From: Magnetovibrio sp.
GTDB taxonomy: Bacteria > Pseudomonadota > Alphaproteobacteria > Rhodospirillales > Casp-alpha2
DNA length: 49,418 bases
NCBI GenBank assembly: GCA_002709525.1
Contig: PARE01000060.1
Location: 1-49,418, forward strand
Reading direction: 5' to 3'
Every line of letters starts with the position of its first letter. The stretch's first letter is position 1. Of the stretch, positions 1 to 49,418 are shown in pieces. Made by a program: the position numbers and the translations under genes. The notes beneath the pieces are model-generated. The model was not told the origin of the DNA. It did not search any database and saw nothing but the letters and a program-made list of their open reading frames with translations.

Positions 1-693
1 ATCTGTGCGGCCTGCGAGGTTAACCGCGCCGGGAACTGCCGCGGCGATCGCGCCTAGCAGATCACTCTCGTCAGCACCGCCGATGAGCACAGGCGTATGA
101 CCGTCATCGCACAACTTCTTAGCCAGTTCAACGTAACACGCCTGCGGCCAACGCTTCGCCGGCCGATGGCGTGCGCCACCGGGCACTAGCAGCGTATAAT
201 TGCTCAGCAAACCATATTCATCCAAGTCCGCCAAGGCCCAGCCGACGTCGGGTGGTGGCACGTCTTCAATGCCGGCTATGGCCAATTGCTCACGCTGGCG
301 TTCGATTGTATGCATGGCATCACGTTGTGGATTGATATGCGGGTGCGAGCATCCCACTGCGATACCTGACCACTCCGGTCGGGGATTGCCGAACAGACGA
401 AAATACCACCCACTACGGTCCGAAGTTTGCAGATCGTAAACCCGTCTTATGCCGCCGTTGCGAAAGCGCCTTCGGAGATCTATCCAAGCGCCTACATTCA
501 GAAGTGACGGACGCGAGTCCACCCAGACCGAGTCAAAAAACCCCGATGCCCTCAGGAACGTCGCATAGGGCTTTGTGGTCAAGGCCGTGACCTGAACATC
601 CGCATGATATCGGCGAATCGCGGCCATCGGGCCCAACGCCTGAACCATATCACCCAACGCGCCCAGCTTAATTACCAAGATGTTTACGCCCAT
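1..693 (-). CDS. glycosyltransferase family 9 (heptosyltransferase-like), 3' end off window
   Basis: I read this frame by hand from the complement; it starts at ATG 691-693 and is open to the window edge (231 codons seen). The N-terminus has MGVNILVIKLGALGDMVQAL, the GT9 nucleotide-sugar fold start seen in WaaF/WaaC-type ADP-heptose transferases. Further in, around residues 185-200, is LLVPGGARHRPAKRWP, the GT9 core motif that opens the donor-binding domain, followed by a second Rossmann segment (PVLIGGADE). GT9 enzymes act at the cytoplasmic face of the inner membrane, adding sugars to the LPS core; the exact donor cannot be told from sequence. It lies 14 bases after the stop of the upstream GT4 gene on the same strand, so the two are probably co-transcribed. 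The C-terminal part is missing only because the window ends. Confidence 0.9.
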   Translation of the reverse strand, partial: MGVNILVIKLGALGDMVQALGPMAAIRRYHADVQVTALTTKPYATFLRASGFFDSVWVDSRPSLLNVGAWIDLRRRFRNGGIRRVYDLQTSDRSGWYFRLFGNPRPEWSGIAVGCSHPHINPQRDAMHTIERQREQLAIAGIEDVPPPDVGWALADLDEYGLLSNYTLLVPGGARHRPAKRWPQACYVELAKKLCDDGHTPVLIGGADESDLLGAIAAAVPGAVNLAGRTD

Positions 694-707
694 TCGCGCC
701 CCAGCCT

Positions 708-1940
708 TCAGCCCGTCCCCGCCGCATGCAAGACCTCGTTGTAGACCTCCAAAGTTTTGGCGCACATTCTCTGTTTAGAGAAGTGCTTCTCCACGTTGGC
801 GATGGCCGCCTCGGACAGTCGGCCTCGAGCGGCCTCGTCCAGGGCTAAGACCTTGTCCAGAGCCTCCGAAAGGGCGTCCGGATCTCCCGGCGGCACTAGC
901 CAGCCAGTCTGATCAGGCAGCACAGTCTCGCGCGCTCCGCCGTGGTCGCTGGCAATCACTGGACGGCCGAGGGCCTGAGCCTCAATCATAACCCGGCCGA
1001 AGGCTTCGGGATCTGTCGAGGCGGAGACCACCGCGTCAGACAACATGTATGCCGCCGGCATGTCAGCGCAATGATCGACGATGCGCACGACTTCACCTAA
1101 TTCGTGCCTCTCGACCATCGCCTCCAGCTCGCGTCGGTAGTCCTGGCGACCCTGGTCGCCGCCAACTATCAGGCACCGGATATCGCGGCGCTCGAGCTTG
1201 GCGACGGCCTCAACGAAAACGGTCTGGCCTTTCCAGCGGGTTAGCCGGCCGGGCAACATGATCACCGGATGACCGTCCGTGAGCCTCCAGTCGTTTGCGA
1301 GTTTCACAACCCGTTCCGCTGAGACCTTAGCCGGATCAAACCGATAGAGATCAACGCCCCGGTGAATGGTCCGAAGCCGCGAAGCAGGAACACCGTAGAA
1401 CCGGCGTACATGTTCGGCTATGAAGGTTGAGATGGCAATCACCCGTTCACCCTTCGTCATTACGCCGTTATAAGTGCGTTTGATGAAATTCCGCGCGTTG
1501 TAAGTACCATGAAAGGTGGTAACCAGGGGCCGCTGTGTGCGTTTCGCAGCGTAAAGTGCACTCCAGGCGGGGGCACGGGACCGCACGTGGATTAGGTCCA
1601 CATTTTCCCGTTCAATCAACGTGGCTAGGCGCGAAATATTCTTGTACATGACCACCGGGTTCTTGGAGCCTACCGGCAGTTTTATGTGTTCGCCGCCGGC
1701 GCGGACAACTTCGTGAACTTGTATGCCGCCAGCAGACGCCACTAAAGCGCGGCCACCGGCGTTTACAATGGCCTCGGCAATCTCCACGGTGCCGCGTTCC
1801 ACCCCGCCCCCCGACCCTAAGGCCGGAATAACCTGCAGAACTGTCGCAAAACGGCCGTCTTTTGGATGTTCAGCCAGCGTATCATGTCTATCCCTCTCCT
1901 TAGACGATGCAACACTGGCATTATCGGCGGCGTCGTTCAT
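708..1940 (-). CDS. glycosyltransferase family 4 (GT-B, LPS-type)
   Basis: A 410-residue protein. After about 30 polar residues comes LQVIPALGSGGGVERGTVE, the Gly-rich acceptor-domain loop typical of GT4/GT1 enzymes. The donor half has IMLPGRLTRWKGQTVFVEA and, near the C-terminus, EAFGRVMIEAQALGRPVIAS, which contains the E-x7-E retaining motif. It probably transfers a hexose or similar sugar to a lipopolysaccharide or other surface glycan at the cytoplasmic membrane. The start is backed by GAGGGG five bases upstream of the ATG. It is followed closely by the GT9 gene, consistent with an LPS-core assembly operon that continues beyond the window. The specific sugar and acceptor cannot be assigned. 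Confidence 0.92.
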   Translation of the reverse strand: MNDAADNASVASSKERDRHDTLAEHPKDGRFATVLQVIPALGSGGGVERGTVEIAEAIVNAGGRALVASAGGIQVHEVVRAGGEHIKLPVGSKNPVVMYKNISRLATLIERENVDLIHVRSRAPAWSALYAAKRTQRPLVTTFHGTYNARNFIKRTYNGVMTKGERVIAISTFIAEHVRRFYGVPASRLRTIHRGVDLYRFDPAKVSAERVVKLANDWRLTDGHPVIMLPGRLTRWKGQTVFVEAVAKLERRDIRCLIVGGDQGRQDYRRELEAMVERHELGEVVRIVDHCADMPAAYMLSDAVVSASTDPEAFGRVMIEAQALGRPVIASDHGGARETVLPDQTGWLVPPGDPDALSEALDKVLALDEAARGRLSEAAIANVEKHFSKQRMCAKTLEVYNEVLHAAGTG

Positions 1941-2078
1941 TTTTCCCCTCGAACTTTTAGTTCATATGTTTCATAGAATTCAGATCGATTCTTTGTATTC
2001 GGGACATTTAGCCAGAGTTGTCCTAATGTGCTCCCAGCCAAGATACCTCTAACCAGTAAATTTCCGAAGGTTGCCTTC

Positions 2079-2861
2079 ATGGACAAAAGTTTTCCTGCGC
2101 CCTGTATCTTATCACGGGATAACGGCGCGTCTATCGCCTACCACCTTACCCCTGGCAAACATCCGGGTGTCGTCTTCATGACTGGATTCAAGTCTGATAT
2201 GACTGGTAGCAAAGCTCTGGCACTAGAGGAGTTTTGCCGCGTGCGCGGCAACGCTTTTCTGCGCTTTGACTATCAAGGCCATGGCCAATCCTCCGGCGAT
2301 TTCAATGAGGGTTCGATTGGCGATTGGGCATCGGACGCCATTGATGCTCTTGACCAGTTAACCGACGGCCCCCAGGTCTTGGTGGGCTCATCCATGGGTG
2401 GTTGGATGATGCTATTGGTAGCCCGCGCCCGACCCCAGCGCATCGCTGGCCTACTGGGATTGGCGTCGGCGCCGGATTTCACCGAGGACCTAATCCTAGC
2501 AGAGCTAAGCACCGCGCAGAAGGCCGAGCTGAACGCCAACGGCACAGTCCTAATCCCCAACGACTACGACGATGAGGGATCCTATCGTATTAACAAAAAG
2601 CTCCTAGACGATGGTGCCAAACAACTACTTTTGCGTGAACCGTTGAAACTTAACTGCCCGATCCGCCTGATCCATGGCGTTAATGACGCCGACGTGCCCT
2701 GGAGTACGTCCATACGGATCATGGAGACGGTAACCTCGGAAGATGTGGAGGTCACCTTAGTGAAGGCGGGCGAACACCGACTGTCGGAGGACCTCGATCT
2801 GGACCGTCTACGTCGGACCCTGGGCGCACTCTTGGATCAGCTAGAGAAATCGGCGTCGTAG
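2079..2861 (+). CDS. alpha/beta hydrolase, ABHD10-like
   Basis: A 260-residue alpha/beta hydrolase when started at ATG 2079, which has GAAGG eight bases upstream; an in-frame start at 2028 exists but the added 17 residues look non-coding. The early GFKSDMTGSKALALEEFC and FDYQGHGQSSG resemble the ABHD10/palmitoyl-thioesterase-like branch. The nucleophile elbow is GSSMGG with Ser105, the acid is probably the Asp in NDADVPW, and the His is in GEHRLSE near the C-terminus. It is predicted to be cytosolic and to hydrolyse esters or thioesters; the substrate is unknown. Its last 25 bases overlap the end of the convergent SDR gene. Confidence 0.88.
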   Translation: MDKSFPAPCILSRDNGASIAYHLTPGKHPGVVFMTGFKSDMTGSKALALEEFCRVRGNAFLRFDYQGHGQSSGDFNEGSIGDWASDAIDALDQLTDGPQVLVGSSMGGWMMLLVARARPQRIAGLLGLASAPDFTEDLILAELSTAQKAELNANGTVLIPNDYDDEGSYRINKKLLDDGAKQLLLREPLKLNCPIRLIHGVNDADVPWSTSIRIMETVTSEDVEVTLVKAGEHRLSEDLDLDRLRRTLGALLDQLEKSAS

Positions 2862-3745
2862 ATAGCCCTAAGGCCCTCGCGATAGGTGGGATAGGTCAGC
2901 CGCACACCAAGTTCATTTTTGATCCGGTTGTTTCGCACCCGCCGGTTGTCCTCCCAGAAAGTTCGGCCCATCAGCGACATAGTCTTGGCAGCTTCTTCGA
3001 AGGACACTTCATCGGGCGGATCAATCCCCAGCAACGAACAAGCAAATGTTGTTACCTCAGCAGGCGCTGCTGGTTCGTCATCACAAACATTATAGATTGC
3101 GCCAGCGTTCGGCTTGGCCATCGATGCCTCCAGTACGGCAACGATATCATCCACATGGATACGGCTGAATTGGTGGCCGGGCTTGATTATACGTCTGGCT
3201 TGGCCTGTTGCCACCTGAACCAGAACGTTGCGGCCTGGCCCGTATATTCCGGCCAGGCGGAAGATGTGTAGGGGCAAGCTATAAGTGACAGCCAGGTCCT
3301 GCCAGGCGGCCTCGGCAGCAGCACGACGGACGCTGCGGGCCACGGTTGGGTTCAGGGGCGCATCCTCATCCACCCATGCGCCATTTGTATTGCCAAACAC
3401 GCCGGTAGTGGAGAGATAACCAAGCCAACTGAGAGTGGGTAAATCCGCGAAAGTTTCGGCAAACTGTGCCAGCACGGGATCGCCTGCCAACCCAGGATCG
3501 CGGCCCGGTGGCACGGAAATTAGTATGTGGCTTACGTCGTCTAAGCAAGCTGCTTCAGTCCTCGTAGTTCCATCAAAGATATGCATGGCATAACCAAGCG
3601 CGTGACCAACAGCAGCCTGTTCAATGCTTCGGCTAGTGCCCGAGATAGCCCAGCCTCGGGCTGCTAGACGAGCTGCTAAGCGGCTCGCGGAATAGCCCAG
3701 GCCGAAACAGAACAAGTGGCCGAATTGAGTGGAAGTAACGGACAT
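2837..3745 (-). CDS. NAD(P)-binding extended-SDR family protein (YeeZ-like)
   Basis: A 302-residue protein from ATG 3745, chosen because AGGAG lies about seven bases upstream; six more in-frame residues are possible. The N-terminus carries a Rossmann loop (GLGYSA, residues 15-20) followed by GTSRS, which suggests NADP binding. LSWLGYLSTTGVFGN and IFRLAGIYGPGRN are the usual extended-SDR segments, and HVDDIVAVLEASM lies in the C-terminal half. The tail NNRRVRNNRIKNELGV is typical of the YeeZ-like sugar-nucleotide epimerase/dehydratase-like group, whose function is largely unknown. The classical YxxxK pair is not evident where an active SDR would have it, so catalysis is uncertain. It is divergent from the exported TPR gene. 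Confidence 0.85.
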   Translation of the reverse strand: MSVTSTQFGHLFCFGLGYSASRLAARLAARGWAISGTSRSIEQAAVGHALGYAMHIFDGTTRTEAACLDDVSHILISVPPGRDPGLAGDPVLAQFAETFADLPTLSWLGYLSTTGVFGNTNGAWVDEDAPLNPTVARSVRRAAAEAAWQDLAVTYSLPLHIFRLAGIYGPGRNVLVQVATGQARRIIKPGHQFSRIHVDDIVAVLEASMAKPNAGAIYNVCDDEPAAPAEVTTFACSLLGIDPPDEVSFEEAAKTMSLMGRTFWEDNRRVRNNRIKNELGVRLTYPTYREGLRAIYDADFSS

Positions 3746-3803
3746 ATTGGCTCCTGCGGGCAAAACTTGTCATTTGCCTTACAGCCCCGCAGACTACCTG
3801 ACA

Positions 3804-4553
3804 ATGATCGTTTTTCGTTTTGCACTTCTGGCATTAATCACTGGCCTGGGCAGCTGGGCGTCCGCGGATGACGAAAAGCCGCCGGCCCAACGCTATCAGG
3901 CCTGCCTTTCCGAGGTGGAGAAATTTCCTAAAGACGCCTTCGAAGACGCCATCCAATGGGCACGCGAAGGGGGCGGTGGCCCGGCGGAACATTGCGCCGC
4001 CTCAGCGCTGATGGCATTAGGTCTACACGCAGACGCGGCGAAACGTCTAGAAGCCGTGGCCCTGTCGGAAAAGAAAGGGGCCCGATTGAAGGCCAACATC
4101 CTGGCGCAGGCGGGAGAGGCTTGGCTGTTGGCAAACAACGCCACCCGCGCCGAGGCGGTAGCAACAACGGCCCTGAAATTGATGCCGAAGGCGACCGCGC
4201 TGTTGATCGTTCGGGCGCGGGCGCGGGCTGAAAGGGGCGACTATGTTGGTGCCAAAGCGGATCTCAACATCGCCCTATTGGAAACACCAGGTCATCCAGA
4301 CGCATTGGCGTTCCGGGCCGCCGCATTTCGTTTTCTAAACGATAGAGCAGCCGCGCGCGCTGACACGGACGCGGCGCTAGCTCACGATCCCGGTCACCCG
4401 GAGGCCCTATTGGAACGCGGGATCCTGAAACGCCTCGCCGGCGACACGAACGGCGCACGCGCGGATTGGATAAAGCTACTGGAAGTAGCTCCAGAAACAG
4501 GGACAGCCGACGCGGCCCGAACCAACCTGGAGAAGATGGACGTCAAAAAATAA
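3804..4553 (+). CDS. exported tetratricopeptide-repeat protein
   Basis: A 249-residue protein. The start at ATG 3804 gives a clean Sec signal peptide (MIVFRFALLALITGLGSWAS, cleavage expected near WASA-DD); an upstream in-frame start at 3729 would bury it. The mature part is Ala-rich helical pairs. At least two clear TPR units are seen near the C-terminus (GDYVGAKADLNIALLETPGH and RAAARADTDAALAHDPGHPE), and earlier repeats are more diverged. Such proteins act as periplasmic scaffolds. No catalytic domain is visible and the partner is unknown. It is divergent from the SDR gene, with 58 bases between the starts. Confidence 0.85.
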   Translation: MIVFRFALLALITGLGSWASADDEKPPAQRYQACLSEVEKFPKDAFEDAIQWAREGGGGPAEHCAASALMALGLHADAAKRLEAVALSEKKGARLKANILAQAGEAWLLANNATRAEAVATTALKLMPKATALLIVRARARAERGDYVGAKADLNIALLETPGHPDALAFRAAAFRFLNDRAAARADTDAALAHDPGHPEALLERGILKRLAGDTNGARADWIKLLEVAPETGTADAARTNLEKMDVKK

Positions 4554-4568
4554 AGCCTTCAAAGAAGG
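4544..4568 (-). terminator. weak candidate terminator after the Fe-S/flavoprotein pair
   Basis: Read on the minus strand, CCTTC-TTT-GAAGG (4556-4568) is followed after a few bases by TTTTTT (4544-4550). The stem is only five base pairs, and the T-run overlaps the 3' end of the convergent TPR gene, so confidence is low. Confidence 0.35.
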
Positions 4569-4632
4569 ATCAAGCGTTGACGCCAGCGACTGGCTGGGTC
4601 GGCTATGTTGCGTTTCGATTGCCAGCACGGCA

Positions 4633-5349
4633 TTAGGCCCCTGGCTTAGGGCCTGTGGCGTCCAGTAGTTTCTTTACCACCTTGTTCTTTAGGTCGATCC
4701 CAACCCCGCACTTACAGCCGGGACACGTGGTACAGAGGTCCAGGCCCAAATCCCACGCCTGCGCGAGCGCCTCGTCCTTTTCCGCCTGCGAACTCAGAGG
4801 ATCAAGTCGTACCATTTGTAACTTCAACAATGAGAACGGATTGCCCCAAAGATAGCCTTTGCTTGCCGACACAGCGGCGGCAACTTCGCCGTCATCTGGC
4901 GCCAAGTTCTTGGCGTGCATTGGACAATTATGGAGACACGCGTAGCATTCCACGCAGGCCGTCAGTGCGTGGTAGTCCTCCGGAGCTTCGACATTCAAAT
5001 CGTTACCCGCCGCTTGTACCGGCATGCGGCCACGCATCTGTCGGGCGATCCCGTCACGCTTCACCACCAAGTCAGCCAGAACTGGCAGGGTCGCCATCGG
5101 GCTGATACGATCACCATTACGGATTCGTGCCCGACAGGCCAGCCGAGGAAGACCGTTGATGTCGACAGTGCAGACCCCGCAATTCCTGGCCCGGCAACCA
5201 TATCGGAACGCCAGATCTGCATGCCCGTTCAGCTGAGCCTGCAATAGAACATCTAGGACCATTGGTTTCTCATCATCGAACCGGCGCTGGTAGTAATACT
5301 CGACAACCGCCGTTTCTCCGTCGCGATGGGTAACAATCTCGACTTTCAC
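4633..5349 (-). CDS. iron-sulfur subunit, SdhB/FrdB-like
   Basis: A 238-residue protein with an N-terminal plant-type ferredoxin domain (YGCRARNCGVC plus a later LAC, a [2Fe-2S] centre) and a C-terminal helical domain with CVECYACLHNCP, a normal [4Fe-4S] motif. The third cluster region reads LCTTCPGCKCGVGID. The canonical C-x5-C-x3-CP of SdhB/FrdB is changed to C-x5-C-x-C with no proline, so the [3Fe-4S] site may be altered. It overlaps the start of the flavoprotein partner by four bases (ATGA arrangement), which indicates translational coupling. No membrane-anchor gene (SdhC/D type) is adjacent, so the complex may be soluble or use an anchor elsewhere. The electron acceptor or donor is unknown. 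Confidence 0.87.
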   Translation of the reverse strand: MKVEIVTHRDGETAVVEYYYQRRFDDEKPMVLDVLLQAQLNGHADLAFRYGCRARNCGVCTVDINGLPRLACRARIRNGDRISPMATLPVLADLVVKRDGIARQMRGRMPVQAAGNDLNVEAPEDYHALTACVECYACLHNCPMHAKNLAPDDGEVAAAVSASKGYLWGNPFSLLKLQMVRLDPLSSQAEKDEALAQAWDLGLDLCTTCPGCKCGVGIDLKNKVVKKLLDATGPKPGA

Positions 5350-7292
5350 CTTTGAGCCGCTTCAGCCGGGGCGCCAGCTATACTTCCAGGCTCTATCTCC
5401 GATGGACCATTGGTAGTGTTCATTACCGCCTCATAATGTTTGCGGATACGCCGGTCGCTGATCGGTGCCGGCAAACGGCGCAGCACTCTGAGCTTCACCT
5501 TCCGCCAGAAATCGGTTGCTAGGTAGGCTCCCAACCGGCCAAAGGGAAGCCCCTCGCGACCGATACGCCTGGCCATGAATATACCATCTTCGTCACGTCG
5601 GATTACCGTCGAATAGGGCTTCCCAAAGATCGAGATTTGGGGCCCGTCAGAACGTACGTGGCCACCGACGCTGCCATCACGTTCCCGCGCTGCCACTGCA
5701 ATGGCGCGGCCGCAGACCAGCATATTAGAGAGCTCAATGTATTCGATGAAAGCCTGGTTCCAAGAGCTGTAGGCTGGAATAGCGACGCTCGATAGCTCCT
5801 TCTCAATCTGCGCGCAAACCGCCTCGAACTGATCCAGTCTTTGGGCGGACCGGACCGGACCAATGTTCGTCCAAGCCGCTTCTTGGAGTTTCACTTTCAA
5901 TACTGCCGCAGACTGGTTTCCATTTTGGCCAAAGAGACCCGCCGCCGCCGCCAGCGACGGCTGGAAAGCAGCGTCGTCGACTTTGATCTTCTCGGCCAAG
6001 GCATGGGCGGCTGCACTGTGGCCGCTGCGGATGCCGAAGATAGCGCACTCAGCTAATGCGGTTGAGCCCAACCGGTTCGCCCCAAAGAATCCCCCCATTG
6101 CCTGACCGGCAGCATATAGACCTGCTATGGTATCTATGCTCTCATCAGAAAAAGCTCCTCCATCAGGATCAGCGCGGAGTCCACCCATCATGTAATGTGC
6201 GGCGGGTCGTACTTCCCATGGTTCCTTCAGCTGCCCTGCCGCCTTGCTCATGGCCTGCCGGACATTCCTATAGGCCGACGGCATGACCTGTTGCAGATAG
6301 CGCTTGAAGTGATCGCCCGACAGCGGCGCCCGGGCGTTTTTGGTCAGATCTAAATAGGCCCCACCGTTGACGGTGCCGCGCCCATCTTCCACAGCCAACA
6401 TAATCGCGGCCGCACATTCCGCCCGAGTGCGGAGCATGACGCAGTCTAAAATAACTTTCCCGTTTTTATCTACAAGATCGCCCATGAAACTAGCGACCGA
6501 CGGCTCCCCGCAAAGTAGCCCCTCATACGACGGGGGAGACGTCAGGCAAAATGGCAAGAACTGTAATTGTTCCATGTCAATGAGATCAGCGCCGGCGCGA
6601 GCCATTATCGCATAGGCGTCGCCGGTGTTACCGCGCATGGTGTCGGTCTTTGGGAAAAAAAGCGTGCTGAGGCCGCCCGCCGCGATGACCACCGCCGGCG
6701 CACGTACAACCACTAGCTTGCCACCCGACGCATCATAGACAATCCCGCCAATGACCCGCTTGCCGCTCACGCCTATCTCTTCGGTGATTACGACATCGAG
6801 TAACCAAGCGTCCTCCATGTAGTCGACCCGGGGGGTTTGTATCACCGCAGTCCAGGTCGCATGGCCGAGCGCAAGGCCGGAGTTGGCGTGCCCGATAGTC
6901 CGGCGCTTGGTGTGTCCACCCATGGCGATAGAGACGGGCCGGGGCCCCCCACGTTTAACGTCCACCTTCGGACGCGCACCGCGTTGACGATACCAATCAT
7001 AGGCCGTCCGATTATCTCTCGCAAAAGCCTGCGTGATAGCCTTGTCGGGGATACTTCCCCCACCCATACGAAGGTTATCTGAGAGGACCTGTTCCGAGTC
7101 ACTGTCTTCCCCCGTCGCGCGCACGGTCACCTTGCCCTCAGAAATCTTAGTATCAGAACATCCAATGGGGTCCTTGGAAACGACTAGCACCCGTGCGCCG
7201 CGTTCGGACGCCGCCTGCGCCGCGGCACTCCCCGCGCCGCCGGAGCCAACAACAATTACATCGTAATCCCGCCATGCCGTTTCGATAGACAT
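5346..7292 (-). CDS. FAD-dependent oxidoreductase, SdhA/FrdA-like, substrate unknown
   Basis: A 648-residue flavoprotein with AGGAG about seven bases before the ATG. The FAD Rossmann loop is GSGGAG (residues 16-21). Where SdhA/FrdA has the covalent-FAD His (S-H-T), this protein has CSDTKISEG, with Asp47 in its place, so FAD is likely non-covalent. The substrate-site His of QFHPTG is replaced by Leu (MEQLQFLPFC), and the catalytic Arg of the RGEGG segment is not found before LVDKNG. HYMMGG and GANRLG, the other His and Arg of the family, are kept. The C-terminal GGHVRSDGP matches the family. It works with the Fe-S protein encoded next to it, but is probably not a succinate dehydrogenase or fumarate reductase. 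It is divergent from upp. Confidence 0.88.
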   Translation of the reverse strand: MSIETAWRDYDVIVVGSGGAGSAAAQAASERGARVLVVSKDPIGCSDTKISEGKVTVRATGEDSDSEQVLSDNLRMGGGSIPDKAITQAFARDNRTAYDWYRQRGARPKVDVKRGGPRPVSIAMGGHTKRRTIGHANSGLALGHATWTAVIQTPRVDYMEDAWLLDVVITEEIGVSGKRVIGGIVYDASGGKLVVVRAPAVVIAAGGLSTLFFPKTDTMRGNTGDAYAIMARAGADLIDMEQLQFLPFCLTSPPSYEGLLCGEPSVASFMGDLVDKNGKVILDCVMLRTRAECAAAIMLAVEDGRGTVNGGAYLDLTKNARAPLSGDHFKRYLQQVMPSAYRNVRQAMSKAAGQLKEPWEVRPAAHYMMGGLRADPDGGAFSDESIDTIAGLYAAGQAMGGFFGANRLGSTALAECAIFGIRSGHSAAAHALAEKIKVDDAAFQPSLAAAAGLFGQNGNQSAAVLKVKLQEAAWTNIGPVRSAQRLDQFEAVCAQIEKELSSVAIPAYSSWNQAFIEYIELSNMLVCGRAIAVAARERDGSVGGHVRSDGPQISIFGKPYSTVIRRDEDGIFMARRIGREGLPFGRLGAYLATDFWRKVKLRVLRRLPAPISDRRIRKHYEAVMNTTNGPSEIEPGSIAGAPAEAAQR

Positions 7293-7609
7293 GTATCATC
7301 TCCTCACGATAAGACTGAGCATATCAGGGGCGGCTATCAATTCAATCGTGTAGCTCTTCGCAAATTGTAGATGCGACTCTCACGTCTGCAATCGACGCAG
7401 TTTAGACAATCGATACATGTGTTTTAACCAGTTTATAGCCAATGACAAATTTGTCACTGCAATAAGCTTCCTATGCCGGAGGAAGAGACTAAATCAATAT
7501 CAATCTAAAGATTGGGGTGCGATGGTTGTCTTTATCATGACGTTGACGAGGTTGCCGTCAGCGTCGACTTGCAACACCATGTCTTTGTGCACCCGAAAGG
7601 AGACTTTTT
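7293..7609. other. divergent intergenic region (317 bases)
   Basis: This lies between the flavoprotein start (minus) and upp (plus) and must hold promoters for both. I see no convincing gene or terminator. A short imperfect inverted repeat sits near 7541-7560 (TGACG ... CGTCA), close to the upp side. It could be a regulator site but could equally be chance. Confidence 0.5.
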
Positions 7610-8269
7610 ATGTCAAGGGATAGGAATAATAGCAAGATACTGCACGTGGTTGATCACCCGTTAGTTCAGCACAAACTTACGTTACTCCGCGATAAAGAAA
7701 CCAATACATCGCAGTTCCGACAAATACTAAGGGAAATCGGACTGCTAATGGGATACGAGGTGACGCGTGGCCTTCCGATAAAGCCGCGGATTGTCGAAAC
7801 CCCGATGGCACCCTGCGAGGGCAACATCGTCTTCGAGGACAATTTGGTTGTTGTGCCCATTTTGCGAGCCGGTCTTGGTATGGCCGACGGTTTGCTAGAG
7901 CTAATGCCCGGTGCCCGAGTGGGGCATATTGGTTGCTACCGCGATCATGTCACCAAGCGGCCCGTAGAGTACCTCATCAAGCTGCCGGATACCGCTGGGC
8001 GGAAATTCATTGTCGTCGACCCAATGCTGGCCACCGGTTTTTCCGCCGCGCACGCCGTAACGGTGCTCCAAGACCGGGGGGTTGCTGCTGCAGACATTCG
8101 GTTTATGGCCTTGGTAGCAGCGCCCGAGGGCATCGAGTTGTTCCACGAAACCCACCCTGACGTTCTTTTAGTAGTAGCGGGCATCGATAGCCACCTTGAC
8201 AACAATGCCTACATCGTCCCCGGTCTAGGCGACGCTGGTGACCGCTTGTTTGGCACGATTGCAAAATAA
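7610..8269 (+). CDS. upp: uracil phosphoribosyltransferase
   Basis: A 219-residue protein that converts uracil and PRPP to UMP (pyrimidine salvage, cytosolic). The start ATG 7610 has AAAGGAGA six bases upstream. It has [16 protein letters not shown] at the N-terminus, [20 protein letters not shown] in the middle, DPMLATG as the PRPP loop, and [13 protein letters not shown] at the C-terminus, the uracil-binding end of the family. The PRPP loop reads DPMLATGFS where most Upp proteins have ATGG, and the flexible segment [13 protein letters not shown] also differs from the usual YRNEETLEPV type, so this is a diverged Upp. It stands 220 bases upstream of an ABC operon on the same strand. Confidence 0.9.
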
Positions 8270-8489
8270 TGGCTAATTTTTATACAAACAGATATGCAAT
8301 GTTTATTTTTTAATCAGTGCAATTTTACGCTTTCTGGTAAGTGTCTGAAACTTCACGCTTTCAATGTGGCATATTGTTTGCTCACTAGAATTTTGTCTAC
8401 TCGGTAATTGAAATTGAAATGTTTCTCAATATCACGAGGCGGTTTTTTGTAGATGATAGCGCTGGCTTCAAACTCGAGGATTTTACCGT

Positions 8490-9596
8490 ATGGTTGAGCA
8501 AGCGCGCAGGCTAGGCAAGATCGAGCTTATTTCATTGTCAAAATACTTCGGCGAAAGCGCGGCCGTCGATGAGATTTCCCTATCCATACCCGCCGCTTCA
8601 TATTGTTGTCTACTGGGTCCGTCCGGGTGCGGAAAAACAACGACTCTGCGCTTGATAGCTGGGCACGAAACGGCTAGCAACGGCAGCGTCCTGATTAGCA
8701 ACCGCGAAGTGACCGACGCGCCGCCAGCAAGTCGAGGCACAGCGATGATGTTTCAAAACTATGCACTTTTTCCTCATCTTAACTGTCTTGAAAACGTCGC
8801 TTTCAGTTTGCGCATGCAGGGCATCAACAAAGAAGAGCGAAATTCTCGGGCCACGGAATTGTTGTCGCTGGTGCACATGGAGTCCTTCAGTGGACGCATG
8901 CCGTCGCAATTGTCAGGTGGCCAACAACAGCGGATTGCCCTAGCGCGCGCTTTGATCACAAAACCCGACGTGCTGCTTCTGGACGAGCCATTGTCTGCTC
9001 TTGATCCCTTTCTGAGAACCCGGATGCGCGCGGAGCTGCGCCAGTTGCAAAAAAAATTGGGCATAACTTTTGTTCACGTAACCCATTCTCAGGACGAGGC
9101 TATGGCCTTGGCCGACTTAGTCGTGGTCATGCAAAGTGGCCGCATCGAGCAAGCGGACCACCCACGCGAGGTTTTCAATGCTCCGGCCAACAGTTTCGTC
9201 GCCAAATTCATTGGCGGGCATAATGTCTTGTCCGGCGTAGTGCGTAAATCTAGTGGCTCTAGTGTACTTGTCGAAGGACCGGACGATTTCCGCTTCGATT
9301 TGAGCTCACAGCAACCAGACGTGGGCACAAAATTGAGCTACGCAATCCGAACCGATGCGATAAAGCTCTCACCCCCGAACACTAAGCAGGCCGAATTTGG
9401 GTTTGTCCGCGCTGTAATCAAAGAGACCGAATACGCAGGGTCAGACGTTCGCGTAACCCTGCAGACCACAGACGGTCAAGAATTTGTCGCCATTTGCAAG
9501 GAAGCTGATTTCTACACAAACGTTTGGGGCGTAGGAGACAGCGTCAACGCTTCGTGGAAACGAGAGAATATCCATGCCTTGGGGCCGGAAGACTAA
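8490..9596 (+). CDS. ABC transporter ATP-binding protein, PotA-like
   Basis: A 368-residue ATPase, first gene of a five-gene run. GAGGA lies ten bases upstream of the ATG. Walker A GPSGCGKTT, Q-loop in MMFQNYALFPHLN, signature LSGGQQQRIALARAL, Walker B VLLLDEPLSALD and the switch His in VTHSQDEAMAL are all intact. The last 130 or so residues form the TOBE-type regulatory domain of the spermidine/putrescine/2-aminoethylphosphonate/iron branch. It powers the importer made with the next three genes at the inner membrane. The substrate is probably a polyamine or other small cationic or amide-rich compound, but sequence does not fix it. Confidence 0.92.
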   Translation: MVEQARRLGKIELISLSKYFGESAAVDEISLSIPAASYCCLLGPSGCGKTTTLRLIAGHETASNGSVLISNREVTDAPPASRGTAMMFQNYALFPHLNCLENVAFSLRMQGINKEERNSRATELLSLVHMESFSGRMPSQLSGGQQQRIALARALITKPDVLLLDEPLSALDPFLRTRMRAELRQLQKKLGITFVHVTHSQDEAMALADLVVVMQSGRIEQADHPREVFNAPANSFVAKFIGGHNVLSGVVRKSSGSSVLVEGPDDFRFDLSSQQPDVGTKLSYAIRTDAIKLSPPNTKQAEFGFVRAVIKETEYAGSDVRVTLQTTDGQEFVAICKEADFYTNVWGVGDSVNASWKRENIHALGPED

Positions 9597-9637
9597 CTCC
9601 TGACAACTAATTCAACCAAGAGAGGAAAGGAAAACAG

Positions 9638-10942
9638 ATGACTAAAGAAACTAAGAAGACGGGAATGAAGGGCCACCTTGGGCGCAGAACATTCTTGAAA
9701 GGCGTGGCCGCCACTGGTGGCTTGGCCGCCGGTTCTGGAATGATGACAGGGTTCCCCACGATTTGGGCCCAGAACATCAAGAATGTTACCCTTCGTCAGT
9801 TCGGCACTGGCGTGTCGAACATCAACGAAATTGCCAAGAAGGTGAAGGAAGACTTAGGCTTCACTCTCGAAATGACTGCCCTTGATACAGACACCACAGC
9901 ACAGCGCGTCGTTACCCAGCCAAAATCTTTTGATATCGCCGACATCGAATACTTCACCGTAAAGAAAGTTTGGGGAGCTGGTAACCTGCAGCCCTTCGAC
10001 GTTAGCAAGTTGAAGAATTACGATAAGATTGTCGGGATTTTTAAAAACGGCAAGCTGACCCCGACCTCTAAAATCGCTCAGGGCACCGCACCACACACTG
10101 TAGGTTTTGCTGACTCTCAAGACGCCAAGACCTTCGCCTCTTCGGAGACCAACTGGTACACTCTCGTGCCGACGATCTACAACGCTGACACCTTGGGAAT
10201 CCGGCCTGACCTAATCAAACGGCCGATCAATTCATGGGCCGAACTGCTAAACCCTGAATTCAAGGGCAAGGCTTCGATTCTCAATATTCCCTCGATTGGT
10301 ATCATGGATGCAGCCATGGTATGTGAGGCGATGGGCGAGATCACCTATGGCGACAAAGGCAATATGACCAAGGCGGAAATTGACAAAACCATGGCAATCT
10401 TCACGGATGCGAAGAAATCGGGCCAATTCCGAGCCTTCTGGAAGACCTTCGACGAGTCGGTCAACCTTATGGCTTCCGGCGAAGTAGTGATTCAGTCCAT
10501 GTGGTCGCCGGTCATTACCAAAGTTCGGTCGATGAATATCCCATGTATCTACCAGCCGCTGAAGGAGGGCTATCGCTCTTGGGGCGGCGGACTAGGCATG
10601 TCGCGCAACCTGTCTGGAATCACCTTGGATGCCGCTTACGAATACATTAATTGGTACCTCTCCGGTTGGGTCGGCGGTCTACTTATGCGCCAAGGCTATT
10701 ATTCCGCAGCGCCGGAAACTTCAAAGTTACACATGAGCAGCGACGAATGGGGCTTTTGGTTTGAGGGCAAACCAGCGAAGTCCGACATCATCGACCCCTT
10801 CGGCAACAAACTCGAAAAGGCCGGCGCCACGCGCGATGGAGGCTCCTTCTATGACCGTATGGGCCGGGTCGAATGCTGGAACTCCGTGATGTCCGAAAAC
10901 CGATACATGGTCCGGAAATGGAATGAATTCATCGCAGCCTAA
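9638..10942 (+). CDS. extracellular solute-binding protein, spermidine/putrescine type
   Basis: A 434-residue periplasmic protein with a Tat-type leader: GRRTFLKGVAATGG (Arg16-Arg17) followed by a hydrophobic stretch, with cleavage expected near IWAQ. The body matches the PotD/PotF-like cluster D fold in tone (for example YNADTLGIRPD, SWAELLNPEFKGKASILN, and GLGMSRNLSGITLDAAYEYI near the end). A strong RBS (GAGGAAAGGA) lies before ATG 9638. It captures the substrate for the permeases that follow. A Tat leader on a binding protein suggests export after folding, which is common in this subfamily of Alphaproteobacteria. Ligand-contact residues cannot be assigned by eye. Confidence 0.9.
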   Translation: MTKETKKTGMKGHLGRRTFLKGVAATGGLAAGSGMMTGFPTIWAQNIKNVTLRQFGTGVSNINEIAKKVKEDLGFTLEMTALDTDTTAQRVVTQPKSFDIADIEYFTVKKVWGAGNLQPFDVSKLKNYDKIVGIFKNGKLTPTSKIAQGTAPHTVGFADSQDAKTFASSETNWYTLVPTIYNADTLGIRPDLIKRPINSWAELLNPEFKGKASILNIPSIGIMDAAMVCEAMGEITYGDKGNMTKAEIDKTMAIFTDAKKSGQFRAFWKTFDESVNLMASGEVVIQSMWSPVITKVRSMNIPCIYQPLKEGYRSWGGGLGMSRNLSGITLDAAYEYINWYLSGWVGGLLMRQGYYSAAPETSKLHMSSDEWGFWFEGKPAKSDIIDPFGNKLEKAGATRDGGSFYDRMGRVECWNSVMSENRYMVRKWNEFIAA

Positions 10943-10973
10943 GTATTGACGACGAAAACCATACTAAGAGATT

Positions 10974-11873
10974 ATGGCCCCGGAAGAAATTCCGGGGCCG
11001 TTTCTCTTGGGGCTCAATTTTTCTGGAGACGTATTTTTGAAGACGCAACTGCAAATTCTGCCTTTGATCGCAATACTCGCGCTTTTCCTAATTGGCCCAA
11101 TATTAATTATTTTCGTCGTTAGTTTCTGGGACTATACGGAATTTAGTCTAGTACCGGACTTTGTGCTGACCAATTATATCGAGCTATTCGAATCATCGGT
11201 CACCTATTCCATTTATCTGAACACCCTAAAATTTGCGGCTCTGAGTTGGATTTTTACCCTCGTGATTGGTTTTGGCGTGGCTTATTTCCTGGCCTTTCAT
11301 GTTCGCCAATTGCGCTGGCAAGTGATCTTGTTCTTGGTGTGCACCATCCCTTTCTGGACATCGAACATTATTCGCATGATTGCCTGGATACCAGTGCTTG
11401 GGCGCCATGGATTGATCAACAAGGGACTAGTCAATATAGGCATAGTCGATCAACCAGTGGAATGGCTGTTATACTCCGATTTTGCCGTAATCTTAGCTTT
11501 CGTTCATCTTTACACCTTGTTCATGGTGGTGCCGATCTTCAATTCCATGATGCGAATCGACAAGTCAGTGTTGGAGGCCGCACGTGACGCCGGGGCAAGC
11601 GCGTTTCAAGTCTTGACCCACGTCATTATCCCCCTTTGCCGTCCCGGTATCGCCATTGGTACGATCTTCGTCGTCAGTTTAGTGATGGGTGATTTTGTCA
11701 CTGTCCAAGCTATGTCTGGAGGACAAAGTGCTTCCGTCGGGGTCGCCATGAACCATAAACGTGCCCTCCTGCAATATCCGGCCGCCGCAGCCGACGCCAT
11801 GATCTTGCTCATCGTCGTTCTAGCCATGGTCGCAATGCTAATGCGAACCGTGAACATTCGAAAGGAATTGTAA
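10974..11873 (+). CDS. ABC transporter permease, PotB-like
   Basis: A 299-residue membrane protein with about six hydrophobic helices and the cytoplasmic EAA loop EAARDAGASAFQVLTHVIIP, which couples to the ATPase. The start is uncertain. ATG 10974 has only a weak AAGAG upstream. An in-frame TTG at 11037 has GGAGA about nine bases upstream and would begin directly with KTQLQILPLIAI before the first helix. It sits 31 bases after the binding-protein gene and 3 bases before the second permease, so all are one operon. Confidence 0.9.
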   Translation: MAPEEIPGPFLLGLNFSGDVFLKTQLQILPLIAILALFLIGPILIIFVVSFWDYTEFSLVPDFVLTNYIELFESSVTYSIYLNTLKFAALSWIFTLVIGFGVAYFLAFHVRQLRWQVILFLVCTIPFWTSNIIRMIAWIPVLGRHGLINKGLVNIGIVDQPVEWLLYSDFAVILAFVHLYTLFMVVPIFNSMMRIDKSVLEAARDAGASAFQVLTHVIIPLCRPGIAIGTIFVVSLVMGDFVTVQAMSGGQSASVGVAMNHKRALLQYPAAAADAMILLIVVLAMVAMLMRTVNIRKEL

Positions 11874-11876
11874 ATT

Positions 11877-12713
11877 TTGGCCCGCACCCGCTCATATTAC
11901 CTCATGGCCGTTTTTTTCTCGCTGTTCGTGCTCTTCCTTTATGGACCGATGGTCGCTATCATGGTGTTGTCCTTCCAGGGTCCAGACGGCGGCTTGACCT
12001 TCCCCATGAACGGCTTTTCTTTCCACTGGTTCGGCGATCTCTTCAAAGAACAGCGGGTCGGAGATTTCAAGGGATCGTTCCTTCGCTCCATAGTTTTGGC
12101 ATTAATAGTCATGATTTTGACGGTGACAATTTCCCTGGCGGCTGGTCTAGCCTACCGGAAGAGTTTTAGGTTCTCTGGCACAGTCTTTTATGTCACCGTG
12201 GCTAGCCTGATCGTTCCTTCAATTTTAATCACGTTAGGCATCGGTCTAATGTTTGATAGATTAGGGCTGGAGGCGCAATTGTATACTTCTGGAATGGGTG
12301 CGCACTTAACTTGGACGCTTCCGTTTGGACTGTTGATCATGTTCGCCATCTTCAATCGCTTCGATAAGTCATACGAGGAGGCAGCCCGCGACCTAGGAGC
12401 TACGCCTTGGCAGGTGCTTCGGCACGTGATCATTCCAATCATCGGTCCAAGTCTTGTGGGTGTCGGCTTGTTTGGCTTTACGTTAAGCTTCGATGAATTT
12501 GCGCGATCGCTGCTTTCCATCGGCTCAAAGAATACCCTGCCATTAGAAATTTTCGGTATGACAACGACAGTAACGACGCCGACCTTGTACGCGTTGGGCA
12601 CCTTGACCACCGCGGTTTCTTTCCTGATCATTGGCATCAGTTTCTCCGCTATCGCCATGATAGAGAGGCGTCGCCGCCAGCATGGGACCGACGCTGGCCA
12701 AGGCATGGTTTAG
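11877..12713 (+). CDS. ABC transporter permease, PotC-like
   Basis: A 278-residue second permease of the polyamine-type importer, with about six hydrophobic helices and the EAA loop EEAARDLGATPWQVLRHVII. The start codon is TTG, with AAAGGA inside the end of the upstream permease gene nine or so bases before it, so translation is probably coupled. The C-terminal tail is basic (ERRRRQHG). The stop is followed four bases later by the GTG start of the racemase, which ties that enzyme to the transporter. Confidence 0.9.
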   Translation: MARTRSYYLMAVFFSLFVLFLYGPMVAIMVLSFQGPDGGLTFPMNGFSFHWFGDLFKEQRVGDFKGSFLRSIVLALIVMILTVTISLAAGLAYRKSFRFSGTVFYVTVASLIVPSILITLGIGLMFDRLGLEAQLYTSGMGAHLTWTLPFGLLIMFAIFNRFDKSYEEAARDLGATPWQVLRHVIIPIIGPSLVGVGLFGFTLSFDEFARSLLSIGSKNTLPLEIFGMTTTVTTPTLYALGTLTTAVSFLIIGISFSAIAMIERRRRQHGTDAGQGMV

Positions 12714-12717
12714 GCCC

Positions 12718-13458
12718 GTGAATATCATTTTGATCAACCCCAATACAACTGAGGCCATGACCGCACGCATGCACGCCGCTGTGGCTCCCATGATAGGCGA
12801 GGGAGTTAAGCTAACTGCAATCACCGCAGACTATGGCGCACCCAGTATCGAGGGATATTATGACGAAGTTTTCGCTGTCCCACCGATGATTGAAGCCTTA
12901 AAGCCCATTGCCAACCAAATAGATGGTGTGGTCGTGGGCTGTTTTGACGACACGGGTGTAGATGCCCTGCGCTGCCTTCTCGATGTTCCGGTGGTCGGGA
13001 TCTGTCAGGCAGCAATGCAGGCCGCGACCGTCATCGCAAATAAATTTTCTATTATTACAACCCTTCCTGTCTCCGTACCAGCGCTGGAGCACTTGGTCCT
13101 GCGCTATGGTTTTGAGCGTCTCTGCGGACGGGTTCGGGCCGCCGATATTCCTGTTCTAGACCTTGAAGAGAACTTGGAGCAGGCGACTCAGTCGATTGTC
13201 GCAGAATTAGAGCGGGCACTTGTGGAAGACGGGGCCGAAGCGATCATTCTGGGGTGCGCTGGCATGGTTGAACTCAGCCGGAGCCTAACAGAGCGTTACG
13301 GAGTTCCGGTGATCGAGGGCGTTGGCGCGGCTGTGAAGCTTGTGGAGGGTCTTGCCACACTTGGCCTTTCCACCTCGACGCAGGGAGGGTATGCCCCGCC
13401 GCGTAAAAAGATGTACTCGGGCATACTAGCCCCGTATTCACCAAGCGTTAAGTCCTAA
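12718..13458 (+). CDS. Asp/Glu/hydantoin racemase family protein
   Basis: A 246-residue protein from GTG 12718, chosen because MNIILINPNTTEAMT is the exact family N-terminus; an ATG at 12682 would add 12 residues overlapping the permease gene. Two catalytic Cys segments are visible: VVVGCFDDTGVDALR and AIILGCAGMVELS. The GCFDDxG form is typical of hydantoin and allantoin racemases rather than glutamate racemase (MurI). It probably interconverts enantiomers of a cyclic ureide or 5-substituted hydantoin, possibly the substrate imported by the ABC system encoded just upstream. The pairing is inferred from gene order only. No hydantoinase or carbamoylase is in the window. Confidence 0.88.
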   Translation: MNIILINPNTTEAMTARMHAAVAPMIGEGVKLTAITADYGAPSIEGYYDEVFAVPPMIEALKPIANQIDGVVVGCFDDTGVDALRCLLDVPVVGICQAAMQAATVIANKFSIITTLPVSVPALEHLVLRYGFERLCGRVRAADIPVLDLEENLEQATQSIVAELERALVEDGAEAIILGCAGMVELSRSLTERYGVPVIEGVGAAVKLVEGLATLGLSTSTQGGYAPPRKKMYSGILAPYSPSVKS

Positions 13459-13590
13459 TATCACCCGGTAAGCATCTAGGACGTACTATAGAACCTCTTA
13501 ATGGCCCAAGATTTTTCGCCGCGATAAAAACAGCTTTTGGGAAGTCAGCAACTTATTTGTGCAGCGAAAAATTGGTTCCGTTCCTGCTTA

Positions 13591-14259
13591 TTAGAAGTCG
13601 AGATCAGCATAGTGCTGCGCAGGCGCCGCCCCTGGGATATGATCATCCAACAGGGGCCGGAAGCTAGGTCGGGATTTGACGCGGGCGTACCAGTCCTTAG
13701 CAGAGGGATGCTGCTCCCACGGCACATCTCCCAAATAGTCAACGCAGGACAAGTGCGCAGCGGCAGCCAGGTCGGCCATGCTCAAGTAGTCGCCGGCGAG
13801 CCAGCGGCGACGATCGGCTAAGTAACCGATATAGTCCAAGTGATGATGGATATTGGCGTGACCTGCGCGGATGGCTTTTGACACAGGCTCCCCCAGGCCC
13901 AGAAAGCGCTTAGTGATTTTTTCGTCTACCAGGTTTTTGGTGACCTCGACGTGGAACTTGTGATCAAACCAATAAACGAGGCGGCGAGCCTCGGCGCGAG
14001 CCACAGCCTGATGTCCAATGAGAGCGGGTTCGGGATGAACCTCATCCAGGAACTCACAGATGGCAGCGGAGTCAGATAAGGCTGTACCGTCGGCTTCGAT
14101 GAGGACGGGGACTTCGCCCACAGGGTTAAGTTTGAGGAAGTCTTCGTTGCGCTCCCACACGGCTTCCGTTCTCATCTGAAAATCTAGACGTTTCTCGTTC
14201 AGGACAAGGCGCACCTTGCGACAAAACGGTGAGAGCCAGAGGTGATGAAGAGTTCGCAT
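13591..14259 (-). CDS. glutathione S-transferase family protein
   Basis: A 222-residue protein from ATG 14259; the frame stays open 61 codons further upstream but that part lacks family character. The N-terminal thioredoxin fold has LHHLWLSPFCRKVRLVLNEK and, around residues 50-70, NPVGEVPVLIEADGTALSDS, the GSH-binding cis-Pro and Ser segments. The all-helical C-terminal domain ends with WLAGDYLSMADLAAAAHLSC, the N-capping box of GSTs. It is cytosolic and likely conjugates or reduces electrophiles with glutathione; subclass and substrate are not resolvable. It is divergent from msrP, with about 200 bases between the starts. Confidence 0.9.
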   Translation of the reverse strand: MRTLHHLWLSPFCRKVRLVLNEKRLDFQMRTEAVWERNEDFLKLNPVGEVPVLIEADGTALSDSAAICEFLDEVHPEPALIGHQAVARAEARRLVYWFDHKFHVEVTKNLVDEKITKRFLGLGEPVSKAIRAGHANIHHHLDYIGYLADRRRWLAGDYLSMADLAAAAHLSCVDYLGDVPWEQHPSAKDWYARVKSRPSFRPLLDDHIPGAAPAQHYADLDF

Positions 14260-14460
14260 GGTTTTCTTATAGCGCGCGTTTAAGGCGTCGACAATGAGAC
14301 CCAAACTTTGGGCATTGGGCGAATACATGCCGCCAAAACCCCCTATTTCGCCCGTACATCGAAAGCCAATAAATTTTGATAGAGCAATCTTGCCCGAGGC
14401 AGGGGGAAAACGTATCTCTATGTCAGCGTCACTGGTCATCAAATTAAAGGAGTATGGGTC

Positions 14461-15453
14461 ATGCTAATCCGCCACAAACGCGCCTCCGATGTTCTCTCAT
14501 CCGAAATCACCTCGCACTCGACGTTCCTCAACCGTCGGGAACTTCTGCGCTCCGCGGTCGCCACTGGGGTCATCGCTGGCATGAGCCCATTCATGCTATC
14601 GAGTTCGGCAAGCGCCGCAAACCAGAAGCTACCGAATGTAAAAAAGACAGAATGGACGGAGCAGGCGCTGGGGGAGAACGAAGCGCTGACGCCTTACAAG
14701 CACGTGACATCCTACAATAACTTCTATGAGTTTGGCACCGGCAAGGGCGATCCGGCGAAGAACGCCCACATGCTGAAGCCCAAACCCTGGACCGTAGTCG
14801 TCGACGGACAAGTGGAAAACCCAGGCCGGTATGATTTTGACGACCTTATTTTGGGCAATGAACTGGAAGAGCGAGTTTACCGGTTTCGCTGCGTCGAGGC
14901 CTGGTCCATGGTGATACCGTGGGTTGGCATTCCGCTCGCCAAGATAATCAAGCGCCTAAGCCCCCGCTCAAACGCCAGATACGTAGCCTTTGAAACCCTG
15001 GTCGATGTTGAGCAGATGCCGGGCCAGCGCTTAATGACGCTGAAATGGCCCTACCGCGAGGGGCTCCGCATAGATGAGGCTATGCACCCACTGACCCTTA
15101 TGGCCATTGGTCTTTATGGCGAGTCGATGCCGAACCAGAACGGCGCACCAATTCGTCTGGTCGTACCGTGGAAATACGGCTTCAAGTCCATCAAGTCCAT
15201 CGTCCGCATTTCCTTCACGGAGGAGATGCCACCAACATCGTGGAACATGTCAGCACCGCAGGAGTACGGCTTTTATTCCAACGTAAATCCGCTGGTCCAT
15301 CACCCCCGCTGGAGCCAAGCCAAGGAACGGCGTCTGGGTGGACCAACGAATATCTTTGGCTTCACACCAAAACGTCCGACGCTCATGTTTAACGGCTACG
15401 AGGAAGAAGTGGCGAGCATATACCAGGGCATGGATTTGACCCGAAACTACTGA
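14461..15453 (+). CDS. msrP: protein-methionine-sulfoxide reductase, molybdopterin subunit MsrP
   Basis: A 330-residue periplasmic enzyme that repairs oxidised methionines in envelope proteins, taking electrons from the quinone pool through MsrQ. A Tat leader is present (LNRRELLRSAVATGV, Arg25-Arg26), cleaved near SASA-AN. The molybdopterin-ligating Cys is Cys144 in YRFRCVEAWSMVIPW. Later segments PLTLMAIGLYGE, RLVVPWKYGFKSIKS and the closing NGYEEEVASIYQGMDLTRNY are diagnostic for the MsrP (YedY) family. AAGGAG lies eight bases before the ATG. msrQ follows after 120 bases on the same strand. Confidence 0.97.
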   Translation: MLIRHKRASDVLSSEITSHSTFLNRRELLRSAVATGVIAGMSPFMLSSSASAANQKLPNVKKTEWTEQALGENEALTPYKHVTSYNNFYEFGTGKGDPAKNAHMLKPKPWTVVVDGQVENPGRYDFDDLILGNELEERVYRFRCVEAWSMVIPWVGIPLAKIIKRLSPRSNARYVAFETLVDVEQMPGQRLMTLKWPYREGLRIDEAMHPLTLMAIGLYGESMPNQNGAPIRLVVPWKYGFKSIKSIVRISFTEEMPPTSWNMSAPQEYGFYSNVNPLVHHPRWSQAKERRLGGPTNIFGFTPKRPTLMFNGYEEEVASIYQGMDLTRNY

Positions 15454-15573
15454 TGATAGGCCCCGGTTCCAAAGCAGGCGCGAGGGATCAGGATAATCTG
15501 GTTAGTTAGACCGATGAGCCTACACATGTTTCATTAATATTCATATTGAGGATTGTGACAATTAAAGATCATC

Positions 15574-16191
15574 ATGAGCGCTAACGAGAAAATCTGCTGG
15601 ACGCTCAAGCCTATCATCTGGGTCCTATGCCTTCTGCCGCTGGCGTGGCTTGGCTGGTTGATCGTCAGGCAAGACCTAACCGCTAATCCGGCCGAGTTCA
15701 TGAATCGATACCTCGGCGAATGGGCAATTCGCATCTTGTGGATAGGGCTGGCAGTGACCCCGGTAAAGATATTGACTGGCTGGAAGCAAGCACTGCTGTT
15801 TCGTCGCTTAATCGGTTTGTTCGCGTTCTTCTACATAGTGTTGCACCTGACCAGCTATATCGCTGTGGATCAGCAATTCGACGGGATTGCCATCTGGAAC
15901 GACATCTTCAAGCGGTTTTACATCACGGTTGGCATGGCTTCCTTTTTAATCCTACTCGCTCTGGCGATTACTTCCTGTAATTCGATGGTCAGGCGCCTCG
16001 GCGGCAAGGCTTGGAGCAGGCTGCACAGGGGAGTATACTTGGCAGGTGCCTTGGCGGCTATTCACTTCATTATGATGCGCAAAGGCTTCCAAATAGAGCC
16101 GCTAATCTATGCGGGGATTCTGGCCGCCCTGCTGTGCATTCGGCTTAGGCCGTATATTGAAAAAAGGAAAAAGAAGAACGCGGCGGCCTAA
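15574..16191 (+). CDS. msrQ: heme-binding membrane subunit MsrQ
   Basis: A 205-residue integral membrane protein of the ferric-reductase-like transmembrane family, with about six hydrophobic helices. It passes electrons from the respiratory chain to MsrP. Visible markers are NPAEFMNRYLGEWAIRILW in the first third, LFAFFYIVLHLTSYIAVD (heme-ligand His region), WSRLHRGVYLAGALAAIHF (His pair) and a basic C-terminus. Start ATG 15574 has AAAGA closely upstream. It forms a pair with msrP. Confidence 0.95.
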   Translation: MSANEKICWTLKPIIWVLCLLPLAWLGWLIVRQDLTANPAEFMNRYLGEWAIRILWIGLAVTPVKILTGWKQALLFRRLIGLFAFFYIVLHLTSYIAVDQQFDGIAIWNDIFKRFYITVGMASFLILLALAITSCNSMVRRLGGKAWSRLHRGVYLAGALAAIHFIMMRKGFQIEPLIYAGILAALLCIRLRPYIEKRKKKNAAA

Positions 16192-16197
16192 CCTTGT

Positions 16198-16232
16198 TCG
16201 TGTTGTGCTTAATCCTCGCCAAAACAACACGA
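16198..16232 (+). terminator. candidate terminator hairpin after msrQ
   Basis: A perfect nine-base inverted repeat, TCGTGTTGT (16198-16206) and ACAACACGA (16224-16232), begins six bases after the msrQ stop with a 17-base loop. A T-rich stretch follows about eight bases later rather than directly, so it may be a weak intrinsic terminator or a stabilising 3' hairpin. Confidence 0.4.
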
Positions 16233-16369
16233 GATTGAATTTGTTTTTAGGGGAAATATAGCAAATGAGGCGTTTAGGTTACCTTCTTGGGATGCATTTG
16301 GCGATTGATCCCCTGAGCCGCTAGGCTATCATTAATCTGATAAGCGGCCGCCAAAACCGAGGTCCTACT

Positions 16370-16576
16370 ATGTCAGCCCACGAGGTCATCGAAGTCGATA
16401 TAAAGCGCGTTGCCTGTGATGGCGGTGGCGGCGCCCTTGGGCATCCAAAGATATACTTGGAAATGGGTGCAGCTAGCGAAGTAGTCTGCCCCTACTGCTC
16501 GCGCCGGTTCGTATTTAAGGAAAGTACCGCGGTCATTGCCGGGGACTTAAGTTCCCGTTCTGCATCTGCTAAGTGA
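16370..16576 (+). CDS. small CHCC zinc-finger protein (NDUFS6-like)
   Basis: A 68-residue protein with a likely zinc site Cys16, His25, Cys40, Cys43 (VACDGGGGALGHPKIYLEM and VCPYCSRRFVF). This CHCC pattern is shared with the mitochondrial complex I accessory subunit NDUFS6 and with small alphaproteobacterial relatives, which may assist complex I. The role here is inferred by family only. It stands alone between msrQ and polA with intergenic gaps of roughly 180 and 250 bases. Confidence 0.88.
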   Translation: MSAHEVIEVDIKRVACDGGGGALGHPKIYLEMGAASEVVCPYCSRRFVFKESTAVIAGDLSSRSASAK

Positions 16577-16825
16577 AACGGACCTTCATGCAGATAGTTA
16601 CCTGATGGCTCTATGATTTAATCCTTGTGGCGGTTAAACAAATTCTAAAATTTAAACGTGCCAGAAAATACACACTGGGCGCGTTGAAACTAGATAACCT
16701 CCTAAATATCGGTTTTATTCTAGCTCGCTCGCTGCGTCGAAATGAGGTATTCTGAGCTCAACGGCCCATGCGGGTCGACCCTACTCCAATAGTTAGACGT
16801 CGTCCTCGCACCCACGGGAGCCATC

Positions 16826-19588
16826 ATGTCCGACCAACCAAAACACGTGTTTCTCATCGACGGCTCCGGCTTCCTTTTCCGCGCGTTCCATGCGCTGCCC
16901 CCCATGACCCGCGACGATGGGACGCCAGTGAACGCAGTGTTTGGATTTACGAAAATGGTCATGAAGCTAATTGACGAAACGGATGCGGACTACATCGCTG
17001 TGATCTTTGACCGCGCGCGCAAGACCTTCCGCTCCGAAATTTACGCTGACTATAAGGCGAACCGGCCGCCGCCGCCGGACGAACTGATCCCACAGTTTCA
17101 ACTGGTCCGCGACGCCACAGAGGCCATGAATGTACCCGCGATCGACATGGATGGGTTCGAAGCTGATGATCTGATCGCCACCTACGCCCGCCAAGCCGCG
17201 GAAGCAGGCGCAGAGGTCACCATCGTATCCTCCGACAAGGACCTAATGCAGTTGGTCAATGACAAGATCACCATGTTTGATGCTATGAAGAATCGAGTAA
17301 TTGGCCACGAACAGGTGGTGGAGAAATTTGGCGTCGGGCCTGACAGGGTTGTCGACGTACAGTCACTAGCCGGCGACAGCACCGACAACGTCCCCGGCGT
17401 CCAGGGTATCGGGGTAAAAACGGCGGCCCAATTGATTAACGAATACGGCGATCTTAATTCGCTTTTGGCCAACGCGGGGGAGATCAAACAGCCAAAGCGC
17501 CGCGAAAAGCTTATCGAACAGGCCGACATGGCGCGCATCTCACGCGAGCTGGTACGACTGGATGACAACGTGCCAGTCACTCATGACTGGGAGAGCTTTA
17601 AAGTGAAAGCGCCAGACCCAGACGTGTTATTGCCTTTTCTCAAGCAACAGAACTTTCGCTCGCTTGTATCCACAATGCAGGCGCGCTTAGGCATGGCGCC
17701 AGACACAGGCGGCGGTGGCGGCGATGCGGTAGAGGACGAGGTCTATTATGAACTGGTCCAGACAGAAGACGCCCTTGCGGCCTGGATCGCCGAAGCGGAC
17801 AAGGCCGGTGCGGTAGCTGTAGACACAGAAACGACTGGCCTTGACTCCATGCAGGCAAAACTTGTCGGCGTGTCGCTAGCAGTAACGGCAGGTCGAGCGT
17901 GCTATATCCCTCTGGGGCACAAAGCCACCGACGCCGGCACCACGGGTGACCTTTTGGACAAGTCTAAGAGCGAACCCGCACCGAAACAGGTAGCCTTGGA
18001 CCGGGCCCTAAATCTGCTCAAGCCCCTGTTGGAGGACCCAGCGGTCCTGAAAATTGGCCAAAACATCAAGTACGACAAACAGGTGTTGATGCGCTACGGC
18101 ATTGATATCGTCCCCATCGACGACACTATGCTGATCTCCTATGTCCTGGAGGGCGGCCTTCACGGCCATGGCATGGACGAATTAGCCCGTGACACGCTGG
18201 GTATAGAAACGATCAAATTTAAGGATGTAGCTGGCACTGGGAAGTCACAGGTCACCTTCGATCGTGTGCCCCTGGACAAAGCCCTCGATTACGCTGCCGA
18301 GGACGCGGACATTACGCTTCGGCTTCACAAGACGTTCAAGCCCCGTTTGGCCCAGGAACACATGGTAACGGTTTACGAGACCTTGGAGCGCCCCTTGGTT
18401 CCTGTCCTAGAAACCATGGAACGGGATGGAATTAAAGTTGACGCTCAACAACTAAAGCGTCTTTCAACTGACTTTGGCAAGCGCATGGCCAATCTGGAAG
18501 AAGATGCCCATAAGATGGCCGGTCGAGAATTTAACGTCAGCTCGCCAAAACAGCTAGGCGAGATCCTATTCGATGAGATGGAACTTGAGGGAGGCAAAAG
18601 AGGAAAGACCGGGGCTTACGCTACCGGCGCCGATGTCCTGGAAGGCTTAGCTGCAGAAGGCCATAAACTGCCGAATACCGTCTTGGAGTTTCGCCAACTC
18701 GCCAAACTTAAAAGCACCTACACAGATGCTCTAACTGCCGCCATTAATCCGCAAACGGGCCGCGTGCATACTTCCTACAGTCAAGCAGCTGCCTCGACGG
18801 GGCGGCTTTCATCGACGGACCCAAACCTGCAGAATATCCCCGTTCGCACTGAGGAGGGCCGCAAAATCCGCAAGGCCTTCGTGCCGAAAAAGGGACACGT
18901 TTTGATCTCAGCTGACTATTCCCAGATCGAACTCCGGATCCTTGCCCACGTGGCTAAAATTGACAGCTTGAAGCAGGCCTTTCACGACGGCCAGGATATC
19001 CACGCGCTCACTGCTTCCCAGGTCTTTGGTGAGCCAATTGAGGGCATGGACCCAATGACGCGGCGGAACGCAAAAGCCATCAACTTTGGCATCATCTACG
19101 GGATCTCCGCCTTTGGCCTCGCACGCCAACTGAACATCCCAAATGGCGAGGCAAAAACCTACATAAACGCTTACTTTGACAAATATCCAGGTATCAAGGC
19201 CTACATGGAAAGGACCAAGACCCAGGCCCGCGAGGAGGGCTTTGTCAGCACGCTCTTTGGGCGCAAGTGCCACACCAAGGGTATCAACGACCGCAACCCT
19301 AATATGCGGGGCTTTGCTGAGCGAGCCGCCATCAACGCGCCAATTCAGGGTGGTGCCGCCGACATTATAAAACGCGCGATGATACAGGTGCCGGGAGCGC
19401 TCATGGACGCTGGGCTCAAGGCTCGGATGCTACTGCAAGTGCATGACGAGCTTGTCTTCGAGGTGCCAAAAGAAGAGGCAGAAGACACTATCAGTGTGGT
19501 CAAGGCAACAATGGAAGGCGCGGCAAAATTAGATGTACCGTTAGTGGTGGATGCGGGGACAGGCATGAGTTGGGATGAGGCCCACTAG
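16826..19588 (+). CDS. polA: DNA polymerase I
   Basis: A 920-residue three-domain polymerase for Okazaki-fragment processing and repair. The 5'-3' exonuclease domain (about 1-300) has FLIDGSGFLFRAFHAL, DGFEADDLIATYA and SSDKDLMQLV. The proofreading domain (about 330-530) keeps its carboxylates: AVDTETTGLD, IGQNIKYDK and YAAEDADITLRL. The polymerase domain has SADYSQIELRILAH (motif A), RNAKAINFGIIYGIS (motif B) and QVHDELVFE (motif C). All three activities look intact. GGGAG precedes ATG 16826 by a short spacer. Confidence 0.98.
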   Translation: MSDQPKHVFLIDGSGFLFRAFHALPPMTRDDGTPVNAVFGFTKMVMKLIDETDADYIAVIFDRARKTFRSEIYADYKANRPPPPDELIPQFQLVRDATEAMNVPAIDMDGFEADDLIATYARQAAEAGAEVTIVSSDKDLMQLVNDKITMFDAMKNRVIGHEQVVEKFGVGPDRVVDVQSLAGDSTDNVPGVQGIGVKTAAQLINEYGDLNSLLANAGEIKQPKRREKLIEQADMARISRELVRLDDNVPVTHDWESFKVKAPDPDVLLPFLKQQNFRSLVSTMQARLGMAPDTGGGGGDAVEDEVYYELVQTEDALAAWIAEADKAGAVAVDTETTGLDSMQAKLVGVSLAVTAGRACYIPLGHKATDAGTTGDLLDKSKSEPAPKQVALDRALNLLKPLLEDPAVLKIGQNIKYDKQVLMRYGIDIVPIDDTMLISYVLEGGLHGHGMDELARDTLGIETIKFKDVAGTGKSQVTFDRVPLDKALDYAAEDADITLRLHKTFKPRLAQEHMVTVYETLERPLVPVLETMERDGIKVDAQQLKRLSTDFGKRMANLEEDAHKMAGREFNVSSPKQLGEILFDEMELEGGKRGKTGAYATGADVLEGLAAEGHKLPNTVLEFRQLAKLKSTYTDALTAAINPQTGRVHTSYSQAAASTGRLSSTDPNLQNIPVRTEEGRKIRKAFVPKKGHVLISADYSQIELRILAHVAKIDSLKQAFHDGQDIHALTASQVFGEPIEGMDPMTRRNAKAINFGIIYGISAFGLARQLNIPNGEAKTYINAYFDKYPGIKAYMERTKTQAREEGFVSTLFGRKCHTKGINDRNPNMRGFAERAAINAPIQGGAADIIKRAMIQVPGALMDAGLKARMLLQVHDELVFEVPKEEAEDTISVVKATMEGAAKLDVPLVVDAGTGMSWDEAH

Positions 19589-19790
19589 AATGCTATATGA
19601 TAGGATCGAACTGACTTTCCACGCCCAACTTTAAGGATATGTCGGGGCACACTATCTCCATGGCGTTGGCGAAGATCCCATTCTTGATTGGGGCCTATAA
19701 CGCTCCGACACCACTTACGATGTCACGCATACACAAGTAGGCCCGGACATGGTAAATCTTCAGCACACCTTGACAGGAGGTCATTCGCAG

Positions 19791-19805
19791 GTGCAAGTGC
19801 GTTAA
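19791..19805 (+). other. possible four-codon leader ORF before the ABC ATPase
   Basis: A perfect Shine-Dalgarno AGGAGG (19775-19780) lies 26 bases from the ATPase ATG, too far for it, but ten bases before a GTG that opens a four-codon frame (GTG CAA GTG CGT TAA) ending one base before that ATG. It could couple translation by termination-reinitiation. It is equally possible that it is chance. Confidence 0.3.
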
Positions 19806-19806
19806 C

Positions 19807-20793
19807 ATGCGTTTCTTCAAGCCTACTATAAATCCCGATAACGCATTGGAGGTATGGGGCCTCAGAAAAGTCTATACCTCAGGCGGGAAATCCCTATCAA
19901 AAGAGGCCTTAAAAGGTATAGACCTAACCATTCCAAAAGGCTCCTTCTTTGCCTTGCTAGGGCCGAATGGAGCTGGCAAGTCCACCTTCATCAATATACT
20001 CGCAGGTCTAGTTATGAAAACGGCCGGAGAGGCAAAGGTTTGGGGCTACGACATCATTAAAGATATGCGTGCAGCCAGGCGTTGTATTGGCGTGGTGCCC
20101 CAGGAGCTCAACTTGGACGCATTTTTTACGCCACGTGAGGTTCTCGACCTACAGGCTGGACTGTTCGGAATCCCCGAAAAAAGTCGGCGTACCGACGAGA
20201 TTTTGGAAGCCGTCGGCCTGACAGACATGGCGAACGCATATGCCCGTTCATTGTCAGGCGGTATGCGCCGTCGGCTACTGGTCGGCAAGGCCATGGTCCA
20301 TTCGCCGCCTGTGCTGATCCTAGATGAACCGTCAGCGGGTGTCGACGTGGACCTCCGCCGTCAGCTCTGGAGCCATGTGAAGGCCCTGAACTCCAATGGT
20401 ACGACGGTGCTGCTGACCACTCACTACCTAGAAGAGGCTGAGGCCATGTGCGATACAATTGGTATTATTAACCACGGCCAGCTAATTGCCTGCGAAAATA
20501 CGCCGGATCTCCTTGGCCGGTTGGACTCGAAACAAATGGTGATAACCGTCGACCGGGATTTGGATGCGGTGCCAAACACCCTGGCCGCCTTTGCCACCGA
20601 AATTGGCGATTCACGCACCCTTCAGATTTCCTTCCCGCCAAGTCGGGTCAACGCGGGTCAGGTTTTGGCCGCTATAAACGATGCGGACCTTGGGATCGTC
20701 GACGTGGTCACTCGTGAGGCAGACTTGGAGGACATCTTCGTCAATCTGACCCACGCCGATAATATGACTGGTAAGGTGCAGGCCTCGAAGTGA
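19807..20793 (+). CDS. ABC transporter ATP-binding protein, ABC-2/export type
   Basis: A 328-residue ATPase. Walker A LGPNGAGKST, signature SLSGGMRRRLLVGKAM, Walker B VLILDEPSAGVD, and switch His in TTHYLEEAEAM are intact. The form (LDEPSAGVD, MRRRLL, C-terminal domain after residue 235) is that of the DrrA/ABC-2 family, which normally pairs with a separate ABC-2 permease. No permease gene is adjacent. Its stop overlaps the GTG start of a lipoprotein hydrolase gene (GTGA), so the two are translationally coupled. The substrate is unknown; lipid or drug export is the usual family role. Confidence 0.9.
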   Translation: MRFFKPTINPDNALEVWGLRKVYTSGGKSLSKEALKGIDLTIPKGSFFALLGPNGAGKSTFINILAGLVMKTAGEAKVWGYDIIKDMRAARRCIGVVPQELNLDAFFTPREVLDLQAGLFGIPEKSRRTDEILEAVGLTDMANAYARSLSGGMRRRLLVGKAMVHSPPVLILDEPSAGVDVDLRRQLWSHVKALNSNGTTVLLTTHYLEEAEAMCDTIGIINHGQLIACENTPDLLGRLDSKQMVITVDRDLDAVPNTLAAFATEIGDSRTLQISFPPSRVNAGQVLAAINDADLGIVDVVTREADLEDIFVNLTHADNMTGKVQASK

Positions 20794-21779
20794 GATACAA
20801 CTTGGCTTCGCTGATGCTTACAGGCCTTTTGTCGGCCTGCGCGCCGCACTTCCCAGCACCTGAGCCCGAAATGGGGCAGCCCTATCTGACCGACACCGCC
20901 CTCATTACAGCCGACGGCACTGCTCTTCCGCTACATGCTTGGCGGCCAACGGGCGAACCCCGAGCTGTTATCTTAGCCCTCCACGGATTTAACGATTACG
21001 GTGTTTTCTTCGGCGATCCAGGAGATTTCCTGGCACTCCGCGGAATCGTATCCTACTCCTATGACCAACGGGGGTTTGGCGGCGCACCAAACCCGGGAAT
21101 CTGGGCGGGTGTGACGACATATACGCGCGACGCAGGTCAAGCGGTCCGTGCCATAAAACAACGCCATCCAGCGCTGCCACTTTATTTGCACGGCTCCTCC
21201 ATGGGCGGGGCCGTGGCCATGCTGGCCGCCAGCGGACCCGACGCCGCTCCAGTGGACGGTCTGATCCTCGCGGCCCCAGCCGTGTGGGGCCGCACAACTA
21301 TGCCTTGGTATCAGCGTCTGGCACTATGGATCGGTGCAAATTTAGTGCCGGAAATGTCCTTAACAGGACGCGGATTAGACATTGTTCCCTCAGACAACCA
21401 CGAGATGCTGGTCCGTCTGAATCAGGACCCCTTGGTCATCAAACAAACCCGAATCGACACCATCTATGGTCTTGTAAACCTTATGGATGCAGCCTTGGCC
21501 GCGGCGCCGGATCTAACGACGCCGACACTCATTCTCTATGGCGAAAGGGATGAGATTATTCCCAAGGCGCCGACCCGTCGCATGCTGAAAACGTTGTCAT
21601 CCGGTCACCACCGCATCGCATTTTATAAAAGCGGATTCCACATGCTGCTTCGGGACCTTCAGGCTGCCACCGTCTGGAAAGACATGGCCGCCTGGATTAA
21701 CAACCAGAACGCGCCCTTGCCATCAAAAGCAGATCAGCGCAGTCTAAGTTTGCTGGGCATAACGGAGGCGCTACACTAA
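20790..21779 (+). CDS. lipoprotein alpha/beta hydrolase (lysophospholipase / monoacylglycerol lipase-like)
   Basis: A 329-residue protein starting at GTG 20790. Its N-terminus is a lipoprotein leader, MRYNLASLMLTGLLSAC, with lipobox LSAC (Cys17), so it should be membrane-anchored on the periplasmic side. ALHGFNDYGVFF gives the oxyanion region, HGSSMGGAVAML the nucleophile Ser elbow, YGERDEIIP the acid and GFHMLLRD the catalytic His. It belongs to the serine aminopeptidase S33/lysophospholipase group. The position between an ABC ATPase and a flavin oxidase, with a 4-base overlap and a 2-base gap, indicates one operon; the shared purpose is unclear. Confidence 0.9.
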   Translation: MRYNLASLMLTGLLSACAPHFPAPEPEMGQPYLTDTALITADGTALPLHAWRPTGEPRAVILALHGFNDYGVFFGDPGDFLALRGIVSYSYDQRGFGGAPNPGIWAGVTTYTRDAGQAVRAIKQRHPALPLYLHGSSMGGAVAMLAASGPDAAPVDGLILAAPAVWGRTTMPWYQRLALWIGANLVPEMSLTGRGLDIVPSDNHEMLVRLNQDPLVIKQTRIDTIYGLVNLMDAALAAAPDLTTPTLILYGERDEIIPKAPTRRMLKTLSSGHHRIAFYKSGFHMLLRDLQAATVWKDMAAWINNQNAPLPSKADQRSLSLLGITEALH

Positions 21780-21781
21780 AT

Positions 21782-23062
21782 ATGGATTTCAAGGAAACCC
21801 CATACTGGTGGGAGGCTGCGCCCCGGCCGACCCCGCATGAAAAATCGGTGCAAAAGTCCTGCGACGTTGCCATCATCGGCGCGGGGTTCGCGGGTCTAAC
21901 GGCAGCCCTGATACTGGCCCGGGCGGGACGCAACGTGCAAGTCTTCGACAAGCAGCGTCCTGGCGAGGGCGCATCCAGCCGCAACGGTGGCATTGCATCG
22001 GGCAACATCAAAATGGAATTCTCAGCCATGGTGTCGGCCTTTGGGGAGGATGCTGCGAAAAGAATCTACGCCGAGGGCGTGGCCGCGCGCGAAGACTTGG
22101 CCCGCTTTATCGAAGACGAGAAGATTGATTGCCATTTCGAAATGACCGGCAGGTTCACCGGCGCCTGCCGGCCAAAGCATTACGACAGGCTGGCCCGCGA
22201 GGCAGAATTTCTGAACAAGCATCTGGACCTTGGCGCAGAAGTTGTGGTTCGCGCTAACCAGCACAAGGAAGTGGACACCGGACTTTACCACGGCGGCGTA
22301 GTGCGCCCCGACATCGGCGGCCTCCACCCGGGCCTATTGCACCAGGGGATTCTAGACCGCGCCCTGGAAGCGGGCGTTACCGTGCATGGCGTTACCGACG
22401 TGGAAGGATTTTTGAAGGACGGAGACGACTTTCTGATCACGACATCGCGTGGCACTACGAAAGCCCGCGATCTTTTGGTCTGCACTAATGGCTATACGGG
22501 TAAGACCACACCCTGGCTGCAGCGCCGCATTGTGCCAATCCCAAGCCAGATTATCGCTACGGAGCCTATCCCCACCGAGACTATGCGGCGCCTAATGCCC
22601 AAAGGCCGCATGCTAGGCGAGACCCGCAACACCTATCACTACTATCGCCCATCGCCCGACGGCACGTGCATCATCTTTGGTGGCCGCGCCGGCGCCGGCA
22701 CGGATGATCCCCGAGAAAAATTCAAACACTTGCATAACGGCCTCGTGGAAATATTCCCCGAACTAAAAAACGTAGGTATTACCCATTCGTGGTGGGGCTT
22801 CACTGGCTACACCTTCGACTTTTTGCCGAAATCAGTGGTCAATGACGGCGTACATTACGCTGCCGGGTTCTGCGGTTCAGGTGTTGTCTGGGCACGCTGG
22901 TTTGCCAAAAAGTCCGCCATGCGCATTGTCGGCAACGCCAAGGATGCGGAAAGCGCCTTCGACGGGAGGCCAGCGCAGACCAGACTTCTCTATACTGGCA
23001 ATCCGTGGTTCCTACCCTGGGTGATCGCCTGGTACGGATGGAAAGACCGTTTGGGACTTTAG
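21782..23062 (+). CDS. FAD-dependent amine oxidase, PuuB/DadA-type
   Basis: A 426-residue flavoprotein of the DAO family. The opening YWWEAAPRPTP and the FAD loop AIIGAGFAGLTAALILARAG are typical of gamma-glutamylputrescine oxidase-like proteins; GASSRNGGIASGNIK follows. The C-terminal half has PSPDGTCIIFGGRAG, WWGFTGYTFDFLPK and HYAAGFCGSGVVWARW, the flavin and active-site face. It probably oxidises an N-alkylated amino acid or polyamine derivative in the cytosol, releasing H2O2 or passing electrons on. GGAGG lies about a dozen bases before the ATG. It is third in the operon with the ABC ATPase and the lipoprotein hydrolase. Confidence 0.9.
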   Translation: MDFKETPYWWEAAPRPTPHEKSVQKSCDVAIIGAGFAGLTAALILARAGRNVQVFDKQRPGEGASSRNGGIASGNIKMEFSAMVSAFGEDAAKRIYAEGVAAREDLARFIEDEKIDCHFEMTGRFTGACRPKHYDRLAREAEFLNKHLDLGAEVVVRANQHKEVDTGLYHGGVVRPDIGGLHPGLLHQGILDRALEAGVTVHGVTDVEGFLKDGDDFLITTSRGTTKARDLLVCTNGYTGKTTPWLQRRIVPIPSQIIATEPIPTETMRRLMPKGRMLGETRNTYHYYRPSPDGTCIIFGGRAGAGTDDPREKFKHLHNGLVEIFPELKNVGITHSWWGFTGYTFDFLPKSVVNDGVHYAAGFCGSGVVWARWFAKKSAMRIVGNAKDAESAFDGRPAQTRLLYTGNPWFLPWVIAWYGWKDRLGL

Positions 23063-23461
23063 GCTAAATCTAGGCAAGCGCCGGGATCAGCATTTCCAGA
23101 AACGCATAAAGATTTCAGCCGGTGGTATCCAGAATTGTCTGGAGGTCTATGCGGCTCTCCATAGCGACGCCCAAACGCATTTAGATCATCGTCAGACTGA
23201 GCCACTTGATCGACAACCATGAAGTTACCAATACACATTGTTCGGTGTTCGTCATCTGACACCTCGGAAGAGAATAAGTTTATTTGGACTGAAAGACCGA
23301 TGATTATTTTGGTGCATAAAGCCGCATTTTCCTTGCCGATATCATATTGAGCCAACCTCTAGTCGGCACCAGCAAAATCACCAAGACAAACGGACATATC
23401 AACGTGCCAATACTCCCAGCTAGGTCAATGGCGCCGAGGACAAGAAACATGTTTTCCACGC
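23063..23461. other. 399-base stretch without a recognised gene
   Basis: This lies between the PuuB-like stop and the tadA stop (convergent). On the minus strand a short frame around 23310-23450 encodes a hydrophobic segment (MFLVLGAIDLAGSIGTLICP and onward) that looks like one or two membrane helices, and a second frame runs on from it out of phase. It could be a decayed membrane-protein gene. I cannot name a family, and no strong RBS supports a live gene. Confidence 0.35.
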
Positions 23462-23935
23462 TTACTGGCGGCGTTTGGCGAAAAATGCCTTTAAGATGGC
23501 CACACAATCCATTTCCATGACCCCGCCGATTATTTCTGGCGCGTGGTGAGTTGTAGGCTGGTCAAAGATTCGCGGCCCGTGTTCCACTCCACCGCCTTTA
23601 GGGTCATAGGCTCCAAATACTACTTTGCGGAGGCGCGCAAAGGCGATCGCCGTGGCACAGAGCGCACAGGGCTCAAGCGTCACATACAAATCGCAATCAG
23701 GCAGGCGCGTGTCGCAGCGCGCCGCAGCGGCCTGCCGTATAACCAGAACTTCCGCATGTGCGGTAGGATCAGATAGTTCTTCCACCCGATTTCCAGCCCG
23801 CGCCAAAACTATACCCGTAGCCGCTTCCACTAGAATAGCTCCCACGGGCACCTCGCCCCGGGCGGAGGCGGCGCGGGCTTCAGCAAGGGCTTGAGTCATA
23901 AAATCGATTTTAATCACAAGGAAACTTGAAGCCAA
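23462..23935 (-). CDS. tadA: tRNA-specific adenosine deaminase
   Basis: A protein of up to 157 residues that deaminates the wobble adenosine of tRNA-Arg(ACG) to inosine. The zinc site is complete: [10 protein letters not shown] (His60, Glu62) and [10 protein letters not shown] (Cys90, Cys93). [12 protein letters not shown] is the standard N-terminal strand. The start is unclear. The longest frame begins at TTG 23935, with in-frame GTG 23917 and ATG 23899 as alternatives. None has a good RBS, and the ATG would cut just at the family's first helix, so one of the two upstream codons is more likely. It is divergent from the pseudouridine synthase gene, 57 bases away. Confidence 0.93.
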
Positions 23936-23992
23936 GTCGCGATGCCGTCAAGGCACGCTTGTTCCGGTTTAATGCGCTGCTACAGTACGACT

Positions 23993-24763
23993 ATGTCAGA
24001 ACAGAATAGCGCCAATAAAGGTGAACGCATCGCTAAGGTCTTGGCGCGTGCGGGGCTCTGTTCGCGACGTGAGGCGGAGCGTTGGATCGATAACGGTCGA
24101 GTGCGTTTGAATGGTGCGATTCTGAGCACACCCGCGGTGACCGTGACGGATGCTGATGAGGTTCTCGTGGACGGTCAGCCCTTACCGGAAAATGAGAAGA
24201 CGCGGCTTTGGCGCTATCATAAGCCGCCGGGACTCGTCACCACGAACAGCGACCCCGAAGGTCGAGCGACCGTATTTGACCGCCTGCCACGAGACTTGCC
24301 GCGGGTCATGACTGTGGGGAGGCTAGATATCACCTCGGAGGGCCTGCTGCTCCTCACCAACGATGGGGGCCTAGCAAGACAATTAGAACTACCGGCGACT
24401 GGCTGGACCCGGCGGTATCGGGTCCGGGTTCACGGCAGAGTCGATGAGCCACGGCTTTCAAAACTGGCCAGTGGGATGACAGTTGACGGAGTGCAATACG
24501 GCGCTATCCAAGCCAGCCTTGAGGTTCAACAGAAATCCAATGCCTGGCTTGATGTGCGGCTCCGGGAAGGCAAGAACCGCGAAATTCGCCGAGTCATGAC
24601 GCATCTGGGCTTAAACGTAACCCGCCTTATCCGTACTGCCTACGGTCCCTTCCAGCTGGGTAAGATGGATCGAGGTCAGGTGATCGAGGTTTCGGGCAAG
24701 GTCATGCGTGATCAGATCGCGGGGCCTGGAAAACGTAAATCCCGCAAAGGCGGTTTTAGGTGA
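23993..24763 (+). CDS. rluB: RsuA/RluB-family rRNA pseudouridine synthase
   Basis: A 256-residue protein from ATG 23993; 17 more codons are open upstream but lack family character. The N-terminal S4 RNA-binding domain reads [18 protein letters not shown]. The catalytic Asp is in [40 protein letters not shown] is the conserved C-terminal basic motif. It most likely modifies 23S rRNA near position 2605 (RluB), though RsuA and RluE/F cannot be fully excluded by eye. rsmD starts ten bases after its stop, so the two are likely co-transcribed. Confidence 0.88.
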
Positions 24764-24773
24764 GGGTTCGCAA

Positions 24774-25352
24774 ATGAGAATTGTCGGGGGGATCTTTAAG
24801 GGTCGACGCCTGATGGCGCCGGCAGGATATGATGTGCGACCGACGGGGGATCGGACACGTGAATCGCTATTCAACATTATAACTCACGGCTTGGCCGGCT
24901 GGGAAGGTGAATTGGAAGATGCGAGTGTTGTTGACCTATTTTGCGGGACAGGCGCCCTAGGGCTCGAGGCGTTATCACGAGGCGCGGCTCATGTGACCCT
25001 TGTCGACAATTCAGTATCCGTTTTGTCAGTGGTTAAAAAAAATTTAGCACTGGGTATAGAGACGGCAAAGCGAACTACCATTCTTAGAATGGACGCGACT
25101 AGGTTGGCACTCCCCCCTCGCTCCGCCGGAGCGCCATGCGACATCGCCTTTTTGGACCCGCCCTATGGCTCCGGTTTGGCGGTGCCGGCATTAGGGTCGC
25201 TAAAGACGCGTGGCTGGCTTTCCGACGGGGGCCTGGCGGTTATTGAAGTGGGATCGGATGAGTCCCTAAATCCGCCGTTGGGGTACGCAGTCCTTAAGAC
25301 GCGTTCTTACGGTGCAGCCAAAATAGTATTTTTGCTTTTACGAAACTGCTGA
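24774..25352 (+). CDS. rsmD: 16S rRNA (guanine966-N2)-methyltransferase
   Basis: A 192-residue SAM-dependent methyltransferase. ATG 24774 (MRIVGGIFKGRRLMAP) is the family N-terminus; a start at 24708 would overlap the upstream gene. RPTGDRTRESLFNI, the SAM loop VVDLFCGTGALGLEALSRGA and the catalytic FLDPPYGSG are all present. It methylates G966 of 16S rRNA in the 30S subunit. It follows rluB directly. A gene-poor, AT-richer stretch begins after it. Confidence 0.95.
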   Translation: MRIVGGIFKGRRLMAPAGYDVRPTGDRTRESLFNIITHGLAGWEGELEDASVVDLFCGTGALGLEALSRGAAHVTLVDNSVSVLSVVKKNLALGIETAKRTTILRMDATRLALPPRSAGAPCDIAFLDPPYGSGLAVPALGSLKTRGWLSDGGLAVIEVGSDESLNPPLGYAVLKTRSYGAAKIVFLLLRNC

Positions 25353-25920
25353 GCCTTTAACCAAATCTATGGCTGGAAAAATATAAAGGCACATATCTAA
25401 ATGACGTTTAATTCAGCCTTTTGACACCACACCCCAACCTGACTCTTCGGCTACCTAAAAAAGTCGACGCGGAGTATCACTCTAACGACAATATTGGCAA
25501 AGATGTATGGATATATGCTTTCTCGTGGTTAAATCACAGTCACTGGATTTGGTCCATATCAGCTCGTAGAAACGACCGGCCAGCAATCCCATCGGCATGA
25601 CTGTTAGCGTCCAGGTGCGCAAAGCAGAAGTACGGTTCGTTTCGAAGCAATTAGTTGCGGCTGCAGAGGTCAAACGTCGTTAACCTATTGTATGATTTAG
25701 GCAGACCTCCCCGCAGCACAAGCATCATCGCAGAATAATGCTACCTACCGAGTATACTTGAGTGTTAACCAAAGGCGGAGCAGAGAGTACTTCGCATTAC
25801 GGGAATTTCATCATCACAAGCGGTTTGGTCTATCAGGAAGGTTAATTGTCTCAGACTTCCTCCCATGCAATCATTTTGGTTGGGGAGGCTTCAACAACCA
25901 GTATTTGGAATTCAAGGGTC
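25353..25920. other. 568-base AT-rich stretch without a recognised gene
   Basis: Just after the rsmD stop there is a seven-base inverted repeat, GCCTTTA (25353-25359) and TAAAGGC (25384-25390), with a 24-base loop and no T-run; it might be a transcript-end hairpin. I see no convincing gene in the rest. The short frames present lack RBS and family character. The right end must hold the promoter of the exported protein that follows. Confidence 0.45.
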
Positions 25921-26922
25921 ATGGATATAGGCTTTCGACATTGGTTTCATGTGCTGGGAACTTTTGTATTTATAAGCTTCTCAAGTACATACGTTTTGGC
26001 AAAAGAGGTGTTATTCGTCCATCCACCAGACGGGTGGCGGTTGAACTTCGAAACTGATATCGCCGATATTCGTTTTCTTGAATATTTTCCTAAGGGGGAG
26101 TCGCCCCGAACTTGGACGGAAATGATCACCATCCAATTCATTGACAATACGAGAGGGCTAAACCCGTTCGCACTTGCAAATAATTTGCGCGCACGATTTG
26201 TCACCGGGTGCGGCCGCCAAATCATTCGTGGCCCAGAGCGGTTCAACATGAATGGTTACCTTGCTGTCCGCCTCTATGTGGAGTGTGACGAGCCCAGCAT
26301 CATTGAAGAGCCGAGCATAAGGGAGTTTCCGCGGCACGAAGTAATGGCCTTTCAAATTATCCAGGGGCGGCGGAATCTTTATTTGATCGAACGCGCATGG
26401 CGCGGGCGAACACGGATCGTGCCAAACTCACCTTATGGGCGCGATGATGTTTGGGGGTGGGATGGATTTTGGCACAACATTGAGGTTTGTGATTCCGAGG
26501 ATCGGGCGCGGGCGTGTTTTGGCTTCGGTCTTCTATCCCCAGAGGAAGTGACGATCTTCATGTCCCAAGAGGATCCCGCCCTTCCCTATGGGTGTGATTA
26601 TTTTCGCGTCTTATCAATCTTGCCTAATACGGCACAAGCAATTCAGCCAACACTGGTGGTGCCATTGAAACTAGACTCGGGCTCGTTCGGCCGTACAAAC
26701 CGCGAACAAAACTTGATCAGCCATCTTGTCTCAGCGTACGTGGCAAATATACCCGTGGCAGTGATCGTTTCCATGGCAGGACGCGCGTTATCCAATATAT
26801 TCTCAACAGACGCCGCCAAGGCTAGACGGGACACGAACACCATTGTCAGCCTGCTGGTTGCTAGCGGTGTCACGCCAGATCGCGTTCATCAGGCGTTGAA
26901 CGCGGACTGCCCAGGAGGATAG
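25921..26922 (+). CDS. exported protein of unknown function
   Basis: A 333-residue protein from ATG 25921, chosen because it gives a neat Sec signal peptide (about residues 1-28, MDIGFRHWFHVLGTFVFISF then a VLA-K cleavage site) with CAAGGG upstream. A TTG at 25846 with AGGAAGG before it would add 25 residues and bury the signal. The mature N-terminal half is mixed beta-type with HPPDGWRLNF, WTEMITIQFIDN and CDEPSII. There are at least six cysteines (for example VCDSEDRARACFGFG), compatible with periplasmic disulfides. The C-terminal third is more helical (VAVIVSMAGRALSNIF). I do not recognise a family. It is convergent with parE, 24 bases away. Confidence 0.65.
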   Translation: MDIGFRHWFHVLGTFVFISFSSTYVLAKEVLFVHPPDGWRLNFETDIADIRFLEYFPKGESPRTWTEMITIQFIDNTRGLNPFALANNLRARFVTGCGRQIIRGPERFNMNGYLAVRLYVECDEPSIIEEPSIREFPRHEVMAFQIIQGRRNLYLIERAWRGRTRIVPNSPYGRDDVWGWDGFWHNIEVCDSEDRARACFGFGLLSPEEVTIFMSQEDPALPYGCDYFRVLSILPNTAQAIQPTLVVPLKLDSGSFGRTNREQNLISHLVSAYVANIPVAVIVSMAGRALSNIFSTDAAKARRDTNTIVSLLVASGVTPDRVHQALNADCPGG

Positions 26923-26946
26923 GTCACCTTTTAAAGACGCGAGAGA

Positions 26947-29019
26947 CTAGACGTCTAAATCTTCAACCAGGCTGGCGTTTTCCTGAATGTACTTAAAACG
27001 CTTTTCAGGATTCTTTCCCATCAGACTGTCAACAAGTCGAGCCGTCTCTTTGGCCTCAAGGATTTCTCTATCCGTACGACCAGCCGGGATCGTGACCCGT
27101 ACTAAAATCCGCTGCGCCGGATCCATAGTTGTTTCTTTAAGTTGCTTGGGCGGCATTTCGCCCAATCCCTTGAAACGGTTGATCTCTACCTTACCGCGCC
27201 CTGTAAAGACCGTTTCCATCAGCTCGTCTTTGTGCGCATCGTCGCGCGCATACATAGACTTTGAACCTTGATTGATTCGATAAAGTGGTGGCATGGCGAG
27301 ATAAAGGTGACCGGAATCCACCAACCCTGGCATCTCTTGAAAGAAGAAGGTCATCAACAATGAGGAAATATGGGCGCCGTCGACGTCGGCATCGGTCATG
27401 ATAATGACCTTGTCATAGCGAAGGTCATCCTCCATGAACGCCTCGCCCAAGCCACATCCCAAAGCTTCAATCATGTCGGACAGCTCTTGATTGGCGCGCA
27501 TTTTGTCGGCGGTGGCTGTGGCAACATTTAAAATCTTTCCGCGCAGTGGCAGGACGGCCTGGGTCTCACGGTTCCGCGCCTGCTTCGCCGATCCCCCCGC
27601 GGAGTCACCCTCGACGATAAACAATTCGGTGCCTTGCGGGGTGGTTCGGGTACAATCCGAGAGCTTACCGGGAAGGCGGAGTTTTCGGGTTGCGGATTGG
27701 CGTTTTGTTTGTTTCTGCGCACGCCGCTTCAAACGGATTTCCGCCCGCTCAATGACGTGCTCTAATAGCGCTTTTGCAGCATCAGGCGCCCCAGACAACC
27801 AATGGTCAAAATGATCACGGACAGCATTTTCGACTAGTTTCTGTGCCTCCACCGTGGATAGCTTGTCCTTAGTTTGGCCCTGGAATTGCGGATCGGTGAT
27901 AAACACAGACAACATGGCCAAGGTGCCCCCAACCACGTCGTCACCACTGAGCTTGGCCGCTTGTTTGTTACCGACGAGCTCCCCGTAAGCGCGCAGTCCT
28001 TTGGTTAGCGCGCCGCGCAAACCCAACTCGTGGGTGCCACCCAATGGGGTCGGCACTGTATTACAATAAGAGTTAAAAAATGGATATTCGTCTATCGGCC
28101 AGGCGACAGCCCATTCCACCTTGCCCGATCCGCCGTTCATCTTTGATTGGCCGGCGAATGACTGCGGCGTAATAGTCTTTCGCTCGCCGAGGACGCTAAC
28201 TAGATAGTCAGACAAGCCGCCTGGAAAATGCAATATACCTTTAGCAGGTGTCTCATCGCCAAAAGTCAGCAGCGTTTCGTCGCATGTCCAGCGAATTTCG
28301 ACTCCGCGAAACAAGTAAGCCTTGGACCGCGCCATCCGATAGAGCGTTGCCGGCTTGAAATGATTACGTGACCCAAAAATCTTCGCGTCAGGATGGAAAT
28401 TAATAGTGGTGCCGCGACGGTTCCGGACCGTGCCAACATCCTTTAAAGGTCCGTCGGGAACGCCGCGCTTGTAGGTCTGACGCCACATGTTCTGATCACG
28501 TGCCACCTCCACGGTCAACCGATCGGCTAAAGCGTTTACCACCGACAAACCAACACCGTGCAGTCCACCCGAGGTTTCGTATACTTCACCCGAAAATTTA
28601 CCGCCGGAGTGAAGGGTCGTCAGTATTACTTCCAGGGCCGACTTATCCTTAAACTTAGGATGCGGATCTATGGGAATACCGCGGCCATTGTCGGCAATAG
28701 TCAGTGACTGATCGGCATTAAGTTCAATGTGAATGTGACTGGCATGGCCAGTCACGGCCTCGTCCATGGAATTGTCGAGGATCTCCGCTGCCAGATGATG
28801 AAGCGCGTGGTCATCCGTGCCACCAATGTACATGCCGGGTCGACGGCGCACCGGCTCCAAGCCCTCCAATACCTCAATGTCTTTCGCGGAATAACTACCG
28901 CCAATCTTTTTTGCCGCCGATGTCATCTTACCAGAAGTTTTTGCGACCTTCTTTCTCGGAGTGGTTGTGGATTTTTTTTCTAGGGGCTGATCGCCCTCTT
29001 TAAAAAGCTCGGTTTGCAT
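26947..29019 (-). CDS. parE: DNA topoisomerase IV subunit B
   Basis: A 690-residue type IIA topoisomerase ATPase subunit, partner of ParC, for decatenation of replicated chromosomes. A lysine/threonine-rich tail of about 45 residues precedes YSAKDIEVLEGLEPVRRRPG. The GHKL ATP site has EILDNSMDEAVTGHA and DNGRGIPID. The TOPRIM domain has VEGDSAGGSAKQARNRETQ; the QARNRE form and the length favour ParE over GyrB. DADVDGAHISSLL holds the metal aspartates, and the C-terminus has INRFKGLGEMPPKQLKET. GGAAA precedes the ATG. parC is not in the window. Confidence 0.95.
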   Translation of the reverse strand: MQTELFKEGDQPLEKKSTTTPRKKVAKTSGKMTSAAKKIGGSYSAKDIEVLEGLEPVRRRPGMYIGGTDDHALHHLAAEILDNSMDEAVTGHASHIHIELNADQSLTIADNGRGIPIDPHPKFKDKSALEVILTTLHSGGKFSGEVYETSGGLHGVGLSVVNALADRLTVEVARDQNMWRQTYKRGVPDGPLKDVGTVRNRRGTTINFHPDAKIFGSRNHFKPATLYRMARSKAYLFRGVEIRWTCDETLLTFGDETPAKGILHFPGGLSDYLVSVLGERKTITPQSFAGQSKMNGGSGKVEWAVAWPIDEYPFFNSYCNTVPTPLGGTHELGLRGALTKGLRAYGELVGNKQAAKLSGDDVVGGTLAMLSVFITDPQFQGQTKDKLSTVEAQKLVENAVRDHFDHWLSGAPDAAKALLEHVIERAEIRLKRRAQKQTKRQSATRKLRLPGKLSDCTRTTPQGTELFIVEGDSAGGSAKQARNRETQAVLPLRGKILNVATATADKMRANQELSDMIEALGCGLGEAFMEDDLRYDKVIIMTDADVDGAHISSLLMTFFFQEMPGLVDSGHLYLAMPPLYRINQGSKSMYARDDAHKDELMETVFTGRGKVEINRFKGLGEMPPKQLKETTMDPAQRILVRVTIPAGRTDREILEAKETARLVDSLMGKNPEKRFKYIQENASLVEDLDV

Positions 29020-29733
29020 GGAATTTTCCGATTTCTTCGTCTTTCCGACGCATCTATCCTAATCAACGGGGCCCGGACCCGACAAGCCTGATAATGTGCT
29101 TATTTCAAATAATATGCACAATATATTGTGGAGATCTCGTTAACTGCAGGGAAAAGGAGTGGCAGCACACGTAACGTCATAGAGACGGAGGCAGATAAAG
29201 AGGCCAATCTTGGAGGGCCACACGGTAATCTTCAGCTTGATAGACTTAGACAAGACGGCAACCAAGTGTCGGGGATCATCTTCCGATGTGGTCAGCTTGC
29301 AGTCATGTTACCACAAGAAACGCGTACCCTGAGAACGCTAAGGCCATCACGGCCACAAGATCACGAAAGAAGGTCACAGTGTGCATATTTTGCTCTCCGG
29401 AAGGCTTGATCAATAGATAGAACATAATAAGAACATATATTGTATATTAATGCAACATTTATAATATCAGCAGTCAAACCTTTGAATCCGATATGGCTTT
29501 GGCGGTTACCATAAAACGTATGTTTTCCTATATTTCCCCGATTTACCTCATGACCAGCCCCACAGAAATTTGACATGTTTATTATACGTTTTCATTTGAT
29601 AGCCTTCAGTATCATGAGATTCAGCTCTTCCGCGAAGCAGGTGGCCACATCCATGGTGTATCATTAGAATAATAAGTTAGTAGCAATCTAGTTTTACCTT
29701 GCACCTCCCAGACCGTCGTTCAGGCAGGACATG
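29020..29733. other. 714-base AT-rich intergenic region upstream of parE
   Basis: The left end must contain the parE promoter (minus strand). It holds a perfect 14-base palindrome (29117-29130), and ATATATTGT recurs near 29435. A GTG-started frame at 29128-29409 (plus) encodes 93 polar residues without a recognised domain. I see no tRNA. The rest looks non-coding and distinctly AT-rich near 29420-29640. Confidence 0.45.
29117..29130. repeat. perfect 14-base palindrome, possible operator
   Basis: CACAATATATTGTG is its own reverse complement and lies 98 bases upstream of the parE start. Such a site would suit a homodimeric regulator, but no regulator gene is adjacent and its role is unknown. 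Confidence 0.4.
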
Positions 29734-29761
29734 AAAAAGGCCGCCTCGGAGAGCGGCCTTT
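29734..29761 (-). terminator. intrinsic terminator of glnB-glnA
   Basis: Read on the minus strand, AAAGGCCGC, an eight-base loop and GCGGCCTTT form a perfect nine-pair stem that continues into a T-run. It lies 22 bases beyond the glnA stop. This is the clearest rho-independent terminator in the window. Confidence 0.88.
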
Positions 29762-29783
29762 CTCACAAATGGCAAGTGCCGTG

Positions 29784-31205
29784 TTATGATGAATAATACA
29801 TCTGGAACTCCACCGGGTGCGGCGTGTGTTCAAAATTGAAGATCTCTTCCCATTTCAAATCCATGTAAGCGTCGATCTGGTCGTCCGAAAACACGTCTCC
29901 CTTTTTGAGGAAGTCTCGATCGGCATCAAGACTCTCCATAGCTTCACGGAGTGAGCCGCAAACAGTCGGGACATTGGACAATTCTTCTGGTGGCAGGTCG
30001 TAGAGATCCTTGTCCATGGCGTCGCCCGGATTAATCTTGTTCTGTATGCCGTCTAGACCCGCCAGCATCATAGCCGAGAACGCAAGGTAGGGGTTAGCCA
30101 TGGCGTCCGGAAAACGGACTTCTACACGCTTGCCGTTGGGCGAATTGGAGAACGGAATTCGACAACTAGCCGAGCGGTTGCGAGCCGAATAAGCCAGCAG
30201 AACCGGCGCCTCAAAACCCGGGATCAGCCGCTTGTAGCTGTTTGTAGTCGGGTTAGTAAAGGCATTGATAGCTTTGGCGTGCATAATGATTCCGCCGATA
30301 TAGTGTAACGCCGTTTCCGAAAGGTCGGCGTAACTCGAACCAGCGAAAGTTGGCTTTCCATCCTTCCAGATAGACTGATGCGTGTGCATCCCTGATCCGT
30401 TATCACCGGCCACTGGCTTAGGCATGAAAGTCGCTGTTTTGCCGTAAGTGTGGGCCGTCATTTGGGTACAATACTTGTAGATCTGTAGATTGTCGGCAGC
30501 ACGCACGAGGGTCGAAAAGGTCATCCCGAGTTCGTGCTGTGAGGGCGCCACCTCATGGTGGTGCTTATCCATGTTCAGACCCATTTCTTGCATGACAGTG
30601 ACCATCTCGGCGCGGAGATCATGTGCGCTGTCAACCGGTGGAACCGGGAAATAGCCTCCCTTGATGCCTGGGCGGTGACCCAAGTTGCCCTCGCTAAACA
30701 TCTTACCCGTTACATATGGGCCCTCTTCCGATTCGAACTCGAAGAAGGTGGAATTCATCTGCACGTCGAAGCGCACATCGTCGAAGACGAAAAATTCCGC
30801 CTCGGAACCAAAGTAAGCCGTGTCGCCGATACCAGTAGAGCCCAAATAGGCCTCCGCTTTCTTTGCAACCGAGCGCGGGTCGCGACCGTAGGGCTGACCA
30901 GTAGTCGGTTCCATGATGTCGCAAAACATGATCATGGAAGGTTGTGCCGCAAATGGGTCCATTACGGCAGTCGAAGCATCGGGGATTAGCGCCATGTCGG
31001 ACTCGTTGATAGCCTTCCAGCCAGCAATGGAGGAGCCGTCGAACATAATGCCGTCGACAAAGCTGTCATCTTCGATGAAATCAGAGCACATGGTGAGGTG
31101 CTGCCATTTGCCGCGTGGGTCGGTGAAGCGCAGGTCGACGAAGGGAATGTCCTCGTCTTTTAGAGCCTTCAGGACGTCGGCGGGAGGTTTGCAATCTAGA
31201 GCCAT
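29784..31205 (-). CDS. glnA: glutamine synthetase type I
   Basis: A 473-residue GS-I subunit that makes glutamine from glutamate, ammonia and ATP; twelve subunits form the enzyme. [17 protein letters not shown] and [17 protein letters not shown] are the N-terminal beta-grasp and first active-site segments. [29 protein letters not shown] and [15 protein letters not shown] carry metal and substrate ligands. [13 protein letters not shown] closes the active site. The adenylylation site is Tyr402 in [11 protein letters not shown], so GlnE control is expected. It follows glnB by 78 bases and ends at a strong terminator. Confidence 0.98.
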
Positions 31206-31283
31206 TTTTGATTTCCCTTCATCGGTAAGTAATAGTGTTGCAACGCTCTGGACATGTAGTCCACGGTTTCTCCGAGGCGTTTT

Positions 31284-31682
<399 letters not shown>

Positions 31683-31694
31683 TCACGCGTAAAC

Positions 31695-31709
31695 GCAGGG
31701 ATCATGCCA
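31695..31709 (-). promoter_or_regulatory. sigma-54 (-24/-12) promoter of glnB-glnA
   Basis: On the minus strand TGGCATGATCCCTGC matches the RpoN consensus TGGCACG-N4-TTGC at nine of eleven fixed positions, with the invariant GG and GC exactly spaced. It ends 72 bases before the glnB ATG, leaving a leader of roughly 60 bases. This fits NtrC-controlled nitrogen regulation. Confidence 0.72.
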
Positions 31710-32044
31710 AAATCCAGTTCAAAAATTATTGTATTTAAGTCAATTAGTTAGTGAATCACTTGGTGATTTGAGAATATTGCCACGCATCACAATTGCTTAA
31801 TTTTTTGGCATTTGCCCATATGGCGATCATCAGCCCGCCTAAACGGTGATGCAACCCTCCCCCAGCACACAGCCCTTCTCTGAATTTCCTATCCTCACTA
31901 GTCAGAGATTCACCATGTGCCCCGTTGCCAACGATACCGAAGTGTCCGCACTCCTCAATGACAAGCTGGCATAAATTGGTTGCGAGGCGATATATACGTG
32001 CCGCTCGTCTGGCCACTACACCGCTTGGCCTTTTGGTGGTGGGC
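31710..32044. other. intergenic region upstream of the glnB promoter
   Basis: It holds a perfect six-base palindrome AATCAC-TTG-GTGATT (31754-31768), about 50 bases upstream of the -24 element, where an activator could bind; it does not clearly match an NtrC site. A minus-strand frame runs through from the end of the aminotransferase gene but has no family character. Nothing else is recognised. Confidence 0.45.
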
Positions 32045-33208
32045 CTAAAGAGACGCTTTAATACGCTCAATAGCGGTTAGAATATTCTCCTCAGAGTTGG
32101 CGTACGAAAACCGCAAGTAGCCCTCGCCCTGGACGCCGAAGCTAGTGCCGGCAATCAGCGCCACACCGGCCTGGCTAAGAAGTCGGTCTTGCAGCTCCTG
32201 GGCCGAGAATTGGGTTCCCGAAATGTTAGGAAAGGCATAGAAGGCGCCCGAGGGTTCAACACAGGAAAAGCCAGGAATCTCGTTTAGTTCACGCATTATA
32301 ACCTGTCGGCGCTCGTCAAAGGCGGCAACCATTTCATCCACAGCATCTTGCGGGCCAGTTAGCGCAGCGACGCCAGCAAACTGAGCCGCGGCATTGACGC
32401 ACGAGTGGCAATTTATTGAAAGCCGCGTAGCTGACGCGATTAGGTCCTTTGGCCAGACCCCATAGCCCATACGCCAGCCGGTCATGGCATAGGTCTTTGA
32501 CCAACCGTTGAGTACGATCAGCCGATCTCTGAGGCTCTCATATTCAAGCATGCTCACATGTTCTCGGTCGTCGTAAAGCAGTCTGTCGTAGATTTCATCC
32601 GACATCACCGTCACGTGTGGATGTTGCTCTAGACCGGCCGCCAATTTGTCCAATTCCTCGCGAGGCACGTAACCTCCCGTGGGGTTGGACGGGCTGTTTA
32701 TGACAAGAAGGCGCGTGGCCGGCGTAATTAAATCGAGAACCTCGTCCGCAGAGAAAGAAAAATTGTTCGCTTCATGAAGCGCCATGGGCACGGGTTTGGC
32801 CCCGGTGAAGTTAATTACGCTCTCATAGATCGGGAAGCCCGGATTGGGGTAGATGATCTCGGTCCCTTGCTCGCCAAACATAACAATGGCGAAGAACATG
32901 GTCACCTTGCCACCGGGCACGATCATGATCTGATCGGGATCAATGTTAACGTCGCGCCGTTCCGCGATATCGGCGGCTACAGCCTCGCGGCACTCGATGA
33001 TGCCGTTCGCCGGCGTATAGCCGTGATGGCCGTCGCGGAGTGCCTTAACCGCAGCATCAACAATGTGGTCAGGTGTTTTGAAGTCCGGCTGACCGATGCC
33101 GAGGTTGATAATGTCCTTGCCTTCGGCAGACAACTTATTGGCCCGAGCCAGAACCTCAAACGCCGACTCGGTGCCAAGTCGATCCATGGCGGCGACCATT
33201 TTAATCAT
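32045..33208 (-). CDS. PLP-dependent aminotransferase class I/II (aspartate aminotransferase-like)
   Basis: A 387-residue protein from ATG 33208, chosen for GGAGAG six bases upstream. INLGIGQPDFKTPDH and GYTPANGIIECREAVA are the N-terminal class I signature. MIVPGGKVTMFFAI holds the PLP phosphate site, NSPSNPTGGY the catalytic Asn region, and NGWSKTYAMTGWRMGYGV the Schiff-base Lys. The C-terminal GEGYLRFSYA contains the substrate carboxylate Arg. It most likely uses aspartate or another amino acid with 2-oxoglutarate. The start is divergent from a second aminotransferase 101 bases away. Confidence 0.92.
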   Translation of the reverse strand: MIKMVAAMDRLGTESAFEVLARANKLSAEGKDIINLGIGQPDFKTPDHIVDAAVKALRDGHHGYTPANGIIECREAVAADIAERRDVNIDPDQIMIVPGGKVTMFFAIVMFGEQGTEIIYPNPGFPIYESVINFTGAKPVPMALHEANNFSFSADEVLDLITPATRLLVINSPSNPTGGYVPREELDKLAAGLEQHPHVTVMSDEIYDRLLYDDREHVSMLEYESLRDRLIVLNGWSKTYAMTGWRMGYGVWPKDLIASATRLSINCHSCVNAAAQFAGVAALTGPQDAVDEMVAAFDERRQVIMRELNEIPGFSCVEPSGAFYAFPNISGTQFSAQELQDRLLSQAGVALIAGTSFGVQGEGYLRFSYANSEENILTAIERIKASL

Positions 33209-33309
33209 CGATCTCTCTCCGTCTTTTCGTTCGCTGGTCGGCACTCTATGTTAGCGATCGTATTTGAGCAACGGGGTTGACCCCTTGGAAAAGCTTAAGG
33301 GAAGCCTGC

Positions 33310-34467
33310 ATGAAACCTATCAATTCCGTCCTGTCCAGTTACGGCGTCACAGTATTTGAGACTATGTCCCGCCTCGCCATGGATATGGGCGCCATTAACC
33401 TTGGGCAGGGTTTTCCCGATGACAACGGGCCGGAGAACCTAAGAGTCAAAGCCGCTGAGGCAGTCATCGAAGGGCCAAACCAATATCCACCTATGCTCGG
33501 CATCCCAGAATTGCGCCAGGCGGTAGCGGCACATAACAAGCGCTTTTACGGCCTGGACGTCGATTGGGAAACGGAGACCATGGTTACCTGCGGTGCTACA
33601 GAAAGCCTCACCGATTGCATCCTGGCGCTGATCGAGCCTGGCGATGAGGTGGTGCTCATCGAGCCCCTTTATGATAGCTACCTTCCCATGGTGCGTAGGG
33701 CCGGAGGGGTCCCTAAGCTGGTCCGCGTGGAGCCACCACATTGGGAACTACCGCGCGCCGCCCTGGCCGACGCCTTTTCCAATAGGACCAAGATGATCTT
33801 GCTTAATACACCCCAAAACCCCGCAGCCAAGGTCTATGGCCACGACGAACTCAAGTTTATTGCCGACCTTGTGATAAAACACGATGCCTATGCCGTTTGC
33901 GACGAGGTCTATGAACATATCGTCTTCGATGGAGCGCAACACATTCCATTGATGACGTTGCCCGACATGCGCGATCGCTGCGTACGCATCGGCTCGGCAG
34001 GTAAGACTTTCTCCATGACAGCCTGGAAAGTTGGCTACGTGACCGCCCCGGCGAACCTCTTAAGCGCCATCGCCAAAGCACATCAGTTCGTCACCTTCAC
34101 CACGCCAACAAACCTGCAGCGCGCTGTGGCAATGGGCCTGGAACAAGAAGACAGCTATTTCGCCAGTCTCCGCGCCACGCAGGAAGCGAAGCGCGACCGC
34201 ATCCGCGACGCCTTAGAGGACGCGGGATTTAAAACACTGCATACGGCAGGCACCTATTTTCTATCTGTCGATATCCGATCGGTAGGGTTTGAGGATGGCG
34301 ACGAAGCATTTTGCGAACATATAATCCGCGAGGCCGGTGTTGCCGCCATACCCTTGAGCGCCTTTTATCAAGAAAACGGCCAACCCGACTTTGTCCGCTT
34401 CTGTTTCTGCAAGCAAGACAGCGTTCTAGACGAGGCCGCGGCACGCCTAAAAAACCATTTTTCCTGA
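33310..34467 (+). CDS. PLP-dependent aminotransferase class I/II (YbdL / kynurenine aminotransferase-like)
   Basis: A 385-residue protein from ATG 33310 with AAGGGA a few bases upstream. FETMSRLAMDMGAINLGQGF and the following PDDNGPENLR are characteristic of the methionine/kynurenine aminotransferase branch (YbdL, KAT). VTCGATESLTDCILAL, NTPQNPAAKVY and IGSAGKTFSMTAWKVGYV (Lys in GKTF) give the PLP site; the C-terminal PDFVRFCFCKQD holds the substrate-binding Arg. It probably transaminates a hydrophobic or sulfur amino acid with a 2-oxo acid. The ThDP enzyme gene begins 23 bases after its stop, so they form an operon. Confidence 0.92.
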   Translation: MKPINSVLSSYGVTVFETMSRLAMDMGAINLGQGFPDDNGPENLRVKAAEAVIEGPNQYPPMLGIPELRQAVAAHNKRFYGLDVDWETETMVTCGATESLTDCILALIEPGDEVVLIEPLYDSYLPMVRRAGGVPKLVRVEPPHWELPRAALADAFSNRTKMILLNTPQNPAAKVYGHDELKFIADLVIKHDAYAVCDEVYEHIVFDGAQHIPLMTLPDMRDRCVRIGSAGKTFSMTAWKVGYVTAPANLLSAIAKAHQFVTFTTPTNLQRAVAMGLEQEDSYFASLRATQEAKRDRIRDALEDAGFKTLHTAGTYFLSVDIRSVGFEDGDEAFCEHIIREAGVAAIPLSAFYQENGQPDFVRFCFCKQDSVLDEAAARLKNHFS

Positions 34468-34490
34468 GCCAACAGAAGAGGAGTAACCCC

Positions 34491-36035
34491 ATGAACGGCG
34501 CCGAAAGCCTAGTCCGCACCTTGAAGCTAGGTGGGATCGATGTCTGTTTCACCAACCCCGGCACATCCGAAATGCATTTTATGGCCGCCCTCGACCGCAC
34601 AAACGCACTTCGTTGCGTCCTCGGCCTACAGGAAAACGTCGTCACTGGCATGGCCGACGGCTACGCGCGGATGGCCAATAAACCCGCTGCAACCTTGCTG
34701 CACCTTGGCCCAGGGTTAGCAAATGGCCTGTCCAACCTGCATAACGCCTCAAAGGCAGGTACAGGGATTGTCAACATCGTTGGAGACCACGCAACCTATC
34801 ACCTAGAGTACAACGCACCCCTAACCTCCGATATCGAAGGTATCGCCCGGCCCGTATCGGACTGGATCCGAACCTCGCCGGTCGCTGAAGGCATTGCCGA
34901 AGATGGGGCGGAAGCTATTCGTCAGGCGAGTATGCATCCGGGCCACATCGCGACACTAATCTTGCCCGGGGATACGGCTTGGAACAAAGGCGCTGAACCG
35001 GTTCCCACGGCAAAGCCCAACGCCCCAGCTGCGCCCAGCATGAATAAAATTGAAAAAGCGGTGAAGACGCTCTCCAGCGGCAAGCGCACGGGCATTTTCC
35101 TAAAGGGCCCAACACTCCGCGAACCGGGCCTGACCCTAGCCGGCAAAATCGCGGCAAAGACCGGCGCGCGCCTATACGCCCCCACGTCCAACGCCCGCAT
35201 AGATCGCGGTGCGGGACGGGTCGCCGTGGAACGGGTTCCCTATGTGGTCGAATTGGCGGTAGAGCGTTTATCTGATCTGGAACATATGATTGGCATTGGC
35301 GACGCAGAACCAGTGGCCTTCTTCGCCTATCCCAACAAACCAAGCCGCATTCTGCCTGACAACTGCACCGTCCAGCACCTCGCTACAGAAGAGGAAGACG
35401 GCACGAGGGCATTGGAGATGTTAGTCGACGCGCTGGACGCTCATAACGAAACTCCGTCCGTTGCCGACCGGCGCGAGCCGGAACTACCGACAGGGGAGCT
35501 GACCCAAGACACAATCGCTGCCACCGTTTCCGCACTTTTGCCAGAGAACGCTATCGTCGTGGACGAGAGCATCTCATCAGGTCGTCAGCTCAATTGGCAG
35601 ACCTCGGGAGCCCTGCCTCATAGTTGGCTCAGCATTTGCGGCGGCGCAATTGGCATCGGGCTGCCCCTTGCCGCTGGGGCTGGCATTGCCAGTCCGGACC
35701 GAAAGATCGTCGGCCTGCAGGCGGATGGTTCAGCTATGTACACTGTGCAGGCATTGTGGACCATGGCGCGTGAAAACATCGATGCAACCATCGTAATCTA
35801 CGCCAACCGGGCTTATCGCATCCTGCAGGGAGAGATGACCGCTATGGGCGTGAAGGAACCAGGCCGAGTCGCCAAGGACATGTTCGGCTTGGATCGCCCA
35901 AATTTGGATTGGGTTTCAATCGCTGCAGGCATGGGAGTCGGAGGAGAGAGGGTAAAAGAAACTGAGAGCTTCATCGATGCCTTCCAGCGCGGCCTAGCCT
36001 CCGACGGGCCCTATGTGGTGGAAGCGGTGATTTAG
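34491..36035 (+). CDS. acetolactate synthase large subunit-like ThDP enzyme
   Basis: A 514-residue protein from ATG 34491, with AAGAGGAG eight bases upstream; the frame is open far upstream inside the aminotransferase gene but that is not coding. FTNPGTSEMHFMAAL and LGLQENVVTGMADGYARM hold the ThDP-activating Glu. The C-terminal cofactor motif is QADGSAMYTVQALWTM ... IYANRAY (ADGS in place of the usual GDGS, then the Asn). It belongs to the benzoylformate-decarboxylase/ALS-like group and lacks an adjacent small subunit, so it is more likely a 2-oxo-acid decarboxylase or related lyase than true IlvB. It could act on the 2-oxo acid formed by the preceding aminotransferase; that is inference. 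Confidence 0.88.
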   Translation: MNGAESLVRTLKLGGIDVCFTNPGTSEMHFMAALDRTNALRCVLGLQENVVTGMADGYARMANKPAATLLHLGPGLANGLSNLHNASKAGTGIVNIVGDHATYHLEYNAPLTSDIEGIARPVSDWIRTSPVAEGIAEDGAEAIRQASMHPGHIATLILPGDTAWNKGAEPVPTAKPNAPAAPSMNKIEKAVKTLSSGKRTGIFLKGPTLREPGLTLAGKIAAKTGARLYAPTSNARIDRGAGRVAVERVPYVVELAVERLSDLEHMIGIGDAEPVAFFAYPNKPSRILPDNCTVQHLATEEEDGTRALEMLVDALDAHNETPSVADRREPELPTGELTQDTIAATVSALLPENAIVVDESISSGRQLNWQTSGALPHSWLSICGGAIGIGLPLAAGAGIASPDRKIVGLQADGSAMYTVQALWTMARENIDATIVIYANRAYRILQGEMTAMGVKEPGRVAKDMFGLDRPNLDWVSIAAGMGVGGERVKETESFIDAFQRGLASDGPYVVEAVI

Positions 36036-36091
36036 CCACTGACCCCTCGGCGCGCTGGGGAGCTCCCCGGCCACACAATTAGGCTTGAGGC
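36036..36091. repeat. GC-rich palindrome between convergent genes
   Basis: GGGGAGCTCCCC (36057-36068) is a perfect 12-base palindrome between the stops of the ThDP gene and the small membrane ORF. There is no T-run on either side, so a terminator role is only possible. Confidence 0.3.
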
Positions 36092-36208
36092 CTAGACGAA
36101 GATTTCAAGGACACCAATAACAAGAAGTACAAGCGCCAGAGCAATTGCGGCACCATAGACCATGATGTTGCAGACGGCCCTGATGGTGAAAGGTTCATTC
36201 AAATTCAT
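36092..36208 (-). CDS. 38-residue single-helix membrane peptide
   Basis: This was found by reading the complement. ATG 36206-36208 opens 38 codons ending in TAG. The product starts MNLNEPFTIRAVCNIMVYGA and continues as one strongly hydrophobic helix (residues 15-37). AAGAG lies six to seven bases upstream of the ATG. The design, a short polar head plus one membrane span, resembles small accessory subunits or regulators of membrane complexes. I recognise no family. It is convergent with the ThDP enzyme gene. Confidence 0.5.
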   Translation of the reverse strand: MNLNEPFTIRAVCNIMVYGAAIALALVLLVIGVLEIFV

Positions 36209-36263
36209 GTGATGCTCTTTTCGTATCAATGCATGTGAAAAATTTTGTCAGGCCCTAACTCTA

Positions 36264-36452
36264 TCAAGACACGACACAAGGATCATAACCGCTGATTTTT
36301 GCAGACGCTAGAGTCAACCTTAGTGAAGATACATTTGTTTCCCAAGCAGCGAAGAACACGTCGCGCATGTGGCGACGCATGTCTGCGTCAACCTCGGGAG
36401 CGAGAACAGTCACCAGAAATCGAACTGCCCTTTCAATCTCGTATGGGTCCAT
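36264..36452 (-). CDS. possible small protein (62 residues)
   Basis: The first 38 residues (MDPYEIERAVRFLVTVLAPE onward) have the look of a real helical protein, with charged and hydrophobic residues well spaced. The rest (NVSSLRLTLASAKISG) is less convincing. GAGG lies about 15 bases upstream of the ATG, which is rather far. It is on the same strand as the 38-residue membrane ORF, 55 bases before it, so the two could form a small operon. No family is recognised. Confidence 0.3.
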   Translation of the reverse strand: MDPYEIERAVRFLVTVLAPEVDADMRRHMRDVFFAAWETNVSSLRLTLASAKISGYDPCVVS

Positions 36453-36722
36453 CGGGCAGTTTATCCTCTAAACGCGCATAATCTACTTCGCTCCTAAACC
36501 TGAAACCGCTGACTGCGGCTAGCCACAGTTCTTCGCGGTTGGGTTCACATTTCAATTCGTGAAAAACACGAGTCTCACGGTCTCGGTTTGCATTAATTTT
36601 TACACCCCCGGAATTGCTATAATTTTTTGTAACTCTGGGGATTCGGTCGTCACTTCGTTACCCGACTAAAAAATTCTCAATCGCGCTTGCAAAATGTCCT
36701 GTAACATCACCCTAATACACTC
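36453..36722. promoter_or_regulatory. intergenic region with extended -10 box (36615-36623)
   Basis: TGCTATAAT (36615-36623, plus strand) is an extended -10 element about 100 bases before the pyrimidine 5'-nucleotidase start. A well-placed -35 is not obvious, which fits an extended -10 promoter. Nothing else is recognised here. Confidence 0.4.
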
Positions 36723-37424
36723 ATGGAAGAGAAACCTGATGCCCCCCTGACAAGGGACGGTAAGCGACCGATGCGGGAAGCGGAAACCTGGGTATTCGAC
36801 CTAGACAACACCCTTTATCCAGCGACATGTCGCCTGTTCGACCAGGTGGATAAAAACATCACCCGATACATCATGCAGTTCCTAGGCCTGGAATGGGACG
36901 AAGCCTATGGCCTTCAGAAAGGCTATTTCCGTCAATATGGGACCACCATGAACGGCTTGATGACCTTACACGATGCAAACCCGCATGAATTTATGGAATT
37001 CGTACACGACATTGACCTCTCACCCGTCGACCCAAACCCACGCATGGACGCGGCGCTGGCGAAACTGCCGGGTCGCAAGATCATCTTTACCAACGGTTCA
37101 ATGGCTCATGCTAAAGGCGTCATGGGTGCACTGGGCGTGGGCCACCATTTTGAAGCCATTTTCGATATCGTCGCGTCGGATTTCCGCCCCAAACCAGAAC
37201 GCGCCGTCTATGATAAGTTTGTCTCAAATCACAATATTGACCCAAATCAGGCTGTAATGGTCGAAGACATGGCGCGCAACCTCGCCCCAGCTCATGAGAT
37301 GGGCATGACCTGCGTTTGGGTAACGTCGGACAACGATTGGGCCAAGGCCGGCCACGATGGCGATCACGTGCATTACGTCGTCAGTGATGTGACCCAATGG
37401 CTGGAGATCGTTTCCGACCCATGA
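36723..37424 (+). CDS. pyrimidine 5'-nucleotidase (HAD family, Sdt1/YjjG-like)
   Basis: A 233-residue HAD hydrolase. Motif I WVFDLDNTLYP holds the nucleophile Asp26 and Asp28. IIFTNGSMAHAK is motif II, FRPKPERAVYDK carries the motif III Lys, and AVMVEDMARNLAPA is motif IV. The FDLDNTLYP form with the cap EFMEFVHDIDLSP is typical of bacterial and yeast pyrimidine 5'-nucleotidases, which dephosphorylate UMP/CMP or odd pyrimidine nucleotides. The start is a little uncertain: ATG 36771 (17th codon) has GGTAAG upstream and would also keep the domain. It stands alone on the plus strand. Confidence 0.9.
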   Translation: MEEKPDAPLTRDGKRPMREAETWVFDLDNTLYPATCRLFDQVDKNITRYIMQFLGLEWDEAYGLQKGYFRQYGTTMNGLMTLHDANPHEFMEFVHDIDLSPVDPNPRMDAALAKLPGRKIIFTNGSMAHAKGVMGALGVGHHFEAIFDIVASDFRPKPERAVYDKFVSNHNIDPNQAVMVEDMARNLAPAHEMGMTCVWVTSDNDWAKAGHDGDHVHYVVSDVTQWLEIVSDP

Positions 37425-37847
37425 TATTATCCAATCTTATGGCCTCGGCACGCCTTTAGCAGGAGGAGGGCACGCCAACCCGTCAGGCCAGTGCATGTAT
37501 TGTCTAAACCGGGATAGGATTGATGGCATTGAGCAGTCAGTCGATGTCTTGGCGTTTGGTTATGACACGATCCAAACTGCAGCCCCATAGGTTTTCGCTG
37601 TGTGCCAGAATGATGTCCACCGAAACCACGATAATGTGAATTTCCGCTCCTGGTCCCGCCAGCTGACAAATGGCGCGGGGAAAGCTGTGCTATCGGCGCT
37701 TCTGAAGGGGATCAGCCCGATGATAAAACGGCATTGTTCCGACTCGGACCGGCGGAGATAATGGCGGCGGCCATCGTTGCGGCGAATTTGCAAATTGATG
37801 AATTCGCAAGCTGATTTGTCCACTTTGAGCCAGTGAGGAGAAAGCAT
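37425..37847. other. 423-base intergenic region upstream of the alcohol dehydrogenase
   Basis: No gene is recognised. A minus-strand frame reaching about 100 codons lacks family character and RBS. The right end carries an unusual repeat pair (37784-37809), and a strong RBS leads into the dehydrogenase. A decayed gene in the middle is possible but unproven. Confidence 0.4.
37784..37809. repeat. 16-base-spaced direct repeats with internal palindromes, possible operator
   Basis: GAATTTGCAA (37784-37793) and GAATTCGCAA (37800-37809) are direct repeats 16 bases apart. AATTTGCAAATT (37785-37796) is a perfect palindrome, and GCGAATT/AATTCGC (37782-37788, 37801-37807) form arms around it. The site ends 38 bases before the dehydrogenase ATG, a usual place for a regulator. 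Confidence 0.45.
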
Positions 37848-39002
37848 ATGGCAACTTTCACTTTTCAAACCACGCGCTCGGTAGTCGTCGAGCCGGGTAG
37901 CTCACGAAAATTGGGCTCATTAATGGCAAGCCTGGGTTGCACCAACGTGCTGCTTGTTACTGACAGCGGGATCATGGACCTGGGTCTAGCGGAACCGGCC
38001 ATTGGCGGTTTCTCCAATGCCGGCGTAAATCTCTCTGTCTTCGCCGACGTCGTCGCTGATCCGCCGGAAGAGATCATTCTAAGAGCGGTATCGGACGCCA
38101 ATGCGAAAAATATTGACGGTGTCGTTGGCCTTGGTGGCGGCAGTTCCATGGACGTGGCCAAGTTGCTGGCCTTTTTGCTGGGAAGCGACCAAACGCTATC
38201 CGATATCTATGGAATCGACATGTGCCAAGGCGAACGCCTGCCACTAGCCTTGGCACCAACGACGGCGGGCACGGGTTCGGAGGTAACGCCAATCTCCATC
38301 GTAACCACAGGCGCAAGTGAAAAGAAGGGCGTTGTATCGCCACAGCTTCTTCCCGATTGGTCTGTGCTAGACGCAGATTTAACCCTCGGCCTGCCCACGC
38401 ACATCACAGCGGCAACCGGCATCGACGCCATGGTTCACGCTATTGAAGCCTATACCTCGAAGGTTAAAAAAAATCCCATGTCTGATTGTTTGGCAAAGGA
38501 GGCTCTTCACTTGCTTGGCGCAAATATCCGCAAAGTCTGTGAGGACAGTAATGCCCGGCAGGCGCGCAGCGACATGCTCCTGGGTTCCATGCTAGCGGGC
38601 ATGGCCTTCTCAAATGCGCCCGTGGCAGCCGTACACGCGTTAGCTTATCCCCTCGGTGGACACTTCCATGTGCCCCACGGACTTTCGAATTCCTTGGTGC
38701 TACCCCACGTTATGCGGTTCAACATTCCGGCAGCAAAGGACGCCTACGCGGAATTGGCATCCATTTTGTTCCCCGATATCGACCGAGGCTCGACGGAGAC
38801 AGTAGCCTTAAATTTGGCCCACCGACTGGCCCGGCTGGCCGAAGAATTGGGCTTAGAGACCAGGCTTCGCGAAGTGGGTGTATCAGAAAATCAGATCCCC
38901 ATGCTGGCAGATGACGCCATGAAACAAGCGCGGCTCTTGGTCAACAATCCACGCGAAATGACCTACGAGGCGGCGCTCGAGATCTATCAACAAGCTCACT
39001 GA
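37848..39002 (+). CDS. iron-containing alcohol dehydrogenase
   Basis: A 384-residue NAD-linked enzyme from ATG 37848, with GAGGAG seven bases upstream. The cofactor-binding N-terminal domain has VVGLGGGSSMDVAKLLAF (GGGS loop) and PTTAGTGSEVTPISI. The metal site is spread over TGIDAMVHAIEAYTS (Asp, His) and VHALAYPLGGHFHVPHGLSN (His, His). It oxidises a primary alcohol or reduces an aldehyde in the cytosol. S-formylglutathione hydrolase is encoded 39 bases downstream on the same strand, which suggests a role in methanol, formaldehyde or related C1/aldehyde metabolism. Class III zinc ADH, the usual partner of FghA, is absent here. Confidence 0.92.
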   Translation: MATFTFQTTRSVVVEPGSSRKLGSLMASLGCTNVLLVTDSGIMDLGLAEPAIGGFSNAGVNLSVFADVVADPPEEIILRAVSDANAKNIDGVVGLGGGSSMDVAKLLAFLLGSDQTLSDIYGIDMCQGERLPLALAPTTAGTGSEVTPISIVTTGASEKKGVVSPQLLPDWSVLDADLTLGLPTHITAATGIDAMVHAIEAYTSKVKKNPMSDCLAKEALHLLGANIRKVCEDSNARQARSDMLLGSMLAGMAFSNAPVAAVHALAYPLGGHFHVPHGLSNSLVLPHVMRFNIPAAKDAYAELASILFPDIDRGSTETVALNLAHRLARLAEELGLETRLREVGVSENQIPMLADDAMKQARLLVNNPREMTYEAALEIYQQAH

Positions 39003-39041
39003 GTAAGACCAGAGATAACCCTTGGAGAAGGAACCCTCGAC

Positions 39042-39881
39042 GTGCAAATAAAATCAGAGTGGGCGAGCTTTGGCGGCCGTCAGACCGTATATGTTCATAA
39101 CAGCTCCGAACTCGGCGGTCCCGCTGAAGTTGCCATCTTCACCCCGCCCCAGGCGGATGCGGAACCTGTCCCAGTTCTGACGTACCTGTCTGGCCTCACC
39201 TGCACCTGGGAGAACGTCACCACGAAAGCTGGCTTTCAGGCTTGGGCAGCTGAAGCGGGCGTAATTGTCGTCTGCCCCGACACCAGTCCGCGTGGCGAAA
39301 ATGTCCCGGACGCGGCGGATGATTACGACTTCGGAAAGGGTGCTGGGTTCTACCTTAATGCAACCCGCGAACCTTGGGCAAAGAACTATCGTATGTACGC
39401 CTACGTGGTCGACGAACTACCTAGCCTAATCGCCAACACGGTCAAAGGTGCTGACATGCATCGTCAGGGTATTTTTGGTCATTCTATGGGCGGGCATGGG
39501 GCGCTGACTATCGCCCTGAAAAACCCGGAGACCTATCAGTCCGTTTCCGCCTTCGCCCCAATCGTCGCACCGACCCAAGCGCCCTGGGGCGAAAAGGCGC
39601 TTGGCCGCTATCTGGGCGACAATAAAAGCGATTGGATGGAATACGACGCTGTCGCCCTTGTGCAGGCCTTAGGCTGGCACAGCGAAATCCTAATTGATCA
39701 GGGTGAAGCGGACGAATTCCTTTTGGAACAGCTCAGACCGGGCCTATTTCAGACGGCCTGCGCCAACGCAGGTGTCGATCTTCAATTACGCATGCAGCCC
39801 GGCTACGACCATTCCTACTACTTCATTTCGAGCTTTATGCGCGATCATGTGGCGTGGCATGCAGCCCAGCTGACGAGCTGA
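39042..39881 (+). CDS. fghA: S-formylglutathione hydrolase
   Basis: A 279-residue esterase (FghA/esterase D family) that splits S-formylglutathione to formate and glutathione in formaldehyde detoxification. GTG 39042 has GGAGAAGGA about ten bases upstream. PVLTYLSGLTCTWENVTTKA with the early oxyanion segment, PDTSPRGENVPDAADDYDFG, the nucleophile elbow IFGHSMGGHGALTIAL, DQGEADEFL (acid) and PGYDHSYYFISSF (His) are the full set of family motifs. It probably forms an operon with the iron-type alcohol dehydrogenase. Confidence 0.96.
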   Translation: MQIKSEWASFGGRQTVYVHNSSELGGPAEVAIFTPPQADAEPVPVLTYLSGLTCTWENVTTKAGFQAWAAEAGVIVVCPDTSPRGENVPDAADDYDFGKGAGFYLNATREPWAKNYRMYAYVVDELPSLIANTVKGADMHRQGIFGHSMGGHGALTIALKNPETYQSVSAFAPIVAPTQAPWGEKALGRYLGDNKSDWMEYDAVALVQALGWHSEILIDQGEADEFLLEQLRPGLFQTACANAGVDLQLRMQPGYDHSYYFISSFMRDHVAWHAAQLTS

Positions 39882-39988
39882 TTCGCCGCGTCGGCTCGTG
39901 ACGGTCGATCCCGGTTGCCTAATATCACACACGATGATCTCACTCTCAGAAAATCCTCATACCGTTTTCTACATTGTAATACGTATAT

Positions 39989-40006
39989 GTAATGATATAA
40001 CGTTTA
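39989..40006. promoter_or_regulatory. Zur-like box upstream of DUF1826
   Basis: GTAATGATATAACGTTTA is an imperfect palindrome close to the proteobacterial Zur pattern (roughly GTNATGTTATAACATNAC). It ends 54 bases before the DUF1826 ATG. DUF1826 genes are often in zinc-starvation loci, which supports the call. No Zur gene is in the window. Confidence 0.45.
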
Positions 40007-40060
40007 AGAGGTTTTTAAGGTCATCAGCAGGTCGTCGATTTTAGTTAACGAAACGGTTCC

Positions 40061-40789
40061 ATGCTTGCTAAAAAAGACGAAATTATCTTGCCCCCGTTCG
40101 GGGGCGCTGCGCCCGAAAAAGACAGCGTTCAAACATGTAGGTCCGTGGACGGTCTTACCGAGATACAGTCATCGTCTACCGAGCTTGTGATCTGGAAACG
40201 CTGGCTACCGCCTCAGTTTCGGGATTGGTTGGACCATATTCCAATCGAAGTGTTGCCCGATCTTCGGCTTCTCATCAAACCTAGCGAGCTACAAATTGCG
40301 CTTGAACCACTCCTAGATCAGTGTGGGGTGCAAGCTGGCGATATGCGCGACCTTCTGATCGCCGACCTCGCTAACCTGATACAGGTCTTTGCCGGCATCA
40401 CGGCTAGCGCCCGCGTCGATCTCCGCCTGGAGCGCGTCAACGATGATGCCTGCTGGAAATTTCATCGCGACAGCGTTGACGCCCGACTGATCACCACTTA
40501 CCGCGGGCCAACAACGGAGTGGGTAACACCGTCGCATGGAGAACGCGCAATTCTTGAACAAAAGGAATTTTCAGGCCCCCTGGAACGTTTAGGCGCACAT
40601 GACGTTGCTATCTTCAAGGGCAGCCGCGCTAGCTCGGGGAACGGGATCGTCCATCGTTCGCCGCCAATCGCTGGTACTGGCTGCACACGTCTTCTGTTCT
40701 GCGTAAACCAACCAAGCGCAGCCTCACCCAATCCTTGGGTGGCGGGCTCAAGGAACGATTCCCACGCAAGCATCAAGCGTGGCTGGTAA
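40061..40789 (+). CDS. DUF1826 domain-containing protein
   Basis: A 242-residue cytosolic protein. The domain core is recognisable from LERVNDDACWKFHRDSVDAR, LITTYRGPTTEWV, AIFKGSRASSGNGIVHRSPP and TRLLFCVNQ. The conserved His and Cys residues suggest metal or cofactor binding. The biochemical role is unknown. In Proteobacteria the family is commonly found beside COG0523-type zinc chaperones or under Zur control, and a Zur-like box lies upstream here, so a zinc-starvation role is the best inference. No RBS stands out. Confidence 0.85.
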   Translation: MLAKKDEIILPPFGGAAPEKDSVQTCRSVDGLTEIQSSSTELVIWKRWLPPQFRDWLDHIPIEVLPDLRLLIKPSELQIALEPLLDQCGVQAGDMRDLLIADLANLIQVFAGITASARVDLRLERVNDDACWKFHRDSVDARLITTYRGPTTEWVTPSHGERAILEQKEFSGPLERLGAHDVAIFKGSRASSGNGIVHRSPPIAGTGCTRLLFCVNQPSAASPNPWVAGSRNDSHASIKRGW

Positions 40790-40888
40790 AAGCCTGGAAG
40801 ATCCGCACGATTGCGATCAGGAACTTCTGGATGCACACTGTCGGCGGTCAATGGAGCGAGCCGTTGCAACCGGCGGGAGGACAGTATC

Positions 40889-42499
40889 ATTCCAGACACT
40901 TTCGACTACGTGATCATCGGTGCGGGCTCGGCCGGCTGCGTACTTGCAAACCGGCTGTCTGCGGACACAGGGGTTAACGTCTGCGTTTTGGAGGCTGGGC
41001 CTTCAGATTGGAACCCGATGATTCACATACCTGTTGGCTGGATGAAGCTGATGACCAACCCCACCTATAATTGGCTGTATGAGACAGAGCCGTCAAAAAA
41101 CATCGGTGGTCGGACAATCGGGATTCCCAGAGGCAAAACTCTGGGCGGATCATCCTCCATAAACGGCTGTATATTTAACCGAGGTACACCGGAGGATTTT
41201 GACCACTGGGCGCAGCGAGGCAACCAAGGCTGGAGCTATGACGACGTGCTGCCACACTTTAAGAGCCTGGAAAACTTTCAGGGCGATGACCCGGAGGGTC
41301 TCAGAGGCCATAATGGTCCGCTCCGTGTAACTCCATCAGACTGGCAACACCCTCTAGTCGACGCCTTTATCGCGGGCGCGGAGACCATGGGTATTCCCCG
41401 GAACCCGGACTACAACGGCGTGCGCCAGGAAGGCGCCTCCTATACCCAGCGCACCATCGCCAATGGGCGACGGGAGAGCGCCTCGAAGGCCTTTCTTACC
41501 CCCATTCGCAATCGATCCAACCTGGACATTCGCACTCACGCCCATGCAACCGGCCTGATCTTCGATGGAAAGCGCTGCACCGGCGTCCGATATAATAAGG
41601 GCGGCCCTCGCGGGACGCCCTTCCAAATCACCGCCTCACGTGAGGTAATCTTGGCCGGTGGCGTAATCAATTCTCCACAACTCCTGCAGCTATCGGGCGT
41701 CGGCGATCCAAACCATCTCAGTCAACACGGGATTGAACTCCGTCAGGCACTGCCCGGCGTCGGCAGGAACATGCGCGACCACTTCACGCCCCGTTACACC
41801 GCACGGGTTAAAAATTCAGATACTTTCAACGAGCGTGTACACGGAATTCGGCTGATTGCAGAAGCCATGAAATGGGCCCTCAACAAGCCCTCGATCCTCG
41901 GCATCCCTGCGACAGCCTGTTATCTCTTCGCCAAGTCAAACCCTTCCGTAGAAGTCAACGACCTTCAGATCACCTTCATGCCGGCGAGCTACAAGGCAGG
42001 CGTCCAAAGCACCCTCGACAGCCTACCGGGCATGACTATCGCAGCCTGGCAGCAACGCCCGGACAGCCTTGGTTCAGTTCTTATCCGCTCTAATAATCCC
42101 TTCGAAAAACCGGCAATCGATGCCAACTATCTTGGCGAGGAGAGCGACCGTCGCGTTCTGTTAGCTGGTCTAAAGCTAGCCCGCCGGCTATTGCGCACCG
42201 AACCTATGGTGCCTTATTTCGCCGGCGAACTGTATCCAGGCGACGCTGTGGTCACGGATGACGAGATTTTAGACACGGCCCGCGAACGGGGAACCACATG
42301 CTTCCACATGATGGGAACCTGCCGCATGGGGCCTGATGTAGATCCCACTGCCGTCGTCGACCACAAACTTCGGGTCTATGGCCTGGAGAGGCTGCGGGTT
42401 ATCGATGCCTCGATCATGCCAACTATGCCGTCCGCCAACACTAATGCTGCATCCCTGATGATTGGCGAAAAAGGCGCCGCAATGATTAGGGCGGGTTAG
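40889..42499 (+). CDS. GMC-family FAD oxidoreductase (choline dehydrogenase-like), likely ATT start
   Basis: About 536 residues from ATT 40889. The family N-terminus, PDTFDYVIIGAGSAGCVLAN, begins right there, and GGGAGG (40875-40880) is eight bases upstream. No ATG or GTG fits; a TTG at 40811 would add 26 odd residues and has a weaker RBS, and ATC at 40886 is also possible. PRGKTLGGSSSINGCIFNRG is the GMC signature 1, AGGVINSPQLLQLSGVG signature 2, and HMMGTCRMG followed by NTNAASLMIGEKGA holds the C-terminal His/Asn catalytic region. It oxidises an alcohol, possibly choline or another non-activated alcohol. The start lies 100 bases after DUF1826. Confidence 0.88.
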   Translation: MPDTFDYVIIGAGSAGCVLANRLSADTGVNVCVLEAGPSDWNPMIHIPVGWMKLMTNPTYNWLYETEPSKNIGGRTIGIPRGKTLGGSSSINGCIFNRGTPEDFDHWAQRGNQGWSYDDVLPHFKSLENFQGDDPEGLRGHNGPLRVTPSDWQHPLVDAFIAGAETMGIPRNPDYNGVRQEGASYTQRTIANGRRESASKAFLTPIRNRSNLDIRTHAHATGLIFDGKRCTGVRYNKGGPRGTPFQITASREVILAGGVINSPQLLQLSGVGDPNHLSQHGIELRQALPGVGRNMRDHFTPRYTARVKNSDTFNERVHGIRLIAEAMKWALNKPSILGIPATACYLFAKSNPSVEVNDLQITFMPASYKAGVQSTLDSLPGMTIAAWQQRPDSLGSVLIRSNNPFEKPAIDANYLGEESDRRVLLAGLKLARRLLRTEPMVPYFAGELYPGDAVVTDDEILDTARERGTTCFHMMGTCRMGPDVDPTAVVDHKLRVYGLERLRVIDASIMPTMPSANTNAASLMIGEKGAAMIRAG

Positions 42500-42533
42500 G
42501 CTGGGCTCTCGTTCGCACTGGACAATCTCATGA

Positions 42534-42549
42534 TATAACGCCAGTTATA
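42534..42549. repeat. inverted repeat upstream of glyoxalase II
   Basis: TATAAC-GCCA-GTTATA is a perfect six-base inverted repeat with a four-base centre, 43 bases before the gloB ATG. It may be an operator or may overlap the promoter. No regulator can be assigned. Confidence 0.35.
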
Positions 42550-42592
42550 AGAGAGAGTTTAACCGACATCACCATTTCCGGAGACTCAAACA

Positions 42593-43360
42593 ATGGCCCT
42601 TCAAGTTCATCAGTTTCCTTGCCGCACCGACAACTATGGTTTCCTAGCACATGATCCCAGACAGGGCGTCACCGCATGCATCGACACGCCCGATGAGGAC
42701 CCCATCAACGCCGCTCTAGAGGAAAAAGGCTGGCACCTTACCCATATCTTAAACACACATCATCACGGCGATCACACAGGTGCCAATACATCACTTAAAA
42801 AACGCTGGGGCTGCACTATCGTGGGCGCTGCCAATGACGCGGAGCGCATTCCGGGGATCGACGTGGGGATGACTGACGGTGACCAATACCAATTCGGCTC
42901 ACTGACCGCAGATGTATTTGAGGTGCCGGGCCACACCACGGGTCACATCGCCTTCTATTTTTCTAGCGAGGGCATCGCTTTCGTAGGCGACACCCTCTTC
43001 GCACTTGGTTGCGGTCGCCTGTTCGAGGGCACGCCCGAAATGATGTGGAACAGCCTGCAGAAGCTTATGGCGCTCCCCGATGAGACGATCGTCTACTGTG
43101 CCCATGAATACACCCAGTCGAACGCTAAATTCGCGCTCTCGGTAGAACCGGAAAACGCGGAGCTGGTCGCACGCAGCCAAAAAATCGACGCCTTGCGCGC
43201 TGTTGGCAAACCAACAGTACCTACTACCATTGGTCAAGAGCGAGCCACGAACCCTTTTTTGCGCCCAATGAGCGAGAACCTCCAAAAAACTATCGGCCTC
43301 AGCGGCGCCGATCTGGTGTCCGTATTTGCCGAAACTCGATTACGAAAGGATAACTTCTAA
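42593..43360 (+). CDS. gloB: hydroxyacylglutathione hydrolase (glyoxalase II)
   Basis: A 255-residue metallo-beta-lactamase-fold enzyme that hydrolyses S-D-lactoylglutathione to lactate and glutathione, completing methylglyoxal detoxification. ATG 42593 has GGAG about 13 bases upstream. The two-metal site is NTHHHGDHTGAN, VPGHTTGHIAFY, FVGDTLFALGCGRLFEGTP and YCAHEYTQSNAKFAL. The C-terminal RATNPFLRP is the glutathione-binding end. The GST, FghA and this enzyme all use glutathione, consistent with an aldehyde-stress neighbourhood. Confidence 0.97.
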   Translation: MALQVHQFPCRTDNYGFLAHDPRQGVTACIDTPDEDPINAALEEKGWHLTHILNTHHHGDHTGANTSLKKRWGCTIVGAANDAERIPGIDVGMTDGDQYQFGSLTADVFEVPGHTTGHIAFYFSSEGIAFVGDTLFALGCGRLFEGTPEMMWNSLQKLMALPDETIVYCAHEYTQSNAKFALSVEPENAELVARSQKIDALRAVGKPTVPTTIGQERATNPFLRPMSENLQKTIGLSGADLVSVFAETRLRKDNF

Positions 43361-43754
43361 ACATGGCAAAAGAACAAACTGCCAAATATCCATTATCGTA
43401 ACGATTGGCCGCCACTTTAAACGCTGCCGGGGCAGTGGCCATTGAGCCGCCAGCAAGGTCGGCGCCAGCACCTTAAGCGAAGCCCCTGCCAAATCTCTCG
43501 AAGCGATGCGGGCAGGGGCTAAGAACCACCGCATGAATCCAATTTCGCATGGTCTTATGCCGAACTTCTTAGATGCCGTCTTCAGGGTACGGAGCTCTGC
43601 AGACTGTCAGAAGCAGATGCAGTCGGCAGTCCAATTGGCACGCGCTCAAAGCAATCATCCGGCGCTCTACCCATGTTGACAGCGCCTGTCCCCTGCCGCA
43701 TCTTCGGAAGCTCTTTCCGGCGGCGTTCCGCCAATAAGCGAATGGAATGATCTG
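43361..43754. other. 394-base intergenic region with a long-arm inverted repeat
   Basis: AGCCCCTGCC (43481-43490) and GGCAGGGGCT (43511-43520) are perfect ten-base arms with a 20-base loop. No T-run follows on either strand, so it is not a classical terminator; a structured RNA or 3' stabiliser is possible. No gene is recognised. The dapD promoter must lie in the right part. Confidence 0.45.
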
Positions 43755-44585
43755 ATGACTTTAGCAGCTACCATCGACGACGCTTGGGAGAACCGTGACA
43801 ACATCTCCCCAACGCTCACCGGAGAAGTCCGTGAAGCCATTGAAGAGGCCCTGAACCAGCTTGATTCGGGGCAGACCCGCGTTGCCGAACCGATCGACGG
43901 TGATTGGGTCGTTAACCAGTGGCTGAAGAAAGCCGTACTATTATCCTTTCGGTTGAATGACATGTACACCATTGACGGTGGGCCCGGTGGTGCGCCTTGG
44001 TGGGACAAGGTGGACTCGAAATTCGCTGGTTGGGGTGAAGCCGAATTCACGAAGGCCGGATTCCGTGCCGTGCCGCATTGCATCGTTAGACATTCCGCCT
44101 ATATCGCGCCAAGCGTCGTTTTAATGCCAAGTTTTGTCAACCTTGGCGCCTATGTCGACACGGGCACCATGGTCGACACCTGGGCAACAGTGGGATCTTG
44201 CGCGCAGATCGGCAAGAACGTGCACCTGTCGGGCGGCGCAGGCATCGGTGGCGTTTTGGAGCCGCTGCAAGCCGGGCCTGTGATCATTGAAGACAACTGT
44301 TTTATCGGTGCTCGATCTGAAGTGGTGGAAGGCGTCGTCATCGAAGAGGGCTCCGTCCTGTCTATGGGAGTGTTCATCGGCCAATCGACGAAAATCGTTG
44401 AACGCGATACCGGCGCAATCCACTACGGCCGTGTTCCCGCCTATTCCGTCGTCGTCCCGGGCTCCCTTCCTGGACCAGTTGTCAATGGCAAACCCACTCC
44501 CGCCCTATACTGCGCCGTCATAATCAAGCGGGTTGACGAGAGCACTCGGGCAAAAACCTCCATCAACGACCTGCTGAGGGACTAA
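43755..44585 (+). CDS. dapD: tetrahydrodipicolinate N-succinyltransferase
   Basis: A 276-residue enzyme of the succinylase branch of lysine and diaminopimelate synthesis; it adds a succinyl group from succinyl-CoA. The N-terminal helical domain has [16 protein letters not shown]; the left-handed beta-helix begins near [20 protein letters not shown] and runs through [34 protein letters not shown] and [34 protein letters not shown] follows. Length and motifs match the family fully. dapE starts seven bases after the stop. Confidence 0.97.
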
Positions 44586-44592
44586 ACCCGAC

Positions 44593-45762
44593 GTGAGCCT
44601 ACCCATTCATGACCCGGTGGCGCTTTCCAAAGCACTGATCCGCCGACCGAGCGTGACGCCCTTGGACGAGGGGGCGTTAAGTGTTCTAGAGGAGCATCTT
44701 GCACCGCTTGACTTTTCCTGCCACCGGCTAACTTTCACAGAGAAAGGCACGCCAGACGTGGATAATCTCTATGCCCGTTTCGGCAAAGAGGGCCCCAACC
44801 TCTGTTTTGCAGGGCATACGGACGTTGTGCCGCCGGGAGATCTATCGACCTGGACTAGCGATCCGTTTCAGCCAGAAATTCGCAAAGGCCGTCTTTACGG
44901 TAGGGGCGCAGCCGATATGAAATGCGCAATCGCAGCCTTTGTGGCGGCGGCATCACGCGTAGTCGCAATGTTCGGTGACAAGATTCCTGGCTCCATTTCG
45001 CTTTTGATCACCGGCGACGAAGAGGGACCAGCTATCAACGGCACTGTGAAGATGTTGGATTGGCTGCGCGCAAATAATGAGGTCTTAAACGCCTGCGTAG
45101 TAGGAGAGCCAACCAACATTAACGTACTGGGCGACATGATTAAAATTGGGCGTCGCGGGTCCATGAATGTACAAGTCACTGTGCGCGGGACCCAGGGCCA
45201 CGTAGCCTACCCGACGCTTGCTGATAATCCAGTACCCCGACTGCTTCAGTTTCTTAAGACCGTCGATGACTGCGTCTTTGACAAAGGCACCGAACATTTC
45301 CCGCCAACCAACCTGGAAATTACCACTATTGACGTCGGCAATCCGACAACCAATCTGATCCCAGCGACGGCAACCGCTAGGCTAAATATTCGCTTCAACG
45401 ACCAACATTCGGGCAACAGCCTATCCAAATATATGGAAACGGTTCGGGCTGAGATAGCCGGTAATTCAAATGCCATCGACATGGATATCTCAGTTTCGGG
45501 AGAAGCCTTTCTGACACCGCCGGGCGATTTGAGCAACCTGGTGGCTGACGCGGTAACAGCGGTCAGCGGCCAGACGCCAGAGCTTTCGACCACGGGCGGC
45601 ACGTCAGACGCGCGTTTCATCAAGGACCATTGCCCAGTGGTGGAACTGGGCCTCGTCAACGCCACCGCACACAAAGTCGACGAGAACGCTAGTATCGACG
45701 ATATCTATGCACTCGCGGATATATATGAGCGGGTGTTAGTAGGCTACTTCGGATTGGCCTGA
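44593..45762 (+). CDS. dapE: succinyl-diaminopimelate desuccinylase
   Basis: A 389-residue zinc metallopeptidase-fold enzyme that removes succinate from N-succinyl-LL-diaminopimelate. GTG start. The di-zinc site is visible: [16 protein letters not shown] (His, Asp), [16 protein letters not shown] (Asp), [15 protein letters not shown] (Glu-Glu), [20 protein letters not shown] (Glu), and the C-terminal [14 protein letters not shown] (His). [20 protein letters not shown] is the DapE-specific segment. It follows dapD directly, and its stop overlaps the next gene's start (TGATG). Confidence 0.97.
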
Positions 45763-46340
45763 TGCTAACATTAACACACTTGGCAGCCTACATTTCGGTC
45801 GGGCTTTCAGGCGCGATTAGGCTGATCAAGCTTGATAGCCAGGGACTCGATTATTTTGGTGATACCAACGCAGATTTTTGGCGATCATTTTTAGCCGCCG
45901 CCGTAGTGGCACCGCTGTTTCTTCTCTACTTGGTTATCCGCTACGTGGGATCGAATACAGACGGTTCACTTCCCGTGTATATTTCCGCCCAGATGCTAGC
46001 CTACGTTATTGCCTGGTTGGCATTTCCGCTGGTCATGCTTTACCTGGCGCCCGTTCTCCAGAAAGAAGACAAGGTGGTCCGCTACCTGGTGGCCTACAAC
46101 TGGCTGTCCGTAATCCAAAATGGGGCTTATCTGCCGGTGGTAATGCTCGGAATAACCGGTGCCTTTGCACAAGGGCTATCCAATTTCCTGGCTATGATAA
46201 CCCTCATGTGGGTCTTAGGCATCACCTTGTTTGTAACCCGCAAGGCTCTCGAGGTGCCGTTCGGAACGGCGGCGGGAATTGTCGTTGTGGATCTGCTGTT
46301 GGGTGTACTAGTCGAGGTGTTGACCAGTCGGCCAGGCTGA
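45762..46340 (+). CDS. membrane protein of unknown function, coupled to dapE
   Basis: A 192-residue integral membrane protein with four or five hydrophobic helices (for example SFLAAAVVAPLFLLYLVIRY and LAYVIAWLAFPLVMLYLAPV, and a last span near ITLFVTRKALEVPFGTAAGI). It starts within the dapE stop codon (TGATG), so translation is coupled. I recognise no named family; similar small membrane proteins sit beside dapE in related Alphaproteobacteria as far as I recall, but function is unknown. It is convergent with the next gene, with four bases between the stops. Confidence 0.75.
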   Translation: MLTLTHLAAYISVGLSGAIRLIKLDSQGLDYFGDTNADFWRSFLAAAVVAPLFLLYLVIRYVGSNTDGSLPVYISAQMLAYVIAWLAFPLVMLYLAPVLQKEDKVVRYLVAYNWLSVIQNGAYLPVVMLGITGAFAQGLSNFLAMITLMWVLGITLFVTRKALEVPFGTAAGIVVVDLLLGVLVEVLTSRPG

Positions 46341-46344
46341 GGCT

Positions 46345-46740
46345 TTAGACCTCGGTGGTATTGTCTTTTATCCTAATGAGTCGCAAAAACTCGAACACCG
46401 GCCTCAACACCTCGTCTAATTCGAACATTACATAGAAGGCACTTATGCCGACGATCAGCCAGAGCTTCGGCGAAGTGACAAACCCGGCGACGGCCAGCAT
46501 TAATCCGACCACGCCCCACACGGATTGACCTCGAAATAGTGCCCCAATGGAAAATATCAGTCCCAGCGGCATAAACACGAACCCAATTGTGAATATTCCT
46601 AAAAGACCACAGCCTACCGCAAGATAGCCCATGATCGGGCTGGCCGGCGCAACGTCCTGCTTTTGGGCCGCGCCCAAGGCTGCGACGCTGAACCAAGCCC
46701 GAGCACCGCTACCATTTAGGCTGAGAGGTATTTTGCTCAT
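46345..46740 (-). CDS. small membrane protein of unknown function
   Basis: A 131-residue protein. After about 30 polar residues (MSKIPLSLNGSGARAWFSVA) come two close helices (IMGYLAVGCGLLGIFTIGFV, MPLGLIFSIGALFRG) and one or two more (VVGLMLAVAGFVTSPKLWLI, GISAFYVMF). The C-terminus is charged. AAGGAG lies about six bases upstream of the ATG (complement of 46747-46752), which supports translation. No family is recognised. It could belong with truA on the minus strand, 51 bases downstream of it. Confidence 0.7.
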   Translation of the reverse strand: MSKIPLSLNGSGARAWFSVAALGAAQKQDVAPASPIMGYLAVGCGLLGIFTIGFVFMPLGLIFSIGALFRGQSVWGVVGLMLAVAGFVTSPKLWLIVGISAFYVMFELDEVLRPVFEFLRLIRIKDNTTEV

Positions 46741-46791
46741 TATGGCTCCTTAAAGACACATGATCACATTAGGGCAATGGGCCCAAGCCTT

Positions 46792-47547
46792 CTAGGCCTC
46801 TGTCGTTTCGGAATAACGTACCCCCGTCAGGTAAAGGCCATCGGCCGGCGCCGTCGGCCCCCCGGCGCGTCGGTCCTTGGCAGCCAGAGCATCTCTCAGT
46901 TGTGCACACGTCCATTTCCCATCTCCTATCCAAGCAAGCGAGCCAACAATGTTGCGGACTTGGTGGTGCAAAAACGATCGGGCCCTTGCAGAAACATGGA
47001 TCTCTTTGCCCGTCGCCTCAACCTTCAACTCATCTATGGTCTTCACGGGTGACTTCGCCTGGCACTCGCTGGCTCGGAAACTGGTAAAATCGTGGGTACC
47101 CACAAGCACCGCCGCGGCGTCCGCCATGGCGGCTGAATCCAATCTCGCCGGCACCCACCACGCCAAGCCCACATCCATCGTCAGGGGGGCACGCCGGTTC
47201 ACAATTCGGTAGCGATAGGAACGTTCGAGGGCGGAGAACCGTGCATGGAAGGTAGACGGTTTGACTACCACGTCCAGCACGCTGGCGGGAATTTTTTTTA
47301 AGTGCGCGTTCAAAGCGTCACGAATTGTGTCGGCATCCCATTCTTTTTCTAGATCCAAGTGCGCCACCTGCGCGAGGGCGTGAACACCGGAATCAGTGCG
47401 GCCCGCACCCTGAACTGTCACCACCTCGCCGCAGAACGCCCTCACTGCATCTTCGATGGCCTGTTGAACACCCAAACCGTTATCCTGACGCTGCCAGCCG
47501 ACAAACCCGCGGCCGTCATATTCAAGGGTCAATCTGTAACGCGGCAT
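46792..47547 (-). CDS. truA: tRNA pseudouridine(38-40) synthase
   Basis: A 251-residue enzyme modifying the anticodon stem-loop of many tRNAs. The N-terminus reads RYRLTLEYDGRGFVGWQRQ; catalytic Asp52 is in VQGAGRTDSGVHALAQVAHL. SFLHHQVRNIVGSLAWIGDG and the closing ADGLYLTGVRY are the C-terminal family motifs. GGAG lies about ten bases before the ATG. It is on the same strand as fmt and def but separated from fmt by an unusual 336-base spacer. Confidence 0.97.
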   Translation of the reverse strand: MPRYRLTLEYDGRGFVGWQRQDNGLGVQQAIEDAVRAFCGEVVTVQGAGRTDSGVHALAQVAHLDLEKEWDADTIRDALNAHLKKIPASVLDVVVKPSTFHARFSALERSYRYRIVNRRAPLTMDVGLAWWVPARLDSAAMADAAAVLVGTHDFTSFRASECQAKSPVKTIDELKVEATGKEIHVSARARSFLHHQVRNIVGSLAWIGDGKWTCAQLRDALAAKDRRAGGPTAPADGLYLTGVRYSETTEA

Positions 47548-47883
47548 CCGATCACTCCATTCGGATAGGAAATAGTTCGTGCCATGACTTGTTGACCCTA
47601 TTGTTAAACATGCGCGAGATGTATTGGGAGGTTTTGATTTTAATTTAATGCATTACGATCATCATTTGAGAAGGCGACGATTCCAAGATCTTACACCATA
47701 CTCGAGCTCTCTATATGCTCTGCCGCGATCATGCCGTTGGCCCAACCATCGAAATTTACAAACGCGAATTACTAGAGATACTGCCTTAAAACGACGTAAT
47801 TATGCCGCTCATGGAAGCAGGCTTTGCAGATTGCGGGCTAAGCTCATCACAATCAGGGTTGACGCTAATATACTGGAGGCCAA
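47548..47883. other. 336-base spacer between fmt and truA
   Basis: In many Alphaproteobacteria fmt and truA are nearly adjacent. Here the spacer shows no recognised gene; a plus-strand frame of 87 codons (47624-47887) has no family character. It may hold a separate truA promoter or remains of an inserted sequence. No repeat or IS end is evident. Confidence 0.45.
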
Positions 47884-48819
47884 CTAACTGAATTTTGTAC
47901 CGACGTTGATAGGGGAGCCTCGCAGATAGTCGGAAGTGGTCATCGGGCCTTTGCCGGAGCGCTGCAGACGATCAATGCTGATCGCGCCATCGCCGCAGGC
48001 AACAGTCAGCGGCGGCGCCACAACTGTCCCGGCGGGGCCTTCGTGTTCTGTAACATGCGCATCCAAAACCTTGAAGCGTCTCGCTTCATGTTCAAACCAT
48101 ACTCCTGGCCAAGGGTTTAGTCCGCGAACATGGCGTTCAATCTGGGCCGCAGAGATAGACCAATCGATACGCCCTTCAGCTTTCCCCAACTTGGGAGCAT
48201 AGGTAATATCAGCATCTGATTGTGGTATCCCGCTCAGCGTGCCCGCAGCAATTCCATCGAGGGCGGAAACCATCAGGGCACCCCCCATATGCGCAAGGGC
48301 ATTGTGAAGATCCTTGGCGGTTGTTTGGGTCGTGATGGCGACCTTGGCATTGGCGAACACAGGCCCCGTATCTAAACTTTCATCCATTCGCATTACCGTG
48401 ACCCCGGTCATCTCATCGCCAGCCAGAATCGCCCGCTGAATGGGGGCAGCGCCGCGCCAACGAGGCAACAAAGAAGCGTGAACGTTTAAACAGCCGAGCC
48501 GCGGCGCAGCAATTACGTCGGCTGGCAAAATGAGACCATACGCTACGACCACCGCCGCATCCAGATCAAGCGCAGCGAAGTCTTGGCGATCAGACTCAGC
48601 CTTAAAGTTGACGGGCGTACGAACATGCAGCCCCCGCGCTGAGGCGTCCGCATGGACGGGGCAGGGTCGCTCCTTCTGACCTCGGCCGGCCGGTCGCGGC
48701 GGCTGCGCGTATACACAGACTATGTCGTGACCTGCCTCCAAAAGAGCCGCTAGTGTGGGCATGGCAAAATCAGGGCTACCCATAAAGGCGAGACGCAAGC
48801 GTGTGATGGCGGTTGTCAA
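47884..48819 (-). CDS. fmt: methionyl-tRNA formyltransferase
   Basis: A 311-residue enzyme that formylates initiator Met-tRNA using 10-formyl-THF. LRLAFMGSPDFAMPTLAALL opens the formyltransferase domain, and VVAYGLILPADVIAAPRLGC and NVHASLLPRWRGAAPIQRAI hold the catalytic Asn, His and SLLP loop. The C-terminal domain (about 205 onward, KAEGRIDWSISAAQIERHVR, GLNPWPGVWF) binds tRNA. It lies ten bases after def, forming the classical def-fmt pair. Confidence 0.97.
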   Translation of the reverse strand: MTTAITRLRLAFMGSPDFAMPTLAALLEAGHDIVCVYAQPPRPAGRGQKERPCPVHADASARGLHVRTPVNFKAESDRQDFAALDLDAAVVVAYGLILPADVIAAPRLGCLNVHASLLPRWRGAAPIQRAILAGDEMTGVTVMRMDESLDTGPVFANAKVAITTQTTAKDLHNALAHMGGALMVSALDGIAAGTLSGIPQSDADITYAPKLGKAEGRIDWSISAAQIERHVRGLNPWPGVWFEHEARRFKVLDAHVTEHEGPAGTVVAPPLTVACGDGAISIDRLQRSGKGPMTTSDYLRGSPINVGTKFS

Positions 48820-48829
48820 GGCGTCGCTC

Positions 48830-49348
48830 CTAGGTCTCTGCCACCTGTTTTTTCACCTTTTTCAGCTTTCGCAAGATCATGTTGCGCTTCAGCGCCGATA
48901 TGTGGTCGACAAACAAGATGCCTTCAAGGTGGTCCATTTCATGTTGGATGCAGGTCGCCAGAATGCCGTCGGCATCTATCTCTACAATTTTATTGTTCTC
49001 ATTCAAATAACGGAGCGTTATGCTGTCCGGACGGACCACATCAGCATAGTGCTCCGGAAGAGACAGGCATCCTTCCTCGTGGGTATTGTCGTTGGGAGAA
49101 ACAGCGATTATTTCTGGATTGGCCATCTTGATGGGGGCAGGATTTTCAGCTTGACGGGCGCAATCGACAACGATGACGCTGCGCATATCGCCAACCTGAG
49201 GAGCAGCGAGCCCAATGCCGTTCGCCGCGTACATGGTTTCTAACATGTTGTCCATTAGCGTTTTCACAGCGGCGTCGACATGATCGACGGGCTTGGTCTT
49301 GATCTTTAGACGCGCATCAGGCGCTATAATGATCGGCATCAGGGCCAT
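48830..49348 (-). CDS. def: peptide deformylase
   Basis: A 172-residue metallo-enzyme that removes the N-formyl group from new proteins. All three motifs are intact: GIGLAAPQVG (motif 1), EEGCLSLPE (motif 2, metal Cys) and QHEMDHLEGILFVDH (motif 3, two metal His and the catalytic Glu). The ATG lies ten bases inside the 3' end of the upstream gene, so translation is probably coupled. It is followed by fmt. Confidence 0.97.
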   Translation of the reverse strand: MALMPIIIAPDARLKIKTKPVDHVDAAVKTLMDNMLETMYAANGIGLAAPQVGDMRSVIVVDCARQAENPAPIKMANPEIIAVSPNDNTHEEGCLSLPEHYADVVRPDSITLRYLNENNKIVEIDADGILATCIQHEMDHLEGILFVDHISALKRNMILRKLKKVKKQVAET

Positions 49349-49418
49349 GCGGGAAGGGCCTCAGCAGTTGTGATCTCGTACCCCCGGACATAAGCGTTGG
49401 GACGCTGGAGGTCAAGAT
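49339..49418 (-). CDS. 3' end of an unidentified gene upstream of def
   Basis: Read on the complement from the window edge, one frame gives 25 residues (LDLQRPNAYVRGYEITTAEA, then LPAWP) and stops at TGA 49341-49339, overlapping the def start by ten bases. Coding character and overlap suggest a real gene. In related genomes rmuC often precedes def, but the tail is too short to identify. Confidence 0.5.
   Translation of the reverse strand, partial: LDLQRPNAYVRGYEITTAEALPAWP

Follow-up and report, generated by a model that had tools for sequence, protein, structure and literature searches.

The window analysed here, a stretch of 49,418 nt of contig PARE01000060.1 from Magnetovibrio sp., contains a flavoprotein gene and an Fe-S protein gene that annotation by likeness would name succinate dehydrogenase/fumarate reductase, thereby misstating the metabolism of the host. 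The locus raises the question of what such a pair acts upon, if not succinate or fumarate. The two genes are located as follows.

5346-7292, minus strand: FAD subunit gene, SdhA/FrdA-like, 648 amino acids, ATG start (open reading frame, Pfam and fold match)
4633-5349, minus strand: Fe-S subunit gene, SdhB/FrdB-like, 238 amino acids, GTG start (open reading frame and Pfam)

A sequence-only reading had described an SdhA/FrdA-like flavoprotein with an Fe-S partner and no membrane anchor, and this description was supported. The FAD subunit, whose N-terminus leads directly into the Rossmann motif, matched the Pfam families FAD_binding_2 (7e-47; FAD domain from residue 11) and Succ_DH_flav_C, and its AlphaFold model (pLDDT 79.6, pTM 0.86) had FrdA as the best fold match (1kf6_A; Z 49.1, rmsd 3.0, 543 aligned). 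The Fe-S gene, overlapping the FAD gene by 4 nt, matched Fer2_3. In the window, the pair was seen without any adjoining anchor-like gene, and no such gene appeared among the neighbours scanned at other loci. The Fe-S gene adjoined the FAD gene in 25 of the 26 assessable copies. Both genes are under purifying selection, with dN/dS of about 0.10 in comparison with the nearest relative, and 175 positions of the FAD subunit were invariant across 25 full copies. Residue counts below refer to 27 aligned copies out of 29 known (G808 and G809 were left out); the partial copies L035 and L144 were counted at active sites and excluded from the 25 full ones. Positions aligned with the FrdA active site were the following.

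7152..7154, minus strand: Asp47 at FrdA His44 (covalent-FAD His); Asp in 27/27
6555..6557, minus strand: Leu246 at FrdA His232 (second-carboxylate ligand); Leu in 27/27
6504..6509, minus strand: Gly262-Glu263 at FrdA Thr244-Glu245; Glu in 27/27, Gly in 26 and Ser in 1
6495..6497, minus strand: Val266 at FrdA Arg248 (RGEGG Arg, proton relay); Val, Thr or Met, never Arg, in 27/27
6423..6425, minus strand: Arg290 at FrdA Arg287 (catalytic acid); Arg in 27/27 copies and 8 references
6195..6197, minus strand: His366 at FrdA His355 (substrate binding); His in 27/27
6072..6074, minus strand: Arg407 at FrdA Arg390 (carboxylate binding); Arg in 27/27

As judged from this alignment, the acid/base group and one carboxylate site survive, while the ligands for the second carboxylate have been replaced, as has the His that would bind the flavin covalently. 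The replacements of the covalent His by Asp47 and of the QFHPTG His by Leu246, both claimed from the window alone, proved to be fixed in the relatives, and the HYxMGG and GANRLG motifs were confirmed as kept. The claim that the catalytic Arg of RGEGG is missing stood as to the absence of the Arg, but not as to its role: the residue lost is a member of the proton relay, and the catalytic acid is retained as Arg290. In FrdA the proton donor is Arg287 (PMC10238741), and the counterpart of the RGEGG Arg in Fcc3 is Arg381, which forms part of the proton path (PMC7921117, PMC6242907). Loss of this Arg is not trivial, since a yeast Osm1 variant lacking this Arg is described as having lost much of its activity (PMC6242907). 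The same substitutions across all aligned copies, together with the low dN/dS, indicate that the residue changes are not random. The motif around Asp47 reads SDTKISEG in the window and SDSKIAEG in copy L143. Residues found only in the family were Lys49, Arg220, Cys249 and Arg288, of which Arg220, Arg288 and Lys49 were invariant. The occupant of the second site could not be seen in the model, because residues 264-268 and 404-406 were poorly predicted (pLDDT < 50). Such a fixed residue pattern is a natural experiment on how individual residues determine the substrate across the complex II superfamily.

In two trees, the pair family formed one clade on a long stem with support 100/100, outside the sampled SdhA/FrdA, NadB, Sdh1-like and TfrA-like groups; it fell outside the NadB clade in both (100/99 and 100/100). 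Sequence L003 was dropped from the first tree (five or more X), X letters were removed from rows for the second, and both trees include the long branch L002. Among the sequences sampled, the family was found only in Alphaproteobacteria. The FAD subunit reached the cut-off of none of the NCBIfam models listed (25 of 55): the best score was 234 bits (cut-off 819), followed by TfrA with 220 (cut-off 718), and sdhA_frdA_Gneg gave 198 (cut-off 567); no AprA-family model was among those listed. With His232, Thr244 and the covalent His replaced throughout, the FAD subunit is thus probably not a succinate/fumarate enzyme, as had been proposed. The search of CC-licensed PMC papers returned none on this pair family among the matches listed.

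The pair shares with E. coli FrdAB/SdhAB the fold and the two-subunit FAD and Fe-S core, and the FAD subunit has the equivalents of FrdA Arg287/His355/Arg390 and Glu245. It differs in having no covalent His, His232, Thr244 or Arg248, in an extra Cys at centre 3, in a C-terminal extension, in its low identity (25-27%) and in that no membrane subunits were seen alongside. Mycobacterium smegmatis Sdh1 (7d6v/7d6x) provided the best PDB sequence match of the FAD subunit (2.2e-51) and the top Foldseek matches; a Nocardia sequence (L171, actinobacterial and Sdh1-like by likeness only) carried all canonical residues and fell outside the pair clade. NadB likewise has no covalent-FAD His and keeps the catalytic Arg/His/Arg, yet unlike the pair family it retains His244, Thr259 and Arg263 and bears Glu at the FrdA-Phe116 position; it is not known to have an Fe-S subunit and works as an oxidase despite the absent covalent His. 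An amino acid oxidase activity like that of L-aspartate oxidase was rejected, for the position of NadB Glu121, a functional residue of that enzyme, is Met, Lys, Phe or Leu in the pair family (Met124 in the window copy). Methanogen thiol:fumarate reductase TfrAB was a high-ranking NCBIfam match for both subunits (220 and 101 bits), although on the TfrB model, 488 positions long, the Fe-S match spanned only 13-214, with no second half.

The Fe-S subunit differs from its FrdB counterpart in its second Cys motif.

4708..4734, minus strand: second Cys motif of the Fe-S subunit, C206xxC209xxC212xC214, with C209 additional to the Cys residues of FrdB/SdhB

Where FrdB has CxxVxxC (ligands according to PMC1459171), this subunit has CxxCxxC, and Cys209 was present in the 13 copies of one alignment and in the 6 family rows of another. 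The completed motif predicts [4Fe-4S] at centre 3 instead of [3Fe-4S]. Among the NCBIfam models listed, TfrB was the best match (101 bits, cut-off 385), and dhsB was a near miss (84.2 bits, cut-off 88). The model of this subunit, built from 5 input sequences, was unusable (pLDDT 42.9).

Our main reading, to which we give a probability of about 0.47, is that the pair is an anchorless oxidoreductase for a carboxylate other than succinate, with FrdA-like chemistry, the oxidative direction being held more weakly. It would be a soluble, two-subunit relative of complex II, no anchor subunit having been seen. Since Arg290, His366 and Arg407 are kept, hydride and proton chemistry of the fumarate-reductase type on a carboxylate should persist. 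One substrate carboxylate would be gripped by Arg407 and His366, and Arg290 would serve as acid/base, with hydride exchanged with flavin N5 in the manner of fumarate reductase. The rebuilt half of the pocket, comprising Leu246, Gly262 and probably residues around them, with Lys49, Arg220, Cys249 and Arg288 as candidates, may take a group other than a second carboxylate. The FAD would be held without a covalent link, and the lower flavin potential expected from this makes it less likely that a CH2-CH2 bond like that of succinate is oxidised. Electrons would travel through [2Fe-2S], [4Fe-4S] and [4Fe-4S] to an acceptor. It should be added that another residue could restore the dicarboxylate site, the model being poor there.

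As to direction, the suggestive neighbourhood was that of one bacterial family, f150. There, in 5 of the 8 copies, the pair was immediately preceded by a fused TRAP permease and followed by a ComD-like gene, which resembles sulfopyruvate/phosphonopyruvate decarboxylases. All four operons whose contigs extend that far also had a ComE-like gene and a TAXI binding protein, and a PhyH dioxygenase and EamA were each present in 3/5. This operon was seen in only two genera of the family: loci L142 and L158 were without it, and the L144 locus was cut. A TRAP/TAXI pair also stood beside the copy of genome G812, from family f90. Genes for TAXI binding proteins lie, for example, at 6166-7530 of locus L161 and at 6262-7431 of L143. 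The TRAP/ComD operon of f150 points, more weakly, to the oxidative direction and offers concrete candidate pathway partners: an imported organic acid, for instance a 2-hydroxy- or 3-substituted propionate, might be oxidised and its 2-oxo product passed to a thiamine-diphosphate decarboxylase. A more specific and rather unlikely formulation is that of a new class in the complex II superfamily, namely an alphaproteobacterial FAD/[2Fe-2S]/[4Fe-4S]/[4Fe-4S] dehydrogenase that has no anchor and turns a TRAP-imported carboxylate with a non-carboxylate far end into an enol or 2-oxo acid for the thiamine-dependent decarboxylase, with possible docking via basic C-terminal helices. The far end might be, for example, a sulfonate, phosphonate or hydrophobic group.

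Among the alternatives, the one that survives best, though we hold it improbable, has the same enzyme running in reverse as a 2-enoate reductase similar to urocanate or acrylate reductases, the Fe-S electrons reducing an unsaturated monocarboxylate. The covalent link of complex II adds about 100 mV to the flavin potential, a shift needed for succinate oxidation (PMC10238741), so that its absence favours reduction; the full CxxCxxC of centre 3 likewise suggests a lower-potential wire. The residue logic is also close to that of urocanate reductase UrdA, which is reported to keep the same carboxylate contacts and the acid Arg, to have Tyr in place of the second-site His, and to gain low fumarate activity upon the Y373H exchange (PMC7921117). 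The analogy is incomplete: in UrdA the relay Arg is still present and the Glu is missing (PMC7921117), whereas the FAD subunit here shows the opposite. UrdA is moreover periplasmic with an N-terminal FMN domain, in contrast to a two-subunit enzyme with Succ_DH_flav_C, and the marks of urocanate reductase were absent, Leu246 standing in place of Tyr and no FMN-domain match occurring among the Pfam hits. Against the reductase stand the neighbours shared by five f150 genomes, which appear catabolic (an importer and a decarboxylase, accompanied in some genomes by a dioxygenase and an aldolase), and the example of NadB, an oxidase without the covalent His.

Much less probable is that the enzyme still acts on succinate/fumarate or another C4-dicarboxylate, with different residues taking the places of His232, Thr244 and Arg248. 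The fold and catalytic triad are those of FrdA, and the invariant Arg220, Arg288 and Lys49 might be such replacements; Arg288, which precedes the catalytic Arg by two residues, could for example stand in for the relay Arg. However, both second-carboxylate residues were absent from every aligned copy, among the 24 sequences from outside the family in the second tree 23 kept His232, genome G020 carries a copy plus a canonical SdhA (L128, above cut-off), and the FAD subunit, as given above, reached no NCBIfam cut-off among the models listed.

A non-carboxylate substrate, like those of the adenylylsulfate (APS) and PAPS reductases, which share the fold, appears very improbable. PAPS reductase 8a8o_A (Z 43.6) and APS reductases 2fja_A and 1jnr_A (Z 36.9 and 36.7) were among the fold matches, but at only 16-17% identity and with FrdA nearer; the carboxylate ligands Arg407 and His366 are unchanged, and the Fe-S partner is SdhB-like, unlike AprB, a ferredoxin-like protein. 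That several SDH active-site residues are absent might suggest a decayed or inactive paralogue, a reading hardly credible and rejected on the dN/dS of about 0.10, the 175 invariant positions, the kept catalytic acid and the conserved two-gene arrangement pointing the same way.

The FAD subunit also has a C-terminal extension.

5409..5543, minus strand: C-terminal extension, residues 584-628; two predicted Lys/Arg-rich helices

In the model these helices (584-606 and 609-628) lie beyond most of the FrdA-like part, and the charge-plus-moment score peaked there in 6/6 members tested. This peak is no evidence of membrane binding, because in the window copy an equal score is reached by a stretch inside the protein, at residue 101. 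Membrane docking via the helices was rejected on this ground and also because the score is mostly net charge, mean hydrophobicity there being negative. Hydropathy averaged over 19 residues was highest (1.88) at 193-211, inside the FAD domain.

In the bacterial family of the window, neighbours differ from those of the f150 operon. The divergent neighbours comprised a uracil phosphoribosyltransferase, a polyamine-type ABC transporter and a racemase, the best solved relatives of the last being a putative hydantoin racemase and an allantoin racemase. Among the loci examined, these recurred only beside a 90%-identical relative (L114, on a 13.4-kb contig), which shares the uracil phosphoribosyltransferase, the ABC transporter and a solute-binding protein, the place of the racemase being off the contig. 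With recurrence so confined, a function drawn from the window's own neighbours was rejected; so was a ureide/oxamate idea based on a GGT-like gene, whose best solved matches were ordinary gamma-glutamyltranspeptidases. The ComD- and ComE-like proteins of the f150 operon scored 128 bits each, under the cut-offs of 148 and 221.5, and a sulfopyruvate/phosphonopyruvate pathway was set aside, being kept as one possibility only. Their best solved relatives were in 9iz3, named as phosphonopyruvate decarboxylase RhiEF (PMC12141560). The host genome of the window had four ComE-like matches, all on other contigs, and one of these had amidohydrolase, aldehyde dehydrogenase and TctA/TctC genes around it.

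The FAD subunit gene of the window and its Fe-S partner belong to a genuine, conserved subgroup within the complex II superfamily, of which no description was found in the literature searched. The sequence-only reading was right in assigning an Fe-S partner to the flavoprotein. The two open reading frames overlap by 4 nt:

5346-7292, minus strand: FAD subunit, 648 aa, Pfam FAD_binding_2 (7e-47) and Succ_DH_flav_C
4633-5349: Fe-S subunit, Pfam Fer2_3

None of the 25 NCBIfam models listed (of 55) reached its cut-off with the FAD subunit (best 234 vs 819 bits), nor did any of 13 with the Fe-S subunit (best 101 vs 385 bits; dhsB was a near miss with 84.2 vs 88 bits). In comparison with the nearest relative, which is 90% identical, dN/dS was about 0.10 for both the FAD gene (0.052/0.518) and the Fe-S gene (0.073/0.725).

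Among 61 genomes, the own one and relatives, 13 copies of the FAD subunit (57-100% identity) were present in 12 of the 37 that belong to the own family, whereas the 24 that represent other families of the order had none; the remaining matches among those listed were at most 34% identical. In the class sample, 7/385 genomes matched at E up to 1e-100, comprising the own genome and six from two other families, f90 and f150, in which copies occurred in 7/11 and 8/9 genomes, respectively. The phylum sample gave a match at 1e-80 in the own genome only (1/398). The best 80 matches (79 loci) of a pattern-based scan of species genomes, with Alphaproteobacteria, Rhodospirillaceae and Magnetovibrio as the taxa named, included four close loci (57-90%), three of them protein-identical to copies already counted, and the rest were 26-32% identical. 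The plasmid collection yielded six records, at about 28-31% identity. Altogether these searches brought 29 copies to light, of which 27 were aligned.

Of the 26 copies that could be assessed, 25 have the Fe-S gene next to that of the FAD subunit. In one f150 copy (L144) the contig ends inside the FAD gene. The exception, L118 (8305-10272), is one of two copies in genome G011 and lies near a bicarbonate-transporter gene (Sbt_1).

Phylogenetic trees of 75 and 36 rows, the latter including Sdh1-like sequences of Nocardia and Gemmatirosa, both recovered the family as a single clade (support 100/100), set off by a stem about 3 changes per site long, outside the sampled SdhA/FrdA, NadB and TfrA-like clades; they were midpoint-rooted only, and the tree program warned that the long branch of L002, a divergent SdhA-like paralogue in the own genome, meets that of the family.

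Residues of E. coli fumarate reductase were mapped onto the FAD subunit with two alignments, which agreed.

Active-site residues: FrdA; window; state in the 27 aligned copies
His44; Asp47; Asp in 27/27
Phe116; Met124; Met, Lys, Phe or Leu
His232; Leu246; Leu in 27/27
Thr244; Gly262; Gly in 26, Ser in 1
Glu245; Glu263; Glu in 27/27
Arg248; Val266; non-Arg in 27/27
Arg287; Arg290; Arg in 27/27
His355; His366; His in 27/27
Arg390; Arg407; Arg in 27/27

According to excerpts of PMC10238741, FrdA binds its substrate through His232, His355 and Arg390, with Arg287 in proton transfer and Thr244 supporting the transition state. Excerpts of PMC7921117 and PMC6242907 name Arg402 as the proton donor of Fcc3, which the proton reaches via Glu378/Arg381, and report that Osm1 lost much activity whenever one of its six conserved residues, among them the relay Arg, was changed to alanine. 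The replacement of the covalent-FAD His by Asp47 and of the substrate His by Leu, noticed from sequence, extends to every aligned copy. The claim of a missing catalytic Arg stood only for the Arg of RGEGG (Arg248), but this corresponds to the Arg381-type relay, which had been mistaken for the catalytic residue; the proton donor itself is retained as Arg290. In the second tree, equivalents of Arg287, His355, Arg390 and Arg248 were kept in all 24 non-family sequences and that of His232 in 23, L002 being the exception. L002 (contig C3) is itself another unusual representative of this fold. It has Phe in place of His232 and Trp in place of Thr244, and reached no cut-off among the NCBIfam models shown.

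The AlphaFold model of the FAD subunit (pLDDT 79.6, pTM 0.86; pLDDT below 50 at residues 109-118, 264-268, 404-406 and 628-648) matched FrdA 1kf6_A best (Z 49.1, tied with 5vpn_A; rmsd 3.0, 543 aligned, 27% identity), and the top Foldseek match was M. smegmatis Sdh1. Beyond about 583-591 the model has two basic helices, outside most fold matches.

Judged by these residues, the enzyme should work like a fumarate-reductase-type flavoenzyme, and its tested substrate-site and cofactor-link features place it outside the succinate dehydrogenase/fumarate reductase family. The earlier view that it is probably not a succinate/fumarate enzyme therefore keeps the support of these changed features but loses that of the catalytic Arg. 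The covalent flavin link raises the potential by about 100 mV and is needed for succinate oxidation (excerpts of PMC10238741), so that its lack argues against succinate oxidation by the window enzyme.

Urocanate reductase (UrdA) offers an incomplete analogy. In the excerpted PMC7921117, UrdA keeps the carboxylate contacts Arg560, His520 and Arg411, has Tyr373 at the second-site His and gains low fumarate activity as Y373H. Both enzymes keep the one-carboxylate contacts and replace the second-site His (Leu246 in the window), but UrdA has both Arg and lacks the Glu, whereas the window enzyme has the Glu and lacks the relay Arg. If the analogy holds, one carboxylate should be bound by the window enzyme and Calpha-Cbeta hydride/proton chemistry carried out on a substrate that places another kind of group in the second site, which the family-only invariant residues of the alignment, Lys49, Arg220, Cys249, Arg288 and Cys293, could line.

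In FrdB, C148/C151/C154/C214 ligate the [4Fe-4S] and C204/C210/C158 the [3Fe-4S] cluster (PMC1459171, in part). The window Fe-S subunit has C132/C135/C138/C142 and C206/C209/C212/C214, and its complete CxxCxxC predicts a [4Fe-4S] cluster. It differs from FrdB in a spacing two residues shorter after CxxCxxC and in C209, located at the Val of CTFVGYC. A Cys at this position of FrdB is reported to convert the cluster.

No conserved neighbours surround the pair among the loci compared from the window's own family. An operon is common to five of the eight f150 copies (L143 and L159-L162, from two genera), with a fused TRAP permease before and a ComD-like gene after the pair in 5/5, a TAXI binding protein and a ComE-like gene in 4/5 (the L159 contig ends), aldolase and GGT-like genes in 3/5 (the L159 and L160 contigs end), a PhyH dioxygenase in 3/5 (L160-L162; L143 and L159 lack it at this position), EamA in 3/5 (L159, L161, L162) and a VOC protein in 4/5. 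Another f150 copy, L158, has a different TPP enzyme and PhyH upstream, and L142 has none of these operon genes, with an SDR and a branched-chain-type ABC system instead. In f90, four genomes from a single genus have a TPP enzyme, FMN reductase and EamA near the pair, and G812 has a TRAP/TAXI pair near its copy; EamA also adjoins the locus L117. These neighbourhoods, from related genera, suggest that the substrate is an organic acid taken up from outside and the product a 2-oxo acid.

At L161 (3679-15964), the pair is surrounded by aldolase, GGT-like, TAXI/TRAP importer, PhyH dioxygenase, EamA, ComD/ComE-like decarboxylase and VOC protein genes. Elsewhere in the window, polyamine-type ABC transporter genes are followed by a racemase (8490-13458; best solved relatives a putative hydantoin racemase and allantoin racemase), and an aminotransferase, a thiamine-diphosphate enzyme (N and C domains matched, the middle one not) and an iron-containing alcohol dehydrogenase are clustered at 33277-39002, possibly as a small pathway. 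The own genome also carries a catabolic-looking cluster (contig C2, 14001-33999) of TctA/TctC, a ComD/ComE-like pair, aldehyde dehydrogenase, TauD, EamA, amidohydrolase and GGT genes, and a clear tricarballylate dehydrogenase TcuA (contig C44; 577 bits vs cut-off 369).
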